Assembly: GCA_020049855.1 (NCBI GenBank)
Contig: JAGVLJ010000050.1
Location: forward strand, 1 to 57,010
Length of the DNA: 57,010 nucleotides
Direction: 5' to 3'
Origin: Bacteroidia bacterium
GTDB lineage: Bacteria; Bacteroidota; Bacteroidia; UKL13-3
Made by a program: the position numbers and the translations under genes
In this document: positions 1 to 57,010 of the stretch, piece by piece
Layout: each line of letters begins with the position of its first letter
Position numbering within the stretch: the stretch's first letter is position 1
Notes under the pieces: generated by a model
The model's input: the letters and a program-made list of their open reading frames with translations, nothing else
Told to the model about the DNA's origin: nothing
Databases searched by the model: none

Positions 1-138
1 ATTGGCCCCGGAGGTGGTAATGGGTGGGAACTGGTTTTGGCTATTGATAAAATCTACTTGGGGGTCGTCTTTTTCGCAATGCAGGTTCATAGTAAGCAAA
101 GCGGTAAAGAGAAACAATAATGGATGGTATGTTTTCAT
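1..138 (-). CDS. Putative lipoprotein, N-terminal fragment (gene continues off the left edge)
   Basis: An open frame begins with ATG at 138 and runs off the window with no stop, giving 46 visible residues. The N-terminus has one Lys, then a hydrophobic stretch (LLFLFTALLTM) followed by NLHC, with Cys at residue 21 and an acidic EKDDP after it, as in Bacteroidota lipoproteins with relaxed lipoboxes. A good TAnnTTTG promoter box lies just upstream (159-166), which supports this as a real gene. The mature domain is outside the window, so function cannot be assigned. Confidence 0.6.
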   Translation of the reverse strand, partial: MKTYHPLLFLFTALLTMNLHCEKDDPQVDFINSQNQFPPITTSGAN

Positions 139-158
139 AACAGTTAGTTATTATATAA

Positions 159-190
159 CAAAGCTAACGGCTAAATTTTGGTAAAAACAA
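159..190 (-). promoter_or_regulatory. Bacteroidota-type promoter for the truncated lipoprotein gene
   Basis: Read on the minus strand, TAGCTTTG (159-166) matches the TAnnTTTG -7 box, and a TTG -33 element lies at 188-190, 21 bp upstream. The leader to the ATG at 138 is about 20 nt. The motif is seen directly; its use as a promoter is inferred from phylum knowledge. Confidence 0.55.
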
Positions 191-211
191 ATTTTAGTTA
201 AACTATAGCTG

Positions 212-233
212 AAATTACCCTTTAGGGTAATTT
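212..233. other. Perfect 9-bp inverted repeat (hairpin) between divergent/convergent signals
   Basis: AAATTACCC (212-220), loop TTTA, GGGTAATTT (225-233). The arms are perfect. It sits between the lipoprotein promoter and the rpmE terminator. It could be a second rpmE terminator hairpin or an operator; there is no strong T tract on the minus strand to decide. The rest of 139-375 holds only the promoter and terminator listed. Confidence 0.4.
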
Positions 234-325
234 GTCTTTGACGTAACGGGCGGGTTTGTTTGTTAAACTTAGGGGGCAAGGTAACACCCACCCAGCCGTA
301 AAAAGAAATGAGAAACTGCTTAAAA

Positions 326-356
326 AAAAAGTCCTGCTTTTGGGGCAGGACTTTTT
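326..356 (-). terminator. Rho-independent terminator of rpmE
   Basis: The stem GTCCTGC (331-337) pairs with GCAGGAC (345-351), extended by A/T pairing. On the minus strand the hairpin is followed by a run of nine T residues (the A run at 322-330). It lies about 20 bp after the rpmE stop codon, so it most likely ends that transcript. Confidence 0.8.
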
Positions 357-375
357 AATATAAGCAGTGTAAAAC

Positions 376-624
376 TTATTTCTTATTGTACCGTCTCCGG
401 AATTTATCAATACGGCCTGCAGTATCCACCAGGTTTGATTTACCGGTAAAAAACGGATGCGACTTGTCGGAAATCTCCAACTTGAAAAGCGGGTATTCGT
501 TTCCGTCTTCCCATTTCACTGTTTCTTTGGTTTCAACCGTTGATTTTGTGATAAATGAATAATCGCAAGACATGTCTTTAAACACGACCATTCTATAATT
601 CTGTGGATGGATATCTTGTTTCAT
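376..624 (-). CDS. rpmE2: 50S ribosomal protein bL31, type B
   Basis: This 82-residue protein is the bL31 component of the large ribosomal subunit. It begins [10 protein letters not shown] and carries the family signature around residues 9-25 ([14 protein letters not shown]) and the HPFFTGKSN block near residues 56-64. The type A zinc-binding Cys pairs are absent, with one Cys only, so this is the zinc-independent type B form usual in Bacteroidota. The length is normal. It is monocistronic, with its own TATCTTTG promoter box upstream and a strong terminator downstream. Confidence 0.95.
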
Positions 625-655
625 CTTATGTTAATTTCTGTATAAATTTGGACGG

Positions 656-663
656 CAAAGATA
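656..663 (-). promoter_or_regulatory. Promoter -7 box of rpmE
   Basis: TATCTTTG on the minus strand is an exact TAnnTTTG match, 31 nt before the rpmE ATG. No TTG is seen at the ideal 19-bp spacing, so the -33 element is uncertain. Confidence 0.5.
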
Positions 664-725
664 GGCATTTATAACAAAAAGTAAATTAATTTTTTTAAAT
701 CAGTTTTGCTCTAAAGCGAATTCCT

Positions 726-1232
726 ATGGCAGACGCAAAAATACTCATTATTGACCACGAAAAAACGGTAAAAATACTTACCCGCATAGCCTACCAGATT
801 TTAGAAAACAACCTGGAAGAGAAAGAATTAATTATTGCGGGCATTCAGGGTCGGGGATTTTCGGTGGCCAGCATGCTGGCTACTAAACTTGGCGAGATAA
901 GCAGCCTGAAAGTAACCCTGCATCAACTAAAACTGGATAAGGATCAACCCAAATCGGATGAAATAACCATGGAGCCAGATACCAAAGTAAAAGGCAAAAC
1001 GGTGGTAATTGTAGATGATGTGCTCAACTCGGGGCGTACCCTCATTTATAGTTTTATTCCCTTTTTAACGCATGGAGTAAAAAATATTCAAACAGCAGTG
1101 TTGATTGACCGCAATCACAAATGTTTTCCGGTAGCTGCCGATTACGTAGGAATATCATTGGCCACAACCAGCCGAGAACACGTAAATGTAGTGATTAACG
1201 ACAAAGGGCAGGTATCGGCCTATTTGAATTAG
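726..1232 (+). CDS. pyrR: PyrR-like phosphoribosyltransferase
   Basis: This 168-residue type I PRTase has the PRPP-binding signature VVIVDDVLNSGRT at about residues 92-104, and the PyrR-like C-terminal block AVLIDRNHKCFPVAADYVG followed by an EHVNVVI strand. PyrR proteins have uracil phosphoribosyltransferase activity and in some bacteria control pyrimidine operons by binding RNA. No pyr gene is adjacent and no attenuator was seen, so a regulatory role is not supported here. Length is about 10 residues below typical PyrR. It is a single gene, ended by a shared bidirectional terminator opposite the HU gene. Another base-specific PRTase function is possible. Confidence 0.75.
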   Translation: MADAKILIIDHEKTVKILTRIAYQILENNLEEKELIIAGIQGRGFSVASMLATKLGEISSLKVTLHQLKLDKDQPKSDEITMEPDTKVKGKTVVIVDDVLNSGRTLIYSFIPFLTHGVKNIQTAVLIDRNHKCFPVAADYVGISLATTSREHVNVVINDKGQVSAYLN

Positions 1233-1243
1233 GGGGCATAAAA

Positions 1244-1268
1244 AAACCGTGTTGGGTAAACACGGTTT
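1244..1268. terminator. Bidirectional terminator between the pyrR-like gene and HU
   Basis: Perfect stem AAACCGTGTT (1244-1253) / AACACGGTTT (1259-1268) with loop GGGTA. A-rich sequence lies on the left (T run on the minus strand) and the T-rich arm on the right. It sits between two convergent stop codons, so it can serve both. Confidence 0.8.
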
Positions 1269-1292
1269 ATACATTATAAGAGCAAGTTTAAC

Positions 1293-1565
1293 TTATTTCA
1301 CTTTTGTTGAAAGCTCAGAACCCGGTTTAAAACGAACAACTTTTTTAGCAGCAATATTAATTTCCTTTCCGGTTTTAGGATTTCTTCCTTTACGGGCAGC
1401 ACGTTTGGTTACCGAAAATGTTCCGAACCCAACAAGAATTACTTTGTCCCCTTTTTTTAATGCTTTCTCGGATGAAGACAGGAATGCGCTCAAAGCGGCC
1501 GATGCCTGTACCTTGGTAATTCCTGCACCATCAGCCATTGCGTTGATTAAATCTGCTTTGTTCAT
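1293..1565 (-). CDS. hup: HU-family DNA-binding protein
   Basis: This 90-residue histone-like protein should form a dimer that bends DNA and compacts the nucleoid. It shows the N-terminal helical pair (MNKADLINAMADGAGITKVQA), the VGFGTFSV strand, and the DNA-intercalating arm with the Pro signature GRNPKTGKEI at about residues 59-68, then the VVRFKPGSEL end block. Length and motifs are fully canonical. It has a near-ideal promoter upstream at 1609-1638 and shares a terminator with the convergent PyrR-like gene. Confidence 0.96.
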   Translation of the reverse strand: MNKADLINAMADGAGITKVQASAALSAFLSSSEKALKKGDKVILVGFGTFSVTKRAARKGRNPKTGKEINIAAKKVVRFKPGSELSTKVK

Positions 1566-1608
1566 TTTGTTTATTTATTTGGTGGAAGTATTAAAGTTTC
1601 AATCATCT

Positions 1609-1638
1609 CAAACATAGGGTAAGTAATTGGTACTTCAA
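1609..1638 (-). promoter_or_regulatory. Promoter of hup
   Basis: On the minus strand, TTG (1636-1638) is followed after exactly 19 bp by TATGTTTG (1609-1616), the TAnnTTTG -7 box. The leader to the HU ATG is about 40 nt. This is one of the clearest promoters in the window. Confidence 0.75.
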
Positions 1639-1723
1639 GCATTTTTGAAAAAATATTTTTTCACCAGCATCAAGAGTTATGGTTCTTTCAGCGCCATGCA
1701 ATAAAAAACTGACAGGCAATGAT

Positions 1724-2239
1724 TTATTTTTTAATCACAAAAGCGACCACTTGTTGAGCCACTTCTTCGGCTGAGAGTTTTTCCACATTTAGGGTACACT
1801 TTGCTTTGCGGTAAAATTGCTCTCTTTTATTGAAAAGCGTCTGAACAATGGTTAAGCGAGTCATGTCAGTGGCGTTTTTAAACAAGGGTCTTTGGGTTTT
1901 GCTTTGTTTAACCCGCGAGGCAATAAAGGCGGGCGATGCATCGAGAAAAATGGTAACTCCGTTTGCATTCATCAGTGCCATATTCTCATAAAAGCACGGA
2001 GTTCCTCCGCCACAAGCCAGCACAAACGATTCCTGTTGTATTATTTGTTGCAAACATGCCTGCTCAGCCTGGCGAAAATAATTTTCTCCGAAGTAGGCAA
2101 ACAAATCGGCCACCGACATATTTTTTTGTTGTTCGATGTATCGGTCGAGGTCTATAAACGGAAGTTGTAAACAAGCGGCTAATTTTTTTCCGATGGTGGT
2201 TTTGCCCACTCCCATCAGTCCGGTTAAAAAAATTTTCAT
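1724..2239 (-). CDS. aroK: Shikimate kinase
   Basis: This 171-residue NMP-kinase-fold enzyme phosphorylates shikimate with ATP, the fifth step of the chorismate pathway in the cytosol. The Walker A motif GLMGVGKTT is at residues 7-15, the substrate-binding DLDRYIE at about 31-37, and the GGGTP loop at about 77-81. The adenine/lid region KTQRPLF is near 113-119. It is last in a minus-strand run after a DUF1599 protein and a DoxX-like membrane protein. The other aro genes here (aroC, aroA, aroB) lie 43 kb away, so the pathway is split. Confidence 0.95.
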   Translation of the reverse strand: MKIFLTGLMGVGKTTIGKKLAACLQLPFIDLDRYIEQQKNMSVADLFAYFGENYFRQAEQACLQQIIQQESFVLACGGGTPCFYENMALMNANGVTIFLDASPAFIASRVKQSKTQRPLFKNATDMTRLTIVQTLFNKREQFYRKAKCTLNVEKLSAEEVAQQVVAFVIKK

Positions 2240-2276
2240 GCAGCAGCATAATTAATAAAAGTGCACGACCAATCTT

Positions 2277-3413
2277 TCATTGGTTCATCTGCTTTTTTAC
2301 CGTTTCAAAGGTTGGCACCTGAAACCCGCTCCACTTTTTAATCACTACTCCTTTTTTAAATAAAATTACCCCGGGGTTAGAGCGTATCATTGTTTTAAGT
2401 TCGATACCATCCATATTAAAATATTCATAAGGTGCTGCCACTTCATGGCGGTAGGCTTCGGCTTCTTCGGGTGGTGTGCTTGTAAAAGCCCAAATACGTT
2501 TTCCGGCTTTGGTCATCCAGTCCTCGGCCAATTTATTAAGGGCAGGCTGAGCAAACCTTAATGTTTTAGTAAGTTCATTCTGTACAATCACCAGTTGGTA
2601 ATCATCCTTCATAAAAAACAAATCTGTTAGCTCCGCTTTTTGGGAGTCGTAAATCTTAAACCCGTGTATTGGCGATTTGTACCCGGGTTTAACCAATACG
2701 CTAATAGTGGTATCCCACTTCCAGTTTAACGTATCTTGCCACGGGTAATTACTCATGGTAAAATCTTTTACCTCATTGGTTTTTAAATTGCGGTATCGCA
2801 GCCGCGTTTCATAAACATCATCTTTAAGCTGGCCTTTGGGAACGGCCATAATTTTTTCGATATCGTTTCCTACTTTGTATGGAAGAAAATCTTTAAATGG
2901 TAAAAGCATATAGGCCAAAACTGCAAATGCGGTTGAGGCAAACAATGAAGTAAAAATGAAGAGCGATGAAATTGCTTTTGATTTAAAAACCGGCTTAATA
3001 TTTTTTTGCCCGATAAAAACAACGAGGATGAAGGCAAGTAATATCAGGTCTTTGGTAAACGACTGCCATGGTGTAAGTTTAATGGCATCGCCAAAGCAAC
3101 CGCAATCGGTTACTTTGTTATACAGAGCCGAATACCCCGTGAGCCAAGTAAAAAACATAATCATAAAAAGCAGCAACCATGTATTTAATTTTACATACGA
3201 CCCGATGAGCAATAATACCCCGACAATAATTTCGAAAATACAAACAACCATTGCCAGTGGCAACGCAATACCCACAAAAAATGGCATTTCAAATACCTCA
3301 AAATATTCTTTGAGTTTATAAGAAAAGCCAAGTGGATCGTTGGCTTTAATAATGCCCGATATAATGAATAAAAAACTTACAAAAAACCTGCTTATTTGTA
3401 CAGTTGTTTTCAT
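2277..3413 (-). CDS. DoxX/MauE-like membrane protein with C-terminal thioredoxin-like region (BT_3928-type)
   Basis: The 378-residue protein starts with a membrane domain (residues about 1-175) of several hydrophobic helices: RFFVSFLFIISGIIKANDP is the typical DoxX/MauE start, followed by a periplasmic CGCFGD motif near residue 105. The C-terminal half is soluble and ends with NPGVILFKKGVVIKKW, which resembles the last strands of a thioredoxin fold. The family is common in Bacteroidota and presumed redox-associated, but no reaction is established. It begins 3 bp after the DUF1599 stop and lies upstream of aroK, so the three genes look like an operon. Confidence 0.75.
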   Translation of the reverse strand: MKTTVQISRFFVSFLFIISGIIKANDPLGFSYKLKEYFEVFEMPFFVGIALPLAMVVCIFEIIVGVLLLIGSYVKLNTWLLLFMIMFFTWLTGYSALYNKVTDCGCFGDAIKLTPWQSFTKDLILLAFILVVFIGQKNIKPVFKSKAISSLFIFTSLFASTAFAVLAYMLLPFKDFLPYKVGNDIEKIMAVPKGQLKDDVYETRLRYRNLKTNEVKDFTMSNYPWQDTLNWKWDTTISVLVKPGYKSPIHGFKIYDSQKAELTDLFFMKDDYQLVIVQNELTKTLRFAQPALNKLAEDWMTKAGKRIWAFTSTPPEEAEAYRHEVAAPYEYFNMDGIELKTMIRSNPGVILFKKGVVIKKWSGFQVPTFETVKKQMNQ

Positions 3414-3415
3414 AT

Positions 3416-3955
3416 TTACTCCTGTAATCTGATTAATGCAAAAACCGAATAATTTAAAATATCGCGAAAATTGGCATCCACACCTTCCGACCCGAGTGTT
3501 TTTCCTTCATTATCCTCAATTTGCCGGATACGAAGAATGCGCATCAAAATCATATCGGTAAAAGTACTTACCCGCATATCGCGCCAGGCTTCTCCATAAT
3601 CCTGATTTTTATCCATCATCAGTTTAAAGGCGATTTCCACTTCGCGGTCGTAGGTTTGCAATAATTGATCCGAAGTGAGGTTTTTTTCCCAGTCGTCTCC
3701 AATCTCCATTTGAATAAGGGCAATGATGCAATAGTTAACAATACCCATAAACTCCGATTCCATCCCTTCATTGATACGCATGGATTTATTTTGCTCAATA
3801 GTGCGAATGCGTTGAGCTTTAATAAAAATCTGGTCGGTGATAGATGGCAAACGCATAATGCGCCACGATGTACCGTAGTCATGATTTTTTCGGGCAAATA
3901 TTCCTCTGCATTTGGCAATTACCGAATGATATTGTACTTGGGTTTGGCTACTCAA
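3416..3955 (-). CDS. DUF1599 protein with two internal repeats
   Basis: The protein has 179 residues and no signal peptide. It contains two copies of the same helical unit: KNHDYGTSWRIMR at residues 23-35 and KNQDYGEAWRDMR at 116-128, each followed by D(Q/M)I and a RIRxIE helix and an (I/L)NY block. This matches DUF1599, a family recently linked by name to nucleotide modification but without a proven reaction. The apparent start is TTG; no early ATG exists in frame and a stop lies just upstream. It is divergent from folP, with its 5' end 40 bp away, and probably first in an operon with the DoxX-like gene and aroK. Confidence 0.75.
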   Translation of the reverse strand: MSSQTQVQYHSVIAKCRGIFARKNHDYGTSWRIMRLPSITDQIFIKAQRIRTIEQNKSMRINEGMESEFMGIVNYCIIALIQMEIGDDWEKNLTSDQLLQTYDREVEIAFKLMMDKNQDYGEAWRDMRVSTFTDMILMRILRIRQIEDNEGKTLGSEGVDANFRDILNYSVFALIRLQE

Positions 3956-3995
3956 AACTTAATCCTTTAATTCGTGAAAACATTGAACAAGACGA

Positions 3996-4850
3996 ATGGC
4001 GAAATTATCGGATTTTTCTATAAAAAGTACCCTAAACTGTAAGGGTCGTTTACTTTCTCTTGAGCAGCCCGTAGTAATGGGTATTCTAAACATAACCCCT
4101 GATTCTTTTTTTGACGGAGGTACGCTACACTCTAGTGCTGCTGCCATGCAGCGTGCCGGAGAGATGATTTCGGGCGGGGCTTCCATTCTTGATATAGGAG
4201 GCTACTCCACCCGTCCGGGAGCCAGAGACGTTCCAGTTAGGGAAGAACTTACGCGCATCATCCCTGTGATAGAAGGTATTGCTAAAAATTTTCCTGATTG
4301 TTTTATTTCGGTTGATACTTTTAGGGCACAGGTGGCCCGAGAAGCTATTATGGCCGGGGCACACATCATTAACGATGTTTCGGGCGGTGATGATGATCCG
4401 CTCATGTTCGAAACTGTTGCGTCCTTTAAAGTTCCGTATATACTAATGCATAAAAAAGGACATATTAACACCATGCAGCAAAATCCGGAGTATACGAATG
4501 TAGTAGAGGAGGTAATGGATAGCTTTCATCCAAAAATACACTTGCTTAAACAACTGGGGGTAAGTGATGTGGTGCTCGATCCCGGATTCGGTTTCGGAAA
4601 AACCATTGAGCACAACTTTGAATTATTGAACCGTCTCGATGAATTCCATATCTTTGGCCTTCCGGTGCTGGCGGGTTTATCACGCAAATCAACCGTTTAC
4701 CGTACGCTTGGTATTACTGCCAAAGAGGCCTTAAACGGAACCACTGTACTCCATACCATTGCCCTGCTAAAAGGAGCGCAAATTTTAAGGGCGCACGATG
4801 TGAAAGAGGCTATGGAATGTATAACTCTTACAAGCAAACTGAATGGATGA
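3996..4850 (+). CDS. folP: Dihydropteroate synthase
   Basis: This 284-residue TIM-barrel enzyme joins p-aminobenzoate to 6-hydroxymethyl-dihydropterin diphosphate in folate synthesis; it is the sulfonamide target. Diagnostic motifs are MGILNITPDSFFDGG at about residues 28-42, the SVDTF strand near 104, INDVSGG near 124, LDPGFGFGKT near 194, GLSRKS near 227 and a final RAHDVKEA. Length is normal. Its 3' end overlaps the cdaA start by 8 bp, an arrangement frequent in Bacteroidota and suggesting translational coupling. Confidence 0.96.
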   Translation: MAKLSDFSIKSTLNCKGRLLSLEQPVVMGILNITPDSFFDGGTLHSSAAAMQRAGEMISGGASILDIGGYSTRPGARDVPVREELTRIIPVIEGIAKNFPDCFISVDTFRAQVAREAIMAGAHIINDVSGGDDDPLMFETVASFKVPYILMHKKGHINTMQQNPEYTNVVEEVMDSFHPKIHLLKQLGVSDVVLDPGFGFGKTIEHNFELLNRLDEFHIFGLPVLAGLSRKSTVYRTLGITAKEALNGTTVLHTIALLKGAQILRAHDVKEAMECITLTSKLNG

Positions 4851-5667
4851 AGTAGATATTTTTTCGGTTAATTATATGAAACAGCACTGGCTTTCGCTGG
4901 TGGTAGATGTAGTGCTCATAACGCTCATTTTTTTTCGCCTCCTCAAAGCCCTGCGGGGAAGTTTAGCCTTTAATATTCTTATCGGGTTAATTACTGTATA
5001 CGCTTTGTGGTGGTTGCTGAAGTTCTTAAAACTGCACCTTATGTCAACCATCCTTGGCGAATTTACCAAGGTGGGCGTACTGGCAATTCTCATTGTTTTT
5101 CAGCAAGAGATACGTAAATTTTTAATGCTGTTGGGAAAAAACAGTCTTGGAAAAGGTGAAGGAAGTTGGAAAAATCTATTACCTTGGAACTGGAACCTGC
5201 AGGAAGGAAATATCAATAATAATTTTGAAGCGGTGGCATCGGCCTGCGAAAATTTATCGGCAGGAAAAACGGGTGCTATACTGGTATTCCCGAAATCGAC
5301 CGAACTGAAATTTTTTGCCATGACAGGTGAAATTATGGATGCACTGGTTTCAAAAAGACTCATTGAAAGTATTTTTAATAAAACCAGTCCGCTGCACGAT
5401 GGAGCTGCTATTATTCACAACAATAAAATTAAAGCAGCCGGTTGTGTATTACCTGTGAGCGATAACCCCGATTTGCCTTCCGGCATGGGCTTGCGCCACA
5501 GGGCTGCCGTAGGCATCACCGAACAATCGGATGCCATAGCTATTGTAGTATCGGAAGAAACGGGGAAAATAAGCTTGATAAAGGAAGGCTTGATAAAAGA
5601 AGACATAACCTCTTTTGAAATAGTTCAGATAATGAGTAGGGAATTTGCTGACGAACTAATCAAATAA
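4843..5667 (+). CDS. cdaA: Diadenylate cyclase CdaA (c-di-AMP synthase)
   Basis: The 274-residue membrane enzyme condenses two ATP to cyclic di-AMP. Three hydrophobic segments occupy roughly residues 16-95 (VVDVVLITLIFF; AFNILIGLITVYALWWLL; VGVLAILIVF). The DAC domain follows, with the DGA motif at residues 186-188 and RHR at 218-220, both needed for nucleotide binding. The start overlaps folP by 8 bp; a second Met at residue 12 is possible. No CdaR-like regulator is next to it. c-di-AMP usually governs potassium and cell-wall homeostasis. Confidence 0.93.
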   Translation: MDEVDIFSVNYMKQHWLSLVVDVVLITLIFFRLLKALRGSLAFNILIGLITVYALWWLLKFLKLHLMSTILGEFTKVGVLAILIVFQQEIRKFLMLLGKNSLGKGEGSWKNLLPWNWNLQEGNINNNFEAVASACENLSAGKTGAILVFPKSTELKFFAMTGEIMDALVSKRLIESIFNKTSPLHDGAAIIHNNKIKAAGCVLPVSDNPDLPSGMGLRHRAAVGITEQSDAIAIVVSEETGKISLIKEGLIKEDITSFEIVQIMSREFADELIK

Positions 5668-5669
5668 GT

Positions 5670-6191
5670 TTATTGAATCGAATCACTCTCCGGATTCAGG
5701 GAATCAAGGTAATGAATCAGTTCCTGATCTGAATACCCAATCAGTTTTATAGACTGAGCGGCATCACGGGCAGCATCAGTGTTCGGATATTTTTTAATCA
5801 CTTCATTGTAAACATCGGTGGCAGGGCCAATTTTGTTCAGCCCGTTTTCCAAAATAAATCCCTTCATAAACATGGCTAAACCTGCCCGCTTATCCTCCGG
5901 ATACCGGGTAAAAAAAATATCGTACAAGCGAATAGCATCTTCAAACTGCCCAAGCATATTGCTCGACTCGGCAGCCTTGTACGTAAATTCCCTGCAATTG
6001 GGGTCTTCGGGGTATTGGGAAATGAACTGTTGGTACAACTGATTTAATTCTGCCAGCTTATCGGGATTTTCGATGGTTGAATCATTTTTATCCATCTCCA
6101 TAATTTTTTTGAGGGCTTCTTCTTTAGGCGATGTGGAACAAGAAGCAAAAAACAATACTCCGGCAACAAATAAATATGATGCAATTTTCAT
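5670..6191 (-). CDS. Tetratricopeptide-repeat lipoprotein
   Basis: The protein has 173 residues. A short signal peptide ends in FFASC, with the lipidated Cys at about residue 18, then a charged linker and two to three TPR-like helix pairs (FEDAIRLYDIFFTRYPED; IGPATDVYNEVIKKYPNTD). The YPxxxxA pattern resembles YbgF/BamD-type periplasmic TPRs, so a scaffold role in the envelope is likely, but no partner is encoded nearby. It is convergent with cdaA, with stop codons two bases apart. The TACATTTG box lies only 5 nt before the ATG. Confidence 0.75.
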   Translation of the reverse strand: MKIASYLFVAGVLFFASCSTSPKEEALKKIMEMDKNDSTIENPDKLAELNQLYQQFISQYPEDPNCREFTYKAAESSNMLGQFEDAIRLYDIFFTRYPEDKRAGLAMFMKGFILENGLNKIGPATDVYNEVIKKYPNTDAARDAAQSIKLIGYSDQELIHYLDSLNPESDSIQ

Positions 6192-6196
6192 AAGGG

Positions 6197-6204
6197 CAAA
6201 TGTA
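6197..6204 (-). promoter_or_regulatory. Promoter -7 box, near-leaderless, for the TPR lipoprotein
   Basis: TACATTTG (minus strand) is an exact TAnnTTTG match ending 5 nt before the ATG, which predicts transcription starting at or next to the start codon. Confidence 0.5.
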
Positions 6205-6212
6205 GGATTAGT

Positions 6213-6575
6213 TTAATATTTTCCAAGGCTAAGCATCACCAGGGTACAGGCTTCAACAGATTCAATACCGTGCTCATTCAATTTACCAGCCAACTCCGGG
6301 TTTTCGGCTCCCGGATTAAAAATAACCCGCTTGGGTTTAAGTTTAAGAATATACTCGTAAAATGATGGTTGATGTGTGAAACCCACATACAAAGTAACGG
6401 TATCCACTCCTTCTACCATAGGCTGCCCTTGCTGAATGTGTACCCCTGCAACTTCGCCTTGCTTGATGCCAACCGCAATTACTTCATGTCCGTAATTTAG
6501 TAATTTATGAATAGCCATGTAAGCCGTTCGATCAGGGTTGGTGGTAGCACCAAGCACCAGTGTTTTTTTTGACAT
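6213..6575 (-). CDS. CoA-binding domain protein (CoA_binding_2)
   Basis: This 120-residue single-domain Rossmann protein begins MSKKTLVLGATTNPDRTAYM, the YccU/CoA_binding_2 pattern, with the GHEVIAVG strand near residue 29, a VDTVTLYV strand near 57, and NPGAENPEL near residue 90. Members bind acyl-CoA-like nucleotides, but their physiological role is unknown. It is the last core gene before the accessory island. The start is supported by a TACCTTTG box 4 nt upstream. Confidence 0.88.
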   Translation of the reverse strand: MSKKTLVLGATTNPDRTAYMAIHKLLNYGHEVIAVGIKQGEVAGVHIQQGQPMVEGVDTVTLYVGFTHQPSFYEYILKLKPKRVIFNPGAENPELAGKLNEHGIESVEACTLVMLSLGKY

Positions 6576-6579
6576 GGTA

Positions 6580-6587
6580 CAAAGGTA
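6580..6587 (-). promoter_or_regulatory. Promoter -7 box, near-leaderless, for the CoA-binding protein
   Basis: TACCTTTG on the minus strand, separated from the ATG by only TACC. This predicts a leaderless or near-leaderless mRNA. Confidence 0.5.
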
Positions 6588-6619
6588 ATGGAATTTGTAA
6601 CATTGAAATTCGGGTCTAG

Positions 6620-6734
6620 CATCCCCATACCCCCTTCACTTGTGCGCAAGCCCACGCTGCAAGGGGGATAAAACATCGGTAAAATTGTCCCCCTTGTGCG
6701 GCTGACCGCGGGAGAGCGAAGGGGGTAGGGGATG
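6620..6734. repeat. Imperfect palindromic intergenic repeat
   Basis: The left outer arm CATCCCCATACCCCCTT (6620-6636) pairs with AAGGGGGTAGGGGATG (6719-6734) with one bulged base. An inner G-rich block (6659-6669) pairs with a C-rich block (6687-6697). The right half shares a core (CTGACxGCGGGAGA..GAAGGGG) with 10718-10750 on the other side of the island. It looks like a REP/MITE-type element in the 361-bp gap 6576-6936; I see no gene in that gap. Confidence 0.55.
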
Positions 6735-6753
6735 TGCACTAACTTCAACGGAA

Positions 6754-6775
6754 CATCAAGCGTGGACGCTTGATG
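6754..6775. other. Perfect 10-bp stem-loop
   Basis: CATCAAGCGT (6754-6763), loop GG, ACGCTTGATG (6766-6775). The repeat is perfect, but no T tract follows, so it is not a typical terminator. It lies between the palindromic repeat and the first island gene. Confidence 0.45.
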
Positions 6776-6936
6776 GAACAATACGGATGGCTGGTTGAAA
6801 TAACTTTAAATCTGCTCCCCCTGCATAGGGTTAACTTTTTTTACTTAAACTTGTAGTTGAATTAGTAACCAACTAGTGTACACTTTTTTAGGATGAGGAT
6901 GCACTATAGTTTCGAACATAAATCTCGCGACCGAAA

Positions 6937-7680
6937 ATGAATAAATTTATAGCATACTTTGATTTGCTTGGTTTTGAAGAATTTATTGCCAAAAATAGTA
7001 TTGATGATCAAAAAACGGCTCTTGGTGTTGTTTTTCATACCATTGAGTGCAGCCTATCGGGTGGCAAAGTTCTAAATACCGACATAGGTGTAGTAGCTGA
7101 CATATCCAATGCCCAAATTAATTGCCTTAACTTTTCGGACACTATCGTCTTTTGGACAAATGATGAGTCTACCTATTCATTAATCAATTTATTGAAAGTT
7201 GTTCACGACTTCAATTCAAAAATGATTCTTTATGTTTTTCCAATAAGAGGGGCGGTAACGTTTGGGGAAATATTTCATACGAATTATCGTGAAGCAAGTA
7301 ACCAGAATACACTTTACAATGTTAACTCTGTGTACGGCAAAGGAATCATTGAGGCATACAGAAAATCGGAAATGCAAAACTGGGCAGGTACTGTAATTGA
7401 CAATACAATTATTGAAGAGTTGAAACTAAGAAAAATTGAAGTTGACACATTTCTAAAGCCGTTTGCAAAAAAATACCAAGTACCATACAAAGATTTAAAT
7501 GTGCAAAAGTCTGACGAATACACCCTTTGCCCAGTAGAAGAAAAGATTGGCAACGAGTTTTTTAATAATTGTCAAAAATCAATTGAGCGAAATTTTTCTA
7601 ATTATAATAAAGATGTTTCACAGGCTTCTGTAAAAATAAAGTTAGCAACCACCATTAAGTTTCTTGAGAGTTTTAAATGA
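6937..7680 (+). CDS. Class III nucleotidyl-cyclase-like protein, unknown
   Basis: The soluble 247-residue protein has no signal peptide. Its pattern fits the class III adenylyl/guanylyl cyclase fold: AYFDLLGF at 6-13 (first metal-type Asp, D9), NFSDTIVFW at 65-73 (second Asp, D68), IRGAVTFGEIF at 103-113 (the RxGxxxG-like strand), and YGKGIIEAYRKSE at 133-145, matching the VNxAARLE helix, then a GTVID strand. Both catalytic-type aspartates are kept, so nucleotide or cyclic-nucleotide chemistry is plausible but unproven. It is the first gene of an AT-rich, four-gene co-directional island. Relation to Pycsar-type cyclases is speculative; no known effector partner matches exactly. Confidence 0.5.
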   Translation: MNKFIAYFDLLGFEEFIAKNSIDDQKTALGVVFHTIECSLSGGKVLNTDIGVVADISNAQINCLNFSDTIVFWTNDESTYSLINLLKVVHDFNSKMILYVFPIRGAVTFGEIFHTNYREASNQNTLYNVNSVYGKGIIEAYRKSEMQNWAGTVIDNTIIEELKLRKIEVDTFLKPFAKKYQVPYKDLNVQKSDEYTLCPVEEKIGNEFFNNCQKSIERNFSNYNKDVSQASVKIKLATTIKFLESFK

Positions 7681-7719
7681 AACAAATTGCACATTAAATA
7701 TTAATATAATCACTAGTTA

Positions 7720-8838
7720 ATGAGTAATAATTCTTTAATAAAATTTGGCTCTAATTCATTGGTCAGAGTAACGAATACAATACACGCTACAAACAAAATT
7801 ATTTACAACGGGATTGAACCGATCTTCAATGAAGCTTTTAGTTTATTAATTGGTAAAAACCCTAAAATATTTATTGAGAACTTTTGTTTTCTACTTGAAT
7901 ACGATGTAGATTATTTAAATAAAAAAGGATTTACATTCAAAGCAAACTCAAATGATGACTACGAAAAAGCTATTGAGCTATTTCAAAAAGTTATTGATAT
8001 AAAACCGAACTTTAAATATGCTCATAATTACTGTGGAGTTGCAAAATGTAAATTAGGAGATATAAAGGGTTCTATCGCTGATTACACTAACGCAATTGAA
8101 ATGGACATTAATTATGCAATAGCATATAATAATCGTGGAAATGCAAAGTTGCAAATTGAAGACTATAATGGAGCAATTGAAGATTTAACCAAAGCTATAG
8201 AAATAGAGCCAAACTATGCTAACGCGTATAGAAACCGCGGACATGCAAGGGTGAAAATTAAAGACTATAATCGGGCAATTGAAGATTACACCAAAGCTAT
8301 AGAAATAGAGCCGAATTATGGTAGCACATATGCATATCGTGGAAACACAAAGTTGCAAATTGAAGACTATAATGGAGCAATAGCGGATTTCACCAAAGTA
8401 ATTGAAATCAAGCCCAAATCAGAATTTGGATACTACTACCGTGGATATGTAAAATTGAAATTGGAAGACTATAATGGAGCTATTGAAGATTATACGAAGG
8501 CAATTGAAATAAATCAGAATTATGGTAGCGCATATGCAGATCGTGGAAACGCAAAGCTGCAAATTGAAGACTATGATGGTGCAATAGCAGATTTTACTAA
8601 AGTAATTGAAATCAAGCCCAAATCAGAATTTGGATACTACTACCGCGGATATGCAAAATTGAAATTTGAAGACTATAATGGGGCAATTGTTGATTATACG
8701 AAGGCAATTGAAATAAATCCGAATAAAGCTAGATACTACCAAAATCGAGGAATAGCTAAAAGTAAAAATGGCGATTTTAAAGGTGCAGAAATTGATAAAC
8801 TGAAATATAAAGATTTAATTTATATCAATGCAAACTGA
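7720..8838 (+). CDS. Tetratricopeptide-repeat protein of the island
   Basis: A 372-residue soluble protein. The first ~80 residues are a non-repetitive helical region; from about residue 85 onward there are roughly eight 34-residue TPRs of the form GNAKLQIEDYNGAIEDxTKAIEIxPNYxxAYxxR, ending near residue 360. TPR arrays bind protein or peptide partners. The last four repeats are a recent two-TPR duplication visible at DNA level. Its 3' end overlaps the next gene (PLD/J-domain) by 11 bp, so the two are probably translated together and may form a complex. No catalytic motif is seen. Confidence 0.85.
   Translation: MSNNSLIKFGSNSLVRVTNTIHATNKIIYNGIEPIFNEAFSLLIGKNPKIFIENFCFLLEYDVDYLNKKGFTFKANSNDDYEKAIELFQKVIDIKPNFKYAHNYCGVAKCKLGDIKGSIADYTNAIEMDINYAIAYNNRGNAKLQIEDYNGAIEDLTKAIEIEPNYANAYRNRGHARVKIKDYNRAIEDYTKAIEIEPNYGSTYAYRGNTKLQIEDYNGAIADFTKVIEIKPKSEFGYYYRGYVKLKLEDYNGAIEDYTKAIEINQNYGSAYADRGNAKLQIEDYDGAIADFTKVIEIKPKSEFGYYYRGYAKLKFEDYNGAIVDYTKAIEINPNKARYYQNRGIAKSKNGDFKGAEIDKLKYKDLIYINAN
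8341..8748 (+). repeat. Tandem 204-bp duplication (two TPRs) inside the TPR gene
   Basis: Units 8341-8544 and 8545-8748 are very similar in nucleotide sequence, including long identical runs such as the IEIKPKSEFGYYYRGY coding stretch. The unit equals 68 codons, i.e. two TPRs, so the frame is preserved. This indicates a recent in-frame expansion. Confidence 0.8.
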
Positions 8839-10180
8839 AGCAGTATTTGAAAATATAGCCGACAGAATTCAAACTGAAATTAGAAATGCTCAGAAATCCA
8901 TTTTCATTGCCGTTGCGTGGTTTACAAATAAGAACCTATTTAATGAGCTTGTTTTAAAAGCGAAAAGTGGTTGTCCAGTTTCACTAATTATTGCTGACGA
9001 CAAAATAAACTCAAACGCACAAATTCCTTTTAGTGAACTAGAAAAATACAATTCGAAATACTATAAAGTTGGAAACGGTGATACAGAATTAATGCATAAC
9101 AAATTTTGTGTTATTGATTTTAGCACAGTAATTACTGGTTCATATAATTGGAGTTATAAAGCCGAAATTAATTTTGAAAACGTAATTATCAATTATAATG
9201 ATACAGCTTTAGCAGAGCAATTCATTTCAGAGTTTGAGCAAATAAGAAAAAAGTTTTATCCTGATGAACAAAAAGAAGAAATCATCTTCCCAATAAATAA
9301 AATATTAATTCGTTTAGAAATTATTAAAAACTACATACTGCTTGAAGATATTGATGAATTGAATAAAGAAACACATAAATTAAATGAGTTCATTTTTAAT
9401 TCAGACATTGCTGAAATAATTAATCATATTCAAAATAACGAATATTCTTTTGCAGTCAATAAAATACAGAATTTTGCTTATCAAAATAATCAGATCTCAA
9501 TATGGAGTGACCCCGAAATTCCCGCACTGAAACTTGAAATTAAAAACTTAGAAAACCGAATCAATGCTTTCGATAACGAAAAAGTTGAACTCGAAAAAAT
9601 AATTTCAGATTTCCAATACAGACACACCATTGAATTAGGGAGCATCATTTTAGAGATTCTAAAACTTAGAAAACTTAAATTCAAAACCGACAAGAAAAAA
9701 TATGCTGAGGCTGAAAGTGATTATAAACAATTTAACAAACAGTTTGAAGAAGAAAAAAAGAAACAGCAATTTAAACTGACCGAAGAAGAGAAAATGGAAC
9801 TAAAAAAGAAATTTAGAAAAGCTACATTTCTCTGCCACCCAGACAAAGTAAATGACAAATTTAAGGAAGAGGCGCAAAAAATATTTATTGAATTAAAAGC
9901 CGCTTATGAAGCAAATGACCTAATGAAAGTATCGAAAATCCTTAACAACCTAGAAAAAAATAATTTCTTTAAGCCACAATCAGAAACTGTTTCCGAAAAA
10001 GATAAATTAAAAACAGCAATTGCTAAACTTCTTATTCAAATTAAAACTTTAGTAAATGAAATTGTATCTATTAAACAAAGCGAAACATTTAATACAATTG
10101 TTTCCATTACTGATTGGGACAATTACTTTAGAGTTACAAAAGAAAAATTGGAAAAGGAACTACAAGATTTACAAATTTGA
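8828..10180 (+). CDS. Phospholipase D-like protein with coiled coil and C-terminal J-domain
   Basis: The protein has 450 residues and no signal peptide. Residues 1-140 are a single PLD/nuclease domain with the HxKx4D motif HNKFCVID (H90, K92, D97) followed by ITGSYNWS, as in Nuc-type PLD nucleases that work as dimers. Residues about 150-320 are helical and partly coiled coil. Residues about 318-375 form a J-domain-like unit with the HPD motif (H337-P338-D339) in LCHPDKV, and a helical tail follows. Likely a nuclease or phosphodiesterase tethered to Hsp70 or to an assembly. It overlaps the TPR gene by 11 bp. The substrate is unknown; a toxic effector is an inference from context. Confidence 0.75.
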   Translation: MQTEAVFENIADRIQTEIRNAQKSIFIAVAWFTNKNLFNELVLKAKSGCPVSLIIADDKINSNAQIPFSELEKYNSKYYKVGNGDTELMHNKFCVIDFSTVITGSYNWSYKAEINFENVIINYNDTALAEQFISEFEQIRKKFYPDEQKEEIIFPINKILIRLEIIKNYILLEDIDELNKETHKLNEFIFNSDIAEIINHIQNNEYSFAVNKIQNFAYQNNQISIWSDPEIPALKLEIKNLENRINAFDNEKVELEKIISDFQYRHTIELGSIILEILKLRKLKFKTDKKKYAEAESDYKQFNKQFEEEKKKQQFKLTEEEKMELKKKFRKATFLCHPDKVNDKFKEEAQKIFIELKAAYEANDLMKVSKILNNLEKNNFFKPQSETVSEKDKLKTAIAKLLIQIKTLVNEIVSIKQSETFNTIVSITDWDNYFRVTKEKLEKELQDLQI

Positions 10181-10186
10181 AATACT

Positions 10187-10651
10187 ATGAGTAATATATT
10201 TAGCGAAATAGAGTATACAAATTCATACGATGGCATTTTTGGAAATGACCATGCATGCTTACACATAAATGACAATGTATTTAATGGTTACTTTGAAAAA
10301 TCCCCTATTGAAGAAAAACTAATCACAAGTTTCAATTACACCCCAATTGCAGACGGATTTCATAAACCATATAAGGCCAGCTGGATGGTTTATGAATCGA
10401 AATTATTACTTGGCTATGTTAATGGTTTAATTAATGGGCAACGATTATACACTACCGATATTATTCCTGAATTTCCGGATGACGAGATTTTATTTCTATA
10501 TCATTATTTTAGTGGGGTGCTAAAATTAACTATCCAACAGAAAGAAATTTTGCCAAATGCTAGCAACTTTATTAATCAGAACTGCAATAGTTTGCTGCTA
10601 ACATTTAAAAATGGTATTCTGTTGACAACAGAAGAAAATATTTCGGGATGA
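10187..10651 (+). CDS. Hypothetical protein of the island
   Basis: A 154-residue soluble protein of no family I recognise. It is acidic-to-neutral, rich in aromatic residues (NSYDGIFGNDHACLHIND near the N-terminus, KPYKASWMVYESKLLLGYVNG in the middle), with alternating patterns suggesting a beta-rich fold. There is no signal peptide or membrane segment. It starts 6 bp after the PLD/J-domain gene in the same orientation and has the same low-GC composition, so it probably belongs to the same operon. It could be an immunity, chaperone or accessory subunit; nothing in the sequence decides this. Confidence 0.6.
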   Translation: MSNIFSEIEYTNSYDGIFGNDHACLHINDNVFNGYFEKSPIEEKLITSFNYTPIADGFHKPYKASWMVYESKLLLGYVNGLINGQRLYTTDIIPEFPDDEILFLYHYFSGVLKLTIQQKEILPNASNFINQNCNSLLLTFKNGILLTTEENISG

Positions 10652-10689
10652 TTTGATATTGACTATAAAAAGGAGAATCCTCTTTCAAA

Positions 10690-10853
10690 CAAGAAAATTG
10701 CTTCGTTCCTTCTAACTGACTGCGGGAGAATGAAGGGGACAGGAGTAAAGTCAGGCATTGCAAATCCAAAATAGAAAAGAATCCTATAGTTCCCTGTGAT
10801 CTGCAACGACAGAGACATTCCCAAAACTTTAAACTCCAAACCTTAAACTTTCA
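10690..10853. repeat. Intergenic remnants of dispersed repeats at the right edge of the island
   Basis: The segment includes CTGACTGCGGGAGAATGAAGG (about 10718-10740), similar to the right half of the 6620-6734 repeat, and an AAACTTTAAAC/CCTTAAACTTT stretch (10823-10853) whose complement resembles 50350-50388. No gene is visible in 10652-10860. The repeats may mark where the accessory block was inserted. Confidence 0.4.
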
Positions 10854-10860
10854 ACCCTCT

Positions 10861-11616
10861 TCACGCATACATCACCTGCTCCTCGCCCATTATTTTCTCT
10901 CCACGAAAACATAAGAGCAACTGAGCTACGGTTACCACATCTTTCTGGCAATAGGTTTTTATCCGTTCCAGATCTTTTTCCTTCCAATAAACTTCCCATA
11001 CCCGGCTGCCATCTATATCATCTTTTGGGGTGGGGATATTAAAACTGGCGGCCAGTAAATCGAGTGAGGTAAAACTTTTAAAGTCGCCAAACTTCCAAAG
11101 CTCCATGGTATCAAGCAAGGTTACTTCCCAAGGTTTTTTACCGGCATTATCCAGTATGCGTGGGATGGATACTCCGTTAATCAGGCAGCGCCTGCCTATA
11201 TACGGATAATCGAACTCTTTGCCGTTGTGGGCACAAAGCAGCTTATCGTTCTCCATGTTCCAGCGGTTAATCATTTGCCCAAATTCTTCGAGCACCAATT
11301 TTTCATTGTCCCCATAAAAAGATTTGAGTTTAAACTGCCACTCGTTGCCGTTGCGTAAAAAAACACCTACCGAAATACAGGCTATTTTTCCAAACTCGGC
11401 ATAAATGCCGGCACTGCTGTAAATATCCTGCGGTGTTTGGTCATCTTTTACCAGGTACTGGGCTTTCTTATTCCATAAGGCCTGCCAGCGGTCGTCAAGG
11501 CCCGTATAATCGGGATACTGGGGTACTGTTTCAATATCCAGACACAGTACTTTGGTTAAATCAAGGTTGTCGAGCATATGTTTACTTTCATCCAAATATC
11601 TGAAAAGTTTCGTCAT
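10861..11616 (-). CDS. Predicted PolB-like 3'-5' exonuclease
   Basis: This 251-residue RNase H-fold protein matches the DNA_pol_B_exo2 family. Exo I is LCLDIETVP (D27, E29), exo II is LCAHNGKEFDYPYIGRR near residues 127-143, and exo III is the YCQKDVVTV block near residues 221-229, together giving a DEDDy-type active site. It should degrade single strands or proofread DNA ends, but the physiological substrate in Bacteroidota is not established. It is a stand-alone gene between the island and the divergent SPFH operon. Confidence 0.9.
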   Translation of the reverse strand: MTKLFRYLDESKHMLDNLDLTKVLCLDIETVPQYPDYTGLDDRWQALWNKKAQYLVKDDQTPQDIYSSAGIYAEFGKIACISVGVFLRNGNEWQFKLKSFYGDNEKLVLEEFGQMINRWNMENDKLLCAHNGKEFDYPYIGRRCLINGVSIPRILDNAGKKPWEVTLLDTMELWKFGDFKSFTSLDLLAASFNIPTPKDDIDGSRVWEVYWKEKDLERIKTYCQKDVVTVAQLLLCFRGEKIMGEEQVMYA

Positions 11617-11654
11617 AAAAAAACGGGCGTTGGTCGGGTTTACTAAAAAAGTAC

Positions 11655-11684
11655 TTGCAGATTAAAAAGGGACTAGTATCTTTG
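11655..11684 (+). promoter_or_regulatory. Promoter of the SPFH operon
   Basis: TTG (11655-11657), a 19-bp spacer, then TATCTTTG (11677-11684). This is an ideal Bacteroidota -33/-7 pair, 21 nt before the ATG at 11706. Confidence 0.8.
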
Positions 11685-11686
11685 TG

Positions 11687-11701
11687 ATATCAAATTGATA
11701 T
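11687..11701. promoter_or_regulatory. Candidate operator palindrome in the SPFH leader
   Basis: Perfect palindrome ATATCAA-A-TTGATAT lies directly after the -7 box, over the expected transcription start and leader. Its position suits a repressor. The small ribbon-helix-helix protein at the end of the same gene group is a possible ligand (inference). Confidence 0.5.
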
Positions 11702-11705
11702 TAAA

Positions 11706-12566
11706 ATGAAAAATGAAACCTCCTTTAAAGCCTCTTCCGGATTCGGAATGCTCTTAGTAATGCTGGTAGTTATTTCAGCAAGCATTTATTCCATTACCCT
11801 GCGTGAACCATTCACTATTTTAGGAGGAGCCGCAGGCCTTATAATTACTTTTATGCTTATGCCAGGCTTTATGATTGTTGACCCTAATGAATCAAAAGTG
11901 TTATTACTTTTTGGTGAATACAAAGGCACCTTAAAAGACAACGGCTTCTTTTGGGCCAATCCGTTTTTCAGTAAAAAAAATGTATCGTTAAAAGCCATGA
12001 ACCTAAACGGGCATTCCATTAAGGTAAATGACAAACTGGGCAACCCCATTGAGATCGCTGCCGTCATTGTGTGGCAGGTAGAAGATACGTTCAAAGCGTG
12101 TTTTGAAGTAAATGATTTTGTGCAGTACATCGCCATTCAAAACGAGGCTGCCGTACGTCATTTGGCAGGCACCTGTCCGTATGATAATTTAGAACATGAA
12201 GACGAAGTAAGCCTTCGTTCGGGTGGAGAAAAAGTAAATCATATGCTGGAAAGCGAACTTACCGAGCGCATGCACCGGGCGGGAATAAAAATAATTGAAG
12301 CCCGCATAAGCCATTTGGCCTATGCCCAGGAAATTGCAGGTGCCATGTTGCAAAGGCAACAAGCTACAGCCGTAGTAGCAGCCCGCAAACAAATTGTGGA
12401 AGGTGCAGTAGGTATGGTAGAAATGGCGTTGGCTAAATTATCAGAGAAAGGAATTGTACACTTAGATGAGGAGCGTAAAGCAGCGATGGTAAGCAACCTG
12501 CTGGTGGTGCTGTGCGGAGATAAAAATGTGAGTCCGGTAGTGAACACCGGAACATTATATAATTAA
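11706..12566 (+). CDS. SPFH/Band 7 (stomatin/prohibitin-like) membrane protein
   Basis: The 286-residue protein has two hydrophobic segments near the N-terminus (about residues 12-30 and 36-54), then an SPFH domain starting [27 protein letters not shown]. The later part is helical and Ala-rich ([40 protein letters not shown] as separate blocks), typical of the oligomerising region. SPFH proteins form membrane microdomain scaffolds and often control proteases. It is first in a group with a small membrane protein and a ribbon-helix-helix protein, a grouping I believe recurs in Bacteroidota. Confidence 0.88.
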
Positions 12567-12678
12567 TTTAAGAAAACGCCACTGATTGCGCTGATGTGCG
12601 CAAATTATGCTACGAACATCAGGGCTCTCTACGGAAACAAAAGTGGTAGTGATAAGAATAGAAAAGTAAATGGTTTTC

Positions 12679-12738
12679 TCCCGCTGAACTCGCAGAAACC
12701 CGCGGAACTTGCTGCGAAAATTTGCGTGTTCAACGGGA
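12679..12738. repeat. Imperfect palindromic repeat between SPFH gene and next gene
   Basis: TCCCGCTGAACTCGCA (12679-12694) pairs with TGCGTGTTCAACGGGA (12723-12738), 14 of 16 positions matching. The rest of the 197-bp gap (12567-12763) is also low-complexity, with repeated GCGC and TGAT words, and has no gene. It looks like a small dispersed REP-type element. Confidence 0.5.
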
Positions 12739-12763
12739 AACAAAAATGAAATAATAAAAGCAT

Positions 12764-13273
12764 ATGATGACATTTAATGAAACTCAAAAATTCAGGCAAT
12801 GGTGGCTTTGGGCATTACTGGCAGCGGCTTGTGTAAATACACTTACCCGGACATTTCACGGTAACATTCCCACCCCGGCTGATATAAGAGGTGTGGAATG
12901 GGTGGCCGGTGCCGTTTTTTTTCTTTTGGCTATCCTATTCTGGTTTGCCAGGCTTCGTACGGCTATTGATCAAACAGGTATTTATGTAACTTTTAATCCT
13001 TTTCTTTTCAAAAGTAAACACTGGACCTGGGGAGAAATTAAACGCGCCTATATCAGGGAATATAAACCCTTGCAGGAATACGGAGGATGGGGATTGCGGT
13101 ATACCTTTCGCAACGGAAGGGCCTACAATGTAAAAGGAAAAACCGGTTTGCAACTGGAATTGAACAATGGCAAAAAAATACTGATAGGCACCCAGCAAAA
13201 GGAAGAGATGACCAAAGTGCTGGCTTATTTACATAATCAATACCGGGTGGACGCCATTGAAATAAGCGGATAA
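12764..13273 (+). CDS. Small membrane protein, PH-like
   Basis: A 169-residue protein with two hydrophobic helices in the first ~65 residues (WWLWALLAAACVNTL and WVAGAVFFLLAILFWF), followed by a soluble beta-rich part with the pattern KSKHWTWGEIKRAYIREYKPL and ELNNGKKILIGTQQKEEM. This resembles bacterial membrane-anchored PH-like domains (the WxEIxxxxV and G.qk.ee features). No enzyme motif is present. It lies between the SPFH gene and the ribbon-helix-helix gene, the latter starting immediately after its stop codon. Confidence 0.75.
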   Translation: MMTFNETQKFRQWWLWALLAAACVNTLTRTFHGNIPTPADIRGVEWVAGAVFFLLAILFWFARLRTAIDQTGIYVTFNPFLFKSKHWTWGEIKRAYIREYKPLQEYGGWGLRYTFRNGRAYNVKGKTGLQLELNNGKKILIGTQQKEEMTKVLAYLHNQYRVDAIEISG

Positions 13274-13274
13274 T

Positions 13275-13439
13275 ATGGCAGAGAAAAAAGCATTTGTATT
13301 GCGCATATCGCCTGAAGTGATGCAGGAGATTGAAAAATGGGCTGCCGATGAATTTCGCAGTGTAAACGGGCAGATTGAATTTTTACTCAATAAGGCACTG
13401 AAAGAAAACGGAAGACTGAAGGAGGGAAAGAAAAAATAA
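13275..13439 (+). CDS. Arc-like ribbon-helix-helix DNA-binding protein
   Basis: A 54-residue protein with ATG at 13275, directly after the upstream stop, and TAA at 13437-13439. The sequence MAEKKAFVLRISPEVMQEIE gives the ribbon strand (KAFVLRI) and the first helix; the rest (WAADEFRSVNGQIEFLLNKAL) gives the second helix with the NGQIEFLL pattern typical of Arc/MetJ-type dimers. It should bind an operator as a dimer. It may autoregulate the SPFH group via the palindrome at 11687-11701. It is short but well supported by motif and context. Confidence 0.85.
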   Translation: MAEKKAFVLRISPEVMQEIEKWAADEFRSVNGQIEFLLNKALKENGRLKEGKKK

Positions 13440-13441
13440 TT

Positions 13442-14194
13442 TTACCAACTTCCGCTCGATCCTCCGCCACCAAAACTGCCACCACCAAAGCCACCAAAAC
13501 CTCCGCTGCTGCTGCCTCCGCCCCATCCGCTACCCGATGAAAACCCGTGGCTGCCTAGGGTACCCCAAAACAATGGGCCGACCATACTCTGTCCCCCGCG
13601 ACCACCACCGCCTTTACCTTTAAAAATAACAAAGAAAATAATGATTACCCCGAGCAAGATAGCCAGGTTCATCAAGCCGTTTTTCCCTTCCGGTTCCCGG
13701 TCGTTTTTATATTCCCCACTTGCCGCTGCAATCATGTCTGAGGTAGCTTCATCCAGCCCGGCATAATAATTTGCTGCTTTAAAATTGGGTTTAATCCGCT
13801 GGTTAATGATGCGCGAACTACGGGCATCTGGCAGCACCCCTTCCATACCGTATCCGGTGTGAATACGCACTTTTCTGTCGCTAATGGCTACGTACAGTAA
13901 TACTCCGTTGCTTTTCCCCTTTTCACCAATACCCCAGGCCGTAGCTAGGCGCTGGCAATAATCGAAAAGGTCATCCCCGTCAAGAGATTGTTCAATCACA
14001 ATAGCAATTTGGGTTGAAGTGGTATCGAAATAGGCAACCAATTTTTGTTCAAGTGCGCCTTGCTCCCGTCTGCTCAATACACCTGCATAGTCGTTTACCA
14101 ATCTGGGAGGATTGGGTTTTGAAGGAATATCTTTTGCCCGGGAGTAACTTAAAAAACCAATCAGGTAAAAAAGCAGCAACAGGCTTTTACGCAT
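13442..14194 (-). CDS. Secreted TPM-domain (YgcG family) protein with Gly-rich tail
   Basis: From the ATG at 14194 the protein has 250 residues; an upstream in-frame start (14206) is possible, but MRKSLLLLFYLIGFLSYSRA is a clean signal peptide. The TPM domain covers about residues 28-175 (PRLVNDYAGVLS, then GIGEKGKSNGVLLYVAISDRKVRI). A membrane helix follows near residue 190 (LAILLGVIIIFFVIF) and the C-terminus is almost only Gly and Ser ending in SGSW. The TPM family has phosphatase-like or protein-quality-control roles in other organisms. It overlaps the second TPM gene by 8 bp, in an operon with lemA. Confidence 0.88.
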   Translation of the reverse strand: MRKSLLLLFYLIGFLSYSRAKDIPSKPNPPRLVNDYAGVLSRREQGALEQKLVAYFDTTSTQIAIVIEQSLDGDDLFDYCQRLATAWGIGEKGKSNGVLLYVAISDRKVRIHTGYGMEGVLPDARSSRIINQRIKPNFKAANYYAGLDEATSDMIAAASGEYKNDREPEGKNGLMNLAILLGVIIIFFVIFKGKGGGGRGGQSMVGPLFWGTLGSHGFSSGSGWGGGSSSGGFGGFGGGSFGGGGSSGSW

Positions 14195-14630
14195 CGCTAC
14201 CTCCAAATGAAATATCGTTGGTCAGTTCATTGGTATCATCACTTTGATGAGGGAAATACATTTTCAGTTTTTCACCGGCCATTTCAATAGCCAAACATAA
14301 TCCTTCGGTAAACAGGTTTTGTTTAAAATGCGTTTCCAGCACTATTTTCTCTTCGTCCCAAAAAGCATCGGTTACTTTTTCATGAATGCCCTTATCACCT
14401 ATCACTGCGAATTTTTTATCCTCGTAGGCTAAGTAAAACAATACTCCGTTTTTTAAACCGGTGGCATGCATTCCCAATTGTTCAAAAACTTCCTTAGCGC
14501 GTGCATAGGTTTCCCCTTTACACAAGGGTTCCACATGCACACGTATTTCGCCCGAAGTATTTGTTTCAGCCAAACGAATGGCATCAACAATCCGGTTTTG
14601 CTGTTTAGCCGAAAAAAAATCCTTTGGCAT
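14187..14630 (-). CDS. TPM-domain protein (soluble)
   Basis: A 147-residue TPM domain without signal peptide: SGEIRVHVEP at about residues 25-34, the ATGLKNGVLFYLAYEDKKFAVIGD block at about 55-79, and the FWDEE..L..HF pattern at about 90-100. This is the usual cytoplasm-facing partner in the LemA-TPM-TPM cluster of Bacteroidota. It starts 18 bp after lemA and its 3' end overlaps the next TPM gene. The reaction is unknown in this phylum. Confidence 0.88.
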   Translation of the reverse strand: MPKDFFSAKQQNRIVDAIRLAETNTSGEIRVHVEPLCKGETYARAKEVFEQLGMHATGLKNGVLFYLAYEDKKFAVIGDKGIHEKVTDAFWDEEKIVLETHFKQNLFTEGLCLAIEMAGEKLKMYFPHQSDDTNELTNDISFGGSDA

Positions 14631-14648
14631 AAGGTGGGTAATTAAAAA

Positions 14649-15245
14649 TTATTTGCTTTCGTTTTCAAAATCAACAGTCGGAGCTTTTTCGGCACCTTTC
14701 ACTGCTTCAAAATAGGCATGTTCTTTAAATCCAAACATTCCAGCCAGCATTACCTGCGGAAATTTAAGAATAGAATTGTTATACACTTTTACTACCTCAT
14801 TGTATTTTCCCCGTTCTACACTCACACGGTTCTCCGTTCCTTCCAGTTGCTCCATTAATGATGAGAATGCCTCGGTTGAACGCAGTTGAGGATATTGCTC
14901 CGAGATAACCAATAAACGGCTTAAAGCACTTTCCATTTGATTGGCTGCCTGCACCCGGTTATCAATACTTGCATTTTTATCATTGAAAGTAACATTTGCT
15001 TTGCCCACGCTGGCACGCATCTCGGCAATTTCAGTTAATGTTTTTTGCTCAAAATTGGCCGACCCCTTTACGGTGTTTACCAAATTCGGAATCAAATCCA
15101 TTCTGCGCTGATACACGTTTTCTACCTGTGCCCAGGCTGCATTAACTTCATTGCGTTTTGTTACCATTCCGTTATACGAACTACAACCGCCAACAAATAA
15201 TAGAAGAATAACTCCGAGAACAATCCAACTTGTTTTAATTTTCAT
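14649..15245 (-). CDS. lemA: LemA family lipoprotein
   Basis: The 198-residue protein has an N-terminal hydrophobic segment ending in FVGGC (lipobox; Cys about residue 21), then the LemA core: VTKRNEVNAAWAQVENVYQRR and DLIPNLVNTVKG at about residues 55-66, and a C-terminal MLAGMFGFKEHAYFEA. The LemA coiled-coil domain is membrane-anchored with unknown biochemical role. It is the first gene of the LemA-TPM-TPM operon, with a TTTTTG ... GAACTTTG promoter-like pair just upstream (one mismatch in the -7 box). Confidence 0.93.
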   Translation of the reverse strand: MKIKTSWIVLGVILLLFVGGCSSYNGMVTKRNEVNAAWAQVENVYQRRMDLIPNLVNTVKGSANFEQKTLTEIAEMRASVGKANVTFNDKNASIDNRVQAANQMESALSRLLVISEQYPQLRSTEAFSSLMEQLEGTENRVSVERGKYNEVVKVYNNSILKFPQVMLAGMFGFKEHAYFEAVKGAEKAPTVDFENESK

Positions 15246-15618
15246 TGTTTTATATTTAAAATTTTGTGGGGCAAAGTTCCACTAAATAAAAGGGATTCGC
15301 AAAAATGATTGTATAAGGCAGGCGGTGAAAGCGGTGAACGGGGTGTTTCAGCCGACCAACTGCAGATTAATCTTCTTTTTTGGATCCTGTCAGTCTATTT
15401 TATTCAAATTGTTCATAATAACACCTCAATTAAAATGTCCCTTAATGAGCTTGCATTTTCAAAACTAACTATTATTTTCGATTAAAATTTATATGTAAAA
15501 AAAGATAAAACCCAATTATGAAACCCCTTTACCTAGGGTAAAGTTGTTTTCAGGTAGCCGAATTCGCCTAACCCTTTGTGGGAAATGCAATCTGTTTTTT
15601 ATCTAATTGTTAAATTTT
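15246..15618. other. Gene-free intergenic region with a palindrome
   Basis: 373 bp between divergent lemA and a small secreted-protein gene. No open frame with coding character is visible. At 15527-15543 there is a perfect palindrome CTTTACC-TAG-GGTAAAG, about 75 bp before the secreted-protein start, which may be an operator. An unusual GC-rich patch (about 15320-15365) precedes AT-rich sequence. Confidence 0.4.
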
Positions 15619-15689
15619 ATGAAAAAGAAATCAATTTTAGTACTAACCTTCATCATATTTGTTGGTCTTAGTACAGTTTTAAAAGCTAG

Positions 15690-15698
15690 CCCCCCCCC
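15690..15698 (+). repeat. C9 homopolymer at the signal-peptide junction
   Basis: Nine consecutive C bases encode Ser-Pro-Pro-Pro immediately after the predicted signal peptide. Poly-C of this length is exceptional in this AT-leaning sequence and is a typical slippage site. Confidence 0.75.
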
Positions 15699-15933
15699 GC
15701 ACACTTCCCCTTTTCTATTAGAGTTGCACTCTAAACCAAAGATACAACATTCTACTTTTTTGCTTCCGCTTGTGTCTAGTTCAATATTTATAGACAATAT
15801 TGGGAAAATACCGATAACAGACTTCACTATCCAAATTCAGAAAAAATGTACAACCACAGTCTCCGGAGTATGGACAAGAGATGATACTGCACCGGATGAT
15901 CCGGCCAGAAATGGATGCCTTCAACCCTACTCA

Positions 15934-15949
15934 AATACATGAATACATG
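15934..15949 (+). repeat. 8-bp tandem duplication causing the frameshift
   Basis: AATACATG occurs twice in direct succession (15934-15941 and 15942-15949). Excision of one unit restores a single reading frame across the site. Confidence 0.85.
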
Positions 15950-16194
15950 CTATCAGGTAATTGGAAATTGCTCAAGTGATGACCCAACAGAATCCGCTTA
16001 TTTACCAACCCTTCATTCCGGAGATATACTAGATTGCGGCTACTGGAATTCTTCAGGTAATTTCATTAATGAGAGTTTGGAAGTGCTAACCATTACTAAC
16101 ATGGGCAACTATCCCGGATATTCACAAGATAAACTCAATATTATAAGTGGGATTTATATTTTCACTATTAAATACCAGTCCACTGGTGATGTTT

Positions 16195-17355
16195 ATGAAG
16201 TTAGAATGCGCAAAATATAGTATCATTATGCATTTATTTATGCTGGCCATTGTACCTTGTGCTTTTGGCCAGCATATCTATTCACACCAACTTAACTTGC
16301 CTGCAATGATGCAAGAAACCATCCGCCTTCATAAAAATAATGTATCAACCATTGAAAACAATTTGGTCATTCAAAATGCGCAAACATTGATGAGGTACAA
16401 TCTGGAATCGAACGACCTTGAAACCGCAATATATGTTGACACTTTAATTGACAAGCATGTACTTTTACGTTTAATAAAAAAGGAACATTCCCATAAAACC
16501 CTTAGTATCGTAACCTTTCTGGACAAGATTGATGGACAGAAATTTTTGTCTCTCTTTGTTACCCCAAATAAGATAGACGTAGTATTATCTGTAAATTGCT
16601 ACTATTTTAATCAAGAGAACCCACAAAATATTACCGCTTTAAACGTGTGTTTCTTACTAACTTTTGAGAAGGACCTTCGTTTAAAAAGTTATTTCGTTTT
16701 ACCACTTTATGGTGAGGGAAATGAAATAGCCTACTCTTCATCGTTTCTTTATGATTCAATCGGAAAATGTTACTTTTTTAGCAATTCATTAATGATTGAC
16801 TCTGCCTCAACCATGGGAAATACAAAAGTTCGCCTTTCAAAAATCCTCCCCACTGCCGATAGCAGCAGTCAGGTTTTCACTTCATATTTCTGTGAGTCAA
16901 TATGTGAAAATTTAATTCATAAATATTTAACTGATTATAAAAATATTGTCAACTCCCCTGAAATTTGCAGTAAGTCCATTAGGTTTATTCCACCGGTAAC
17001 ATTTATACATAAAACCCAAAAACCTGTGGCCTTTTGTGATGAAGAATTGGTAGATTTTGATAGTTGCAGGCTTATATTAAAGCTTAAAAAAGATCAAAAT
17101 ACATGTTGTATTCAATCATTTTTAATTGATAATAAAATATACTCATTAGGATGGTACCGTAAGTCGAACTATGTCCAATACACCTTATCAATTTTTGATT
17201 CAAATGGTAATCTGATAAAGTCTATTCCTATAGATAATATGGCCTCAAAACTATTTCAGCTGAATTCAAATGATTTATTTTACCTAAAGGCAGAAGGTCA
17301 TATGACTACGGAAAACCGCAATGTGTATATACAACAAATTCCCCTGACTGAATAA
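16195..17355 (+). CDS. Secreted protein of unknown function
   Basis: From ATG 16195 the protein has 386 residues; the segment YSIIMHLFMLAIVPCAFGQ is a signal peptide ending at Gly-Gln, as usual in this phylum. An alternative start is ATG 16228, just after the upstream stop. The mature part has no family I recognise; repeated beta-type blocks such as LRLIKKEHSHKTLSIVTFLD and LILKLKKDQNTCCIQSFLID suggest a beta-propeller-like or WD-like fold, but this is a guess. There is no T9SS sorting domain. It overlaps or closely follows the frameshifted secreted gene, so the two are probably co-transcribed. Its low GC resembles that neighbour. Confidence 0.7.
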   Translation: MKLECAKYSIIMHLFMLAIVPCAFGQHIYSHQLNLPAMMQETIRLHKNNVSTIENNLVIQNAQTLMRYNLESNDLETAIYVDTLIDKHVLLRLIKKEHSHKTLSIVTFLDKIDGQKFLSLFVTPNKIDVVLSVNCYYFNQENPQNITALNVCFLLTFEKDLRLKSYFVLPLYGEGNEIAYSSSFLYDSIGKCYFFSNSLMIDSASTMGNTKVRLSKILPTADSSSQVFTSYFCESICENLIHKYLTDYKNIVNSPEICSKSIRFIPPVTFIHKTQKPVAFCDEELVDFDSCRLILKLKKDQNTCCIQSFLIDNKIYSLGWYRKSNYVQYTLSIFDSNGNLIKSIPIDNMASKLFQLNSNDLFYLKAEGHMTTENRNVYIQQIPLTE

Positions 17356-17388
17356 TGAGTACTTAAACAACCAACTTGATAAACGATT

Positions 17389-18093
17389 TCAACCGACCAA
17401 TTGCATCTGAAACAGTTCGGCTATATATTTTTTAAGCAATGCCTTTACTTCTTCAAAGTCAACCGGTTTGCCAATTTCCTTTTGAATAGAAGTAACGGGT
17501 TTATCGGTGATGCCGCAGGGAACTATATGCCTGAAATAACTTAAATCGGTGTTTACATTCAGTGCCAGACCATGCATGGTAACCCAGCGGCTGCAACGCA
17601 CCCCCATGGCGCATATTTTACGCGTGCGTTTTAAATCGTTCGCATCTATCCATACACCGGTTAGTCCTTCAACCCGTCCGCCTTCAATACCATAGTGCGC
17701 AATAGTTTTAATAATGGCTTCCTCCAGGGTGCGCAGGTACAAATGGATATCGGTAAATACCTGGTCGAGGTCGAACACCGGATACGCTACCAACTGCCCG
17801 GGACCATGGTAGGTAATGTCTCCACCCCGGTTAATTTTATAATAGGTGGCGTTGATGTTTTTTAAAAAGGTATCATTTACCAGTAAATTGTTTTCCGAGC
17901 CGCTTTTGCCCAGCGTGTACACGTGCGGGTGCTCGCAAAAGAGTAAATCGTGTGTAGGTAGCTCCTGTCCGGCAGCAGGTATATCCCGGTTTTTTACTTT
18001 TAAAGCCACCTTGGCCGCCAGCAGTTCTTCCTGCAAATCCCAGGCTTCTTTATAATCTATTCCACCTAAATCTTTAAAATAAACGTTTTGCAC
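17389..18093 (-). CDS. lipB: Octanoyl-(acyl carrier protein):protein N-octanoyltransferase
   Basis: LipB transfers octanoate from ACP to lipoyl domains, the first step of lipoate synthesis. The 234 residues show HPHVYTLGKSG near residue 55, RGGDITYHGPGQLVAYPV near 89-106, the catalytic-region Lys in TRKICAMGVR near 145, MHGLALNV near 164, and the catalytic Cys in HIVPCGI near residue 181. The start codon is GTG at 18093, only 4 nt after a TACCTTTG box, so the mRNA is probably leaderless. Length is normal. It is divergent from an RHS-like secreted protein. Confidence 0.95.
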   Translation of the reverse strand: MQNVYFKDLGGIDYKEAWDLQEELLAAKVALKVKNRDIPAAGQELPTHDLLFCEHPHVYTLGKSGSENNLLVNDTFLKNINATYYKINRGGDITYHGPGQLVAYPVFDLDQVFTDIHLYLRTLEEAIIKTIAHYGIEGGRVEGLTGVWIDANDLKRTRKICAMGVRCSRWVTMHGLALNVNTDLSYFRHIVPCGITDKPVTSIQKEIGKPVDFEEVKALLKKYIAELFQMQLVG

Positions 18094-18097
18094 GGGG

Positions 18098-18105
18098 CAA
18101 AGGTA
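18098..18105 (-). promoter_or_regulatory. Promoter -7 box of lipB (near-leaderless)
   Basis: TACCTTTG on the minus strand ends 4 nt before the GTG start. It is back to back with the promoter of the divergent gene at 18115-18144. Confidence 0.5.
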
Positions 18106-18114
18106 GTTGCTAAG

Positions 18115-18144
18115 TTGGCAATTTTTCGTTTATCTTTACGTTTG
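18115..18144 (+). promoter_or_regulatory. Promoter of the RHS-like secreted protein gene
   Basis: TTG (18115-18117), a 19-bp spacer, TACGTTTG (18137-18144), then a 16-nt leader to ATG 18161. It is an exact consensus pair. Confidence 0.75.
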
Positions 18145-18160
18145 AAAAAGAAAAATTCGT

Positions 18161-19198
18161 ATGAAAAAAAGGATCCTTCTGATAGTAGCCCTTTTCGCAT
18201 TCACCTGCCTGAAGGCACAAGTGGTTTATCCCGGATATTCTTATTCACTCCGAAACGGATTGGGTACCAGTTATTATTTTGAATCGGGGCCGTTTGGTTT
18301 TTTCCAGACTGATTTTATCAAAAAAAATAAAATTGACTCGGCTTGTGTGCAAACATTGAATTGCGCTAACGGAAAAACCACCGGCACCGTTGCTTCGCAA
18401 AGTGAAATCATTTACGACAGCACCTCGAGGCCGGTGAAGCGCACCTTTTTTGAAAACGGAAAAATGAAATACAGTTACCGCTACCAAACTACCCCGCTTG
18501 CCGGAAGAGGATGGGCCTACCAAACCCAATCGTGGAATAAAAAATTTAAACTTATTTATGCAAGCATTCACCATTACGACAGTGTAGGCCGCAGCGACAG
18601 CTCGTGGATTAAACCTTCGGATAAGAAGCCTTTTTATTTGTCGTATGTGTCGGTAAACAACTCCGCTAAACTTCTTGTTTTCTCCGGAAATTTTAATGAG
18701 AAAGGCCAACTTTACATCGAAACAAAATACACCTATAACGAAACCGGGAAAGCCTTACAAACCATGGCCACCTTTAAAAAAGGAAAACTGATACGTTTTA
18801 CCGACTACCGCTGCAAAACACAACCCGACACCCTTAAAATTCATGTGGTGAATGTGTGTGAGCGTACCGATAAAGACCCGATGGGAAATATTATAGAAAT
18901 TAAAGAACAGAAAACAGGCAGGGAAAGTTATGTGATAAAATACAAATGGACCCCTGATAAAAAACGGCTGATTGAAATAATGGTAACAACGGATAAACTA
19001 AAAAACAATTACCGGATTGCCTATGCTTATGATGACCAAAACCGGGTGGTGCAAATAGAGCAATATTACGGAAACTCCACACAACCCAAATGGGTAAAAA
19101 AATACATGTACCCCAGCACCCTCTCGGCACAAAGTGAAACGTATAAAAAGGGGAAATTAACTGCGGTGTATGTGTACCGGTTTAGCAGTAACAATTAA
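18161..19198 (+). CDS. Secreted RHS/YD-repeat-like protein
   Basis: The 345-residue protein starts with signal peptide MKKRILLIVALFAFTCLKAQ. The mature part contains imperfect beta repeats of the YD type: YDSTSRPVKRTFFENGKMKYSYRY (as two blocks around residues 87-110), YNETGKALQTMATFKKGKL around 192-210, and YDDQNRVVQIEQYYG near residue 290. Such repeats usually form shells or elongated beta structures on secreted proteins. No C-terminal toxin or sorting domain is visible. It has a strong own promoter. The substrate or role is unknown. Confidence 0.75.
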   Translation: MKKRILLIVALFAFTCLKAQVVYPGYSYSLRNGLGTSYYFESGPFGFFQTDFIKKNKIDSACVQTLNCANGKTTGTVASQSEIIYDSTSRPVKRTFFENGKMKYSYRYQTTPLAGRGWAYQTQSWNKKFKLIYASIHHYDSVGRSDSSWIKPSDKKPFYLSYVSVNNSAKLLVFSGNFNEKGQLYIETKYTYNETGKALQTMATFKKGKLIRFTDYRCKTQPDTLKIHVVNVCERTDKDPMGNIIEIKEQKTGRESYVIKYKWTPDKKRLIEIMVTTDKLKNNYRIAYAYDDQNRVVQIEQYYGNSTQPKWVKKYMYPSTLSAQSETYKKGKLTAVYVYRFSSNN

Positions 19199-19204
19199 CA
19201 ATAC

Positions 19205-22069
19205 CTAGCGAATCAAGCTAATTATTCCTGATGTATTAATTCTTTGATTGGTACATTTTGCCGAAAGCACATAAGAATAAACTCCGGGTGGAATTTTTTC
19301 ACCTTTCCATCTAAAAGAAGGATCGGTGGTTTGAAATATTTTTTCGCCCCACGCATTATAAATAGTCAACTCAAACTTTTCAATGCCGGCATACACTATA
19401 AAAAAATCATCATTTATACCATCTTCATTCGGACTAAAGGCATCGGGTATCCATAATACCGGCTGGTAATCTATACAAACTTCATTACTCAATGAAAAAC
19501 CTTCCACAGGTGATTCAAAATTAACCTGAATACGATAGCAGCAGGCTTTACCCCCTAATTCAAAAAAACTATTATCGTAATAAATCTCTGATGGGTTCCA
19601 TGTGCATACATTTTGAAATGCATTTCCTTCCCTGCTGCGCTGTATGGTATATGATTTTACCTTTCTACCTATCTGCTCATAGGCAGAAAACCGCACTACG
19701 GCCTTTTCATTACTTTCAGCGGCCGCAATCATAAGTACCGGTTTAACCAAATTTCCCATTATTGAATTATTGCCGCAACTATCAACAGCCGCCATTCGAT
19801 AATAGTTTTCATTCAGTGCCGAACCTGTTGAATCAATAACCATTGTATCGGGCAAAATAAATTTATCAGTAAAACTTACACCATCTCTGGCATAAAGCAC
19901 TTTGTAGCTATGCGCATTCTTTACAAAGTTCCACTTTAGCACAATATGATTATTTTCATTAAAAGTGGCAGAATATATTTCCTGTAGATAGTTTGCAGGT
20001 AAACCGGGTGTAACCATTATTTGTTGCGTATCGGTGGTGATACAACCTGTAGGGCCTTTTAGTTTTTGTATCACATCACTTGCTCCTTCTCCGGTAAATG
20101 TTTTTTCGAGCATACCGTTATCAGCATTAAACCACGACACCCCGTTATCAAAACTGTAATAAAAACTGTCAACTTTACCTTCTGTTCTTGGCTTAATAAT
20201 GGTTTTTAAAGGGCTACATCCTTTGTCCGGAGAAAAGTAAAAGCCGGGTTTGGGAGCTTCCAAAATGGTAACCTGCTGCTGCAATAAAAAACTATCTGTA
20301 CAGTAACCATTAAAATAGGTTAGTTTTAGTGTATAGTTTCCGCTTTTTGTGTAAGTATGTAGTGCAACTGTTGAATTGACCAATGTATCATAAATAATTT
20401 GGCCATCGCCAAAATCCCATTTTTTATACGCAGTGCCCGTTTTATTGGTTAAACTTTTTGACGTATCACTTAAAATAAATGACACCCATTGGCAACCGGT
20501 TTGAGTTTGGGTAAAAAAACTGGCTTGCGGAGGAAAATGCTCAGGCTTTATCTCAATACTATCACTGTACCATAAGTGGTAACCGGCCGGTGTGGTGGCA
20601 CGTAATTTCACAAAATACACCCCCGGTTGTGTAAAGGTGTATTGCGTGTTTACCGCATCGGTGCTGTCTGCATTAATATACCACCTGTATTGGTTAAAAC
20701 AACCGGTATCGCTCAGGTTGTAAAAATGGGTTATACCATCGCAATACCTATTGGGCATACCCAAAAATTTTACCCGCATAAAATCGTTATAGGAAGAAGG
20801 AAGGCTGTTCATTCGGGTATAAAAGGTCCAACTATCTCCATTTGAAAATGGATACAGAAAATAAGGCATTACAATTTTATCGGTAGTTATTTTACAGCCC
20901 TCGCCTGCCCTATCGGGTTTTTCAATGCTGCCCATCGTATATTCATTTGAGAGATGCCCCCCAATATACACCTTTCCGTTTGGGGCAAGCTGCAGGCAGG
21001 TATAAGTGCTTTTGTTCGACTGCCACCAATAGGTTTGTTTAAAAACCCCGTTTGAGTCTAATTGGTATTGTACAATGCTGTTATATGCCCCCGCCTCACT
21101 CCTGCCTGACAGCGGTGCTGTCAATGCATACAAAATGGAATCTCCGGGAGCAAAAACAGCATCGTGAAAAGTTTGAGTACCCTGTATCCCCCATTCATAA
21201 CATAAACTATCAATGAGTGTAGGAGACTGCACTACCCCTGTGGCCGGATTAAAGGGGAATTTATATAGAAATGACCTGTGATACCCCTTTGCCTTTAACG
21301 CAGTATCCTCAAAACTCAAAAATAAAGCGAGTGATTGCCCGTTGTGGGCTACCTTAAAACCTCCTGATACTCCACTGCTATTATAATACCGACCTACATT
21401 TTTAGCCGGGTCATCAAAAAAAGTTTTGAAGGCGAGGTTAATCCCCGAATTTGTAATTGAATACACCAAAATGGTATCAAGTGCTCGGGCAAGTAGCCAA
21501 AAATCTTTTTTATTGCTATGCCGCACGGTGGCCAACTCATAGGTGTTGTAGGTGTTAAGCAACCGCCTGCTGCTGTCAAGCACCTCGCCCAGCCCTCCGT
21601 TTTTGTTTACATCCACCTCCCTGTACCCTAGGGGAACTATTGGCACTACATTCGGGATGAAAGAAGGATCGGGGTATCCACCTAAAAATACATAATACCT
21701 GCCCGGCTTACCTGGCACGGGCAGTACAACCGATGGGCTAATGGTGGGTGTGTAGCTAATGAATTTGACATCCACAGAACCGAAGGAGCCCTTCATTTTC
21801 TGATGATTTTTGGTCCAAACGGTATCGCCATCGGTATAAAAAAGCAGATTCCCCAAACTATCGGAAACCGCCTGAGTACCTCCTGCCGCGTGCATGGCTG
21901 TTTTAAAAAAAGAAGGAGGCTCGGTTCTAAAATCCCAACCGTATCCGGCCGAACCAAAACACCAGTTGTTGCTAATTTGTGCGTTTACTCCTGTAACCAC
22001 CACCACCCAAAAGGCTACCCCAAGGATAACCTTTTTTACATAAAGCAGTGCTGTAAGATTTTTTTTCAC
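19205..22069 (-). CDS. PKD-domain protein with T9SS type B sorting domain
   Basis: The 954-residue protein begins with a hydrophobic signal segment (LYVKKVILGVAFWVVVVTGVNA). The N-terminal ~400 residues look like a beta-propeller with repeated YxFPFNP, GKVYIGG and LAPNGKVYIG motifs. PKD domains follow around residues 450-650 (YKKWDFGDGQIIYDT), then fibronectin-like stretches. The C-terminus WIPDAFSPNEDGINDDFF...YNAWGEKIF is the gliding-motility-associated (type B) T9SS sorting domain. It is therefore exported and attached or released by T9SS. The start overlaps the stop of the upstream frameshifted giant gene by 4 bp. Confidence 0.9.
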   Translation of the reverse strand: MKKNLTALLYVKKVILGVAFWVVVVTGVNAQISNNWCFGSAGYGWDFRTEPPSFFKTAMHAAGGTQAVSDSLGNLLFYTDGDTVWTKNHQKMKGSFGSVDVKFISYTPTISPSVVLPVPGKPGRYYVFLGGYPDPSFIPNVVPIVPLGYREVDVNKNGGLGEVLDSSRRLLNTYNTYELATVRHSNKKDFWLLARALDTILVYSITNSGINLAFKTFFDDPAKNVGRYYNSSGVSGGFKVAHNGQSLALFLSFEDTALKAKGYHRSFLYKFPFNPATGVVQSPTLIDSLCYEWGIQGTQTFHDAVFAPGDSILYALTAPLSGRSEAGAYNSIVQYQLDSNGVFKQTYWWQSNKSTYTCLQLAPNGKVYIGGHLSNEYTMGSIEKPDRAGEGCKITTDKIVMPYFLYPFSNGDSWTFYTRMNSLPSSYNDFMRVKFLGMPNRYCDGITHFYNLSDTGCFNQYRWYINADSTDAVNTQYTFTQPGVYFVKLRATTPAGYHLWYSDSIEIKPEHFPPQASFFTQTQTGCQWVSFILSDTSKSLTNKTGTAYKKWDFGDGQIIYDTLVNSTVALHTYTKSGNYTLKLTYFNGYCTDSFLLQQQVTILEAPKPGFYFSPDKGCSPLKTIIKPRTEGKVDSFYYSFDNGVSWFNADNGMLEKTFTGEGASDVIQKLKGPTGCITTDTQQIMVTPGLPANYLQEIYSATFNENNHIVLKWNFVKNAHSYKVLYARDGVSFTDKFILPDTMVIDSTGSALNENYYRMAAVDSCGNNSIMGNLVKPVLMIAAAESNEKAVVRFSAYEQIGRKVKSYTIQRSREGNAFQNVCTWNPSEIYYDNSFFELGGKACCYRIQVNFESPVEGFSLSNEVCIDYQPVLWIPDAFSPNEDGINDDFFIVYAGIEKFELTIYNAWGEKIFQTTDPSFRWKGEKIPPGVYSYVLSAKCTNQRINTSGIISLIR

Positions 22070-25000
22070 CTGTTAATTAACACCTTGGTGGTAAACAAAG
22101 TTCGGTTATTTCCTTCAATGCTGCAAAGATAAATAGCATTTGTTCCGGGTAAATTAACCTGAAGTTCGCCCATAATGGTATGAATGGCTTGCGCCCATAC
22201 TATTTTGCCAAAAATATCGCGCACCACCACTCTCCCCTCAGTTACCCCATCGGGCAATGCAAACCGAACATTAAAACTACCTTGTGCCGGATTGGGGTAC
22301 ACACTGCACTGAGCCTGACGACCTGCTGCCGTGCCGGTTTTATTTTTCATGGCCTGGTAGGAAGCCGAAGCCGGATGGGTAAAAGTTTCCATCACTGGTT
22401 TATCGGTATAGGCAAGTAGTATGTTGCGTATGGTTTGTTTTACCTTTTCATTCCCGTTTTGCATTATGCCCGTTAGTTGCTCTCTTTGGCTGGCAGAAAG
22501 AAGAAAGTAGTTGCTGCCCCCCAAGTATAAATTTAATGAAAAGTCAACCAGATTGTGTTCTCCCTGATTGCTTATTTGGGGTAATAAGGATTGCGCCCCG
22601 GCATAATTACCTGCCTGTATTAATCTCAAGGCATCGGTAAAAGGGTCAAAATTATTTCGGATACTGTATTCTACATCGCCTCCCCCGTTTTGCCCCTCAA
22701 TGCAATAGTAGGTAAGGTTATTTGATGGAGGGCATAGGTTTGAATGATTATTAACTCCCAAACTTTTCCAATTGGGGTTACAAGAAGAGGGTACTAGAAC
22801 TTCCTCAACCGGGTTATTCGATTCATAATAGTACGGCCCGTAATTAGTTAGAGCCTGCACCGGAGCATCAAGTCGTATTATCTGAGTACATGGGTCGGTA
22901 AATTTATTACCTGCAGGCATAGTAGACGTACCTTGATCCGGAATACCGGTGACGGCATTTGAACTAACAGCCAAATTAAATCCGGTAAATGTGTTGCACT
23001 GAAATTGCAGGGTGTTATTGTCTCCACCATTGTTCACATCATCAAAAATGGCTAAACCTATATTGTTACTGCCGTTTGTATTGGCGTTAACTATCACATT
23101 TTGATAAACCGTAACCGGAAAAACAGTAGAGAGGTTGGGATGGCTTTCATTTATTGAAATGCCATGAATACCGGTAATTACTTCGGGATATTGAAAATCA
23201 ATTTGATTTTTATCAAGGGTAAAGCCTTCGGCATAATCTGTTTTTATGGCCGAGTTGGGGTAACTAAAATATGGATACTCGTCAAAATTGGTTGTCCAGT
23301 TAAACCGGTTGCCGTACACCTGTGTTTTAGTATCCCAATTCATGCCTATACCCATAGAAATATCAGTGAAATCGCAATCAAGTATATGCGCCTGACGGCT
23401 GGGGTCGTTATTAAAATTGTAAATAAATACCCCGTGTGTGAGCCCCTTAAAAGTAGTACGCACCCCGTTGGGAACAGTACAATTACCATTATAGAGCGAT
23501 GGATTAAAACTTGGAGTAACCCAATAAGTAGAATTCACGCTGATGATACCTGCACCCCTGAATTTGCTTCCAAACGGATTGTCATCTCCACCCGGAGCAC
23601 TATTCTCAAATGTGTTGCCCGAAAGCCACATATCTTTTATGCCAAATAAACTTACAAAGGAATAGGCTCCATCATTATCAGAAAAGTAGGGTAAAGAGCC
23701 CGTGCATTTGAAATTGCAATCCCTTACACGGCTTTTATTGCTGAAAGTAAAATCATAAAATCGGGCTGAAAAACGATTATTCATGAAAGTACTACCCTCG
23801 GCAAGTATTACCCCTCCGCCTTGCAGGCCGCTACCTCCTGGGTTATTGTATCCGGCACTTACGGCCATGTAAGCATGTTCTAACGTACAATTTTCCAAAA
23901 CCAAAAATCCGTGGTCGGGGTATAGCCCGGTAACCGCATTGGGTATTTGAGGCAGATTAGCATCGGCTTCTACATAAATGCCATCCCACATATAGGCACA
24001 ATTATCCGCTCCATTAGTAATTTTGGCTCCGTTTTTAATTACCAGCTTACCTCCCTTTTGAATAGTGAATCGGGCATTTTGAGGCATTTTCAAGGTAGTG
24101 TTGTCAATGGTAAGTGTATAACCCGAAGGAATAATATAATTTGAATACTGCCAATTAATGACCCCAACATTTTGTATGAGGATGGCATCATTTTGATCCA
24201 TTGTTTTTGACAAATAGCTTGGGCATGGTAGAGGTGATTCCCAAATACCTCTCCCATAAGTAGCAGCTCGGATTACACCTTTAGAATAAACTATATCAAT
24301 ATCTGAAACAGGAACAGACGGTAACTCCCCACTAATTGATGTCATAAAGCGACTCCATGTTGCATTTGGATTATTCAGGTTGGACAAATCAAAATAATAA
24401 ATGCCGTTCTGAAAATCAGCATATAATCTATTTCCAATAGCGTCAAGTTCCAAATCGTATAATTCAAGGTTAGGAAATGATAAATTAATATTTGAATTAC
24501 CTATTTGTCCAGGAATTGCAACCCTAGTATTTCCGGCATCTGTACTATAGAATACTGTATTATAACTATTGGAAGTGCTGAAAGCTCTCATTCCATCTAA
24601 GCCAACAAAAACCTTACTCTTATCATTTGGATCAACAACAATAGTTCTTACCCCTCTATTCTGCAGAGCACTTAAATTACTTGTTATATCCAACCACGTT
24701 GGAGTACCCGACAACGCATTCGTACACCTGAACATTACCTCAGGCGGTGGATCTACTCTATACCCAACATATATGTAGTTTTCATCAGATTCAGCCACAG
24801 CCATTGCAGTAATTGATGGGTCATACGTTCCTTTAATTACATTCAATGACCCAATTGCCTGCCATGAAACCGCCTTATTGCTACTCACATATACCTCATG
24901 ATACGCGGTATATACTTTTTTTGACACAGGATGCATATACATTGGCCTACGCCCGTCTTCCGATCTCTCAACATAAGTAGTACAAATAGCATTAGGATTA

Positions 25001-26521
25001 TTAGGACATGGGCCAATATTCATGTCCCATTCCTGGTCTGGTGTAAAATGGTATTTATATGGGGCATTCTCAGAATTCCAAGTCTGACCATAATCTGTGG
25101 TTTTAAATAGGCAAGATAAAAAACCTCTCGATGCTGGAGAGCCCTGACCGTAAAAAATTGATTCGTTTTCTAAATCCACCATACAGTTCCGGCCATCGTA
25201 ATAGATGGCGTTTTTCCATTCATTGATATTCCACTTATCTTTTTTAAACATGAAAATTCCGCAATCCTGAGCACCTGCTACAATATAATCACCGGATACT
25301 GAATTGCCCATTCCATAAAAGTGAAGATTGTTAAGGGAATGGTTTTGGTTTTGATAAAACCAAGTACCTCCATTATCAAATGATTGCGATAAGCCCCCAT
25401 CATTGGCGCATAACCATACTTCGGAATTTGTTCCATTAAGGTATGATTTTATCATTCGATGATCTGCATGAACCCAATCCGATTGATTTCTTGAATTGCG
25501 TTGCGAAATATTACTGGGTGTACAAATCGTATTTAGTTGCAGTTCATATTTGTATATCATATCTCTTCCTCCCCAAAAAACTGTATTAGCATTCAATTCA
25601 GATATTTCCATATCAAATTCATTAAAATATTGCACCTGATAAGCCGTCCATGTATTACCATGATCACTTGATATTTCGATTAGATTCATTGTTGCTATTC
25701 CATTTGGATAGAAAACTTCTATAGCTGCGCATAGTAAACCCCCACTTTCTTGTATATCAAACTGCACAATTTCTTTAAATGTAAAATTCTGTGGTAAATA
25801 AAAACTTGAACTGATATTGTTCCATGTTGCCCCTCCATCAGGAGTCACAATTAAATCACCTTGCGCTACACAATAAACCTGATTTGTAAGCGAGGGATCG
25901 CATTCTATAAATTTTATTTCCCCTGAAACTGGAAAGTTTGTTCTTGGGGTCCAAGTGACCCCAAGAATTTGTACTTTTAGCAAAATAGTTTAACGAGTTG
26001 TTGACTCTGGCCTGAGCGTAAAGAACATTATTAGGATAAGTTGTATGAGGGCTAAGAGCGAAATTTGAAACGAGATTATAATCCCATGGATTAAACGCTA
26101 TCCCAGTTTGAACCCAATTCTCTCCTCCATCTGACGTAACGAAAATCCCATAACTTGATCCAGCTCCATCATCTTCGAGTTTTGCTACACTTGAATTTGC
26201 AAATAGCACTTGTGAATTCTGAGCATCCATTTTGAGCTGAGAAACTCCTACTACATGAGGAAAACCATTGTTTTTTTCAACCCAATGATTGCCACCGTCT
26301 GTAGTTTTCCAAATTCCTCCTCCTTGCCCAGCTCCGCAATATATTTCATTTGTGTTTTGCGGATTAGCTTCTACGCAGAAAAAAGCTCCATTGCCAATGG
26401 GGGTGTAGTTGGAATTAACAGATTCGCCAAGTTTAACCGGCCCCAAGGGCCGCCATGTTTGGCCTAATGCGATATTTGAAATTGTTAAGAGTCCTATGAC
26501 AAAGTACGTTTTGGTTTTCAT
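22066..26521 (-). pseudogene. Giant secreted Asp-box/beta-helix protein with T9SS type A tail, split by a 1-base frameshift
   Basis: The first part (26521 to 25856) has signal peptide MKTKTYFVIGLLTISNIALG and BNR/Asp-box propeller repeats (KTTDGGNHW, TSDGGENW). The second part (25983 to 22066, up to 1305 aa) continues with more repeats (VTPDGGATW, KTTDYGQTW), then a right-handed parallel beta-helix region and a type A sorting domain (CSVYPNPAQGSFNVRF). Removing one A from the plus-strand AA at 25963-25964 restores KSTNSGVTWT, a perfect Asp box, and one 1,484-residue frame. It resembles glycan-acting sialidase/VPS10-like propellers, but no catalytic residues were identified. The shift may be a genuine mutation or a sequencing error. 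Confidence 0.8.
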
Positions 26522-26537
26522 AATACTATGCGTTTAA

Positions 26538-27509
26538 TTATTTTATCAAAAATTTTCCAGACAATTGCCTTTCATCCTCATTTGTAACCACAAAACTGTA
26601 AATCCCGTTTTGAAAATTTTGACCGGAAATTGAGACTTCCTTTTTTTGACCATCATAAGATTGGTGAACTATAACTTGCCCTAAAGAATTGTAAATGGCC
26701 AGTTTGTTTATTGTAAATGGTGAAACTATGGTAAATGGTTCATAAATACTTAAAGGATTTGGATAAACCTGAACCTTTGCAACAGCAATTTCATTGATTG
26801 ATTGGGGAGGAGAATAACATGGTCCAAATGAATTACTGATAATATCTATTCCATCATGTAAGAAACAAGACAAATTTACCAATCTACTTTGATAACATGC
26901 GTCACACAACTCGGTATAAAAAGGCGACAACAACGATCCAATACCTTCTACCCAAGTCATTCCCACACTATCAATTGACATGTTAAATACGTTTCGTGTA
27001 AATTCCAGTCTAATGGATTTTCTAAACCCGGTATTGGTTTGAAATGAGTCTATGCTTTTAACAATAGTATTCTCTGTTTCGAAAAATAATTTTGATTGAC
27101 TTAGCACTTTAACAGGTATTGTATCTCCGACTAAGACATTGAAATTGTACAACAAAATATCTGAACTGTCTCCAAAAAAATTTAACGGATATTTTACATA
27201 AACTTTTTTTGTCACTGTATCAGTATAAATCAGAGAGTATAACTTAAACCCAGTATCGTCATTGAAAACATACGGTTTACCCTTGAACACCTTTGAATAC
27301 CGTTTTCCATTAAGAATTGAATCCCCTTTTATTTTATATATCGTGGATACTGGATTAGAAAGGATTGAATTGTTATAATCATACACTGTGGTACTCCACA
27401 TCGCACTGTCTTTAGGAAAAGGGTGATAAACGCTTGTTTGAGCAGCGGATTTTAAAGGGGGTAGCAGCGTAAATGCCACCAAACACCATGAAAATAGTAT
27501 TGCTTTCAT
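26538..27509 (-). CDS. Secreted protein with T9SS type A sorting domain
   Basis: The 323-residue protein carries a signal peptide (LFSWCLVAFTLLPPLKSAAQ, ending near residue 24). The middle region (residues 30-230) has no recognised domain; the phrases VYDYNNSI and YVKYPLNFFGDSSDILLYNF suggest beta structure. Residues about 245-323 form a type A T9SS sorting domain: VQVYPNPLSIYEPFTI, LAIYNSLGQVI, NGIYSFVV. It lies next to the frameshifted giant T9SS gene in the same direction and could be co-transcribed. The binding target is unknown. Confidence 0.85.
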   Translation of the reverse strand: MKAILFSWCLVAFTLLPPLKSAAQTSVYHPFPKDSAMWSTTVYDYNNSILSNPVSTIYKIKGDSILNGKRYSKVFKGKPYVFNDDTGFKLYSLIYTDTVTKKVYVKYPLNFFGDSSDILLYNFNVLVGDTIPVKVLSQSKLFFETENTIVKSIDSFQTNTGFRKSIRLEFTRNVFNMSIDSVGMTWVEGIGSLLSPFYTELCDACYQSRLVNLSCFLHDGIDIISNSFGPCYSPPQSINEIAVAKVQVYPNPLSIYEPFTIVSPFTINKLAIYNSLGQVIVHQSYDGQKKEVSISGQNFQNGIYSFVVTNEDERQLSGKFLIK

Positions 27510-27578
27510 ATCATTTTTTCTCCTAAATTAAAGGAAGAAATTGGTTTGGTCAAATTTGAGTAATTAAAAATATGCTGT

Positions 27579-27624
27579 CAACTCCCCAAAACAGGGGAAA
27601 TGCGTACCCCCTAAAGGGGAGTTG
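27579..27624. other. Composite stem-loop in divergent intergenic region
   Basis: CAACTCCCC (27579-27587) pairs with GGGGAGTTG (27616-27624). Inside and beside it are CCCC..AGGGG and CCCCTAAAGGGG stems, so alternative hairpins are possible. It lies between a T9SS gene and the response-regulator gene. Function is not determined. Confidence 0.45.
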
Positions 27625-27672
27625 CATTTATCTCTTTAGGGGTGTCTATTTGGCTATCTAAACTTCAATTGT

Positions 27673-28326
27673 ATGCATAATCCTATTGCACTAGCTATTG
27701 CCGAAGATGAACCTCATTACCGAGACATTTTATTGCTGCGGCTGCGTAAATTTAAACAGGTGGAGGTTTTATTTGCCGCAGCAGGCGGAGCCGAATTACT
27801 GCAACAGATAGAAAAAGGCAAAGTGCCCCAAGTTGTATTAATGGATGTGCGTATGCCTGATATGAATGGTATTGCTGCCACGCAGTTGCTGCACACCAAA
27901 TTTCCGGGTATTAAAGTAGTAGCCTGGTCGCAGTGGGATACAGCCGAAGAGGTAGCCCAAATGATTCGGTGCGGAGCCAGTGCTTTTATCCATAAAGTGC
28001 AACCTGTAGAAGAAGTGGTGCACATTATTGAGTCGGTGGCCAGGGGGCATTACCATCTTGCCGATAACCCTTATGGCAAAGAGCTGGTAAATTTACTTAT
28101 AGATTCCCCAACTCCTGCTGCTAAATTACCAAATCGTTTAACTGAAGTACTGCTTTGCATTTGCAACCAAATGAACAGCCGGGAAATTTCGGTGAAGCTG
28201 GGAATAAGTGAAGAATGTGTGAAAGGTTACCGGAAAGACCTGATGAGAATTACCGGGGCCAAAAACATGGTGTGGCTTGCGCAGTACGCCATGGAACATC
28301 GCCTCATGGCTCAGGTATCCCAATAA
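27673..28326 (+). CDS. NarL/FixJ-type response regulator (orphan)
   Basis: The 217-residue protein has an N-terminal receiver domain (residues 1-125) with acidic pair E11-D12, phospho-acceptor D58 in VVLMDVRMPDMNG, and the conserved Lys in AFIHKVQP near residue 117. A LuxR-type helix-turn-helix follows at about residues 155-200 (LTEVLLCICNQMNSREISVKLGISEECVKGY). It should activate or repress transcription when phosphorylated. No sensor kinase gene is nearby. Its 3' end forms part of a 111-bp repeat that is duplicated downstream, beyond the toxin-antitoxin module. Confidence 0.92.
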   Translation: MHNPIALAIAEDEPHYRDILLLRLRKFKQVEVLFAAAGGAELLQQIEKGKVPQVVLMDVRMPDMNGIAATQLLHTKFPGIKVVAWSQWDTAEEVAQMIRCGASAFIHKVQPVEEVVHIIESVARGHYHLADNPYGKELVNLLIDSPTPAAKLPNRLTEVLLCICNQMNSREISVKLGISEECVKGYRKDLMRITGAKNMVWLAQYAMEHRLMAQVSQ

Positions 28327-28372
28327 ATTATTTCGTACCTTTAATCTCCTTCCAGAGCATATCCTTTAGCTT
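28262..28372. repeat. 111-bp direct repeat, left copy (response-regulator tail + obgE-tail remnant)
   Basis: This copy contains the intact last ~21 codons of the response regulator and then, in the opposite direction, a remnant encoding [14 protein letters not shown], the last residues of ObgE. The matching copy is at 28981-29091, with about ten mismatches by eye. It flanks the toxin-antitoxin module on the left. Confidence 0.9.
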
Positions 28373-28433
28373 AAGGCGAAAGTAGCGTGTAGGCCATGAA
28401 TTATTTTTTCTGGCTTTTAAATAGTGAAATTTG

Positions 28434-28441
28434 TACATTTG
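28434..28441 (+). promoter_or_regulatory. Promoter -7 box of the toxin-antitoxin operon
   Basis: TACATTTG is an exact TAnnTTTG match, 22 nt before the antitoxin ATG at 28464. No good -33 element at ideal spacing was found. Confidence 0.45.
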
Positions 28442-28463
28442 AATTAAGTAAAAATGAAGTGTT

Positions 28464-28691
28464 ATGGATTTGGCAATTGAAAAAATGAAACTCATCGACA
28501 AGATCATTCACACAGATAGTGAAGAGCTTATTGAATGGCTGAAAGAAGTGCTCACATCCGATGAAGCTGACTTTTGGGATGAGTTGCCAGATAGTACTAA
28601 AGCCTCGGTTGAGCGAGGTATTATTCAAGCCGACAGTGGTGAGGCAATTCCACATGAACAAGCTATTACAAAACTCAAAAAATGGCGTTAA
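28464..28691 (+). CDS. Antitoxin of a type II RelE/ParE-like module
   Basis: A 75-residue protein with the pattern common to small helical antitoxins: MDLAIEKMKLIDKIIHTDSE, then LIEWLKEVL, FWDELPDSTKASVERGI, and a final KLKKWR. An alternative start is Met8. It has no evident HTH or ribbon-helix-helix region, so it may act mostly by wrapping the toxin. It overlaps the toxin gene by 10 bp, as expected for TA operons. Placed between two copies of host gene tails. Confidence 0.85.
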   Translation: MDLAIEKMKLIDKIIHTDSEELIEWLKEVLTSDEADFWDELPDSTKASVERGIIQADSGEAIPHEQAITKLKKWR

Positions 28692-28975
28692 AGATTGAGT
28701 GGGCACCGGAAGCCATCTCAAGCCATAACTCAATTATTGACTACCTGACACAAAAGTGGACAGAAAGGGAGGCCGATCGGTTTGCTGAGAAAGTAAATGC
28801 CACCTTACGAATTTTAGCCACGGGGAAAGTCAGGTTCAGGTATTCAGCAAAGAAAAATATCTACGAAGTATTGGTCTCCAAACAAAATCTATTGGTTTAT
28901 AGAATGAATGCTGAAAGCATTCAACTGCTTGCTTTCTTTGACACACGGCAACACCCAAAGAAAAAGAAAGTCTAA
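28682..28975 (+). CDS. RelE/ParE-family toxin
   Basis: The 97-residue protein has the RelE/ParE fold signature: IEWAPEAISSHNSIIDYLTQKW at the start (given here as family pattern WAPEA...I.DYL...W), a middle RFAEKVNATLRILATGKVRFRYSAKK, then YEVLVSKQNLLVYRM and a C-terminal IQLLAFFDTRQHPKK. ParE relatives poison gyrase, RelE relatives cleave mRNA; the sequence does not decide which. It forms an operon with the antitoxin and carries a basic tail. Confidence 0.9.
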   Translation: MALKIEWAPEAISSHNSIIDYLTQKWTEREADRFAEKVNATLRILATGKVRFRYSAKKNIYEVLVSKQNLLVYRMNAESIQLLAFFDTRQHPKKKKV

Positions 28976-28980
28976 AGACC

Positions 28981-29091
28981 AAAACATGGCGAGGCTTCCC
29001 CGGTACGCCATGGAATATCGCCTGATGGCTCAGGTATCCCAATAAATTATTTCGTACCTTTAATCTCTTTCCAAAGCATATCCTTCAGCTT
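28981..29091. repeat. 111-bp direct repeat, right copy (response-regulator tail remnant + obgE tail)
   Basis: This copy holds the functional 3' end of obgE (minus strand) and a decayed copy of the response-regulator tail, still ending ...RLMAQVSQ-stop in one frame but with a 1-bp loss before the MARLPRYAM stretch. It is the partner of 28262-28372. Confidence 0.9.
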
Positions 29092-30045
29092 TTGAATATT
29101 AAATCCGCTCACCGATGAGATGAACACATGCGGAATATCGCTAGGCAGTTCCTGTTCCATTTGCTTCATCATTTCTTCATCCAGCATATCTGCTTTGCTA
29201 ATGGCCAACAAGCGTTGCTTGTGCACCAGTTCCTCATTAAACTGGCTCAGTTCACTTAATAAAATTTCGTATTCCTTTTTGATATCATTGGCATCAGCCG
29301 GGATGAGGAATAATAAAATGGCATTGCGTTCAATATGCCGGAGAAAACGTGTACCCAACCCCTTCCCTTCGTGGGCCCCTTCAATAATTCCGGGAATATC
29401 GGCCATCACGAACGACTGAAAATCGCGGTACTCTACAATACCAAGGTTTGGCACCAGCGTAGTAAAAGAGTAGTTTGCTATTTTGGGTTTAGCGGCCGTC
29501 ATCACACTGAGCAATGTAGATTTTCCCGCATTCGGGAATCCAACCAACCCTACATCGGCCAATACTTTAAGTTCTAAAATTTTCCATTCTTCCCTGCCAT
29601 CTTCACCGGGCTGTGAGGTACGGGGAGTTTGATTGGTAGAAGTTTTATAATGGTGATTGCCCTGTCCGCCCCGACCACCCGGCAGAAGAATAGCTTCCTG
29701 ACCATCCTCGGTGATTTCAAAAAGCTGTTCTCCTGTTTCGGCATCTTTGGCTATAGTACCCAGGGGTACTTCTAAAATATCATCTTTACCATCGGCACCG
29801 CTACGTAGTCCTGCCTCACCCCGGGCACCCGGCTCAGCAATTACATGTTTTCGGTATTTAAGGTGAAGTAAGGTCCACAATTGTTTGTTGCCGCGCAAAA
29901 TGATATGGCCGCCACGCCCACCGTCTCCCCCGTCAGGGCCGCCTTTAGCCGTGTTTTTATCCCGGTGAAAATGCATAGCCCCCGCACCACCTTTGCCCGA
30001 ACGGCAACAAATTTTTACGTAATCTACAAAGTTTGAATCAGCCAC
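29047..30045 (-). CDS. obgE: Obg-family GTPase
   Basis: The 332-residue GTPase is involved in 50S ribosome assembly and stress/growth control. The N-terminal Obg domain is Gly-rich ([19 protein letters not shown], residues 34-52). The G domain begins near residue 160 with P-loop GFPNAGKST, then [16 protein letters not shown] (switch I/G3 region) and the SKAD G4-type motif near residue 283. It is third in the hpt-adk-obgE order typical of Bacteroidota, 6 bp after adk. Its 3' end has been copied into the TA flank. Confidence 0.95.
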
Positions 30046-30051
30046 CCGTTT

Positions 30052-31407
30052 TTATTTTCTCCTCTTTTTCTGTGCCTTTTTAGTGGCTGCTTTTTTAACA
30101 ACTTTCTTTACAACTTTTTTCGCAACCTTTTTAGCTACTGTTTTTTTCTTAGCCGCTTTTTTAGGTGCAGCCTTTTTTATCACTTTCTTCACCGCTTTTT
30201 TAACGGCTACTTTCTTTTTTGCAACCGCTTTTTTAGCGGCCGGTTTTCTACCTGTTTTTTTAGCAACCTTTTTCACCGGACGTTTAGCTACGGCTTTTTT
30301 GATTACCTTTTTTACCGCTCGCTTAGGTACAACTTTTTTCACCGTCTTTTTGGTGGCCTTCTTTGGCAAAGCTTTTCTAATTGCCTTTTTTGCTACTTTT
30401 TTCACAGCGGTTTTCTTCACTACCTTTTTAGCAACCTTTTTAGGCAAAGCTTTTTTCGTAATCTTTTTAGTTACCTTTTTAGGAGCTGATTTTTGAACCA
30501 CTTTCTTCACCGCTTTTTTTGCAGTCACTTTTTTCACTGCTTTCTTTGGTGCGGATTTTTTAACCACTTTTTTAGCTGCTTTTTTAGGAGCCTGTTTCGC
30601 TGCTACTTTCTTTGTAGCAGGAGCAGCTTTTTTTGTGGCTGCTTTTTTCCTTGCAGGTGCCGCTTTTTTAACAGCAGTTTTTGCCGGAGTAACTTTTTTA
30701 GCCGCAACTTTTGCTTTTGTTACTGCTGCTTTTTTCGCAATGGTTTTAGACGGTGACGGAGCAGGCTCGGATTTAGGAGCAGCTTTTTCTTCTTCCCTGG
30801 CCGGAGGCATGGTAACAACTACCGGAGCAGGTGCTGCAAACGCATCTATGATGTGACACAGTGAAGAAAAAATACCGTCAATACTGCCCACGCCATTTAC
30901 ACCTTTATATTTTCCCTGTGCAGCATAAAATTCTTTTACCAGTGCTGTTTCGTTATTGTACACGTTAATTCTGTTTTGAATGACAGCCGGGTCGGCATCA
31001 TCGGGGCGACCTGACATTTCGCCTCTGCCGGTTAATCGTTTTTTAAGTTCTTCCTCGTCCACTTCAAGTGCAATCATGGCCGTGATATTGTTGTTTTGAG
31101 AAGAGAGCATCGAATCAAGGGCATTAGCCTGGGCCACGGTGCGTGGAAACCCGTCAAAAATAAATCCTGTAGCATGGGGATTTTTGGCCACCTCGGCCTC
31201 AATCATACCAATGGTAACTGAATCGGGAACCAACATTCCCTTTTCAATAAAACTTTTAGCTAATTGGCCTAATTCGGTTTCGCCTTTCATATTGGCGCGA
31301 AAGATATCACCTGTAGAGAGGTGAGTAAGTCCATACTTTTCAATCAGCTTGGCCGATTGAGTTCCTTTGCCGGCTCCCGGAGGGCCGAAGAGTACGATGT
31401 TAAGCAT
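30052..31407 (-). CDS. adk: Adenylate kinase with long histone H1-like C-terminal tail
   Basis: From ATG 31407 the protein has 451 residues. Residues 1 to ~190 are a complete short-type adenylate kinase: P-loop FGPPGAGKGT, STGDIFRA, FDGFPRT, and GRGEMSGRPDD in the small lid; it interconverts ATP, AMP and ADP. After a Pro/Glu linker (about 190-225), the remaining ~225 residues are almost only Lys, Ala, Val, Thr, Pro and Arg in KKA/KKV repeats, like bacterial histone H1-like tails. Normal Adk ends near 190. The start overlaps hpt by 8 bp, so they are probably coupled. The tail may bind nucleic acids or may be internally initiated; neither is shown. Confidence 0.92.
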   Translation of the reverse strand: MLNIVLFGPPGAGKGTQSAKLIEKYGLTHLSTGDIFRANMKGETELGQLAKSFIEKGMLVPDSVTIGMIEAEVAKNPHATGFIFDGFPRTVAQANALDSMLSSQNNNITAMIALEVDEEELKKRLTGRGEMSGRPDDADPAVIQNRINVYNNETALVKEFYAAQGKYKGVNGVGSIDGIFSSLCHIIDAFAAPAPVVVTMPPAREEEKAAPKSEPAPSPSKTIAKKAAVTKAKVAAKKVTPAKTAVKKAAPARKKAATKKAAPATKKVAAKQAPKKAAKKVVKKSAPKKAVKKVTAKKAVKKVVQKSAPKKVTKKITKKALPKKVAKKVVKKTAVKKVAKKAIRKALPKKATKKTVKKVVPKRAVKKVIKKAVAKRPVKKVAKKTGRKPAAKKAVAKKKVAVKKAVKKVIKKAAPKKAAKKKTVAKKVAKKVVKKVVKKAATKKAQKKRRK

Positions 31408-31951
31408 ATACATTCTTAGTTTTAAGTTTATAAATATGTTTCAGATTTCGTCCGTATCCATTGTAATCGAGCCCAAAGCCCAATAAAAAATCATTTTCAA
31501 CTTCAAACCCACAATAATCAACCGATACCGCCATTTTCAATGCCTTTGGTTTAAGTAACAACGAAGCCACTTGAACCGAAGACGGCTGATAACTTTGCAA
31601 AGTAAGTAACAATTGATGAAGAGTAAGCCCTGAATCAACAATATCTTCTAAAATAATAATATGTTGTCCTTTGAGGTCTTCGTTTAAACCCAACAGCGTA
31701 TTTACCTGTCCGCTGCTTTGTGTGCCATGATAAGAGGTGAATTTAACAAAACTGATGCGGCATGTACCCTGATAGTTTTTGAGTAAATCGGCTGCAAAAA
31801 GAAACGACCCGTTCAGTACTCCCAAAAACAAAGGTTCGCGTGTGGCATAATCCTTCTGCATCTGTACGGCTATTTCCTCAATTCGTTGCTGAATGAGGGA
31901 GTGCTCTAAAAAGGGTACAAAAGTTTTATTGAGTATTATAATTTCCTGCAT
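31400..31951 (-). CDS. hpt: Hypoxanthine phosphoribosyltransferase
   Basis: This 183-residue purine salvage enzyme makes IMP or GMP from hypoxanthine or guanine and PRPP. It has the PRPP loop IIILEDIVDSGLT, a SFVKFTSYHG flexible-loop region, and YCGFEVENDFLLGFGLDYNGYGRNL near the end. The chosen ATG (31951) gives a leader of 7 nt after a TACCTTTG box; upstream TTG starts are unlikely because they would overlap the promoter. First of hpt-adk-obgE. Confidence 0.94.
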   Translation of the reverse strand: MQEIIILNKTFVPFLEHSLIQQRIEEIAVQMQKDYATREPLFLGVLNGSFLFAADLLKNYQGTCRISFVKFTSYHGTQSSGQVNTLLGLNEDLKGQHIIILEDIVDSGLTLHQLLLTLQSYQPSSVQVASLLLKPKALKMAVSVDYCGFEVENDFLLGFGLDYNGYGRNLKHIYKLKTKNVYA

Positions 31952-31958
31952 GAACCGA

Positions 31959-31966
31959 CAAAGGTA
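31959..31966 (-). promoter_or_regulatory. Promoter -7 box of the hpt-adk-obgE operon
   Basis: TACCTTTG on the minus strand, 7 nt before the hpt ATG, predicts a very short leader. Confidence 0.5.
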
Positions 31967-32066
31967 AAAGATGCAGTGAAAAACCAATGAGCCGCGAATG
32001 AAATATTTTGTTCGGATGTTTTCAATTTCACGTAATCCTATGTTGGAAGTTACCTGTGGGGTTACT

Positions 32067-32074
32067 TACCTTCG
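32067..32074 (+). promoter_or_regulatory. Promoter -7 box (near-leaderless) of the DUF3817 gene
   Basis: TACCTTCG, one mismatch to TAnnTTTG, with TTG at 32043-32045 (21-bp spacer), ends 4 nt before ATG 32079. Confidence 0.45.
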
Positions 32075-32078
32075 CGCC

Positions 32079-32381
32079 ATGGAACAACAAACACCCGTTG
32101 CGTTAAAACGCCTGATATGGATAGGCCATGCCGAAGGAGTCTCTTACCTGTTGCTTTTGGGAATTGCTATGCCGCTTAAGTATATGTGGGGAATGCCGCA
32201 GGCTGTAAAAATAACGGGTACCGTACACGGAGTACTGTTTGTTTTGTTCGTATTTGCGCTGATTAATGCCAAAATGGATGCAAAGCTTTCAATGGGCAAA
32301 GTTATACTCGGGTTTTTAGCTTCCATTATTCCCTTCGGTACCTTTTTTCTGGGCCGTATAATGGGCTTACCTCAGAAATAA
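32079..32381 (+). CDS. DUF3817 small integral membrane protein
   Basis: The chosen ATG 32079 gives 100 residues: MEQQTPVALKRLIWIGHAEG is the usual family start, then GVSYLLLLGIAMPLKYMW (first helix), GTVHGVLFVLFVFALINA (second helix, with His-Gly), and VILGFLASIIPFGTFFLGR (third helix). DUF3817 proteins are found in many bacteria and have no proven function. A longer frame upstream has no family support and would span the promoter. It is convergent with the DUF2490 gene, overlapping its stop by 10 bp. Confidence 0.88.
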   Translation: MEQQTPVALKRLIWIGHAEGVSYLLLLGIAMPLKYMWGMPQAVKITGTVHGVLFVLFVFALINAKMDAKLSMGKVILGFLASIIPFGTFFLGRIMGLPQK

Positions 32382-33067
32382 TCGGCTTTTTTCTTCCCTT
32401 TACTCTTTAAAAAAGATAAGTCAAGCGCATAAGTAACCCCTATGGCATGAACGGTAACGGGACTGGCAGTGTGGTATTGGGGTTGAATAAGGTAAAAACA
32501 ATGGAGGTGATGTCGTTTTTTCCATTCCCAGTAGAACCCCGCTACATACCGCAGCCTCCCGATATACTGCTCTTTGGTTTTTATTTTATAGAATAACTCA
32601 GCCGATCCATAAATTTCTACCCTTTTACTCCATTTATATTTTAACTGCACCCTGTTTCGCCAATAGGCATCCGGCTCTTTTCCGGGCTCATACACCCCCA
32701 AGTTAAAATAAGGGTAGCGTTTCTGGTAAAGAGTACGCCAGCTTATGCTGTAATTTTCCCGCTTGTATTTGGCAGTAAGTCCGGCCCCCAGGCGGTGTTG
32801 TTCATTCTTAAAGGAAGTTCGGTAACGATATTCCACCTCAGCCTGAAGCACCTTTTTCAATAGCTCATATTGAATTGCTCCCGATATATACGAACCTTTA
32901 AAATGTGACAGATTTTGGTCGGCACGATACTGGTATTGCAGAATGGTGGTAAATCTCTTGGGCAAATCAATGGAGAGCTGAAATCCGCTGCGCAACTGCA
33001 TATCACCCTGCTGAGCCAACCCGGGCAATGCTGTTAAGACAAAAAATAAAACAGCTAACCTATGCAT
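32372..33067 (-). CDS. DUF2490 outer-membrane beta-barrel-like protein
   Basis: The 231-residue protein has signal peptide MHRLAVLFFVLTALPGLAQQ. The body alternates amphipathic beta strands ending in aromatic residues (LPKRFTTILQYQYRA, EYRYRTSF, WSKRVEIYGSAELFY, FYWEWKKRHHLHCFYLIQPQ), as expected of a beta barrel of the DUF2490 type. It is the last gene of a minus-strand group with DUF4956 and a VTC-type polyphosphate polymerase, starting 3 bp after DUF4956. Function is unknown, perhaps porin-like. Confidence 0.8.
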   Translation of the reverse strand: MHRLAVLFFVLTALPGLAQQGDMQLRSGFQLSIDLPKRFTTILQYQYRADQNLSHFKGSYISGAIQYELLKKVLQAEVEYRYRTSFKNEQHRLGAGLTAKYKRENYSISWRTLYQKRYPYFNLGVYEPGKEPDAYWRNRVQLKYKWSKRVEIYGSAELFYKIKTKEQYIGRLRYVAGFYWEWKKRHHLHCFYLIQPQYHTASPVTVHAIGVTYALDLSFLKSKGKKKADYF

Positions 33068-33070
33068 CTA

Positions 33071-33724
33071 TTAATCGTCATCTCCACCCATTCCGCGCGA
33101 GGAGGTCTCATTTTCTTTGGAATAATAAAAGGCATTTACCAAAGCTACATCACGTAAAAAATCAACACTGATTAATTCAATCCGGTGAATGGGAAGACCC
33201 GTACGCCTCTTCAGGTCATCTATCATTTCATTTCGCTTTTCGGGGTGAATGAGTTCAATGCGCTCGTATTTTATCTGTTTGAAATTTTCATGGTCAAGCG
33301 ATAACATCCTGTCGAGCACATACGACATAGCCAGTATGAGTCCGTTTGAAATAACAAGTGTGGCAAATCCGTCATCAATTTGAGCCAATGAGTTAATGAT
33401 ACCAATAGTTACACTAAGAAAAAAATATCCCATTTCCCTAATGGGAACAGTTACGGTACGGTAACGTAAAATAGAGAATATGGCGAATAACCCAAAGGCA
33501 AAACCCATTTTGAGTTTTACACTGCTAAGCATAAAGCAAATGAGAAAGTTTACCGTATTGAACAAAAGAAAGGTAAACACAAAATCTTTATTTCGGTGGC
33601 GGGGATAATAAATCACCATGACCAAAATAAGAATAACCGTAAGGTTTAATCCGTAGCGAACTAAAAAATCAGAGAGGTCGTTAGGTTTTACCACCTCGCT
33701 TAGTTGTGAATCACTTGGTTCCAT
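33071..33724 (-). CDS. DUF4956 membrane protein
   Basis: The 217-residue protein has four hydrophobic segments in its first ~130 residues (YGLNLTVILILVMVIYY; FVFTFLLFNTVNFLICFML; MGFAFGLFAIFSILRYRT; FLSVTIGIINSLA), then a cytoplasmic part YDDLKRRTGLPIHRIELISVDFLRD. The FSILRYRT.PIREM motif is diagnostic of DUF4956. In many bacteria it is adjacent to a VTC polyphosphate polymerase, as here (14-bp overlap), and may be the membrane channel or anchor for it. This role is inferred from gene neighbourhood. Confidence 0.9.
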   Translation of the reverse strand: MEPSDSQLSEVVKPNDLSDFLVRYGLNLTVILILVMVIYYPRHRNKDFVFTFLLFNTVNFLICFMLSSVKLKMGFAFGLFAIFSILRYRTVTVPIREMGYFFLSVTIGIINSLAQIDDGFATLVISNGLILAMSYVLDRMLSLDHENFKQIKYERIELIHPEKRNEMIDDLKRRTGLPIHRIELISVDFLRDVALVNAFYYSKENETSSRGMGGDDD

Positions 33725-34484
33725 GTATCAGTTTGTTTAATTTTAGAATAACGGGTTTAAATGCGTTGTTTTTTACCGGCTCCAGCAAGGCAATTCCGGT
33801 TGAGTATTTACTGAAACCTGCTTGCCCAAAATGCCTGCGTTTAAAAGCCTGAATCATGGGGCTGAATACATTGCTTTTTTCCTGTTTTACCTCGGCCACC
33901 ACCAGTTGCGGAAAACTCATTTCCTTTGAAGAATTACTGAATGTAAGCCCCAAATCTAGGGTAGCTCTTTCCGCTTGATTTTTACCTGCCAGGGTAATTC
34001 GTTTAAACCAAATGGTCAGTTTTTTGTGCAGGTTTTTTACATCGGCATAATCATGGTGTACAAGAGCCAGTTCGGTTTCAGTTAATTGTTGTTTTATATC
34101 GGCCTGTTTAATCCTGTGCTTATCGGTTCTCACTCCTTTTACTTTGTATTTTACCTCAAAAAAAGTGAGTCCGCTATCAAGGTATTTTCGATAACGGACT
34201 TTTAGTCGGTTCAATTTGCCGTTGTGGTGAAATTTATACAGCAACAAATCAGGGGTATCAAAGTAAACCGACTCGTAGAAAAACATACGCTTGTTATCAA
34301 TTTCCAATACGCGGTAGTAAGGTTTCAGTTCATCCAGAATAGAAGGAAAATCGTCAATATGAAAAATGAACTTGGAGTCCATCCTGTTTAACAACTTTAC
34401 CTCATCAAGCCCTTTGAGTGATACCCGCTCAAATTCATTAAGACGCTCTGTAATTATACGTTCCCTTTCTAGGTAATCAAACAT
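33711..34484 (-). CDS. VTC-domain polyphosphate polymerase
   Basis: From ATG 34484 the protein has 257 residues. The VTC tunnel domain is recognised by LLNRMDSKFIFH near residue 31, the VYFDTPDLLLYKFHHNGKLNRLKVRYRKY block at about 73-101 (basic residues lining the tunnel), FFEVKYKVKG near 108, and the VVAEVKQEKS strand near 206. VTC-type proteins polymerise the gamma phosphate of ATP to polyphosphate. The longer frame upstream overlaps the previous gene and is unlikely. The ATG is placed just after the lipoprotein gene stop. Operon with DUF4956 and DUF2490. Confidence 0.88.
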   Translation of the reverse strand: MFDYLERERIITERLNEFERVSLKGLDEVKLLNRMDSKFIFHIDDFPSILDELKPYYRVLEIDNKRMFFYESVYFDTPDLLLYKFHHNGKLNRLKVRYRKYLDSGLTFFEVKYKVKGVRTDKHRIKQADIKQQLTETELALVHHDYADVKNLHKKLTIWFKRITLAGKNQAERATLDLGLTFSNSSKEMSFPQLVVAEVKQEKSNVFSPMIQAFKRRHFGQAGFSKYSTGIALLEPVKNNAFKPVILKLNKLIHGTK

Positions 34485-34485
34485 G

Positions 34486-34881
34486 TTAATAGTAGTAAAT
34501 AAAATCGGGTAAGGTAACAGTTTCTTTTTTACCCATTCTAACATTACGCATATCTGCCCGCTGATTTAGGGGGCAGGTATCACATTCGCTTATAATCCAA
34601 ACCCTGTAATCTCCTTTATTCAACCACTCAAAAGCGAAAGTGCCATCAATAGCAGTGCGGGTGTTGTCGTCAACCCAGGTGTGGTTGCCGTATGAAATAA
34701 ATACCTTTACATTGGCCATATACCCCGAGTCTACTTTGATTCCTAAACGATCAAGGTCAAAGGCATATACTTTTCCTTTGATAGTGGAGAGACCGCCTTT
34801 GCCCTCTTCCTTTTTACAGGTGGTAAAAAGTATGGAAATGGCAAATAAAAAAAAGATGCCTGTAACCGAAAATTTAATCAT
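34486..34881 (-). CDS. Lipoprotein with carboxypeptidase regulatory-like domain
   Basis: The 131-residue protein has a signal peptide ending FTTC, with lipidated Cys near residue 22, then KKEEGKGG. The mature region, KGKVYAFD, VKVFISYG, TAIDGTFAFEWLNKGDYRVW, is the prealbumin-like carboxypeptidase-regulatory beta sandwich common in surface proteins. It likely sits in the outer membrane. It is first in the group with the polyphosphate polymerase, directly before its start. Whether it acts with polyphosphate is unknown. Confidence 0.75.
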   Translation of the reverse strand: MIKFSVTGIFFLFAISILFTTCKKEEGKGGLSTIKGKVYAFDLDRLGIKVDSGYMANVKVFISYGNHTWVDDNTRTAIDGTFAFEWLNKGDYRVWIISECDTCPLNQRADMRNVRMGKKETVTLPDFIYYY

Positions 34882-35085
34882 TTATTCATTATTTTCTGAT
34901 GTAAATATGCAAGGATTTCGTGAATATGACAAACTCCTGATGAGATTTGTTGTTTTTCAACTTCATATCCTAAGCATTGATATCCTTTTTTTACCTGCTA
35001 AGCAATGGGTATTAAATCAATATGAATCATCTCTTGAGTATTCCATGAAAATGATGCAAATTGCAGAAGTAACATATTCACTACA

Positions 35086-36447
35086 ATGAAAAGAAGAAAT
35101 TTTCTGAAAAACTCCGCCCTTCTGGCAATAAGCCCATCTTTGGTAAAAGCATCAGGGCGTATCAATACAATAACTCTGGAAGAAAATTTAGCTGCCCTTA
35201 ACCGACAGCCTAAACAAATTGCGGCCTCGATGAATGACGAATGGGATCGTATTGCCATGCTATACGATGTGAGTTCTGATTTTATTAATCTTGAAAATGG
35301 CTATTGCAGCATGTTGCCAGTTCCTGTTTTAGAAAGTTTTATTCAAAAAACCAAAGACCTAAACCGCAAACTTACCTTGTTTATGCGCAAGGAAATGGAA
35401 ACTGAAAGGCAGGCAATAAAAAACAATTTGGCCGATATTGCAGGCGTTCCAACCTCAGAAATTGCCTTAGTAAGAAACACCACCGAAGGGATGAATATTG
35501 TGATTCACGGAATTGATTTGAAAGCCGGTGACGAAATCATTTTGAGCAAACAGGACTATGGCAGTATGATTGATGCTTTTGAGCAAAAAGCAAAGCGCAC
35601 CGGTTCAGTAAATAAGTACATCAATATTCCGCTGGCACCATTGAGTAAGCAAGCCATTATTGATGCCTATGCTAAAGCCATTACCCCAAAGACCAAATTA
35701 ATTCTTGTTAGCCATATCATCAATATTACCGGACAGATAATGCCTGTGCGCGAAATATGCGATATGGCACACGCCAGGGGCGTTGAAGTAATAGTGGATG
35801 GAGCCCATTCATTTGGGTTAATTGATTTTAGGATAACCGATTTAGACTGCGATTATTTTGCTACCAGCCTGCACAAATGGTTTGGTGCCCCAATAGGAGC
35901 CGGATTACTGCATATGAAAACTTCAAAAATTGGGAAAGTGTGGCCTTTGCTTGGCGATACAGGTAAAGACCGAAACAGCATAGAAAAGTTTGAACATATA
36001 GGCACTAATCCTCCTGCTGTTTATTTGAGTGCCCGCGCAGCAATTGAATTTAACCTGTTAATGGGCATAAAACTTAAGGAAGAACGCTTGCGTTACCTTA
36101 AGAACTACTGGGTTGATAAGGTAAAAGATATTCCAAAAGTAAAAATGTTCACTCCTGCAGCCAACCAATCATGTGCCATTGCCACCTTTGCCATTGACGG
36201 AATGCCCCCGGCAGAAATAGAACAATTGTTGCTCAATCAACATCGCATATTTACTGTTGCCATAAACAATGATGAAGTAAGTGGAGTACGCGTAACCCCA
36301 CATGTATTTACGTCCGTTGGCCAACTGGATAAACTGGTTGAAGCCATCCGTGCGTTTGTAGAAGGAAAATTTGGCCCTATTCCTGAACCGGGTGCAAAAC
36401 CAACAATGCCTGCGCCAGTCAAAAGCGGCAAAGGAAAGAAAAAGTAA
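35086..36447 (+). CDS. PLP-dependent aminotransferase class V-fold protein, Tat-exported
   Basis: The 453-residue protein begins MKRRNFLKNSALLAISP, a twin-arginine-like signal (RRNFLK), suggesting export. The catalytic domain has VRNTTEGMNIVIHG near residue 127, the PLP-phosphate/cofactor Asp in VIVDGAHSFG near residue 235, and the Schiff-base Lys in SLHKWFGAPIGAGLL near residue 264. It is close to isopenicillin-N epimerase/cysteine-desulfurase-like enzymes. The C-terminus has a basic PAPVKSGKGKKK tail. Substrate unknown. It is convergent with gldB. Confidence 0.85.
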   Translation: MKRRNFLKNSALLAISPSLVKASGRINTITLEENLAALNRQPKQIAASMNDEWDRIAMLYDVSSDFINLENGYCSMLPVPVLESFIQKTKDLNRKLTLFMRKEMETERQAIKNNLADIAGVPTSEIALVRNTTEGMNIVIHGIDLKAGDEIILSKQDYGSMIDAFEQKAKRTGSVNKYINIPLAPLSKQAIIDAYAKAITPKTKLILVSHIINITGQIMPVREICDMAHARGVEVIVDGAHSFGLIDFRITDLDCDYFATSLHKWFGAPIGAGLLHMKTSKIGKVWPLLGDTGKDRNSIEKFEHIGTNPPAVYLSARAAIEFNLLMGIKLKEERLRYLKNYWVDKVKDIPKVKMFTPAANQSCAIATFAIDGMPPAEIEQLLLNQHRIFTVAINNDEVSGVRVTPHVFTSVGQLDKLVEAIRAFVEGKFGPIPEPGAKPTMPAPVKSGKGKKK

Positions 36448-37512
36448 CTATCGTGGTTTGTATCCGGATAGTTTTAAAATTTTCTGATAATCCTTCTCCC
36501 GCATTAACTGGGGCAACGTAACAGTTGGGTTTTTTTGCATGTACTTCCGTACAATTTGCCATCCCGTCCAAATACCTGTTCGTGGTGCTGATTCAGATGG
36601 AAAATCGGGAGCTGCGGTAAATGGAGCCTCTTTCAAATAGCGGGAGTAATCGTCAACCGAAGTAGAGAACAATTGTTTTTTATCAATAAAATGTGCCCAT
36701 ATCTGTGGCTCGTTGGCATAACACCACTGCAACTGCTCGGTTGTATATTCCATTTTAATAGTATCATGCACAAGTGGCATCAGGCGGTCGAGTAAATAAA
36801 GAATACGGCCTTCCTGAATTATGCGGTTGAGAAAAGGCTGACGAGTTGAAGAAGGTTCATACATGCTGTAAGCAAATGCCTTTAAAGTATTAGAAACAAC
36901 ATAATGCTTGTTCATGAATTTAAGTTTGTATTCGGGATAATTGATGTTAGATGCCCGATACGGTTTAAAATCGGCACCTAAATAACACTCCAAACCTATT
37001 CCCAACACACTATCAGTGAACGGATGAGCAAAATCAAACAGCCCGATAAACGTTACAATCTTTGGCAAGAATGTTTTAGGAAAATAATACTGGTACAAAC
37101 TAAGCCCCTTACTCAGTTCTTCTTTGTAAGGAGTGAAATCCCTGTATATGGAATTACTCTTGGAATAAAGCCCTCTTATTTCTTTATTCCCTGTAAAACT
37201 CTGTAGTGCTTCCCAATTATTTTTGCCCGATGGATTACCAATTCCAAGAATATGATTCAGGTAAATACCCCAAAAATAACCATACTTTGCCTCCATTTTG
37301 TTATAAAGTGCTTCGGTCGCAGTCGACTCAAAAAGCTCCTGATCCAACCTCTCCAATTGAACCTCATACTTTTGCTGCTCGCTTGCTTGCAAAGCCTTTT
37401 TATCGGGTTTCACCGGCAGGTTGGTTGTATTACAGCCATCACAGCCATTTAAAAATATTACAACCGCAAGAAGGTTGATAAGATGAATATATTTGATGAA
37501 CTTTGACCCCAT
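36448..37512 (-). CDS. gldB: Gliding motility lipoprotein GldB
   Basis: The 354-residue lipoprotein has signal YIHLINLLAVVIFLNGC with Cys near residue 24, then the DGCNT linker. The GldB body shows FESTATEALYNKMEAKYGYFWGIYLNHILGIG near residues 62-93, GLECYLGAD near 174, and the C-terminal GIWTGWQIVRKYMQKNP. GldB is needed for gliding and T9SS function in Flavobacterium johnsoniae. As in other Bacteroidota it lies close to nadE. It has a TACTTTTG -7 box upstream, inside the start of the divergent barrel gene. Confidence 0.9.
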   Translation of the reverse strand: MGSKFIKYIHLINLLAVVIFLNGCDGCNTTNLPVKPDKKALQASEQQKYEVQLERLDQELFESTATEALYNKMEAKYGYFWGIYLNHILGIGNPSGKNNWEALQSFTGNKEIRGLYSKSNSIYRDFTPYKEELSKGLSLYQYYFPKTFLPKIVTFIGLFDFAHPFTDSVLGIGLECYLGADFKPYRASNINYPEYKLKFMNKHYVVSNTLKAFAYSMYEPSSTRQPFLNRIIQEGRILYLLDRLMPLVHDTIKMEYTTEQLQWCYANEPQIWAHFIDKKQLFSTSVDDYSRYLKEAPFTAAPDFPSESAPRTGIWTGWQIVRKYMQKNPTVTLPQLMREKDYQKILKLSGYKPR

Positions 37513-37524
37513 AATTTTTTTAGA

Positions 37525-38226
37525 ATGTACAAAAGTAATAAAAACCTTTTGCCCGTTTTCATCCTCATTTTACTAAGCAACGCAGTAATGGCGCAAAGAG
37601 TCTTATTAGGATTAAAAGCCGCCCCCTTAATAGGTTGGTATAAACCTATTGGAAGTGCAGTTAAAGCGGGGGGCAGTTCAATAGGGTTTTCGTACGGATT
37701 AATGGCCGACTTTAGACTAGGTGAACGTTATTATATAGGTACCGGTTTTGATATTTCATATATGGGAGGCAAAGTAGTACTCCCATCGGCTATTTACACC
37801 CCAACCGCTTCCATCGCCACGCCTGTTACCAATGTACAAATCAACTACACTAACCAGTACATTCAGGTACCACTAAGTTTAAAATTCAGAACCAAAGAAA
37901 TTGGCCGTGTAGCCTACTGGGCACAGTTTGGGTATGCTAATGCTTTTTTGCTTAATGGAAAAGCTTCTTTGCAAAGCGACAATAAAGTAATTAATACCAG
38001 TAAAATTTTAACCAATGCAAGTGATATTAAACTAAATTACAATTACGAGGTTCCAATATACCGTGGATCTATGATTATCGGACTTGGTATAGAATACCCA
38101 ATTGGAGGAAATTCCCGTATTTATTCCGGGATAAAATTTGACAACGGATTATTCAGTTCTATTAAGGATAAAAAAATGGAAGCATTACACTCTAATCTTT
38201 CACTCAACTTCGGAGTATATTTTTAA
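37525..38226 (+). CDS. Outer-membrane beta-barrel protein (PorT-like family)
   Basis: The 233-residue protein has signal peptide LPVFILILLSNAVMAQ (cleavage near residue 23), then eight-strand-type amphipathic beta segments: SIGFSYGLMADFRLG, YYIGTGFDISYMGG, YIQVPLSLKFRTKEIG, YWAQFGYANAFLLNG, YRGSMIIGLGIEYPIGG, and the terminal LHSNLSLNFGVYF ending in Phe. This is the OMP_b-brl_2 pattern that includes PorT of the T9SS, but specific PorT identity is not certain. It sits 17 bp before nadE and divergent from gldB. Confidence 0.82.
   Translation: MYKSNKNLLPVFILILLSNAVMAQRVLLGLKAAPLIGWYKPIGSAVKAGGSSIGFSYGLMADFRLGERYYIGTGFDISYMGGKVVLPSAIYTPTASIATPVTNVQINYTNQYIQVPLSLKFRTKEIGRVAYWAQFGYANAFLLNGKASLQSDNKVINTSKILTNASDIKLNYNYEVPIYRGSMIIGLGIEYPIGGNSRIYSGIKFDNGLFSSIKDKKMEALHSNLSLNFGVYF
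37530..37537 (-). promoter_or_regulatory. Promoter -7 box of gldB
   Basis: TACTTTTG on the minus strand lies 17 nt before the gldB ATG and inside the first codons of the divergent beta-barrel gene. Confidence 0.45.
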
Positions 38227-38243
38227 TAAGCCCGCCCCTGCTG

Positions 38244-39875
38244 ATGAAAATAGCCCTTGCTCAATTAAACTTTCATACGGGAAATTTTGCTTTAAACACG
38301 GGCAAAATTATTTCGTGCCTTGAAAAGGCAAAAAAGGAAGATGCCGATCTGGTTGTATTTCCTGAGTTATGCATTAGCGGCTACCCTCCCCGCGATTTTC
38401 TTGAGTTCAGCGACTTTATTCGCTTGTGTCAGGAACAGGTAGATCATATTGCCACATTTTGTAACGGCATTGCCGCTATTATAGGAGCACCCTCGGTAAA
38501 TCCGCAGGTAGAAGGCAAAGATTTATTTAACTCTGCCTTTTTTTTATACGATAAAAAAGTACATTCCATTCGAAATAAAACCCTACTTCCTACCTATGAT
38601 GTGTTTGATGAATACAGATACTTTGAGCCAAACAGGAATTTTGAAATTATCACCTATAAAAACACCAGAATTGCCCTCACCATCTGTGAAGATTTGTGGA
38701 ATATAAACCACAATCCATTGTACATTACAACACCCATGGATGAGCTAATTAAACAGCAGCCCAATCTTATTATCAATATTGCAGCTTCACCATTTTCACA
38801 TCAGCAACTAACCAACCGTACCAGAGTGTTGCAAAACAATGCCCGCCAGTATCAACTCCCGGTAATCTATGTAAACCATGTGGGTGCTCAAACCGAATTG
38901 ATTTTTGACGGAGGTTCCATGGTGCTAAATTCAAAAGGTGAAACTGTAAAGCAACTGAATTATTTTAAAGAAGAACTTTCATTTATAACTACTGCTGAAA
39001 TTGACTCTCTCCCAGCCGAAATAAAAACACAGGATAAATACGCTTCGATTTATAAGGCATTGGTGCTGGGAACACATGATTATTTTGATAAACTCGGATT
39101 TAAACAAGCTATTCTCGGTTTATCCGGAGGCATTGACTCAGCACTTGTACTGTGCATTGCAGCCGAGGCATTGGGTAAAGAAAATGTACGGGCTGTGTTA
39201 ATGCCTTCCCAATTTTCAAGTGACCATTCGGTAAGCGACTCACTTAAGCTGGTGAAGAATTTAGGTGTAAAGCACGATATAATTCCTATCGAAAAAGCCT
39301 TTAATCAATTTCGGGAATTACTGGAACCTGTGTTTGAAAACAGGCCATTTGATTTAACCGAGGAAAATATGCAGGCACGTTGCCGAGGATTAATATTAAT
39401 GAGCATGAGTAATAAATTCGGGTATATCCTGCTCAATACCTCAAATAAAAGCGAGTTGGCTGTAGGCTATGGTACGCTTTACGGAGATATGTGCGGAGGA
39501 CTATCCGTAATTGGTGATTTATATAAAACGGAAGTATTTGATTTATGCCACTACATAAACCGCACTGCTGAAATTATTCCGGACGATATTCTAACCAAAG
39601 CCCCTTCGGCCGAATTACGACCCGACCAAAAAGATTCCGACTCATTACCCGAGTATGATGTTTTAGACCCTGTGTTGTACGCATATATTGAGGAATGCAA
39701 AGGCCCGAAAGAAATAATTGCAGCCGGCCAAGAGGCCAAAGTAGTGGAACGTATTCTACGATTGGTAAACCTGAACGAATATAAACGTCATCAAACACCG
39801 CCCATTTTGCGCATTTCGCCCAAAGCATTTGGTATGGGGAGAAGAATGCCCATTGTAGCAAAATACCTGATTTAA
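38244..39875 (+). CDS. nadE: Glutamine-dependent NAD+ synthetase
   Basis: The 543-residue two-domain enzyme makes NAD+ from nicotinate adenine dinucleotide. The N-terminal nitrilase/glutaminase domain shows the Glu in VVFPELCISGYPPRDF (near residue 40), the Lys in RNKTLLPTYD (near 115), and the nucleophile Cys in LTICEDLWN (near 150). The synthetase domain has the PP-loop LGLSGGIDSAL near residue 290 and GYGTLYGDMCGG near 414. It starts 17 bp after the barrel protein and probably shares its transcript. Confidence 0.95.
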   Translation: MKIALAQLNFHTGNFALNTGKIISCLEKAKKEDADLVVFPELCISGYPPRDFLEFSDFIRLCQEQVDHIATFCNGIAAIIGAPSVNPQVEGKDLFNSAFFLYDKKVHSIRNKTLLPTYDVFDEYRYFEPNRNFEIITYKNTRIALTICEDLWNINHNPLYITTPMDELIKQQPNLIINIAASPFSHQQLTNRTRVLQNNARQYQLPVIYVNHVGAQTELIFDGGSMVLNSKGETVKQLNYFKEELSFITTAEIDSLPAEIKTQDKYASIYKALVLGTHDYFDKLGFKQAILGLSGGIDSALVLCIAAEALGKENVRAVLMPSQFSSDHSVSDSLKLVKNLGVKHDIIPIEKAFNQFRELLEPVFENRPFDLTEENMQARCRGLILMSMSNKFGYILLNTSNKSELAVGYGTLYGDMCGGLSVIGDLYKTEVFDLCHYINRTAEIIPDDILTKAPSAELRPDQKDSDSLPEYDVLDPVLYAYIEECKGPKEIIAAGQEAKVVERILRLVNLNEYKRHQTPPILRISPKAFGMGRRMPIVAKYLI

Positions 39876-39913
39876 GTTAAAGGTTACGCCTGGTGCTATC
39901 AGCTAAAAAATAA

Positions 39914-39927
39914 GTGAGTTTACTCAC
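39914..39927. other. Short perfect hairpin downstream of nadE
   Basis: GTGAGT (39914-39919), TT, ACTCAC (39922-39927), with outer CAGCT/AGCTG able to extend pairing. There is no T tract. The 236-bp gap 39876-40111 between convergent genes has no gene; this hairpin is its only clear structure, perhaps a terminator or small RNA. Confidence 0.35.
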
Positions 39928-40111
39928 AGCTGTCATTTAGTAATTATCATGTTCCGTATATAAACACACAGGCATATATATTTTTGCTTTAAAATCGTCA
40001 AATAGCTATGGTTGCCTATTATACTAGGTATTTTTCTTCTTTTACCACATAGATACATAAAACCTGATTCGCAAAAATTATCTGTAAATACCTTCATCCA
40101 AAGACAGCAGG

Positions 40112-41077
40112 TTATTCTTCGTCACCACCATCGCCTGCATCCGAAGGTTCTTTGGGTTCGGTAAAAGGAATCGGCTCATCGCCCAATAATACAATCATCT
40201 CATTTACCTCGGCACATTTTACTCGCCCATTCAGTTGCTCAAACGAATGAAACAAGTTTCGCAATACCCGCTTAATAATATCTACATTACTGCAAGGCTC
40301 AAAATAAAAAGGTTTTGGCTCCAGATGAATTTGCTTAATGAACTGCTCCAGGTTTTTGCGAGTTAAAATAACCCCGTTGTTAAACGCATTAATATAAAAC
40401 AACACATTTCCCCTCGTGTAATCAAGGCGATGCTGCATATTATACGGCTCCTCTTCGTAATGCCAGTTTTCATTTTCTTCTTTATAGGCAAGTAAAAAAT
40501 GTTGAGGTAGATTCACTCCGTAAATGGGTAAATTTAAGCGTTGGGCAACCAATGAATATACAATAGCCATTGAAATGGGGTTTCCCTTTCGGCTTTGCAG
40601 TACATTATTGATAAATGAATTTTGCGGAGAGTGGTAATTCCCTGTATTTCCCTTAAATCCGTGGGTGGTATAAATTACGTGATTAAGTACCCTAACTTTT
40701 TCTAATGCGCTAAGTACATTATGCATTTCGAGCCACACATCTAACTTAATGCGGTCTATTTCATTTTCAATATCGTGGATTTCCAGATCGGGATATCGGT
40801 AACGAGCAATAAGCCACGAGCCGTATAACAAATCAGGATTTTCTGCCTGAGCCCACTCACTTAAATCGCGCTTCACCCCATCGAATTGAATTTTATGAAT
40901 TACCTGTTCAATGCGTTGTTGCAATACAAGGCTGGGTGTTACCTGCCACAAATTTTCAAGGAGAGGAATTACTTCCCTGCCCATAGCCAATAACTTTTCC
41001 TCGATATGACCCGAAACCTCTAAATCCGAATCATCCAGCAAGGATACCATCACCTGCAATTCTTTCTCGTTCATCAT
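40112..41077 (-). CDS. SirB1-like transglutaminase-fold protein
   Basis: The 321-residue protein has a helical N-terminal region (residues 1-85), then the SirB1/Transglut_core2 domain: FKGNTGNYHSPQNSFINNVLQSRKGNPISMAIVYSLVAQRLNLPIYGVNLPQHFLLAYK as consecutive family blocks around residues 140-210. The usual catalytic Cys position is replaced by other residues (no Cys near NNVLQSRKGNP; instead PxSMA), so transglutaminase activity is doubtful. A Met-Met start makes the exact first codon ambiguous by one. It starts just after topA ends, on the other side, in the same direction as topA. Confidence 0.82.
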   Translation of the reverse strand: MMNEKELQVMVSLLDDSDLEVSGHIEEKLLAMGREVIPLLENLWQVTPSLVLQQRIEQVIHKIQFDGVKRDLSEWAQAENPDLLYGSWLIARYRYPDLEIHDIENEIDRIKLDVWLEMHNVLSALEKVRVLNHVIYTTHGFKGNTGNYHSPQNSFINNVLQSRKGNPISMAIVYSLVAQRLNLPIYGVNLPQHFLLAYKEENENWHYEEEPYNMQHRLDYTRGNVLFYINAFNNGVILTRKNLEQFIKQIHLEPKPFYFEPCSNVDIIKRVLRNLFHSFEQLNGRVKCAEVNEMIVLLGDEPIPFTEPKEPSDAGDGGDEE

Positions 41078-41099
41078 TCAACTTTTACCGTTGATTTTT

Positions 41100-43637
41100 T
41101 TATCGCTTGCTTTTAACCTTCTTTTTGGCAACTTTTTTTACAGAAGCTTTTTTTGGAACGGGTCTTTTAGCTACTGCTTTCTTGGAAGAAGCTTTCTTGG
41201 AAGAAGTCTTTTTTGCCACCACCTTTGTAGCCGTTGCTTTTTTTACCGGAGTTTTTTTACCCGCAAAAGATTTTGCGGGAGTACCTTTAGGTGCTGCTTT
41301 CTTAGCTGTTTTCTTTGCGCCTTTAACAGGAGTTTCTTTAATCCCACCCTGCTTCGCTATAATTTCCATTACCTCTTTATAAGAGAGTTTCTCGGGTGCA
41401 GGAGAACCTTTTGGTATTTTAAAATTTTGTTTGCCGATAGCAATATATGGCCCCCATCTACCTTTGAGAACCTGAAGCCCTTCATGCTCTTTATATATTT
41501 TCATTACCCGCTCGGCATCCGATTTACGTTTGGCTTCAATAAGTTCAATAGCGCGATTTTCTTCTACGGTATAAGGGTCATCTGTTTTAGGCAACGAAAC
41601 AAATTTATTATCGTGCAACAGGTATGGGCCAAATTTACCAATAGAAACTTTAATTTCTTTTCCTTCAAATTTACCGGCCACCCGTGGAAGTTTAAACAAG
41701 CTGAGTGCTTCTTCCAAGGTAATTCGCTCAATGGTTTGATTTCCCCTCACCGATGCATATGTAGGTTTTTCCTCATCGGTATTCTCGCCTATTTGTGCCA
41801 GAGGGCCGTAACGGCCAATTTTAACATACACATTTTTCCCGCTTACCGGATCTGTGCCAAGCAACCGTTCACCGGTTTGTTTCTCGGCAGTTTCAATGGT
41901 ACGCTCCACTGTTTTATGAAAAGGCCCGTAAAACGATTCGAGCATTTTATTCCACTTCAACTGGCCCTGAGCAATCTCGTCAAACTCCTTTTCTACCATA
42001 GCGGTAAATCCAAAATCGAGGATCTCCCCAAAATTTTTCACGAGAAAATCGTTTACTACCGAGCCAATATCGCTGGGAAATAATTTTGATTTTTCGGAAC
42101 CAAAATTTTCCGTTTTTGTTTCTTCTTTTAGCTTGTCTGAAGCACTTAAGGTAAGCACTTCAAAGGTGCGCTCTTTCCCATCTCGGTCTTCTTTTACCAC
42201 ATACCCTCGTTTTTGAATAGTAGAAATAGTGGGTGCATAAGTAGAAGGACGACCAATCCCAAGTTCTTCCAGTTTTTTCACCAAACTTGCTTCGGTATAG
42301 CGCGGGGCAGGACGCGAGTATTTTTGCACGGCAGTCATCTCGTGCAATTTCAGTTTGTCACCTACCTTTAACGGGGGCAACATTCCGGCATTTTCTTCAT
42401 CGGCATTATCATCATCTTTCGATTCGAGGTACACTTTCAGAAATCCGTCAAATTTCATTACTTCTCCGGTAGCAATAAATTCTTCTACAGCCGAAGACAC
42501 ACTTATGGTGGCTGTTGTTTTTTCCAATTGTGCATCGGCCATTTGCGAAGCGATGGAACGTTTCCATATCAAATCATATAACCGTTTTGCTCCATTATCT
42601 CCATCAATTACTTGATTTTCGAAATAAGTTGGCCGAATGGCTTCGTGCGCTTCCTGCGCTCCGCTACTCTTGGTAGTGTACCTGCGGGTAAATACATATT
42701 CACGTCCGTAACTCGATTTGATTTCTTTTTGGGCAGCATCTAATGCAAATTCCGAAAGGTTTACAGAATCGGTACGCATATAAGTGATATGACCCGACTC
42801 ATATAATTTTTGCGCGATGGTCATGGTTTGTGAAACAGAAAATCCCAATTTACGACTGGCTTCCTGTTGCAGAGTAGAAGTAGTAAATGGGGCAGCCGGA
42901 GATTTTTTTGCCGGTTTTGTTTCGAGATTTTTAATTTTATAAGTAGCTCCTTTACATTTTTCCAAAAAGGCTCTTGCCTCTTTGTACGTGCTGAAACGTT
43001 TTGGTAATTCAGCCTGCATTTTCTTTCCAGAGCCATCAGTAAGCACAAACTCGGCACTTACTTTATAATTGAACGTTGTTTTAAAATTTAAAATTTCGCG
43101 CTCCCGCTCCACAATTACTCGTACCGCTACCGATTGTACCCTTCCGGCCGATAGACTCGGCTTCACTTTTTTCCAGAGAATGGGCGAAAGTTCAAAACCT
43201 ACCAGTCTGTCTAAAATTCTGCGTGCCTGCTGCGCATCTACCAGATTCATATCAATAGAACGTGGTTTGTCAATAGCTCTAAGAATGGCAGGTTTGGTAA
43301 TTTCATGAAAAACTATTCTGCGTGTTTTACTTTTTTCAAGCTCAAGCACCTGCGATAAATGCCAGGAAATGGCTTCTCCCTCACGATCCTCATCGGATGC
43401 GAGCCAAATGATATCACTTTTATCTGCCAGCCCTTTTAGTTCTTTTACCAACTGCTTTTTGTCGGGGTCTATTTCATAAACCGGCTTAAATTTATTTTTG
43501 ATATCAATGGCATTATCTCCTTTCACAAGGTCGCGGATATGGCCATAACATGACTTAACCACGAAATCTTTTCCAAGAAATTTCTCTATGGTTTTAGCCT
43601 TTGCAGGCGACTCAACAATGACGAGATTTTTAGGCAT
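41100..43637 (-). CDS. topA: DNA topoisomerase I with Lys/Ala-rich tail
   Basis: The 845-residue type IA topoisomerase relaxes negatively supercoiled DNA. The toprim domain starts LVIVESPAKAKTIEKFLG (residues 5-22) with the acidic DEDREGEAI near residue 82. The catalytic Tyr is Y286 in GHITYMRTDS. Three zinc-ribbon-like repeat blocks appear around residues 590-760 in a cysteine-poor form (GPYLLHDNK, WGPYIAIGKQNFKIPKG). The last ~80 residues are Lys/Ala/Pro-rich (KKAAPKGTPAKS, VKKATATKVVAKK), a common extra DNA-binding tail in this phylum. It is followed by a SirB1-like gene in the same direction. Confidence 0.95.
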   Translation of the reverse strand: MPKNLVIVESPAKAKTIEKFLGKDFVVKSCYGHIRDLVKGDNAIDIKNKFKPVYEIDPDKKQLVKELKGLADKSDIIWLASDEDREGEAISWHLSQVLELEKSKTRRIVFHEITKPAILRAIDKPRSIDMNLVDAQQARRILDRLVGFELSPILWKKVKPSLSAGRVQSVAVRVIVEREREILNFKTTFNYKVSAEFVLTDGSGKKMQAELPKRFSTYKEARAFLEKCKGATYKIKNLETKPAKKSPAAPFTTSTLQQEASRKLGFSVSQTMTIAQKLYESGHITYMRTDSVNLSEFALDAAQKEIKSSYGREYVFTRRYTTKSSGAQEAHEAIRPTYFENQVIDGDNGAKRLYDLIWKRSIASQMADAQLEKTTATISVSSAVEEFIATGEVMKFDGFLKVYLESKDDDNADEENAGMLPPLKVGDKLKLHEMTAVQKYSRPAPRYTEASLVKKLEELGIGRPSTYAPTISTIQKRGYVVKEDRDGKERTFEVLTLSASDKLKEETKTENFGSEKSKLFPSDIGSVVNDFLVKNFGEILDFGFTAMVEKEFDEIAQGQLKWNKMLESFYGPFHKTVERTIETAEKQTGERLLGTDPVSGKNVYVKIGRYGPLAQIGENTDEEKPTYASVRGNQTIERITLEEALSLFKLPRVAGKFEGKEIKVSIGKFGPYLLHDNKFVSLPKTDDPYTVEENRAIELIEAKRKSDAERVMKIYKEHEGLQVLKGRWGPYIAIGKQNFKIPKGSPAPEKLSYKEVMEIIAKQGGIKETPVKGAKKTAKKAAPKGTPAKSFAGKKTPVKKATATKVVAKKTSSKKASSKKAVAKRPVPKKASVKKVAKKKVKSKR

Positions 43638-43655
43638 AATATTCCCTATTAATAT

Positions 43656-43691
43656 AAAAAGGGCAAATAAACATGTTTTGTTTATTTACCC
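43656..43691 (-). terminator. Rho-independent terminator of the M43 protease gene
   Basis: Plus-strand arms GGGCAAATAAAC (43661-43672) and GTTTATTTACCC (43680-43691) pair with one mismatch. On the minus strand the stem is followed by TTTTTAT (43654-43660). It lies between the M43 gene stop (43733) and the topA start (43637), so the two genes are separately transcribed. Confidence 0.75.
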
Positions 43692-43732
43692 AACTTGTAA
43701 AAGTTAAAAATCTTTTTTAACTGCAAGCCCGT

Positions 43733-45595
43733 TTATCGGGAAATTATCAGTTTTAATACGTGCTGACGGCCCCCGGCTAAAATTTTCACTAAATAAACGC
43801 CTTCGGGCAAAGCACCTTGATGCAATTGATTAGTGGTGAATGAATGTTCTCCCTGAGCCAGTTCACCTAAATCAAGCGTTCCAAATTGCTGCCCCATCAT
43901 ATTCGTCAACTCAACCTGAACCGATTGTTTGTTGGGCATAGTAAAGTTAACTTGTGCCGATTGTGTGGCCGGATTTGGATAAAGACTTACTCCACTTACC
44001 AATTCCGATTGCTGTATACCTGTGGCCAAATTAGAGCTGATATTTAAATCGTCAAGATACAAATTGTTGCCCCGATAGTAGAAAAATTCTACCCTTATCC
44101 TCACGTTGGAGGTTCGGAAATTGGCTAAATCAAGTGAAAATGTTTTCCATTGCGATTTGCTGGTAGGTACAAATACCGAAGTAGCAACTACTCCATTATT
44201 AGAAATTACATTAGCTCCAGCTTTAAAAAGAGCAGTCCAGCTTTTTCCGCAATCGGTACTTACAAAAACCCGTAACGAATCACTTAAAGTTGTTATGCGT
44301 TGTGCAGCCGAAACGGTAAAATTAAAATAAGCCGATGGCATCAGGGAGAGATTGAGGGGTGGAGAATAAATATTGTAAGTGGATCGAGTTAATGACGTAG
44401 GATGGCCGTAGGAAGGAATGTAAATTGATTTGTTGCCATTAAATTTTGCAGAGTCGGTTACGCGCCATCCGTAAGCATTTCCAGTAAGGTTTTCAATACT
44501 CCAACCATTAGAAAGGGAAAAATTATTGGCCGTGCTCGCTTCAAAGTCCTGAGTTACCGGTGGCGCATTGGTAGCTGCGGGTATGGTGTAATTTTGCACC
44601 CCGGTTGCGGTGAGATTGGATGGAGAAACCAAGTTGGGGTAATAGGTGCTTATCATGCTATTCATTCTGTTCTTTTGACCTATGGTAAAAATATTCTGGC
44701 AACCTCCATCGGTATAATCCATGTAATTTTCAAGCATATCAGGTAAATCGGGACTATCGTTGTTACATGAATTTTTTGAAGGGGTGCAGGCTCCGGAATT
44801 AGCCCCTGATACTGGAGGGGTATCGTCTACCTGATCACCTCCAAAGCATCCGCCCTGAAACGGATGATATAATCCAAAGCAATGACCAACTTCGTGGGTC
44901 AATACACGACCTCCCTTTACTTTAGAACTGGTTCCGATGGTTCCAATATAGTCTGAACGAATCACTACGCCCCTGGTAATGGTTGATCCCGCGTTTGGAA
45001 ATTGAGCATATCCAAGTATGGTAGTGTTTGGATTGTTATCGGTATCTTTGATATTAGAAACCACATACACATTAAAATATTTTCCACCTCTCCAAAGCGT
45101 TGAAACAAGTGACTTAATTTGGTCATCTGCATTGTTTCCCAAACCGTTGGTATCAAACACCCGATTGATTCCGTCAAAGCAATTTCCGTTGGGGTCGATA
45201 TTGGCTAATCGGAATTCTATTTCAGTATCCACTGCCAGCGGATTGGTGGAACTACCGCCAGGAGTTCCGGCAATTTTGCGAAAATCTTCATTCAAGATAC
45301 GAATCTGATCTAATATCTGGTCACGGCTAATATTTTCTTTCCCGTTTTGATGAAACACATGGAAGACCACCGGAATAATGTAAACGGTTCCGGTAGTTTT
45401 GAAGTGAGCATTTGCCATTGCTTTTATTTGCTCATTCATCCTGTCCATTTCTATTTTGTACTCCGGATTAGCTGCTATTGCTCGCTCATAGTAAAAATCA
45501 GTAAGGCACTGATGTAGGTTGTTGTTCTGTTGCTGTGCATTTACCCCAACTGTTGCGGCAAATAAAATCAAAACTGTACTAAAAAATTTATTCAT
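43733..45595 (-). CDS. Secreted M43 (cytophagalysin/pappalysin-like) zinc metalloprotease with T9SS sorting domain
   Basis: The 620-residue protein has signal peptide MNKFFSTVLILFAATVGVNA. The catalytic domain contains the zinc motif HEVGHCFGLYH at residues 234-244 (H234, E235, H238, H244) and the Met-turn region ENYMDYTDGGC near residue 289, typical of M43B metzincins. Residues about 345-530 look like a carbohydrate- or protein-binding beta sandwich (YNIYSPPLNLSLMPSAYFNF). The end is a type A T9SS tail: VSLYPNPATQSAQVNF and GVYLVKILAGG. It is exported and degrades external protein. It has a TATATTTG promoter box and its own terminator. Confidence 0.93.
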   Translation of the reverse strand: MNKFFSTVLILFAATVGVNAQQQNNNLHQCLTDFYYERAIAANPEYKIEMDRMNEQIKAMANAHFKTTGTVYIIPVVFHVFHQNGKENISRDQILDQIRILNEDFRKIAGTPGGSSTNPLAVDTEIEFRLANIDPNGNCFDGINRVFDTNGLGNNADDQIKSLVSTLWRGGKYFNVYVVSNIKDTDNNPNTTILGYAQFPNAGSTITRGVVIRSDYIGTIGTSSKVKGGRVLTHEVGHCFGLYHPFQGGCFGGDQVDDTPPVSGANSGACTPSKNSCNNDSPDLPDMLENYMDYTDGGCQNIFTIGQKNRMNSMISTYYPNLVSPSNLTATGVQNYTIPAATNAPPVTQDFEASTANNFSLSNGWSIENLTGNAYGWRVTDSAKFNGNKSIYIPSYGHPTSLTRSTYNIYSPPLNLSLMPSAYFNFTVSAAQRITTLSDSLRVFVSTDCGKSWTALFKAGANVISNNGVVATSVFVPTSKSQWKTFSLDLANFRTSNVRIRVEFFYYRGNNLYLDDLNISSNLATGIQQSELVSGVSLYPNPATQSAQVNFTMPNKQSVQVELTNMMGQQFGTLDLGELAQGEHSFTTNQLHQGALPEGVYLVKILAGGRQHVLKLIISR

Positions 45596-45628
45596 TATTA
45601 ATTATTATAAAAAAATATTATCCGTGGC

Positions 45629-45636
45629 CAAATATA
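45629..45636 (-). promoter_or_regulatory. Promoter -7 box of the M43 protease gene
   Basis: TATATTTG on the minus strand is an exact match, 33 nt before the ATG. No clear -33 element at ideal spacing. Confidence 0.45.
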
Positions 45637-45679
45637 CCTTTTCGCGCATCAAAAATAAAAAATCACTTACCTAATTTTA

Positions 45680-46750
45680 TTATCCTCCGGCAATCAGTAA
45701 ATGATCATAAATAACTAATGCAGCCATACTTTCTACAATTGGTACTGCCCTTGGCACCACACAAGGGTCGTGTCGGCCTTTTGCTTCAATTGTCACCTCT
45801 TCTCTTTCTGTGTTCAAAGACCGTTGAGCCGCGGCAATGGTTGCAACGGGTTTAAAAGCCACACGCATGTAGATGTCGTTACCCGTTGATATTCCACCTT
45901 GTATACCTCCCGAAAAATTTGTGCGGGTGGTTATTTTACTCCCGTCCAACACATACTCATCGTTATGCTGCCCACCTGTCATGCCCACGCTTTCAAAACC
46001 CGAACCATAATCGAACCCCTTCACGGCATTTATGCTGAACATGGCTTTTGCTAGATTGGCCTGAAGCTTATCGAATAAAGGTTCTCCAAGGCCTGCGGGA
46101 CAATTTTTTATTACACATGACACCATTCCTCCGGTGCTGTTTCCCTGACTTTTTAGCTGTTCGATATATTTCTCCATTGCACTTGCGGCCTCTTTGTCAG
46201 GACAACGAACTGGTGAGGTATCAGTTTCGGAAAGATTGAGTTCAGAATAGGGTCGGGCAACTTTTATACTACCCACCTGCGAAACATAAGCTTGCACCGT
46301 AATTCCTTTTTCGGCTAGAATGGATTGAGCAAAAGCCCCTGCAGCCACCCAACCGGCCGTAACTCTGGCCGAGGATCTTCCTCCGCCCCGATGATCGCGC
46401 ACACCATATTTTGTGTAGTAAGTATAATCGGCATGAGACGGTCTGAAAATATTTTTCAGGGCATCATAAGCCTCAGGTCGTGCATCGGTGTTGGGGATTA
46501 AAATACAAATGGGTGCCCCTGTTGTTTTTCCTTCAAATACCCCGGAAATCACCGAAAAATTTTCGTCCTCGTTGCGCGAAGTGGTGAGAGCAGATTGCCC
46601 AGGCCGCCTGCGCTGAAGTTGTCTGGAAATAAAAGACTCGTTGAATTGAATGCCTGCCTTACACCCATCAATCACCACACCTATTGTTGGTCCGTGCGAT
46701 TCGCCAAAAGAAGTAACTTTAAAAACTGTTCCTAATGAATTTGAAGCCAT
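45680..46750 (-). CDS. aroC: Chorismate synthase
   Basis: The 356-residue FMN-dependent lyase turns EPSP into chorismate, the last common step of aromatic synthesis. Motifs: FGESHGPTIGVVIDG near residue 14, RRRPGQSALTTSRNEDE near residue 45, GGGRSSAR near 125, and RHDPCVVPRAVPIVE near the C-terminus (residues ~323-337). ATG 46750 (MASNSLGTVFKVTSF) is preferred; the longer start adds a hydrophobic leader not seen in the family. It is third in the aroB-aroA-aroC run. Confidence 0.96.
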   Translation of the reverse strand: MASNSLGTVFKVTSFGESHGPTIGVVIDGCKAGIQFNESFISRQLQRRRPGQSALTTSRNEDENFSVISGVFEGKTTGAPICILIPNTDARPEAYDALKNIFRPSHADYTYYTKYGVRDHRGGGRSSARVTAGWVAAGAFAQSILAEKGITVQAYVSQVGSIKVARPYSELNLSETDTSPVRCPDKEAASAMEKYIEQLKSQGNSTGGMVSCVIKNCPAGLGEPLFDKLQANLAKAMFSINAVKGFDYGSGFESVGMTGGQHNDEYVLDGSKITTRTNFSGGIQGGISTGNDIYMRVAFKPVATIAAAQRSLNTEREEVTIEAKGRHDPCVVPRAVPIVESMAALVIYDHLLIAGG

Positions 46751-46783
46751 GTGAAGAAAAAACAAACATACAACGCATTTTTT

Positions 46784-48016
46784 TTACTTGCACACAAATC
46801 CGGCTTTTATCATATCGTCCCAAAATCCGGGATAGGATTTTGATACTACTTTTCCATCAGTTAATTCAATGGGGACACGGCATGCAAAACCGGCCACACT
46901 CATTGCCATACGATGATCATTCCATGTATAGAATGGCTCTTTGGGTAAGGTAAAACTCCCTGGTGTAAGGCGCATGATGCCGTCATCGGTACAAGTTACG
47001 ATGCAATTTATTTTTTGCAACTCCGATGCCAAGGCAACAAGACGGTCGCTCTCCTTTAACTTTAAATGAGCCACCCCGTTAAACACGGCAGGAATTTCGT
47101 GAAGCGCGCAGGTAACGGCAAACGCAGGAACCAAATCTGGGCAGGATGAAAAATCTTTTTCAAAAATACGGCATCGCGCCAATTCGCCCGAAGAAATAAC
47201 GCAACCGCTTTTACTCACTTCGGTTTTTACTCCAAGTTCATTCATCCAGATAGCCACTATGCTGTCGCCTTGCAAAGAGGGTAAAACTAAACCAGGCAAC
47301 TCTACGCGAGATCCTCTACAGGCCGAAGCCATCATATACCAATAGGAAGCTGCCGACCAATCGGCTTCGATTACCAAAGGCAAATTCCGGGTGTAGTGAC
47401 CCTCCTCTACCGTAATTTCCGATTCTGCAATTTGAACCCGTGCTCCCCATTGTTTCATTAAATTAATGGTGAGTTGAATATACGAAAGAGATACCGGTAA
47501 CTTGGTTAACTTTATAGTGAGTCCACCACTGAGATATGGTGCTATAAGCAACAATGCCGAAATAAACTGACTGCTGGTTGTACCCTTCAATTCAACCACG
47601 CCTCCTTTCAACGCTGCCGGATAAATGTGCAAAGGGGGAAATCCTTCCTGTTGCTCATAGGTAATGGCAGCTCCTAACTGGTGCAAAGCATTTACCAATT
47701 CACCCATGGGGCGTTGGTGCATTCGCCCTGTTCCGCTAACGATCACCTCTTCACCCAACAGGGCATACACCGCTGTGAGAAAACGCATGACTGTACCTGC
47801 ATCGGCCGTGTTTTTTTCTTTGCCTTCTCCAATCAGGTTTGCCAACATTATTTGCACATCAGAAGGTAAAAGGGCTATCTGAATATTTTTAAAAATATCA
47901 TCTAGCGAATCTGATGCAAGGTATTTTAAAACCAAAACCCTATTGACAGTGCTTTTTGACCAGGGCAGGTTTATGCTGGCACTAATTGGTGCTTGGGGCC
48001 TGCGTAGCCGTATCAT
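46784..48016 (-). CDS. aroA: 3-phosphoshikimate 1-carboxyvinyltransferase (EPSP synthase)
   Basis: The 410-residue enzyme joins shikimate-3-phosphate and PEP. It shows the S3P/PEP-binding N-terminus NLPWSKSTVNR at residues 16-26 with K21, DAGTVMRFLTA near residue 73, the GRMHQRPM block near 96, LKLKESDRL near 324, and NDHRMAMS near 374. The usual PGSKS or PASKS is PWSKS here, an unusual substitution at an active-site loop. Otherwise the sequence is complete. It overlaps the aroB 3' end by 35 bp. Confidence 0.94.
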   Translation of the reverse strand: MIRLRRPQAPISASINLPWSKSTVNRVLVLKYLASDSLDDIFKNIQIALLPSDVQIMLANLIGEGKEKNTADAGTVMRFLTAVYALLGEEVIVSGTGRMHQRPMGELVNALHQLGAAITYEQQEGFPPLHIYPAALKGGVVELKGTTSSQFISALLLIAPYLSGGLTIKLTKLPVSLSYIQLTINLMKQWGARVQIAESEITVEEGHYTRNLPLVIEADWSAASYWYMMASACRGSRVELPGLVLPSLQGDSIVAIWMNELGVKTEVSKSGCVISSGELARCRIFEKDFSSCPDLVPAFAVTCALHEIPAVFNGVAHLKLKESDRLVALASELQKINCIVTCTDDGIMRLTPGSFTLPKEPFYTWNDHRMAMSVAGFACRVPIELTDGKVVSKSYPGFWDDMIKAGFVCK

Positions 48017-49079
48017 TTGGCTGAAGTTGGATATAGAAATTTAAGGCTTCACGTATCAGGGCATCACTGGTTGTTTGGTTGATTATCGGTTTACCAATTT
48101 TTTTGAGCAAGGAAAAGTTAATCAGGTCGTCTTCATTCTTTTTATCATTTCGCATCAGGTCAAGCAATTCGTTTTGATTAACTTTTGCCAGCGGGTACAC
48201 AGGAAAATAACCCGTAACAAATTCCACTACTTCTTCTGCTTCTTTTTTTGACACCTGCAATAATTTATACGACAACCACGTTTCGCAAATAATTCCAATG
48301 GCTATTGCTTCACCGTGAAGCAGCGGATTGCTGTCATGTTTCAACGAATACGATTCAATAGCATGACCAATGGTATGCCCGAAATTAAGTACCTTACGTA
48401 TATTTTTTTCCTGCGGATCTTTATTTACAATTTCGCGTTTAATTTTTACGGATTTACTGATTAATAAAACTATCTTTTCCTCATCATGCACATTCATTTT
48501 TGTGAATTTATCCCACTCGTCCTTATCACTAATAAGTGCATGTTTCATCATCTCGGCCACACCGGCTGTGAGTTGCCTTTTAGGAAGTGTTTTTAAAAAC
48601 CCAGGATAAATAAAGATAGCAACGGGATGTTTAAACACCCCTACCGAATTTTTAAAATAATTCAAGTCTATACCCTGTTTCCCGCCAATAGATGCATCTA
48701 CCATTCCGAGCAAGGTAGTGGGCACGTGAATGAAATCAATGCCGCGCTTGTAAGTAGCTGCACAAAAACCACCTAAATCGGTTATGGTACCACCGCCCAG
48801 ATTTATCAAAACGGTTTTACGGTCGGCATAGTGGTCGGCCAAAAAAGTCCAGATTTTCTCACCGTTTTTTATGTTTTTAGCATTTTCTCCGGCATCAATA
48901 CTAATATGCTTAAAGTCAATTAGGTAAGGACTTAACTGAGGTAAACAGTGTTTTTGGGTATTGGAATCGGTGAGGACAAAAACGGTTGAATAATCTTTTT
49001 CGATAAGATATTGAAAAAGAAAATCAAGGGCTTCCGTGCCGTTATAAATGTTATAGCCTTTTGATTCGTAAACCTTCAA
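47982..49079 (-). CDS. aroB: 3-dehydroquinate synthase
   Basis: The enzyme makes dehydroquinate from DAHP using NAD+ and a metal. Motifs include LINLGGGTITDLGGFCAATYKRG near residues 92-114, DASIGGKQGIDLNYFKN near 129, NFGHTIGHAIESY near 237 and LHGEAIAIGI near 258. No ATG exists near the start. A TTG at 49103 would lie inside the inferred -7 box (49101-49108), so TTG 49079 (MKVYESKGYNIYNG) is preferred, giving 365 residues. It is first in the aroB-aroA-aroC group. Confidence 0.88.
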   Translation of the reverse strand: MKVYESKGYNIYNGTEALDFLFQYLIEKDYSTVFVLTDSNTQKHCLPQLSPYLIDFKHISIDAGENAKNIKNGEKIWTFLADHYADRKTVLINLGGGTITDLGGFCAATYKRGIDFIHVPTTLLGMVDASIGGKQGIDLNYFKNSVGVFKHPVAIFIYPGFLKTLPKRQLTAGVAEMMKHALISDKDEWDKFTKMNVHDEEKIVLLISKSVKIKREIVNKDPQEKNIRKVLNFGHTIGHAIESYSLKHDSNPLLHGEAIAIGIICETWLSYKLLQVSKKEAEEVVEFVTGYFPVYPLAKVNQNELLDLMRNDKKNEDDLINFSLLKKIGKPIINQTTSDALIREALNFYIQLQPNDTATQAPSTN

Positions 49080-49087
49080 GTTTCTTA

Positions 49088-49131
49088 TACCTTTGCAGGG
49101 CAAAGTTGATGTATTCGCTTTGATTTAACAA
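49088..49131. promoter_or_regulatory. Overlapping divergent promoters between aroB and the proline dehydrogenase gene
   Basis: On the plus strand TACCTTTG (49088-49095) can serve the proline dehydrogenase gene. On the minus strand CAACTTTG (49101-49108; one mismatch) has TTG at 49129-49131, 20 bp upstream, for aroB. The two -7 boxes form a palindrome CTTTGC-AGG-GCAAAG (49091-49105), so polymerase binding at one likely excludes the other. Confidence 0.5.
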
Positions 49132-49161
49132 TTATTTGGTGACTTCTTTACAAAATATAAT

Positions 49162-50340
49162 ATGAGCAGCGCACTTTCGTTCTCCGACACCTCAATCGCC
49201 TTTGAATCAAAAACTAACCAGGACTTAAAACGAGCCCACCTTCTTTTCAAAGCCATTGGCATGAATTGGCTGGTGCAGGCCGGAGCTCCCCTTGTAAATA
49301 TGGCATTTGCCATAAAACTTCCCATTTCGGGTTTAATCCGAAAAACGGTATTTAAACAATTTTGCGGTGGCGAATCCATTGAAGAGTGTGAAGCTACGAC
49401 CGAATTACTGGCCAAATACCATATCGGAACCATCCTCGACTACTCAGTAGAGGGCAAAGAGGAAGAGGCCATATTTGAGGCTACCTGCAATGAAATTTTG
49501 CATACCATTGATAAAGCCAAAGGAAACAGCAAAATTCCGTTTTGTGTGTTTAAACCTACCGGTATTGCCAGCATGACCTTGCTTACCAAAATATCAGCTA
49601 AAGAACAATTGAACAAAGAACAACATGATGAATTAACTGCTACCCGAAACCGCATGAACCGCATTTGCAAAGCAGCCTACGACAATGATGTGCGCCTGTT
49701 TATTGATGCTGAAGAAAGCTGGACACAGGATGCTATTGATGCACTGGTGCGCGAAATGATGCTGAAGTACAATAAAGAAAAAGCCATTGTGTTTAACACC
49801 GCTCAATTGTACCGCCACGACCGGGTGGAATTTATTAAACGCAGTTATTTTGATGCACAAACCAACAATTATTATCTGGGATTTAAACTGGTGAGGGGTG
49901 CCTATATGGAAAAAGAACGGGAACGCGCCAAAGAAATGGGGTACAACTCGCCTATTTATCCTACCAAAAAATCAACCGATAAAGGTTATGATGATGCGGT
50001 ACGTTTTTGCGTGGAGCATATTGACCGCATTGCTATATGTGCCGGAACTCATAATGAAACCAGCTCCGAAATGCTGGTAAAACTGATGGAGGAAAAACAT
50101 ATTCCCAAAAACGATCCGCGCATTTATTTTTCGCAATTGCTGGGCATGAGCGACCATATTAGTTTTAACCTGAGTCATGCAGGATATAATGTGGTAAAAT
50201 ACGTTCCTTACGGGCCTATTAAAAATGTACTGCCTTACCTTATCCGCAGAGCACAGGAAAATACGAGCGTAAAAGGACAAACCGGACGCGAACTTTCGTT
50301 AATTCTCACCGAGATGAAACGAAGGGGAATGAAGAAATAG
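49162..50340 (+). CDS. putA: Proline dehydrogenase
   Basis: This 392-residue FAD-dependent TIM-barrel enzyme oxidises proline to pyrroline-5-carboxylate. Motifs: CVFKPTGIASMTL near residues 132-144, LFIDAEESWTQ near residue 175, GFKLVRGAYMEKERERA near 240-256, IAICAGTHNETS near 290, and FSQLLGMSDH near 317. It is the monofunctional type; the partner P5C dehydrogenase is not in the window. The promoter region is shared with divergent aroB. The bifunctional symbol putA is used loosely here. Confidence 0.92.
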   Translation: MSSALSFSDTSIAFESKTNQDLKRAHLLFKAIGMNWLVQAGAPLVNMAFAIKLPISGLIRKTVFKQFCGGESIEECEATTELLAKYHIGTILDYSVEGKEEEAIFEATCNEILHTIDKAKGNSKIPFCVFKPTGIASMTLLTKISAKEQLNKEQHDELTATRNRMNRICKAAYDNDVRLFIDAEESWTQDAIDALVREMMLKYNKEKAIVFNTAQLYRHDRVEFIKRSYFDAQTNNYYLGFKLVRGAYMEKERERAKEMGYNSPIYPTKKSTDKGYDDAVRFCVEHIDRIAICAGTHNETSSEMLVKLMEEKHIPKNDPRIYFSQLLGMSDHISFNLSHAGYNVVKYVPYGPIKNVLPYLIRRAQENTSVKGQTGRELSLILTEMKRRGMKK

Positions 50341-50349
50341 AATCGGCTA

Positions 50350-50388
50350 AAAGTTTAAAGTTAGAAGTTTAAGGTTTAAAGTTTTTGA
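50350..50388. repeat. AT-rich GTTTAAAG/GTTTAAGG repeat
   Basis: AAGTTTAAAGTTAGAAGTTT and following AAGGTTTAAAGTTTTTG form a degenerate direct repeat. The same wording, in the opposite orientation, is at 10823-10853. It is likely a dispersed intergenic repeat of this genome. Confidence 0.4.
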
Positions 50389-50434
50389 GTTAGGGCTATC
50401 TATAAAAAAAACAATACAACTAATAGAAACCATA

Positions 50435-50830
50435 ATGAAACAAATAGTATTACTTCTCAGCTTGATCTTTCCTGCTTTGTCTTTGATGGCACAAAGCGAT
50501 AGTGCTCAATTGGAAGAACCGGTGTTATTTGCCAATGAGATGCCGGAATTGCCGGGTGGGCAAAATGCAATGGTTAGGTTTATAAGTAAAAATTTGCGCT
50601 ATCCTGCTGAGGCTCGTAAGGCAGGAATATCTGGAAGAGTATTTGTTGAATTTGTGGTAGAAAAAGACGGAAGTGTCATATATGCTAAAGCGTATAAATC
50701 TCCGAATGAATTACTTTCTGAAGAAGCGGTAAGGGTAATAAAACTTCTTCCAAAATTCAATCCCGGATATATTAACGGAAGACTTGTTCGTGTTAAATTA
50801 ATAGTTCCAATTGAATTTGCGTTGAAATGA
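50435..50830 (+). CDS. TonB C-terminal domain periplasmic protein
   Basis: The 131-residue protein has signal peptide MKQIVLLLSLIFPALSLMAQ. The rest is a TonB C-terminal domain: LPGGQNAMVRFISKNLRYP near residues 45-63, GRVFVEFVVEKDGSV near 74-88, and AVRVIKLLPKFNPG near 106-119. It lacks the N-terminal membrane anchor and Pro-rich spacer of true TonB, so it is a secreted domain, possibly binding other TonB-system or peptidoglycan parts. It is a single gene, ended by a short CGGATG/CATCCG hairpin. Confidence 0.88.
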   Translation: MKQIVLLLSLIFPALSLMAQSDSAQLEEPVLFANEMPELPGGQNAMVRFISKNLRYPAEARKAGISGRVFVEFVVEKDGSVIYAKAYKSPNELLSEEAVRVIKLLPKFNPGYINGRLVRVKLIVPIEFALK

Positions 50831-50870
50831 GAGAAATAATTTACGTGGCGTCAAACCTGCCTTACTCTGC

Positions 50871-50885
50871 CGGATGTAGCATCCG
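50871..50885. other. Short hairpin between convergent genes
   Basis: CGGATG (50871-50876), TAG, CATCCG (50880-50885). There is no T tract. It lies between the TonB-domain gene and the convergent secreted phosphatase-fold gene, so it may be a weak terminator or REP-like unit. Confidence 0.35.
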
Positions 50886-50916
50886 ACAGCATCAAAAATT
50901 TCTGACAAAGAATTAG

Positions 50917-52062
50917 TTATTCCAACACCACCTTTTTCACCAGTACTCCTTTTTCCGTTTCAATCACCAACTGAAACACCCCTGCACCCGTTTGTTGTTT
51001 TGAAACTTCAATTGGCAGCCCGCATACAAAAGGAATGGGTATTTGCTCACCCAGCATACTCACCGCTTTCATTGATTTCACCACTAAATTCCCCGTTTCA
51101 ACGATGCAGGAAGAAGATGATGGATTGGGGTAAATTTTTACCTGAGCTGACAAATCTTTTTCGTTCATGCCCGTTCCCGTTCCAAAATAAAAATACGTGT
51201 ACACCGGAAAATGATCGGTAGTGGTAGTGCCATAACTGGTGATATAATTATCTAACCTGAATACCGTTGCCGAACCCGCTTGGTAATGCTGTTTAAGCCG
51301 GTCGCTGATTAAAATATGGTCGATAAAACTATTGGTAAACGTTGTCAGGGTAGTTTCTCCGTTTTGATTGCGCTGCAGGGTGGTGAAAAAATAATGAGTG
51401 GGGTCGTTGAGAAAATTTTTGTAGGGTGAAATACTGTCTTTCCAAATGGAAGTGGTGAGGCGGTCGTTCCAGTCGCCCATCACTGCTACTTTTTGTCCGG
51501 CCCGTGTTTGGTCAAGGTAATTTTTTAAAGCTGTGCCTGCATCTCTGCGGTCGTAATAAGCCTGTAGTTTTTCCGAGTTGGTTCCTGTATTGGCTTTCAT
51601 GTGCAGCACAATGCAGTACAGGGTATCGAAATGATTGAGGCTGTCCGAAACCAGCGTTACTTCCAATGGCAGCCGTCCGTTGGCAAATACCGATGAATAC
51701 GCATTGAGGATTAACCCCGACTGATACCTGCGGAATAAACTTTTTTTCCAAAGCAGTGCTGTTTTTTGTGTTTGCGAATAGCTGGCCAGCGCATATCCAT
51801 ACTGAGGCAAATCGGCCATCAGGCTGGCAAAGGTGGTGGTATTAGAAACCTCTTCAAGGGCCAGTATATCTAGGTCGGCACTTTGAATGGCATTTTTTAC
51901 ATTGTTGTATTGCAGGGTTTCATCGGTGGGGCCAAATTGTGTATCGCCAAACCACTCTATATTCCAGCAGGCCAACTCGGTTTTGGCATCCAGGCCCACT
52001 TTGGGTACCTGCCCCATAGCCGTTTGCACAGCCACTGTTAAAATCAGCCACATTTTTCTCAT
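50917..52062 (-). CDS. Secreted endonuclease/exonuclease/phosphatase-fold protein with T9SS tail
   Basis: From ATG 52062 the protein has 381 residues, starting MRKMWLILTVAVQTAMGQ (signal peptide); the frame extends upstream to a TTG but with no support. The EEP fold is seen in LACWNIEWFGD near residue 29, DILALEEVSN near 67, MGDWNDRL near 194 and TTDHFPVYTYF near 282, matching the usual Asn/Glu/Asp/His catalytic set. The end VKIYPNPSSSSCIVETG is a T9SS type A sorting domain. It probably cleaves nucleic acid or a phospho-ester outside the cell. Substrate unknown. Confidence 0.9.
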   Translation of the reverse strand: MRKMWLILTVAVQTAMGQVPKVGLDAKTELACWNIEWFGDTQFGPTDETLQYNNVKNAIQSADLDILALEEVSNTTTFASLMADLPQYGYALASYSQTQKTALLWKKSLFRRYQSGLILNAYSSVFANGRLPLEVTLVSDSLNHFDTLYCIVLHMKANTGTNSEKLQAYYDRRDAGTALKNYLDQTRAGQKVAVMGDWNDRLTTSIWKDSISPYKNFLNDPTHYFFTTLQRNQNGETTLTTFTNSFIDHILISDRLKQHYQAGSATVFRLDNYITSYGTTTTDHFPVYTYFYFGTGTGMNEKDLSAQVKIYPNPSSSSCIVETGNLVVKSMKAVSMLGEQIPIPFVCGLPIEVSKQQTGAGVFQLVIETEKGVLVKKVVLE

Positions 52063-52170
52063 ATGCTGCGAAGTAAACCTTTTTTCCAATAACCTGCTTT
52101 AGCCCCGTCATAATTTTGACCTGAATAAAAACCCGAAACCCGTATATTCGCGCTTTGATTCAGAAAATTT

Positions 52171-53688
52171 ATGATGCACGAATTAAGCGAACAGGAACTA
52201 TTGCGCAGGGAGTCATTGCACCAACTGCGGTTATTAGGTATTGAACCCTATCCGGCTGAAACTTTTGAGGTGAATGCCTCGGCCCGCGAAATTTTAGACA
52301 ATTACGAAAACAATAAGATTGAATATAAAAATGTGAGCCTGGCCGGCCGCATTATGACCCGCAGAATTATGGGTAATGCTGCTTTTGCTGTGTTGCAGGA
52401 CAGCACCGGTAAAATGCAAATTTATGTGAAGCGCGATGAGATTTGCCCCGGTGAAGACAAAACATTGTACAATATCGTTTTTAAAAAACTGCTTGATATA
52501 GGCGATATCATTGGAGTAAAAGGATATGTGTTTACCACCCAAACCGGAGAAACCACTCTGCACGTTACCCAGCTTACCGTGCTCAGCAAAGCCCTGCGCC
52601 CACTGCCCGTAGTGAAAGAAAAAGACGGAGAAGTATTTGATGCCGTAAGCGACCCTGAATTACGCTACCGACAGCGCTATGTGGATTTAATCATTAACCC
52701 GGAGGTACGTGAAACATTTCGCAAGCGCACCCAGCTAATGAATACCATGCGCGAATACCTGAACGAAAAAGGATATTTAGAAGTAGAAACCCCCATTTTG
52801 CAGCCACTGTATGGAGGAGCAGCCGCGCGTCCGTTTAAAACACACCACAACACGCTTGACATGACGCTATACCTGCGTATTGCCAACGAACTTTATTTAA
52901 AACGCCTGATTGTGGGCGGATACGATGGCGTATATGAATTCTCGAAAGACTTCCGTAACGAAGGAATGAGTCGTTTTCATAACCCCGAGTTTACCCAAAT
53001 AGAATTGTACGTAGCCTACAAAGATTACTACTGGATGATGAACCTGGTAGAAGAGATGGTAGAAAAAGTAGCTCTGGCCCTGCACGGTACCACCGAAATA
53101 AAAGTGGGAGACCATACCATCAATTTTCAGCGGCCGTGGAAACGCTTCACAATGTACGAGGCTATTAAAGAATATACCGGTGTTGACATAAGCGAAATGG
53201 ACGAACAAACCATGTTTTCTGAAGCCCGAAAAATGCACGTGCCACTTGATGCCAGCATTGGACGCGGAAAAATTATTGACGCCATTTTTGGGGAGAAAGT
53301 AGAACCGTTTTTAATACAACCTACCTTTATCACCGACTATCCGGTAGAGATGAGCCCGCTGGCAAAAAAACACCGCAGCAAAGAAGGACTGGTAGAACGT
53401 TTTGAAGCCATTTGCAACGGAAAAGAAATTTGCAATTCGTTCTCCGAATTGAACGACCCCATTGACCAACGTTTGCGTTTTGAACACCAGTTGGAATTAG
53501 GTAAACGCGGAGACGATGAAGCCATGGTGCTTGATGAAGATTTTTTAAGAGCGCTGGAATACGGAATGCCTCCCACTGCCGGATTAGGCATTGGCATTGA
53601 CCGCCTGAGTATGATTATGACCAACTCCAATTCCATTCAGGATGTATTGTTCTTTCCGCAAATGAAACCTGAACAAAACCCCTCGTAA
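52171..53688 (+). CDS. lysS: Lysyl-tRNA synthetase (class II)
   Basis: The 505-residue enzyme charges tRNA-Lys. The N-terminal OB domain contains [18 protein letters not shown] near residue 54; class II motif 2 is [20 protein letters not shown] near residues 256-275 and motif 3 [11 protein letters not shown] near 474. The LysRS signature [19 protein letters not shown] is near residue 205-223. A TATATTCG promoter-like box lies 21 nt upstream. The stop and the next start share the sequence TAATG, so the methyltransferase gene follows with overlap of one base. Confidence 0.96.
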
Positions 53689-54560
53689 TGCTGCTGCTTA
53701 CACCCCAATACTGGACCGATTACGAACTACTTGACTGTGGTGATTTTGAAAAACTGGAACGATTTGGCAAATATGTTTTGTGCAGACCCGAGCCGCAGGC
53801 CGTGTGGAGCAAAGTGTGGAGCGAAAAGGAATGGGAGCAACAAGTTGATATTACCTTTATACCCAAAGGCAGCCAGAGTGGGGAATGGAAACACAAAACC
53901 CCCGGTGCCAAGAACTGGCATACCCAGTACGCACACGATGGACTAAAACTGAAATTTAAATTAGCCCTCACCTCCTTTAAACACGTAGGCTTGTTCCCCG
54001 AGCAGGCCGCCAACTGGGATTATATTTTTGCCTCGGTAAAACAAATGAAAACCCCGCAACCCAAAGTACTTAATTTATTTGCCTACACGGGTGCCTCCTC
54101 GCTGGCCGCCAAAGCAGCCGGAGCCGATGTGGTGCATGTGGAAAGTGTGAAACAAGTAGTAAGCTGGGCCAGGGAAAATATGGAACTGTCAGGGTTAAGT
54201 GATGTACGCTGGACAGTGGAAGATGCCGCCAAATTTGTGGAGCGCGAAATGAAGCGAGGCAAAAAATACAACGGCATTATCCTCGACCCTCCTGCCTATG
54301 GCATAGGTGCCAAAGGCGAGCGATGGAAACTGGAAGATATGGTGAACAACCTGATGGCAAATCTGGCCTACATTTTAGATGAAGAAGAACATTTCTTTTT
54401 AATTAATACCTACTCCCTCGGGTTCTCTTCCCTTATTCTGGAAAACCTCATTCACCTGCATTTTCCCAAAGCACAACATTTTGAATTTGGCGAGCTTTTT
54501 CTGCAGGCAAAATCAGGTGTTAAATTGCCCCTGGGCGTATTGGCCCGTTTTAAAAAGTAA
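53688..54560 (+). CDS. Class I SAM-dependent methyltransferase (RlmI/COG1092-like)
   Basis: The 290-residue protein has the SAM motif I LNLFAYTGASSLAAKAAGA near residues 126-144, the acidic motif II VVHVESVKQVVSWA near 146, and motif IV LDPPAYGIG near 203. This pattern is that of rRNA cytosine-5 or related base methyltransferases. The N-terminal ~90 residues look like a PUA-less substrate part. The target is not determined. It overlaps lysS by one base (TAATG), so the two are one operon, consistent with a translation-related role. Confidence 0.88.
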   Translation: MLLLTPQYWTDYELLDCGDFEKLERFGKYVLCRPEPQAVWSKVWSEKEWEQQVDITFIPKGSQSGEWKHKTPGAKNWHTQYAHDGLKLKFKLALTSFKHVGLFPEQAANWDYIFASVKQMKTPQPKVLNLFAYTGASSLAAKAAGADVVHVESVKQVVSWARENMELSGLSDVRWTVEDAAKFVEREMKRGKKYNGIILDPPAYGIGAKGERWKLEDMVNNLMANLAYILDEEEHFFLINTYSLGFSSLILENLIHLHFPKAQHFEFGELFLQAKSGVKLPLGVLARFKK

Positions 54561-55675
54561 GGCATTCCAAAAACATCACCCGATATTGTTTAATCATTTT
54601 CCGGGTTTGCATCACGCCCCGGTTGTTTATTACACGCACAAAATAACACCCTGCCGGCCACAGTCGGGTATCAGCGGTAAACGTGTTTCCGTTTATGGTT
54701 GATGAAATGAGTATGTTACCTGTGATATCGGTAATGGTTACGATAGTTTGCTCGTCCTGTTGTGCCGGCCATACGATATTTACCTGCGAAGTCACAGGAT
54801 TGGGATACTCTTCTGCTTCCTGTACTGACGGGGCTACCGTATCTGTAACCGGAGTAATGCCTCTAAACTCAAGAATAATGCGTCTGCCATTAAAAAGGTC
54901 TACGGACTCAATGCGCGAAAGGTGATTATCGGGATAACGGGAAAACAAAACATAGCCCACTGCTCCGGTATCGTTACTTGCATCCATACGGGTAAATACA
55001 CTGCCGCTAATGGTATAAACCATGCGCTCAATACGTGTGGGCTGCGGGTGGTAGTAAACCGAATCGTAATTAGGGAGTGCTCCGTTAAACACGCGGGTCA
55101 TTTCGCGAAACTGGGTAAATGGCCCGCTTACACCCTTGCGCCATTCGTCCACTCCGGTATATATTCCACTGCCATTGTACCTTAAATTAAAGCGGGTCAT
55201 TTGTCCATCCCAGCCACCTACCTGCTGATAGTATTCCCTGTACCATCTATCCATAACCGTTGCCGAGCGGTAGTGTACAGATACCCGGTAACTGGTTTGC
55301 CATCCCTGTAAAGTGCCCTGATAGACCTGTTCAATGAACACAGATGAATCGCTATAGTGAGTTCCGATAGCTTTGGCCTGCACCAAAAAAGTATCAATGG
55401 AAAATGTATCGTTACTGAACTTGAAACGGAAACCTCCCCACGCTCTATCAATGCGCCCGTTACTGTTGTGAAAATTACACATACGTTTGAGGAAAGGTAT
55501 CAATTTTGCCCGAGCCTTCAATTCGCGGAGTAATGGAGGTCACTATCATGGTATCGAAATGCTGAGGCAGCCAACTCTGATCATATACATGCCCAATTTC
55601 GCACAACCCCCTCATTTGAGCCTGTGAGGTAAAAACAAAAACAAAAAAGCTAAAGAAAAGAAGAATTTTGGGCAT
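54550..55675 (-). pseudogene. Secreted T9SS type A protein split by a frameshift
   Basis: The first frame (55675 to 55475, 66 aa) has signal peptide MPKILLFFSFFVFVFTSQAQ. The second frame (from about 55521 to 54550, up to 323 aa) ends with a T9SS type A sorting domain: EEYPNPVTSQVNIVW and LWPAGCYFVRVINNRG. The frames join in the overlap 55475-55521, for example if a TG pair was lost from the TATGTG/TGTAAT junction, giving ...TFPQT-YV-CNFHNSN... and one ~375-residue protein. No known catalytic domain is seen in the middle. It overlaps the methyltransferase gene by 11 bp at its 3' end. Confidence 0.7.
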
Positions 55676-55799
55676 ACTGTATTTATATAAGCCACAAACA
55701 AACGCAGAATTCCTTCCTGTCCCGATACTACTTAATACGTATTTATATTCAGACTAAGAAATAGCGCAGACTAAAGAAGAACGCTGAATCGGAAAAATT

Positions 55800-57010
55800 T
55801 TAGCGTAGTAACACTGCCGCAGCACATTTCTCCCCGTCCATCGCAGCACTTACAATACCCCCTGCATAGCCGGCTCCTTCGGCACAAGGAAATAAATTTT
55901 CTATTTGTACATGGTGCAATTTTTCTTTGTCACGCGGTATGCGCACGGGCGAGGAGGTGCGCGATTCCACTCCCACCATCACTGCTTCTTCGGTGTAATA
56001 GCCTTTCATTTTTTTGCCAAACAATGGCAAGGCCCCGCGCAAACTTTTAGCTATTTCTACCGGCAATATTTCATCCAATTGCACCGACTTCACCCCCGGG
56101 ATATAGGATGTATCGGGCAACATGGTGCTGTGTTTTTTGTTTACAAAATCGGTGAGGCGCTGTGCCGGTGCGGTGAGTCCTCCTCCACCCGCGTGGTGTG
56201 CAGCCTGCTCTACCTGCTGCTGAAAATACATAGCTGATAATGCTCCGTGTTGGGCAAAAGGTAAAAAATCTTTTTCACCCACGGCCACCACCGTTCCCGA
56301 GTTGGCGAAAGGATTATTTCGTTTGGAGGGCGACCAACCGTTCACTACAATCTCCCCGGCATTGGTAGCTGCAGGGGCAATAATTCCACCGGGGCACATG
56401 CAAAAAGAAAATACACCCCGCTCGCCCACCTGCTCTACCAGCGAATAAGAGGCCGGAGGCAAATACAATCCGCGCGAGGGGCAATGGTACTGAATTTTGT
56501 CAATTAACTCCTGCGGATGTTCTATACGTACCCCTAGTGCAAATGGTTTGGCTTCGATGAGGATATGGTTGCGGTGTAATAATTCAAACACATCTCGTGC
56601 CGAGTGGCCTGTGGCTAAAATCACCGCCCTGCAATCAACCGATACACCTCCGGCAAAATGCAATTTGCTGATGCGGTTGTTGGTGAGGGTTAAATCGGTA
56701 AGCCGTGTATTAAAATGTATTTCTCCCCCGTGCTGCAAAATGGTTTCGCGAATGGTTTCAATGATATGCGGCAACTTGTTCGTACCAATATGCGGATGTG
56801 CTTCGTACAAAATATGTTCATCGGCACCGTGGTACACCAGCAATTTTAAAATGCGGTTCATATCCCCCCGTTTGCCCGAGCGGGTATATAATTTTCCGTC
56901 AGAATATGTCCCTGCCCCACCCTCGCCAAAACAATAATTTGAATCGGGGTCAATAGTATGATCTCGGATAATTTTGGCCAAATCCCTTCTACGTTCGCGC
57001 ACTTTTTTGC
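55800..57010 (-). CDS. COG2509-type FAD-dependent dehydrogenase, truncated at the right edge
   Basis: The frame is open to the end of the window (codons for KKVRERRRD at 57010-56990), so the N-terminus with the FAD GxGxxG is outside. Visible motifs are SNYCFGEGGAGTYSDGKLYTR near the start, VILATGHSARD in the middle, FCMCPGGIIAP, and a C-terminal AEGAGYAGGIVSAAMDG, which is the FAD-binding end block. Family members are predicted NAD(FAD)-utilising dehydrogenases with no proven substrate. The gene is complete at its 3' end. Confidence 0.9.
   Translation of the reverse strand, partial: KKVRERRRDLAKIIRDHTIDPDSNYCFGEGGAGTYSDGKLYTRSGKRGDMNRILKLLVYHGADEHILYEAHPHIGTNKLPHIIETIRETILQHGGEIHFNTRLTDLTLTNNRISKLHFAGGVSVDCRAVILATGHSARDVFELLHRNHILIEAKPFALGVRIEHPQELIDKIQYHCPSRGLYLPPASYSLVEQVGERGVFSFCMCPGGIIAPAATNAGEIVVNGWSPSKRNNPFANSGTVVAVGEKDFLPFAQHGALSAMYFQQQVEQAAHHAGGGGLTAPAQRLTDFVNKKHSTMLPDTSYIPGVKSVQLDEILPVEIAKSLRGALPLFGKKMKGYYTEEAVMVGVESRTSSPVRIPRDKEKLHHVQIENLFPCAEGAGYAGGIVSAAMDGEKCAAAVLLR

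Follow-up and report, generated by a model that had tools for sequence, protein, structure and literature searches.

The question raised by this locus is whether four neighbouring genes of low GC content act as one system and, if not, which of them belong together and what they may do. The genes lie at positions 6937-10651 of contig JAGVLJ010000050.1 from a Bacteroidia bacterium (GenBank assembly GCA_020049855.1); the window referred to in the following is the whole stretch analyzed, i.e. positions 1 to 57,010 of this contig. With regard to composition and layout, the AT-rich island of the initial annotation is well founded: the block has a GC content of 0.304 versus 0.412 in the remaining window and sits between higher-GC flanks, the lowest value for any other non-overlapping stretch of the same length being 0.366 (z about −5.2 for the block). 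All four open reading frames are located on the plus strand, to which the gene and domain coordinates given here refer, and encode a protein with class III cyclase fold (gene 1, 247 aa, 6937-7680), a putative receptor composed of a short tag and a TPR array (gene 2, 372 aa, 7720-8838), a PLD/J protein (gene 3, 450 aa, 8828-10180) and an orphan (gene 4, 154 aa, 10187-10651). Genes 2 and 3 overlap by 11 bp (8828-8838).

In other loci genes 2 and 3 occur without the company of gene 1 or gene 4, and a four-gene unit was therefore rejected. Joint occurrence of all four genes in other genomes, on which the initial annotation had made its proposal depend, was not seen; judging by the loci compared, the conserved unit is genes 2 and 3 only. 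Gene 4 is nearly unique, as it was found in one of 198 genomes of the class, its own; a weak relative (E 7e-4) is encoded downstream of the PLD/J gene in locus L042. Related repeats had been thought to border the block. The palindromic intergenic repeat at 6618-6736 is real, with eight matches in its own genome, seven of them elsewhere and on five other contigs; since it is dispersed through the genome, it does not mark the borders of these four genes in particular. The copy at 10690-10760 is a partial relative with one 21-nt match carrying two mismatches to a degenerate repeat pattern, and of 100 shuffles, 4 gave at least as many matches to this pattern as the eight seen in the window.

Gene 3 encodes a protein that combines a PLD domain with a J domain, as had been read from its motifs. 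The PLD domain (residues 1-147, 8828-9268; Pfam PLDc_2, E 2.1e-22) resembles Nuc, NucT and Zucchini and superimposes on Nuc (1byr) with a Z score of 19.5 and an rmsd of 2.1 over 141 residues in VIA-align, the rows of which cover residues 1-147. The sequence contains one HKD motif per chain (H90, K92, D97), which, like the GSxN residues, is identical in all 23 aligned proteins, the window protein included; HxKxxxxD, GSxN and a Nuc-like fold together characterize the PLD (HKD) nuclease superfamily, and the enzyme is most likely a nuclease. Residues 150-450 (9275-10177) form what we term the J-CC module, consisting of a helical region, a long coiled coil and the J domain. The HPD motif (H337, P338, D339; codons at 9836-9844), likewise identical in 23/23 proteins, is placed between helices 319-336 and 343-361 in the structure model, as expected for a J domain, and the Pfam DnaJ score is 25.9 bits versus a curated cut-off of 27.8, a relative in locus L080 scoring 29.1. 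The pTM of the full-length model is 0.38 and the arrangement of the domains is therefore not reliable.

The partner protein encoded by gene 2 starts with a tag of about 29 amino acids (residues 4-32, 7729-7815; E 1.2e-12) with a consensus of about NSLIPIxxxxLxRVxNSIxITNKxL, which is common to otherwise unrelated proteins encoded next to other PLD/J genes. It is followed by the TPR-coding tandem repeat (8030-8743), the variable and putative recognition module (Pfam TPR_1, 188.7 bits); the spacing is 102 nt and the 204-nt double units are 65-86% alike to the reference.

The pairing is conserved: in 22 of 27 other PLD/J loci from Bacteroidota a tagged gene adjoins the PLD/J gene, as detected by a profile for which most of these loci had themselves served as training set. 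When 395 genomes were searched with this profile, 17 of 22 matches adjoined a J-CC gene, and 11 of these, in seven genomes, were not rows of the tag model; the five matches away from J-CC genes were the five weakest (E 0.004-0.009). Tagged and PLD/J genes are adjacent or overlapping; where the tagged gene lies upstream, the gap does not exceed 3 nt in 12 of 18 cases. The full-length locus L022 has no tagged gene, weak tags only were found at L041 (E 0.014) and L043 (E 0.0011), and at L042 the beginning of the upstream TPR protein resembles the tag only when read by eye.

Behind the constant tag the module is exchanged among TPR, WD40, LRR, Fib_succ_major and PQQ propeller folds, with WG repeats in a viral contig. 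One such case is provided by loci L026 and L025, the DNA of which is 96.7% identical over 1557 nt through a kinase gene and the tag, lacks any match in the module (Fib_succ_major versus WD40) and resumes at 90.6% identity from base 1 of the PLD/J gene. Tag identity tracks J-CC identity (r 0.39, a value attained in 9 of 5000 permutations) and does not track module class (attained in 4505 of 5000), the module labels of L004, L030b, L036, L038, L039b, L044b, L049, L080a and L083a having been assigned by reading and not by Pfam. In the 60 pairs whose J-CC modules share more than 70% identity, however, tags were somewhat more alike with the same module (0.58, 8 pairs) than otherwise (0.47, 52 pairs). 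In 8/8 pairs of tagged paralogues from the same locus the tag was more alike than the remainder.

The pair is also mobile. A 3.87-kb unit recurs at 97-98% identity in three genomes, and in the viral contig the PLD/J gene and that of the tagged WG protein adjoin an integrase. A phage search with PLD/J yielded two records and a plasmid search 20, none of the latter matching over 80% of the query. Sites resembling attC, as would be expected at the 3' end of an integron cassette, were detected by script at L021, L023 and L024 and by eye at L047; none is present in the window, IntI exceeded the cut-off in 0/9 records and an Rfam scan of six loci gave no match at gathering scores. The window contains no tRNA insertion site, and an empty site was not recovered, the flanking genes being located on separate contigs in genome G001 and only one of the two being found in G002. 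Housekeeping genes, namely those for enolase and citrate synthase, are also present in the flanks. In the flanks of PLD/J genes 343 PADLOC models were matched versus 74 in controls, a difference inflated by one kinase gene in three near-identical loci; of the 176 flanking ORFs up to 3.5 kb away, 130 made up the flank set (38,018 residues), in which the tag-like genes of L041, L042, L043 and L030 had passed the filter, and the control set consisted of 130 out of 153 ORFs and was larger in residues (46,129). None of the four window proteins strongly matched a DISARM, PADLOC or NCBIfam model.

At the level of sequence, the pairing, the constant tag, the exchange of modules, the conservation of catalytic and HPD residues and horizontal spread are established. 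For genes 2 and 3 we propose a two-gene receptor-effector system with a PLD/J effector and a swappable tagged receptor, a reading to which we assign an even chance. The effector, a PLD-family enzyme and most likely a nuclease, would be docked via its J-CC module by the constant tag of the receptor, the exchangeable module of which, TPR in the present case, may sense a molecule of an invader, presumably a phage. Sensing would gather PLD/J chains; since each carries a single HKD motif, a dimer would be needed for one active site, as in Nuc. The assembled site could then degrade phage or host nucleic acid, and the HPD motif may recruit Hsp70 (DnaK), which would keep the effector silent or drive the switch. 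An immune role, the ligand and the binding of tag and J-CC are all predicted. Of the earlier proposal of a signal synthase, a scaffold and a PLD effector, the receptor or scaffold next to a PLD effector persists and the signal synthase is not supported; the defence idea, though still a prediction, is better grounded now that the exchange of recognition modules, the mobility of the pair and its carriage by a prophage are known.

The same features might serve a chaperone adaptor without any role in defence, in which tagged client selectors feed J-CC and DnaK and the PLD domain, under stress, acts on a nucleic acid or a lipid of the cell. The invariant HPD motif is in line with this, TPR and WD40 mediate interactions of many kinds, and the J-CC module, which occurs without PLD in some other loci, stands alone with tagged genes in genomes G062, G321, G154 and G252. 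It is broader than the system described here because distant J-CC genes found in a phylum search mostly lack a tag within about 1.5 kb; a search of E. coli with the J-CC region of L099 gave no match. Patchy presence, recent horizontal copies, exchange among unrelated folds and prophage carriage, however, render this explanation unlikely. A kinase-linked regulatory or signalling scaffold without killing function is suggested by a Ser/Thr kinase gene upstream in L023-L026 and by a distant J-CC relative in L129 that lies, by eye, between kinase-like, vWA and PP2C-like genes, but the kinase is missing from most other loci read and the catalytic PLD residues are strictly kept, so that we consider it improbable. 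Still less can be said for interbacterial antagonism, with PLD/J as secreted toxin or its adaptor and the tagged proteins as adhesins or cargo. A distant J-CC protein is indeed encoded on an Enterobacter plasmid, with Hcp-type (T6SS-type) genes on one side, different genes on the other and a protein containing a polymorphic toxin domain encoded close by, yet an immunity gene pattern was not seen in the loci read and VipB was found in 0/13 carrier genomes in a non-exhaustive search, which could miss divergent sheaths because the VipB control was found in just 1 of 14 named genomes. As far as this search reaches, we have discarded PLD/J as a T6SS effector.

Gene 1 does have the cyclase-like character first suspected. 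Cyclases make up 50/50 of the matches listed in the fold comparison (best Z 14.0, rmsd 3.7 over 172 residues), and the two metal-type aspartates, D9 and D68, are identical in 8/8 aligned rows. Position 138, which by our own reading of the motif corresponds to the transition-state Asn, is never Asn (eight rows of one alignment, six of another), and Arg at position 142 occurs in the window protein only; the class III fold and metal ligands are accordingly present and, on this reading, the usual Asn/Arg pair is not. Cyclase-like relatives are present in 7 of 198 genomes of the class, its own included. In the stretches compared around the other copies no J-CC gene was found, a 12-bit match to the PLD/J profile at L091 being at chance level, and the PLD/J loci searched contain no cyclase-like gene beyond the window's own copy, two matches having E values of 0.21 and 0.89. 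A nucleotide signal from gene 1 to PLD is therefore not supported, and activation of PLD by a cyclic nucleotide via the TPR protein, to which the cyclase fold, co-directional genes and shared low GC had pointed, is highly improbable.

The receptor-effector reading of genes 2 and 3 can be extended, tentatively and with less than even confidence, to an undescribed immune platform of bacteria, where a single PLD nuclease coupled to Hsp70 would serve interchangeable receptors. On the same tentative footing, the short constant tag would allow LRR, WD40, TPR, propeller, WG and lectin-like modules to plug in by recombination. If true, this would be a case of natural receptor swapping in which one tag and one effector are combined with unrelated recognition folds and spread as short mobile units, and it would raise the questions of how an NTPase-free receptor triggers its effector and whether a J domain, together with Hsp70, governs immunity in bacteria. 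The tag itself offers a search key for receptor repertoires in Bacteroidota.

We found no description of a PLD/J and tagged-receptor system in the literature, mainly openly accessible papers. Pycsar shares the cyclase fold with gene 1 (cytidylate cyclase 8jsf ranks 49 among the matches listed), but gene 1 lacks the usual Asn and is not linked to PLD in other loci. DISARM DrmC is likewise a PLD-like protein in defence with weak profile similarity; identity was rejected at 13.6 bits versus a cut-off of 133. In BASS, a short N-terminal motif on the receptor is combined with an effector in the next gene, just as here, and the motif is present on both partners (PMC8086366); a homotypic motif of this kind is not apparent in our case, as the best tag score across 23 PLD/J proteins was an undetectable 7 bits. 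In the EAD and Death-like-domain conflict systems, sensors of several kinds (TPR, WD, lectin-like FGS) are connected through one shared adaptor with effectors encoded by neighbouring genes (Kaur et al. 2020, 2021; PMC7159879, PMC8195603). This arrangement recurs here with the tag on the receptor side only and a PLD/J protein as partner; a term search did not find PLD in either paper, and no STAND or MoxR NTPase is encoded by the four genes, none of the window proteins matching an NTPase at E up to 1. Fold and HKD motif are held in common with Nuc, NucT, Zucchini and the restriction enzyme BfiI, from which the present protein differs by fusion of PLD to J-CC and by its pairing with swappable tagged receptors. 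Should the platform reading be correct, prokaryotes would possess an equivalent of the LRR/WD receptors of plants and animals that operates without an NTPase, a chaperone switch taking the place of the STAND switch.

On re-reading, the four plus-strand ORFs of the AT-rich block at 6937-10651 proved to be as the initial annotation had described them, with the 11-bp overlap, the drop in GC and the motifs, while the flanking repeat taken there for a block border is dispersed through the genome, where it has seven further matches. The Pfam search assigns PLDc_2 to gene 3 (E 2.1e-22) and gives it a weak DnaJ match, at 25.9 bits against a cut-off of 27.8. In its predicted model (mean pLDDT 80, pTM 0.38), residues 1-147 have Nuc, NucT and Zucchini as closest solved structures, and what follows them, termed J-CC, is helical over a long stretch and includes a J domain with HPD. 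Pfam identifies gene 2 as a TPR protein, and gene 4 is without match in Pfam, PADLOC and NCBIfam. The assignment of gene 1 to the class III cyclases was borne out for the fold by a predicted model (mean pLDDT 82, pTM 0.82) and structure comparison. Both metal-binding Asp are kept. At the position which we take to be that of the transition-state Asn, neither gene 1 nor its aligned relatives have an Asn, and the Arg presumably belonging to that motif is present in the window protein only. Relatives of gene 1 also occur on viral contigs (L104, L105, L107, L108), where some neighbors read like repressor or lysis-region genes. Elsewhere on the minus strand of the window, adenylate kinase-like (30052-31413) and topoisomerase I-like (41100-43637) ORFs carry tails that by eye are histone H1-like, the first very long and Lys/Ala/Pro-rich, the second similar and shorter. 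In a genome of the same genus (G001, L164 15951-17600), multi-ubiquitin-like, E2-like and E1/ThiF-like genes, read by eye, lie about 14 kb from a homologue of the window gene at 10861-11616.

A genome scan that used the PLD/J alignment as query yielded 36 loci, and the PLD/J gene contains a complete J-CC part in 27 of them (L021-L045, L047, L049), including L040, where its 5' end is missing at a contig edge, and L023, L024 and L025, near-copies of one unit. A gene starting with the tag, a segment of about 29 residues, adjoins PLD/J in 22 of these 27 loci (tag profile, E 1.3e-11 or better), labels that are partly in-sample because most of these genes served to build the tag model. Tag matches are weak in L043 (E 0.0011) and L041 (E 0.014), L042 has a TPR protein with a tag-like start by eye only, the profile found no tagged gene beside PLD/J in L022, and L037 stops at a contig edge.

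A reverse search with the tag profile, independent of PLD/J as starting point, gave 22 matches in 17 of 395 genomes of the class. A J-CC gene adjoins 17 matches (12 genomes), and the remaining five, at E 0.004-0.009, are the weakest of all. Of the 17, eleven lie outside the model rows; they come from seven genomes, one of which, G071, was not new to the analysis. J-CC without PLD stands next to tagged genes in G062, G321, G154 and G252, and shorter J-CC frames in G366 and G071, an indication that the tag pairs with J-CC rather than with PLD. A J-CC profile found 20 genes in 395 genomes of the phylum; besides the window's own copy, tag-like neighbors were detected only for those of G554 (E 0.0068) and G591 (by eye), and none was detected in the flanking stretches examined around the more distant ones. 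One distant J-CC gene (L129 1-3690, G337) lies, by eye, between protein-kinase-like and vWA-like/PP2C-like genes, an arrangement that we take to recall TerY-type triads. Distant J-CC proteins are also found in enterobacteria (L101 5233-6402, L099 502-1677); one, annotated 'molecular chaperone DnaJ', adjoins an Hcp gene on a plasmid, the other is on a contig with genes reading like ykgB, rclA and rclR.

According to Pfam, the tag is followed by TPR (window, L027, L029, L031, L032, L033, L035, L039), WD40 (L021, L025), LRR (L028, both genes of L040, L044; L047 below cut-off only), Fib_succ_major (L002 = L026, L030, L045) or a PQQ propeller (L003 = L034), and on a viral contig (L098) by WG repeats; the modules of L036 and L049 gave no Pfam match. 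A weakly tagged protein adjoining PLD/J (L041 9374-10792) matches Prim-Pol and RNase_T, so that enzymes, too, may occupy the exchangeable position. L026 and L025 share 96.7% DNA identity from the kinase gene through the last tag residues, have no detectable DNA match in the module region and match again from base 1 of PLD/J (90.6%); the corresponding identities for L026 and L023 are 97.2% and 94.8%. Compared across 26 tagged genes (322 pairs), tag identity rises with J-CC identity (r 0.39, a value reached in 9 of 5000 permutations); it does not correlate with module class (r -0.10, reached in 4505 of 5000). However, where J-CC is closely related (60 pairs), tags are somewhat closer when the module is the same (0.58 vs 0.47). 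All eight pairs of tagged genes that share a locus (six loci, with three pairs from one of them) are more similar in the tag than in the remainder. Upstream of the tagged gene, L021, L027 and L047 have a conserved gene of 243-265 aa (MTDWTAAYRR...) in the place of the kinase of L023-L026; its L021 copy has no Pfam match.

L023, L024 and L025 (two MAGs and the isolate Lunatimonas salinarum) share, at 97-98% identity, a 3.87-kb unit of kinase, WD40 receptor and PLD/J, outside which megablast found no match among the three, downstream over about 300 nt (L023) and 130 nt (L025). The ends GTTATAAGCC and GGCTTATAAC bound the unit in L021, L023, L024, L026 and L047 among 33 loci scanned, and in L025 with one 3' mismatch. 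Imperfect palindromes of about 120 nt, resembling integron attC sites, follow it in L021, L023 and L024, and by eye in L047. A crude scan gave 17 attC-like sites against three in one block-shuffle set; none was found in the window, and no integron integrase scored above cut-off in nine records. The palindromes at the 3' ends of L023, L024 and L025 are unrelated although the units are 97-98% identical, and all start at the same GGCTTATAA. An integrase lies near PLD/J and the tagged WG gene of L098.

What is observed are sequence features, from which we infer the tag/J-CC contact, nuclease activity, a ligand and a role in defence. In this reading the receptor would be anchored on J-CC through its tag; once the module binds its ligand, PLD/J would assemble as an active nuclease, a switch that Hsp70, brought in through HPD, would control. 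Arguments for defence are the swapping of recognition folds, horizontal transfer, carriage on prophages and the larger number of PADLOC models matched in flanks, 343 vs 74 in control regions (130 proteins each); the flank figure is inflated by one kinase gene counted across three near-identical loci. Housekeeping genes are present in the flanks as well.

No description of the PLD/J and tagged-receptor pair was found in searches of the open-access literature. It comes closest in concept to EAD/Death-like-domain conflict systems with their adaptor principle (PMC7159879, PMC8195603) and to BASS with its paired motifs (PMC8086366). The pair differs from the former in that Pfam detects no NTPase among the window's four genes, and from BASS in that its effector carries no detectable tag. 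Since the modular principle has precedent and the function is deduced from sequence, we rate the pair as a probable variant of the receptor-effector kind.

Follow-up and report, generated by a model that had tools for sequence, protein, structure and literature searches.

Does a secreted-protein gene that carries a run of nine cytosines behind its signal peptide, and is broken further on by an exact 8-bp repeat, switch on and off, or has it been knocked out by an ordinary mutation? The window, i.e. the whole stretch of DNA analysed here (57,010 nucleotides), is the entire contig C51 of the draft genome of an uncultured Bacteroidia bacterium (G000; 2.91 Mb, 84 contigs, 99.4% complete), which we compared with G001 and G002, two sister genomes from its genus, and with 61 further genomes of the family. 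The nearest named match found for its LipB protein, 68% identical, is that of Bacteroidetes bacterium UKL13-3. The features of the locus are:

15346..15364, no strand: left border repeat TTTCAGCCGACCAACTGCA, matching the lipB 3' end at 17 of 19 positions (comparison with G002)
15365..17386, no strand: accessory low-GC islet with two orphan genes for secreted proteins (missing from both G001 and G002)
15619..15942, plus strand: broken gene, first part, with signal peptide, C9 and in-frame TGA (ORF reading, shuffle test)
15690..15698, plus strand: C9 tract immediately behind the signal peptide and in phase with the ATG (sequence)
15934..15949, plus strand: AATACATG twice, a tandem duplication creating the TGA and the frameshift (sequence, shuffle count)
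15950..16220, plus strand: broken gene, second part, in frame +2 relative to the ATG, ending at TAG 16218-16220 (codon usage, shuffle test)
16195..17355, plus strand: second orphan gene, with a signal peptide judged by eye (ORF reading)
17387..17405, no strand: right border repeat TTTCAACCGACCAATTGCA, the native lipB 3' end (comparison with G002)

The frame that starts at ATG 15619 is open until TGA 15940-15942, after residue 107, and the +2 frame is open as far as the TAG. The duplicated stretch reads AATACATGAATACATG, and the TGA is present only because the two copies abut, so that it straddles both. An earlier note on this DNA had located the C9 tract directly behind the signal peptide and the doubled 8-mer, and had stated that the gene is out of frame solely through the duplication. 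On re-reading, its letters and coordinates were exact and the break fell exactly at the duplication; with one copy fewer, the two adjoining open frames become one secreted protein of ~197 aa. In dinucleotide shuffles the chance of such an open frame was 0.0008 and 0.001 for the two halves (~0.1% each). Codon usage of the second half scored +0.13 per codon, compared with +0.18 for genes of the window and -0.16 off frame, while the first half scored -0.08, at which coding is not clear. Since both halves are open beyond chance and the second half is supported by its codon usage, we concluded that a single gene split at the duplication is the right reading. The signal peptide (MKKKSILVLTFIIFVGLSTVLKAS) is typical as judged by eye; the product would be a secreted protein, with a putative role at the surface. 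A Pfam search that included the T9SS sorting domain PF18962 gave no match in the second half of the broken gene or in the downstream gene.

Comparison with the sister genomes revealed that the gene lies in an islet of 2.04 kb, in which GC falls to 0.31-0.37 and which is flanked by direct repeats of the lipB 3' end that agree at 17 of 19 bp. In G002 the sequence left of 15364 is directly continuous with that from 17386 and carries a single copy of the repeat, and G001 is without the islet as well. The second orphan gene starts at 16195 or at ATG 16228, the latter eight bases past the stop codon of the first gene. Both genes probably form one operon, in which case the premature stop in the first may also reduce expression of the second. 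No relatives of the broken gene were found in the 64 family genomes, in ~400 genomes of the class or in plasmids (DNA), and a contig scan with its first half gave none either; weak matches (E 0.001-0.6) were treated as chance. For the downstream gene there were no convincing relatives in the family genomes and none in phages. Another stretch of the window that is missing from G002 (19185-26755) holds two large ORFs of 954 and 1305 aa, the larger with a TTG start and no obvious signal peptide.

The C9 tract reads CCCCCCCCC and is translated within Ser-Pro-Pro-Pro; no other C or G run in the 57-kb window exceeds 6. It is in phase with the first half of the gene, which is already interrupted downstream of the tract; the break is caused by the duplication and not by the in-frame C9. 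Across G000 we counted 20 C/G runs of at least 9, where ~2-4 are expected, an expectation extrapolated from run-length decay, so that the choice of model decides how strong the excess appears. In 198 kb of the genome, runs of 4, 5, 6, 7 and 8 numbered 605, 134, 15, 5 and 1, respectively; these stretches were partly picked for long runs, so that only the counts through length 8 are a fair sample. Counts thus drop about five-fold with every extra base through 8 and then return at 9-10, giving a bimodal distribution. A first-order Markov model, which predicts ~19 runs of at least 9 per genome, fits poorly at runs of 7 and above; it was dropped because it predicts 5.4 such runs in the window against 1 seen, and run-length decay fits better. 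Loss of MutS as the origin of the long tracts was unsupported, since each of the three genomes of the genus has a MutS-type gene. With the C9 and the genome-wide excess, the gene has a tract longer than chance in the 5' part of its coding sequence, as is expected of a contingency locus.

Eight C/G tracts of at least 9 in G000 lie in ordinary genes, namely fabH (ACP synthase III), dprA, DHFR, an FtsX-type permease, a LysM glucosaminidase, a Kdo-transferase, a LuxE-type and an HgdD-type gene, and all eight are in phase, which provides a built-in control on assembly quality. By comparison, four of seven secreted-protein genes in G000 are out of phase at the tract (contigs C5, C25, C40 and C76; Fisher p ~0.03 against 0/8, worked by hand). 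Five tracts of this genome follow the start codon and precede the hydrophobic core of a signal peptide, two of them in phase (contigs C20 and C78) and three out of phase and followed by open frames of 1299 aa (C5), 331 aa (C25) and 963 aa (C40). The product of the C5 gene is a subtilase that ends in a T9SS sorting tail, as the proteins of C40 and C78 also do. The secreted protein on C76 (L064:2503-3334) likewise has a T9SS sorting tail, and its gene is broken in the middle at a G10.

These five genes (L181 on C5, L190 on C20, L191 on C25, L182 on C40 and L192 on C78) and one gene of G002 (L183 on C49, with a C8 in phase) have tracts of C8-C10 within a common promoter-leader cassette of ~110 bp, composed of TTG, a TAnnTTTG-like box, a short leader, the tract and the hydrophobic core. 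We take the TTG and TAnnTTTG-like box to resemble the Bacteroidota promoter type. The six cassette genes are strong candidates for phase variation. A search of the genus with a model of the cassette found two strong extra members, one of which (G000 C20:26797) is degenerate. The other (L215, G002 C40:106505) is an in-phase gene with an interrupted tract (CCCCCACA); it is the apparent counterpart of the tract gene on contig C20 of G000, in which case the pure tract is not conserved. At three further loci (L218, L220 and L225) the cassette leader is not followed by a secreted-protein gene; in its place is a stretch that these loci share and that contains no long frame. Two genes on contig C45 of G002 (L222 and L224) belong to the mature-protein family of the C40 and C49 tract genes and have a tract-free leader. 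Contig C83 of G000 has a C9 tract at two places (L067:3066-3074 and L067:6237-6245), each 50-75 bases ahead of a secreted-protein gene; they may be promoter or leader tracts.

Outside G000, a pattern of ATGAAA followed by C8 was no commoner than its reversed control; we therefore judged such loci singly by their open frames. G008 and G012 have a C10 at a similar place, without the cassette and in phase, in genes whose proteins are 97% identical. Four genes of G035, G036 and G037 (L184, L185, L186 and L187) carry tracts of C8-C11 close to the start codon; none of the four has the cassette, all are out of phase, and three have related long signal peptides. Some of the loci (L071, L073 and L074) do not look like genes. 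Altogether, in 7 of the 12 genes with a tract in the signal peptide in G000 and the family, the tract is out of phase with an open frame that follows it.

We favor, at about an even chance of being right, the explanation that an 8-bp duplication with no connection to the C9 inactivated an accessory secreted-protein gene, whose C9 may be a contingency tract. The two genes of the islet would encode secreted orphan proteins, and a single 8-bp tandem duplication, an ordinary mutation, would have knocked out the first of them in the assembled allele. The C9 would be a separate site at which gain or loss of one C, presumably by slippage, would turn the gene off. Slippage there is plausible as tracts of at least 9 are in excess in this genome, several lie in secreted-protein genes and these are often out of phase; C9 as a contingency tract of this gene is likewise plausible. 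To that extent the phase-variation reading proposed earlier stood, with the excess of long C tracts and with several of them at the starts of secreted-protein genes, some in phase and others out of phase. C/G tracts are also in phase in the eight ordinary genes, hence C9 by itself is no proof of a switch. Counting against the favored explanation are the weak codon signal of the first half and the lack of a cassette, for which the sequence model (R1) gave no match near 15619. The tract is in phase, and it follows the signal peptide, whereas the cassette tracts lie inside it, before the hydrophobic core. That the gene belongs to a genome-wide poly-C contingency set, in which C8-C11 at signal peptides would switch secreted proteins, several of them T9SS-tailed, is a tentative idea to which we give a rather low probability.

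Plain decay, in which an orphan gene of the islet under little selection gained the duplication and the C9 is incidental, is a possible though not a likely account. It agrees with the absence of the islet from both sisters and the orphan state of the gene, with the in-phase tracts of ordinary genes and with the missing cassette, but both halves are still open, so that the duplication is the only sign of decay, and long C/G tracts are clearly in excess in G000. We consider it unlikely that the contig holds a minority or false duplication, through assembly or strain mixture, while the gene is intact in most cells: the genome is indeed a draft in 84 contigs, but the assembly has all eight homopolymer tracts of ordinary genes in phase, and an exact 8-bp duplication is unusual as a sequencing error.

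The earlier note had regarded the C9 and the 8-bp pair as two slippage sites that switch the gene, a view that fits the presence of both in one secreted-protein gene and the restoration of the frame by loss of one 8-bp copy. The frame-broken secreted-protein gene held up, but the 8-bp pair as a second site did not. There are two copies only, and exact 8-bp tandem pairs occur in the window at chance level (2 seen; 1.2 +/- 1.2 expected from shuffles). As such pairs are no rarer than chance, the best reading of this one is an inactivating mutation that arose once rather than a switch; a two-copy 8-mer at a frame break is what one duplication event normally leaves, and only its position is remarkable. 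Arrays this short are not known to act as fast switches, and a switch with two sites is, on these grounds, quite improbable. Of the short tandem pairs found in the window, the longest is an exact 15-bp duplication at 41176-41206. A ribosome hop from the ACA that precedes the TGA to the matching ACA eight bases downstream, yielding some full-length protein, is hardly credible, since the matched ACA codons on either side of the stop that suggest it arise automatically with any such duplication, and we saw neither a stimulating structure nor conservation.

Neisseria (PMC5084427), Campylobacter (PMC8355987), Bordetella (PMC1891110) and Helicobacter (PMC2823697) provide examples of translational phase variation through homopolymeric C/G tracts. 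Those systems resemble the present gene in that its C9 lies near the 5' end of a secreted-protein gene and in that G000 has other C8-C11 genes in both phase states; they differ in that the tract here is in phase and seen at a single length, the break lies elsewhere, and the host belongs to an uncultured Bacteroidia lineage. Homopolymeric tracts at 5' ends have been presented as a general means of gene inactivation in a survey in which poly(A) and poly(T) were over-represented and poly(C) and poly(G) generally under-represented (PMC2831843); the position of the tract is alike in our gene, whereas the tract is poly(C). In Bacteroides, of the same phylum, phase variation of surface products proceeds by DNA inversion (e.g. 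PMC5903667, PMC8375218) rather than by tract slippage. A limited search of the open literature, mostly of abstracts, returned no homopolymer or slipped-strand phase variation in Bacteroidota or in connection with type IX secretion, and phase variation based on slippage seems to be little described in this phylum.

The broken gene of the window alone is of small importance, and it is the wider group of genes with poly-C leaders that is worth following. If their tracts do switch expression, uncultured Bacteroidota would gain a second route, beside DNA inversion, to vary secreted and T9SS-exported proteins.
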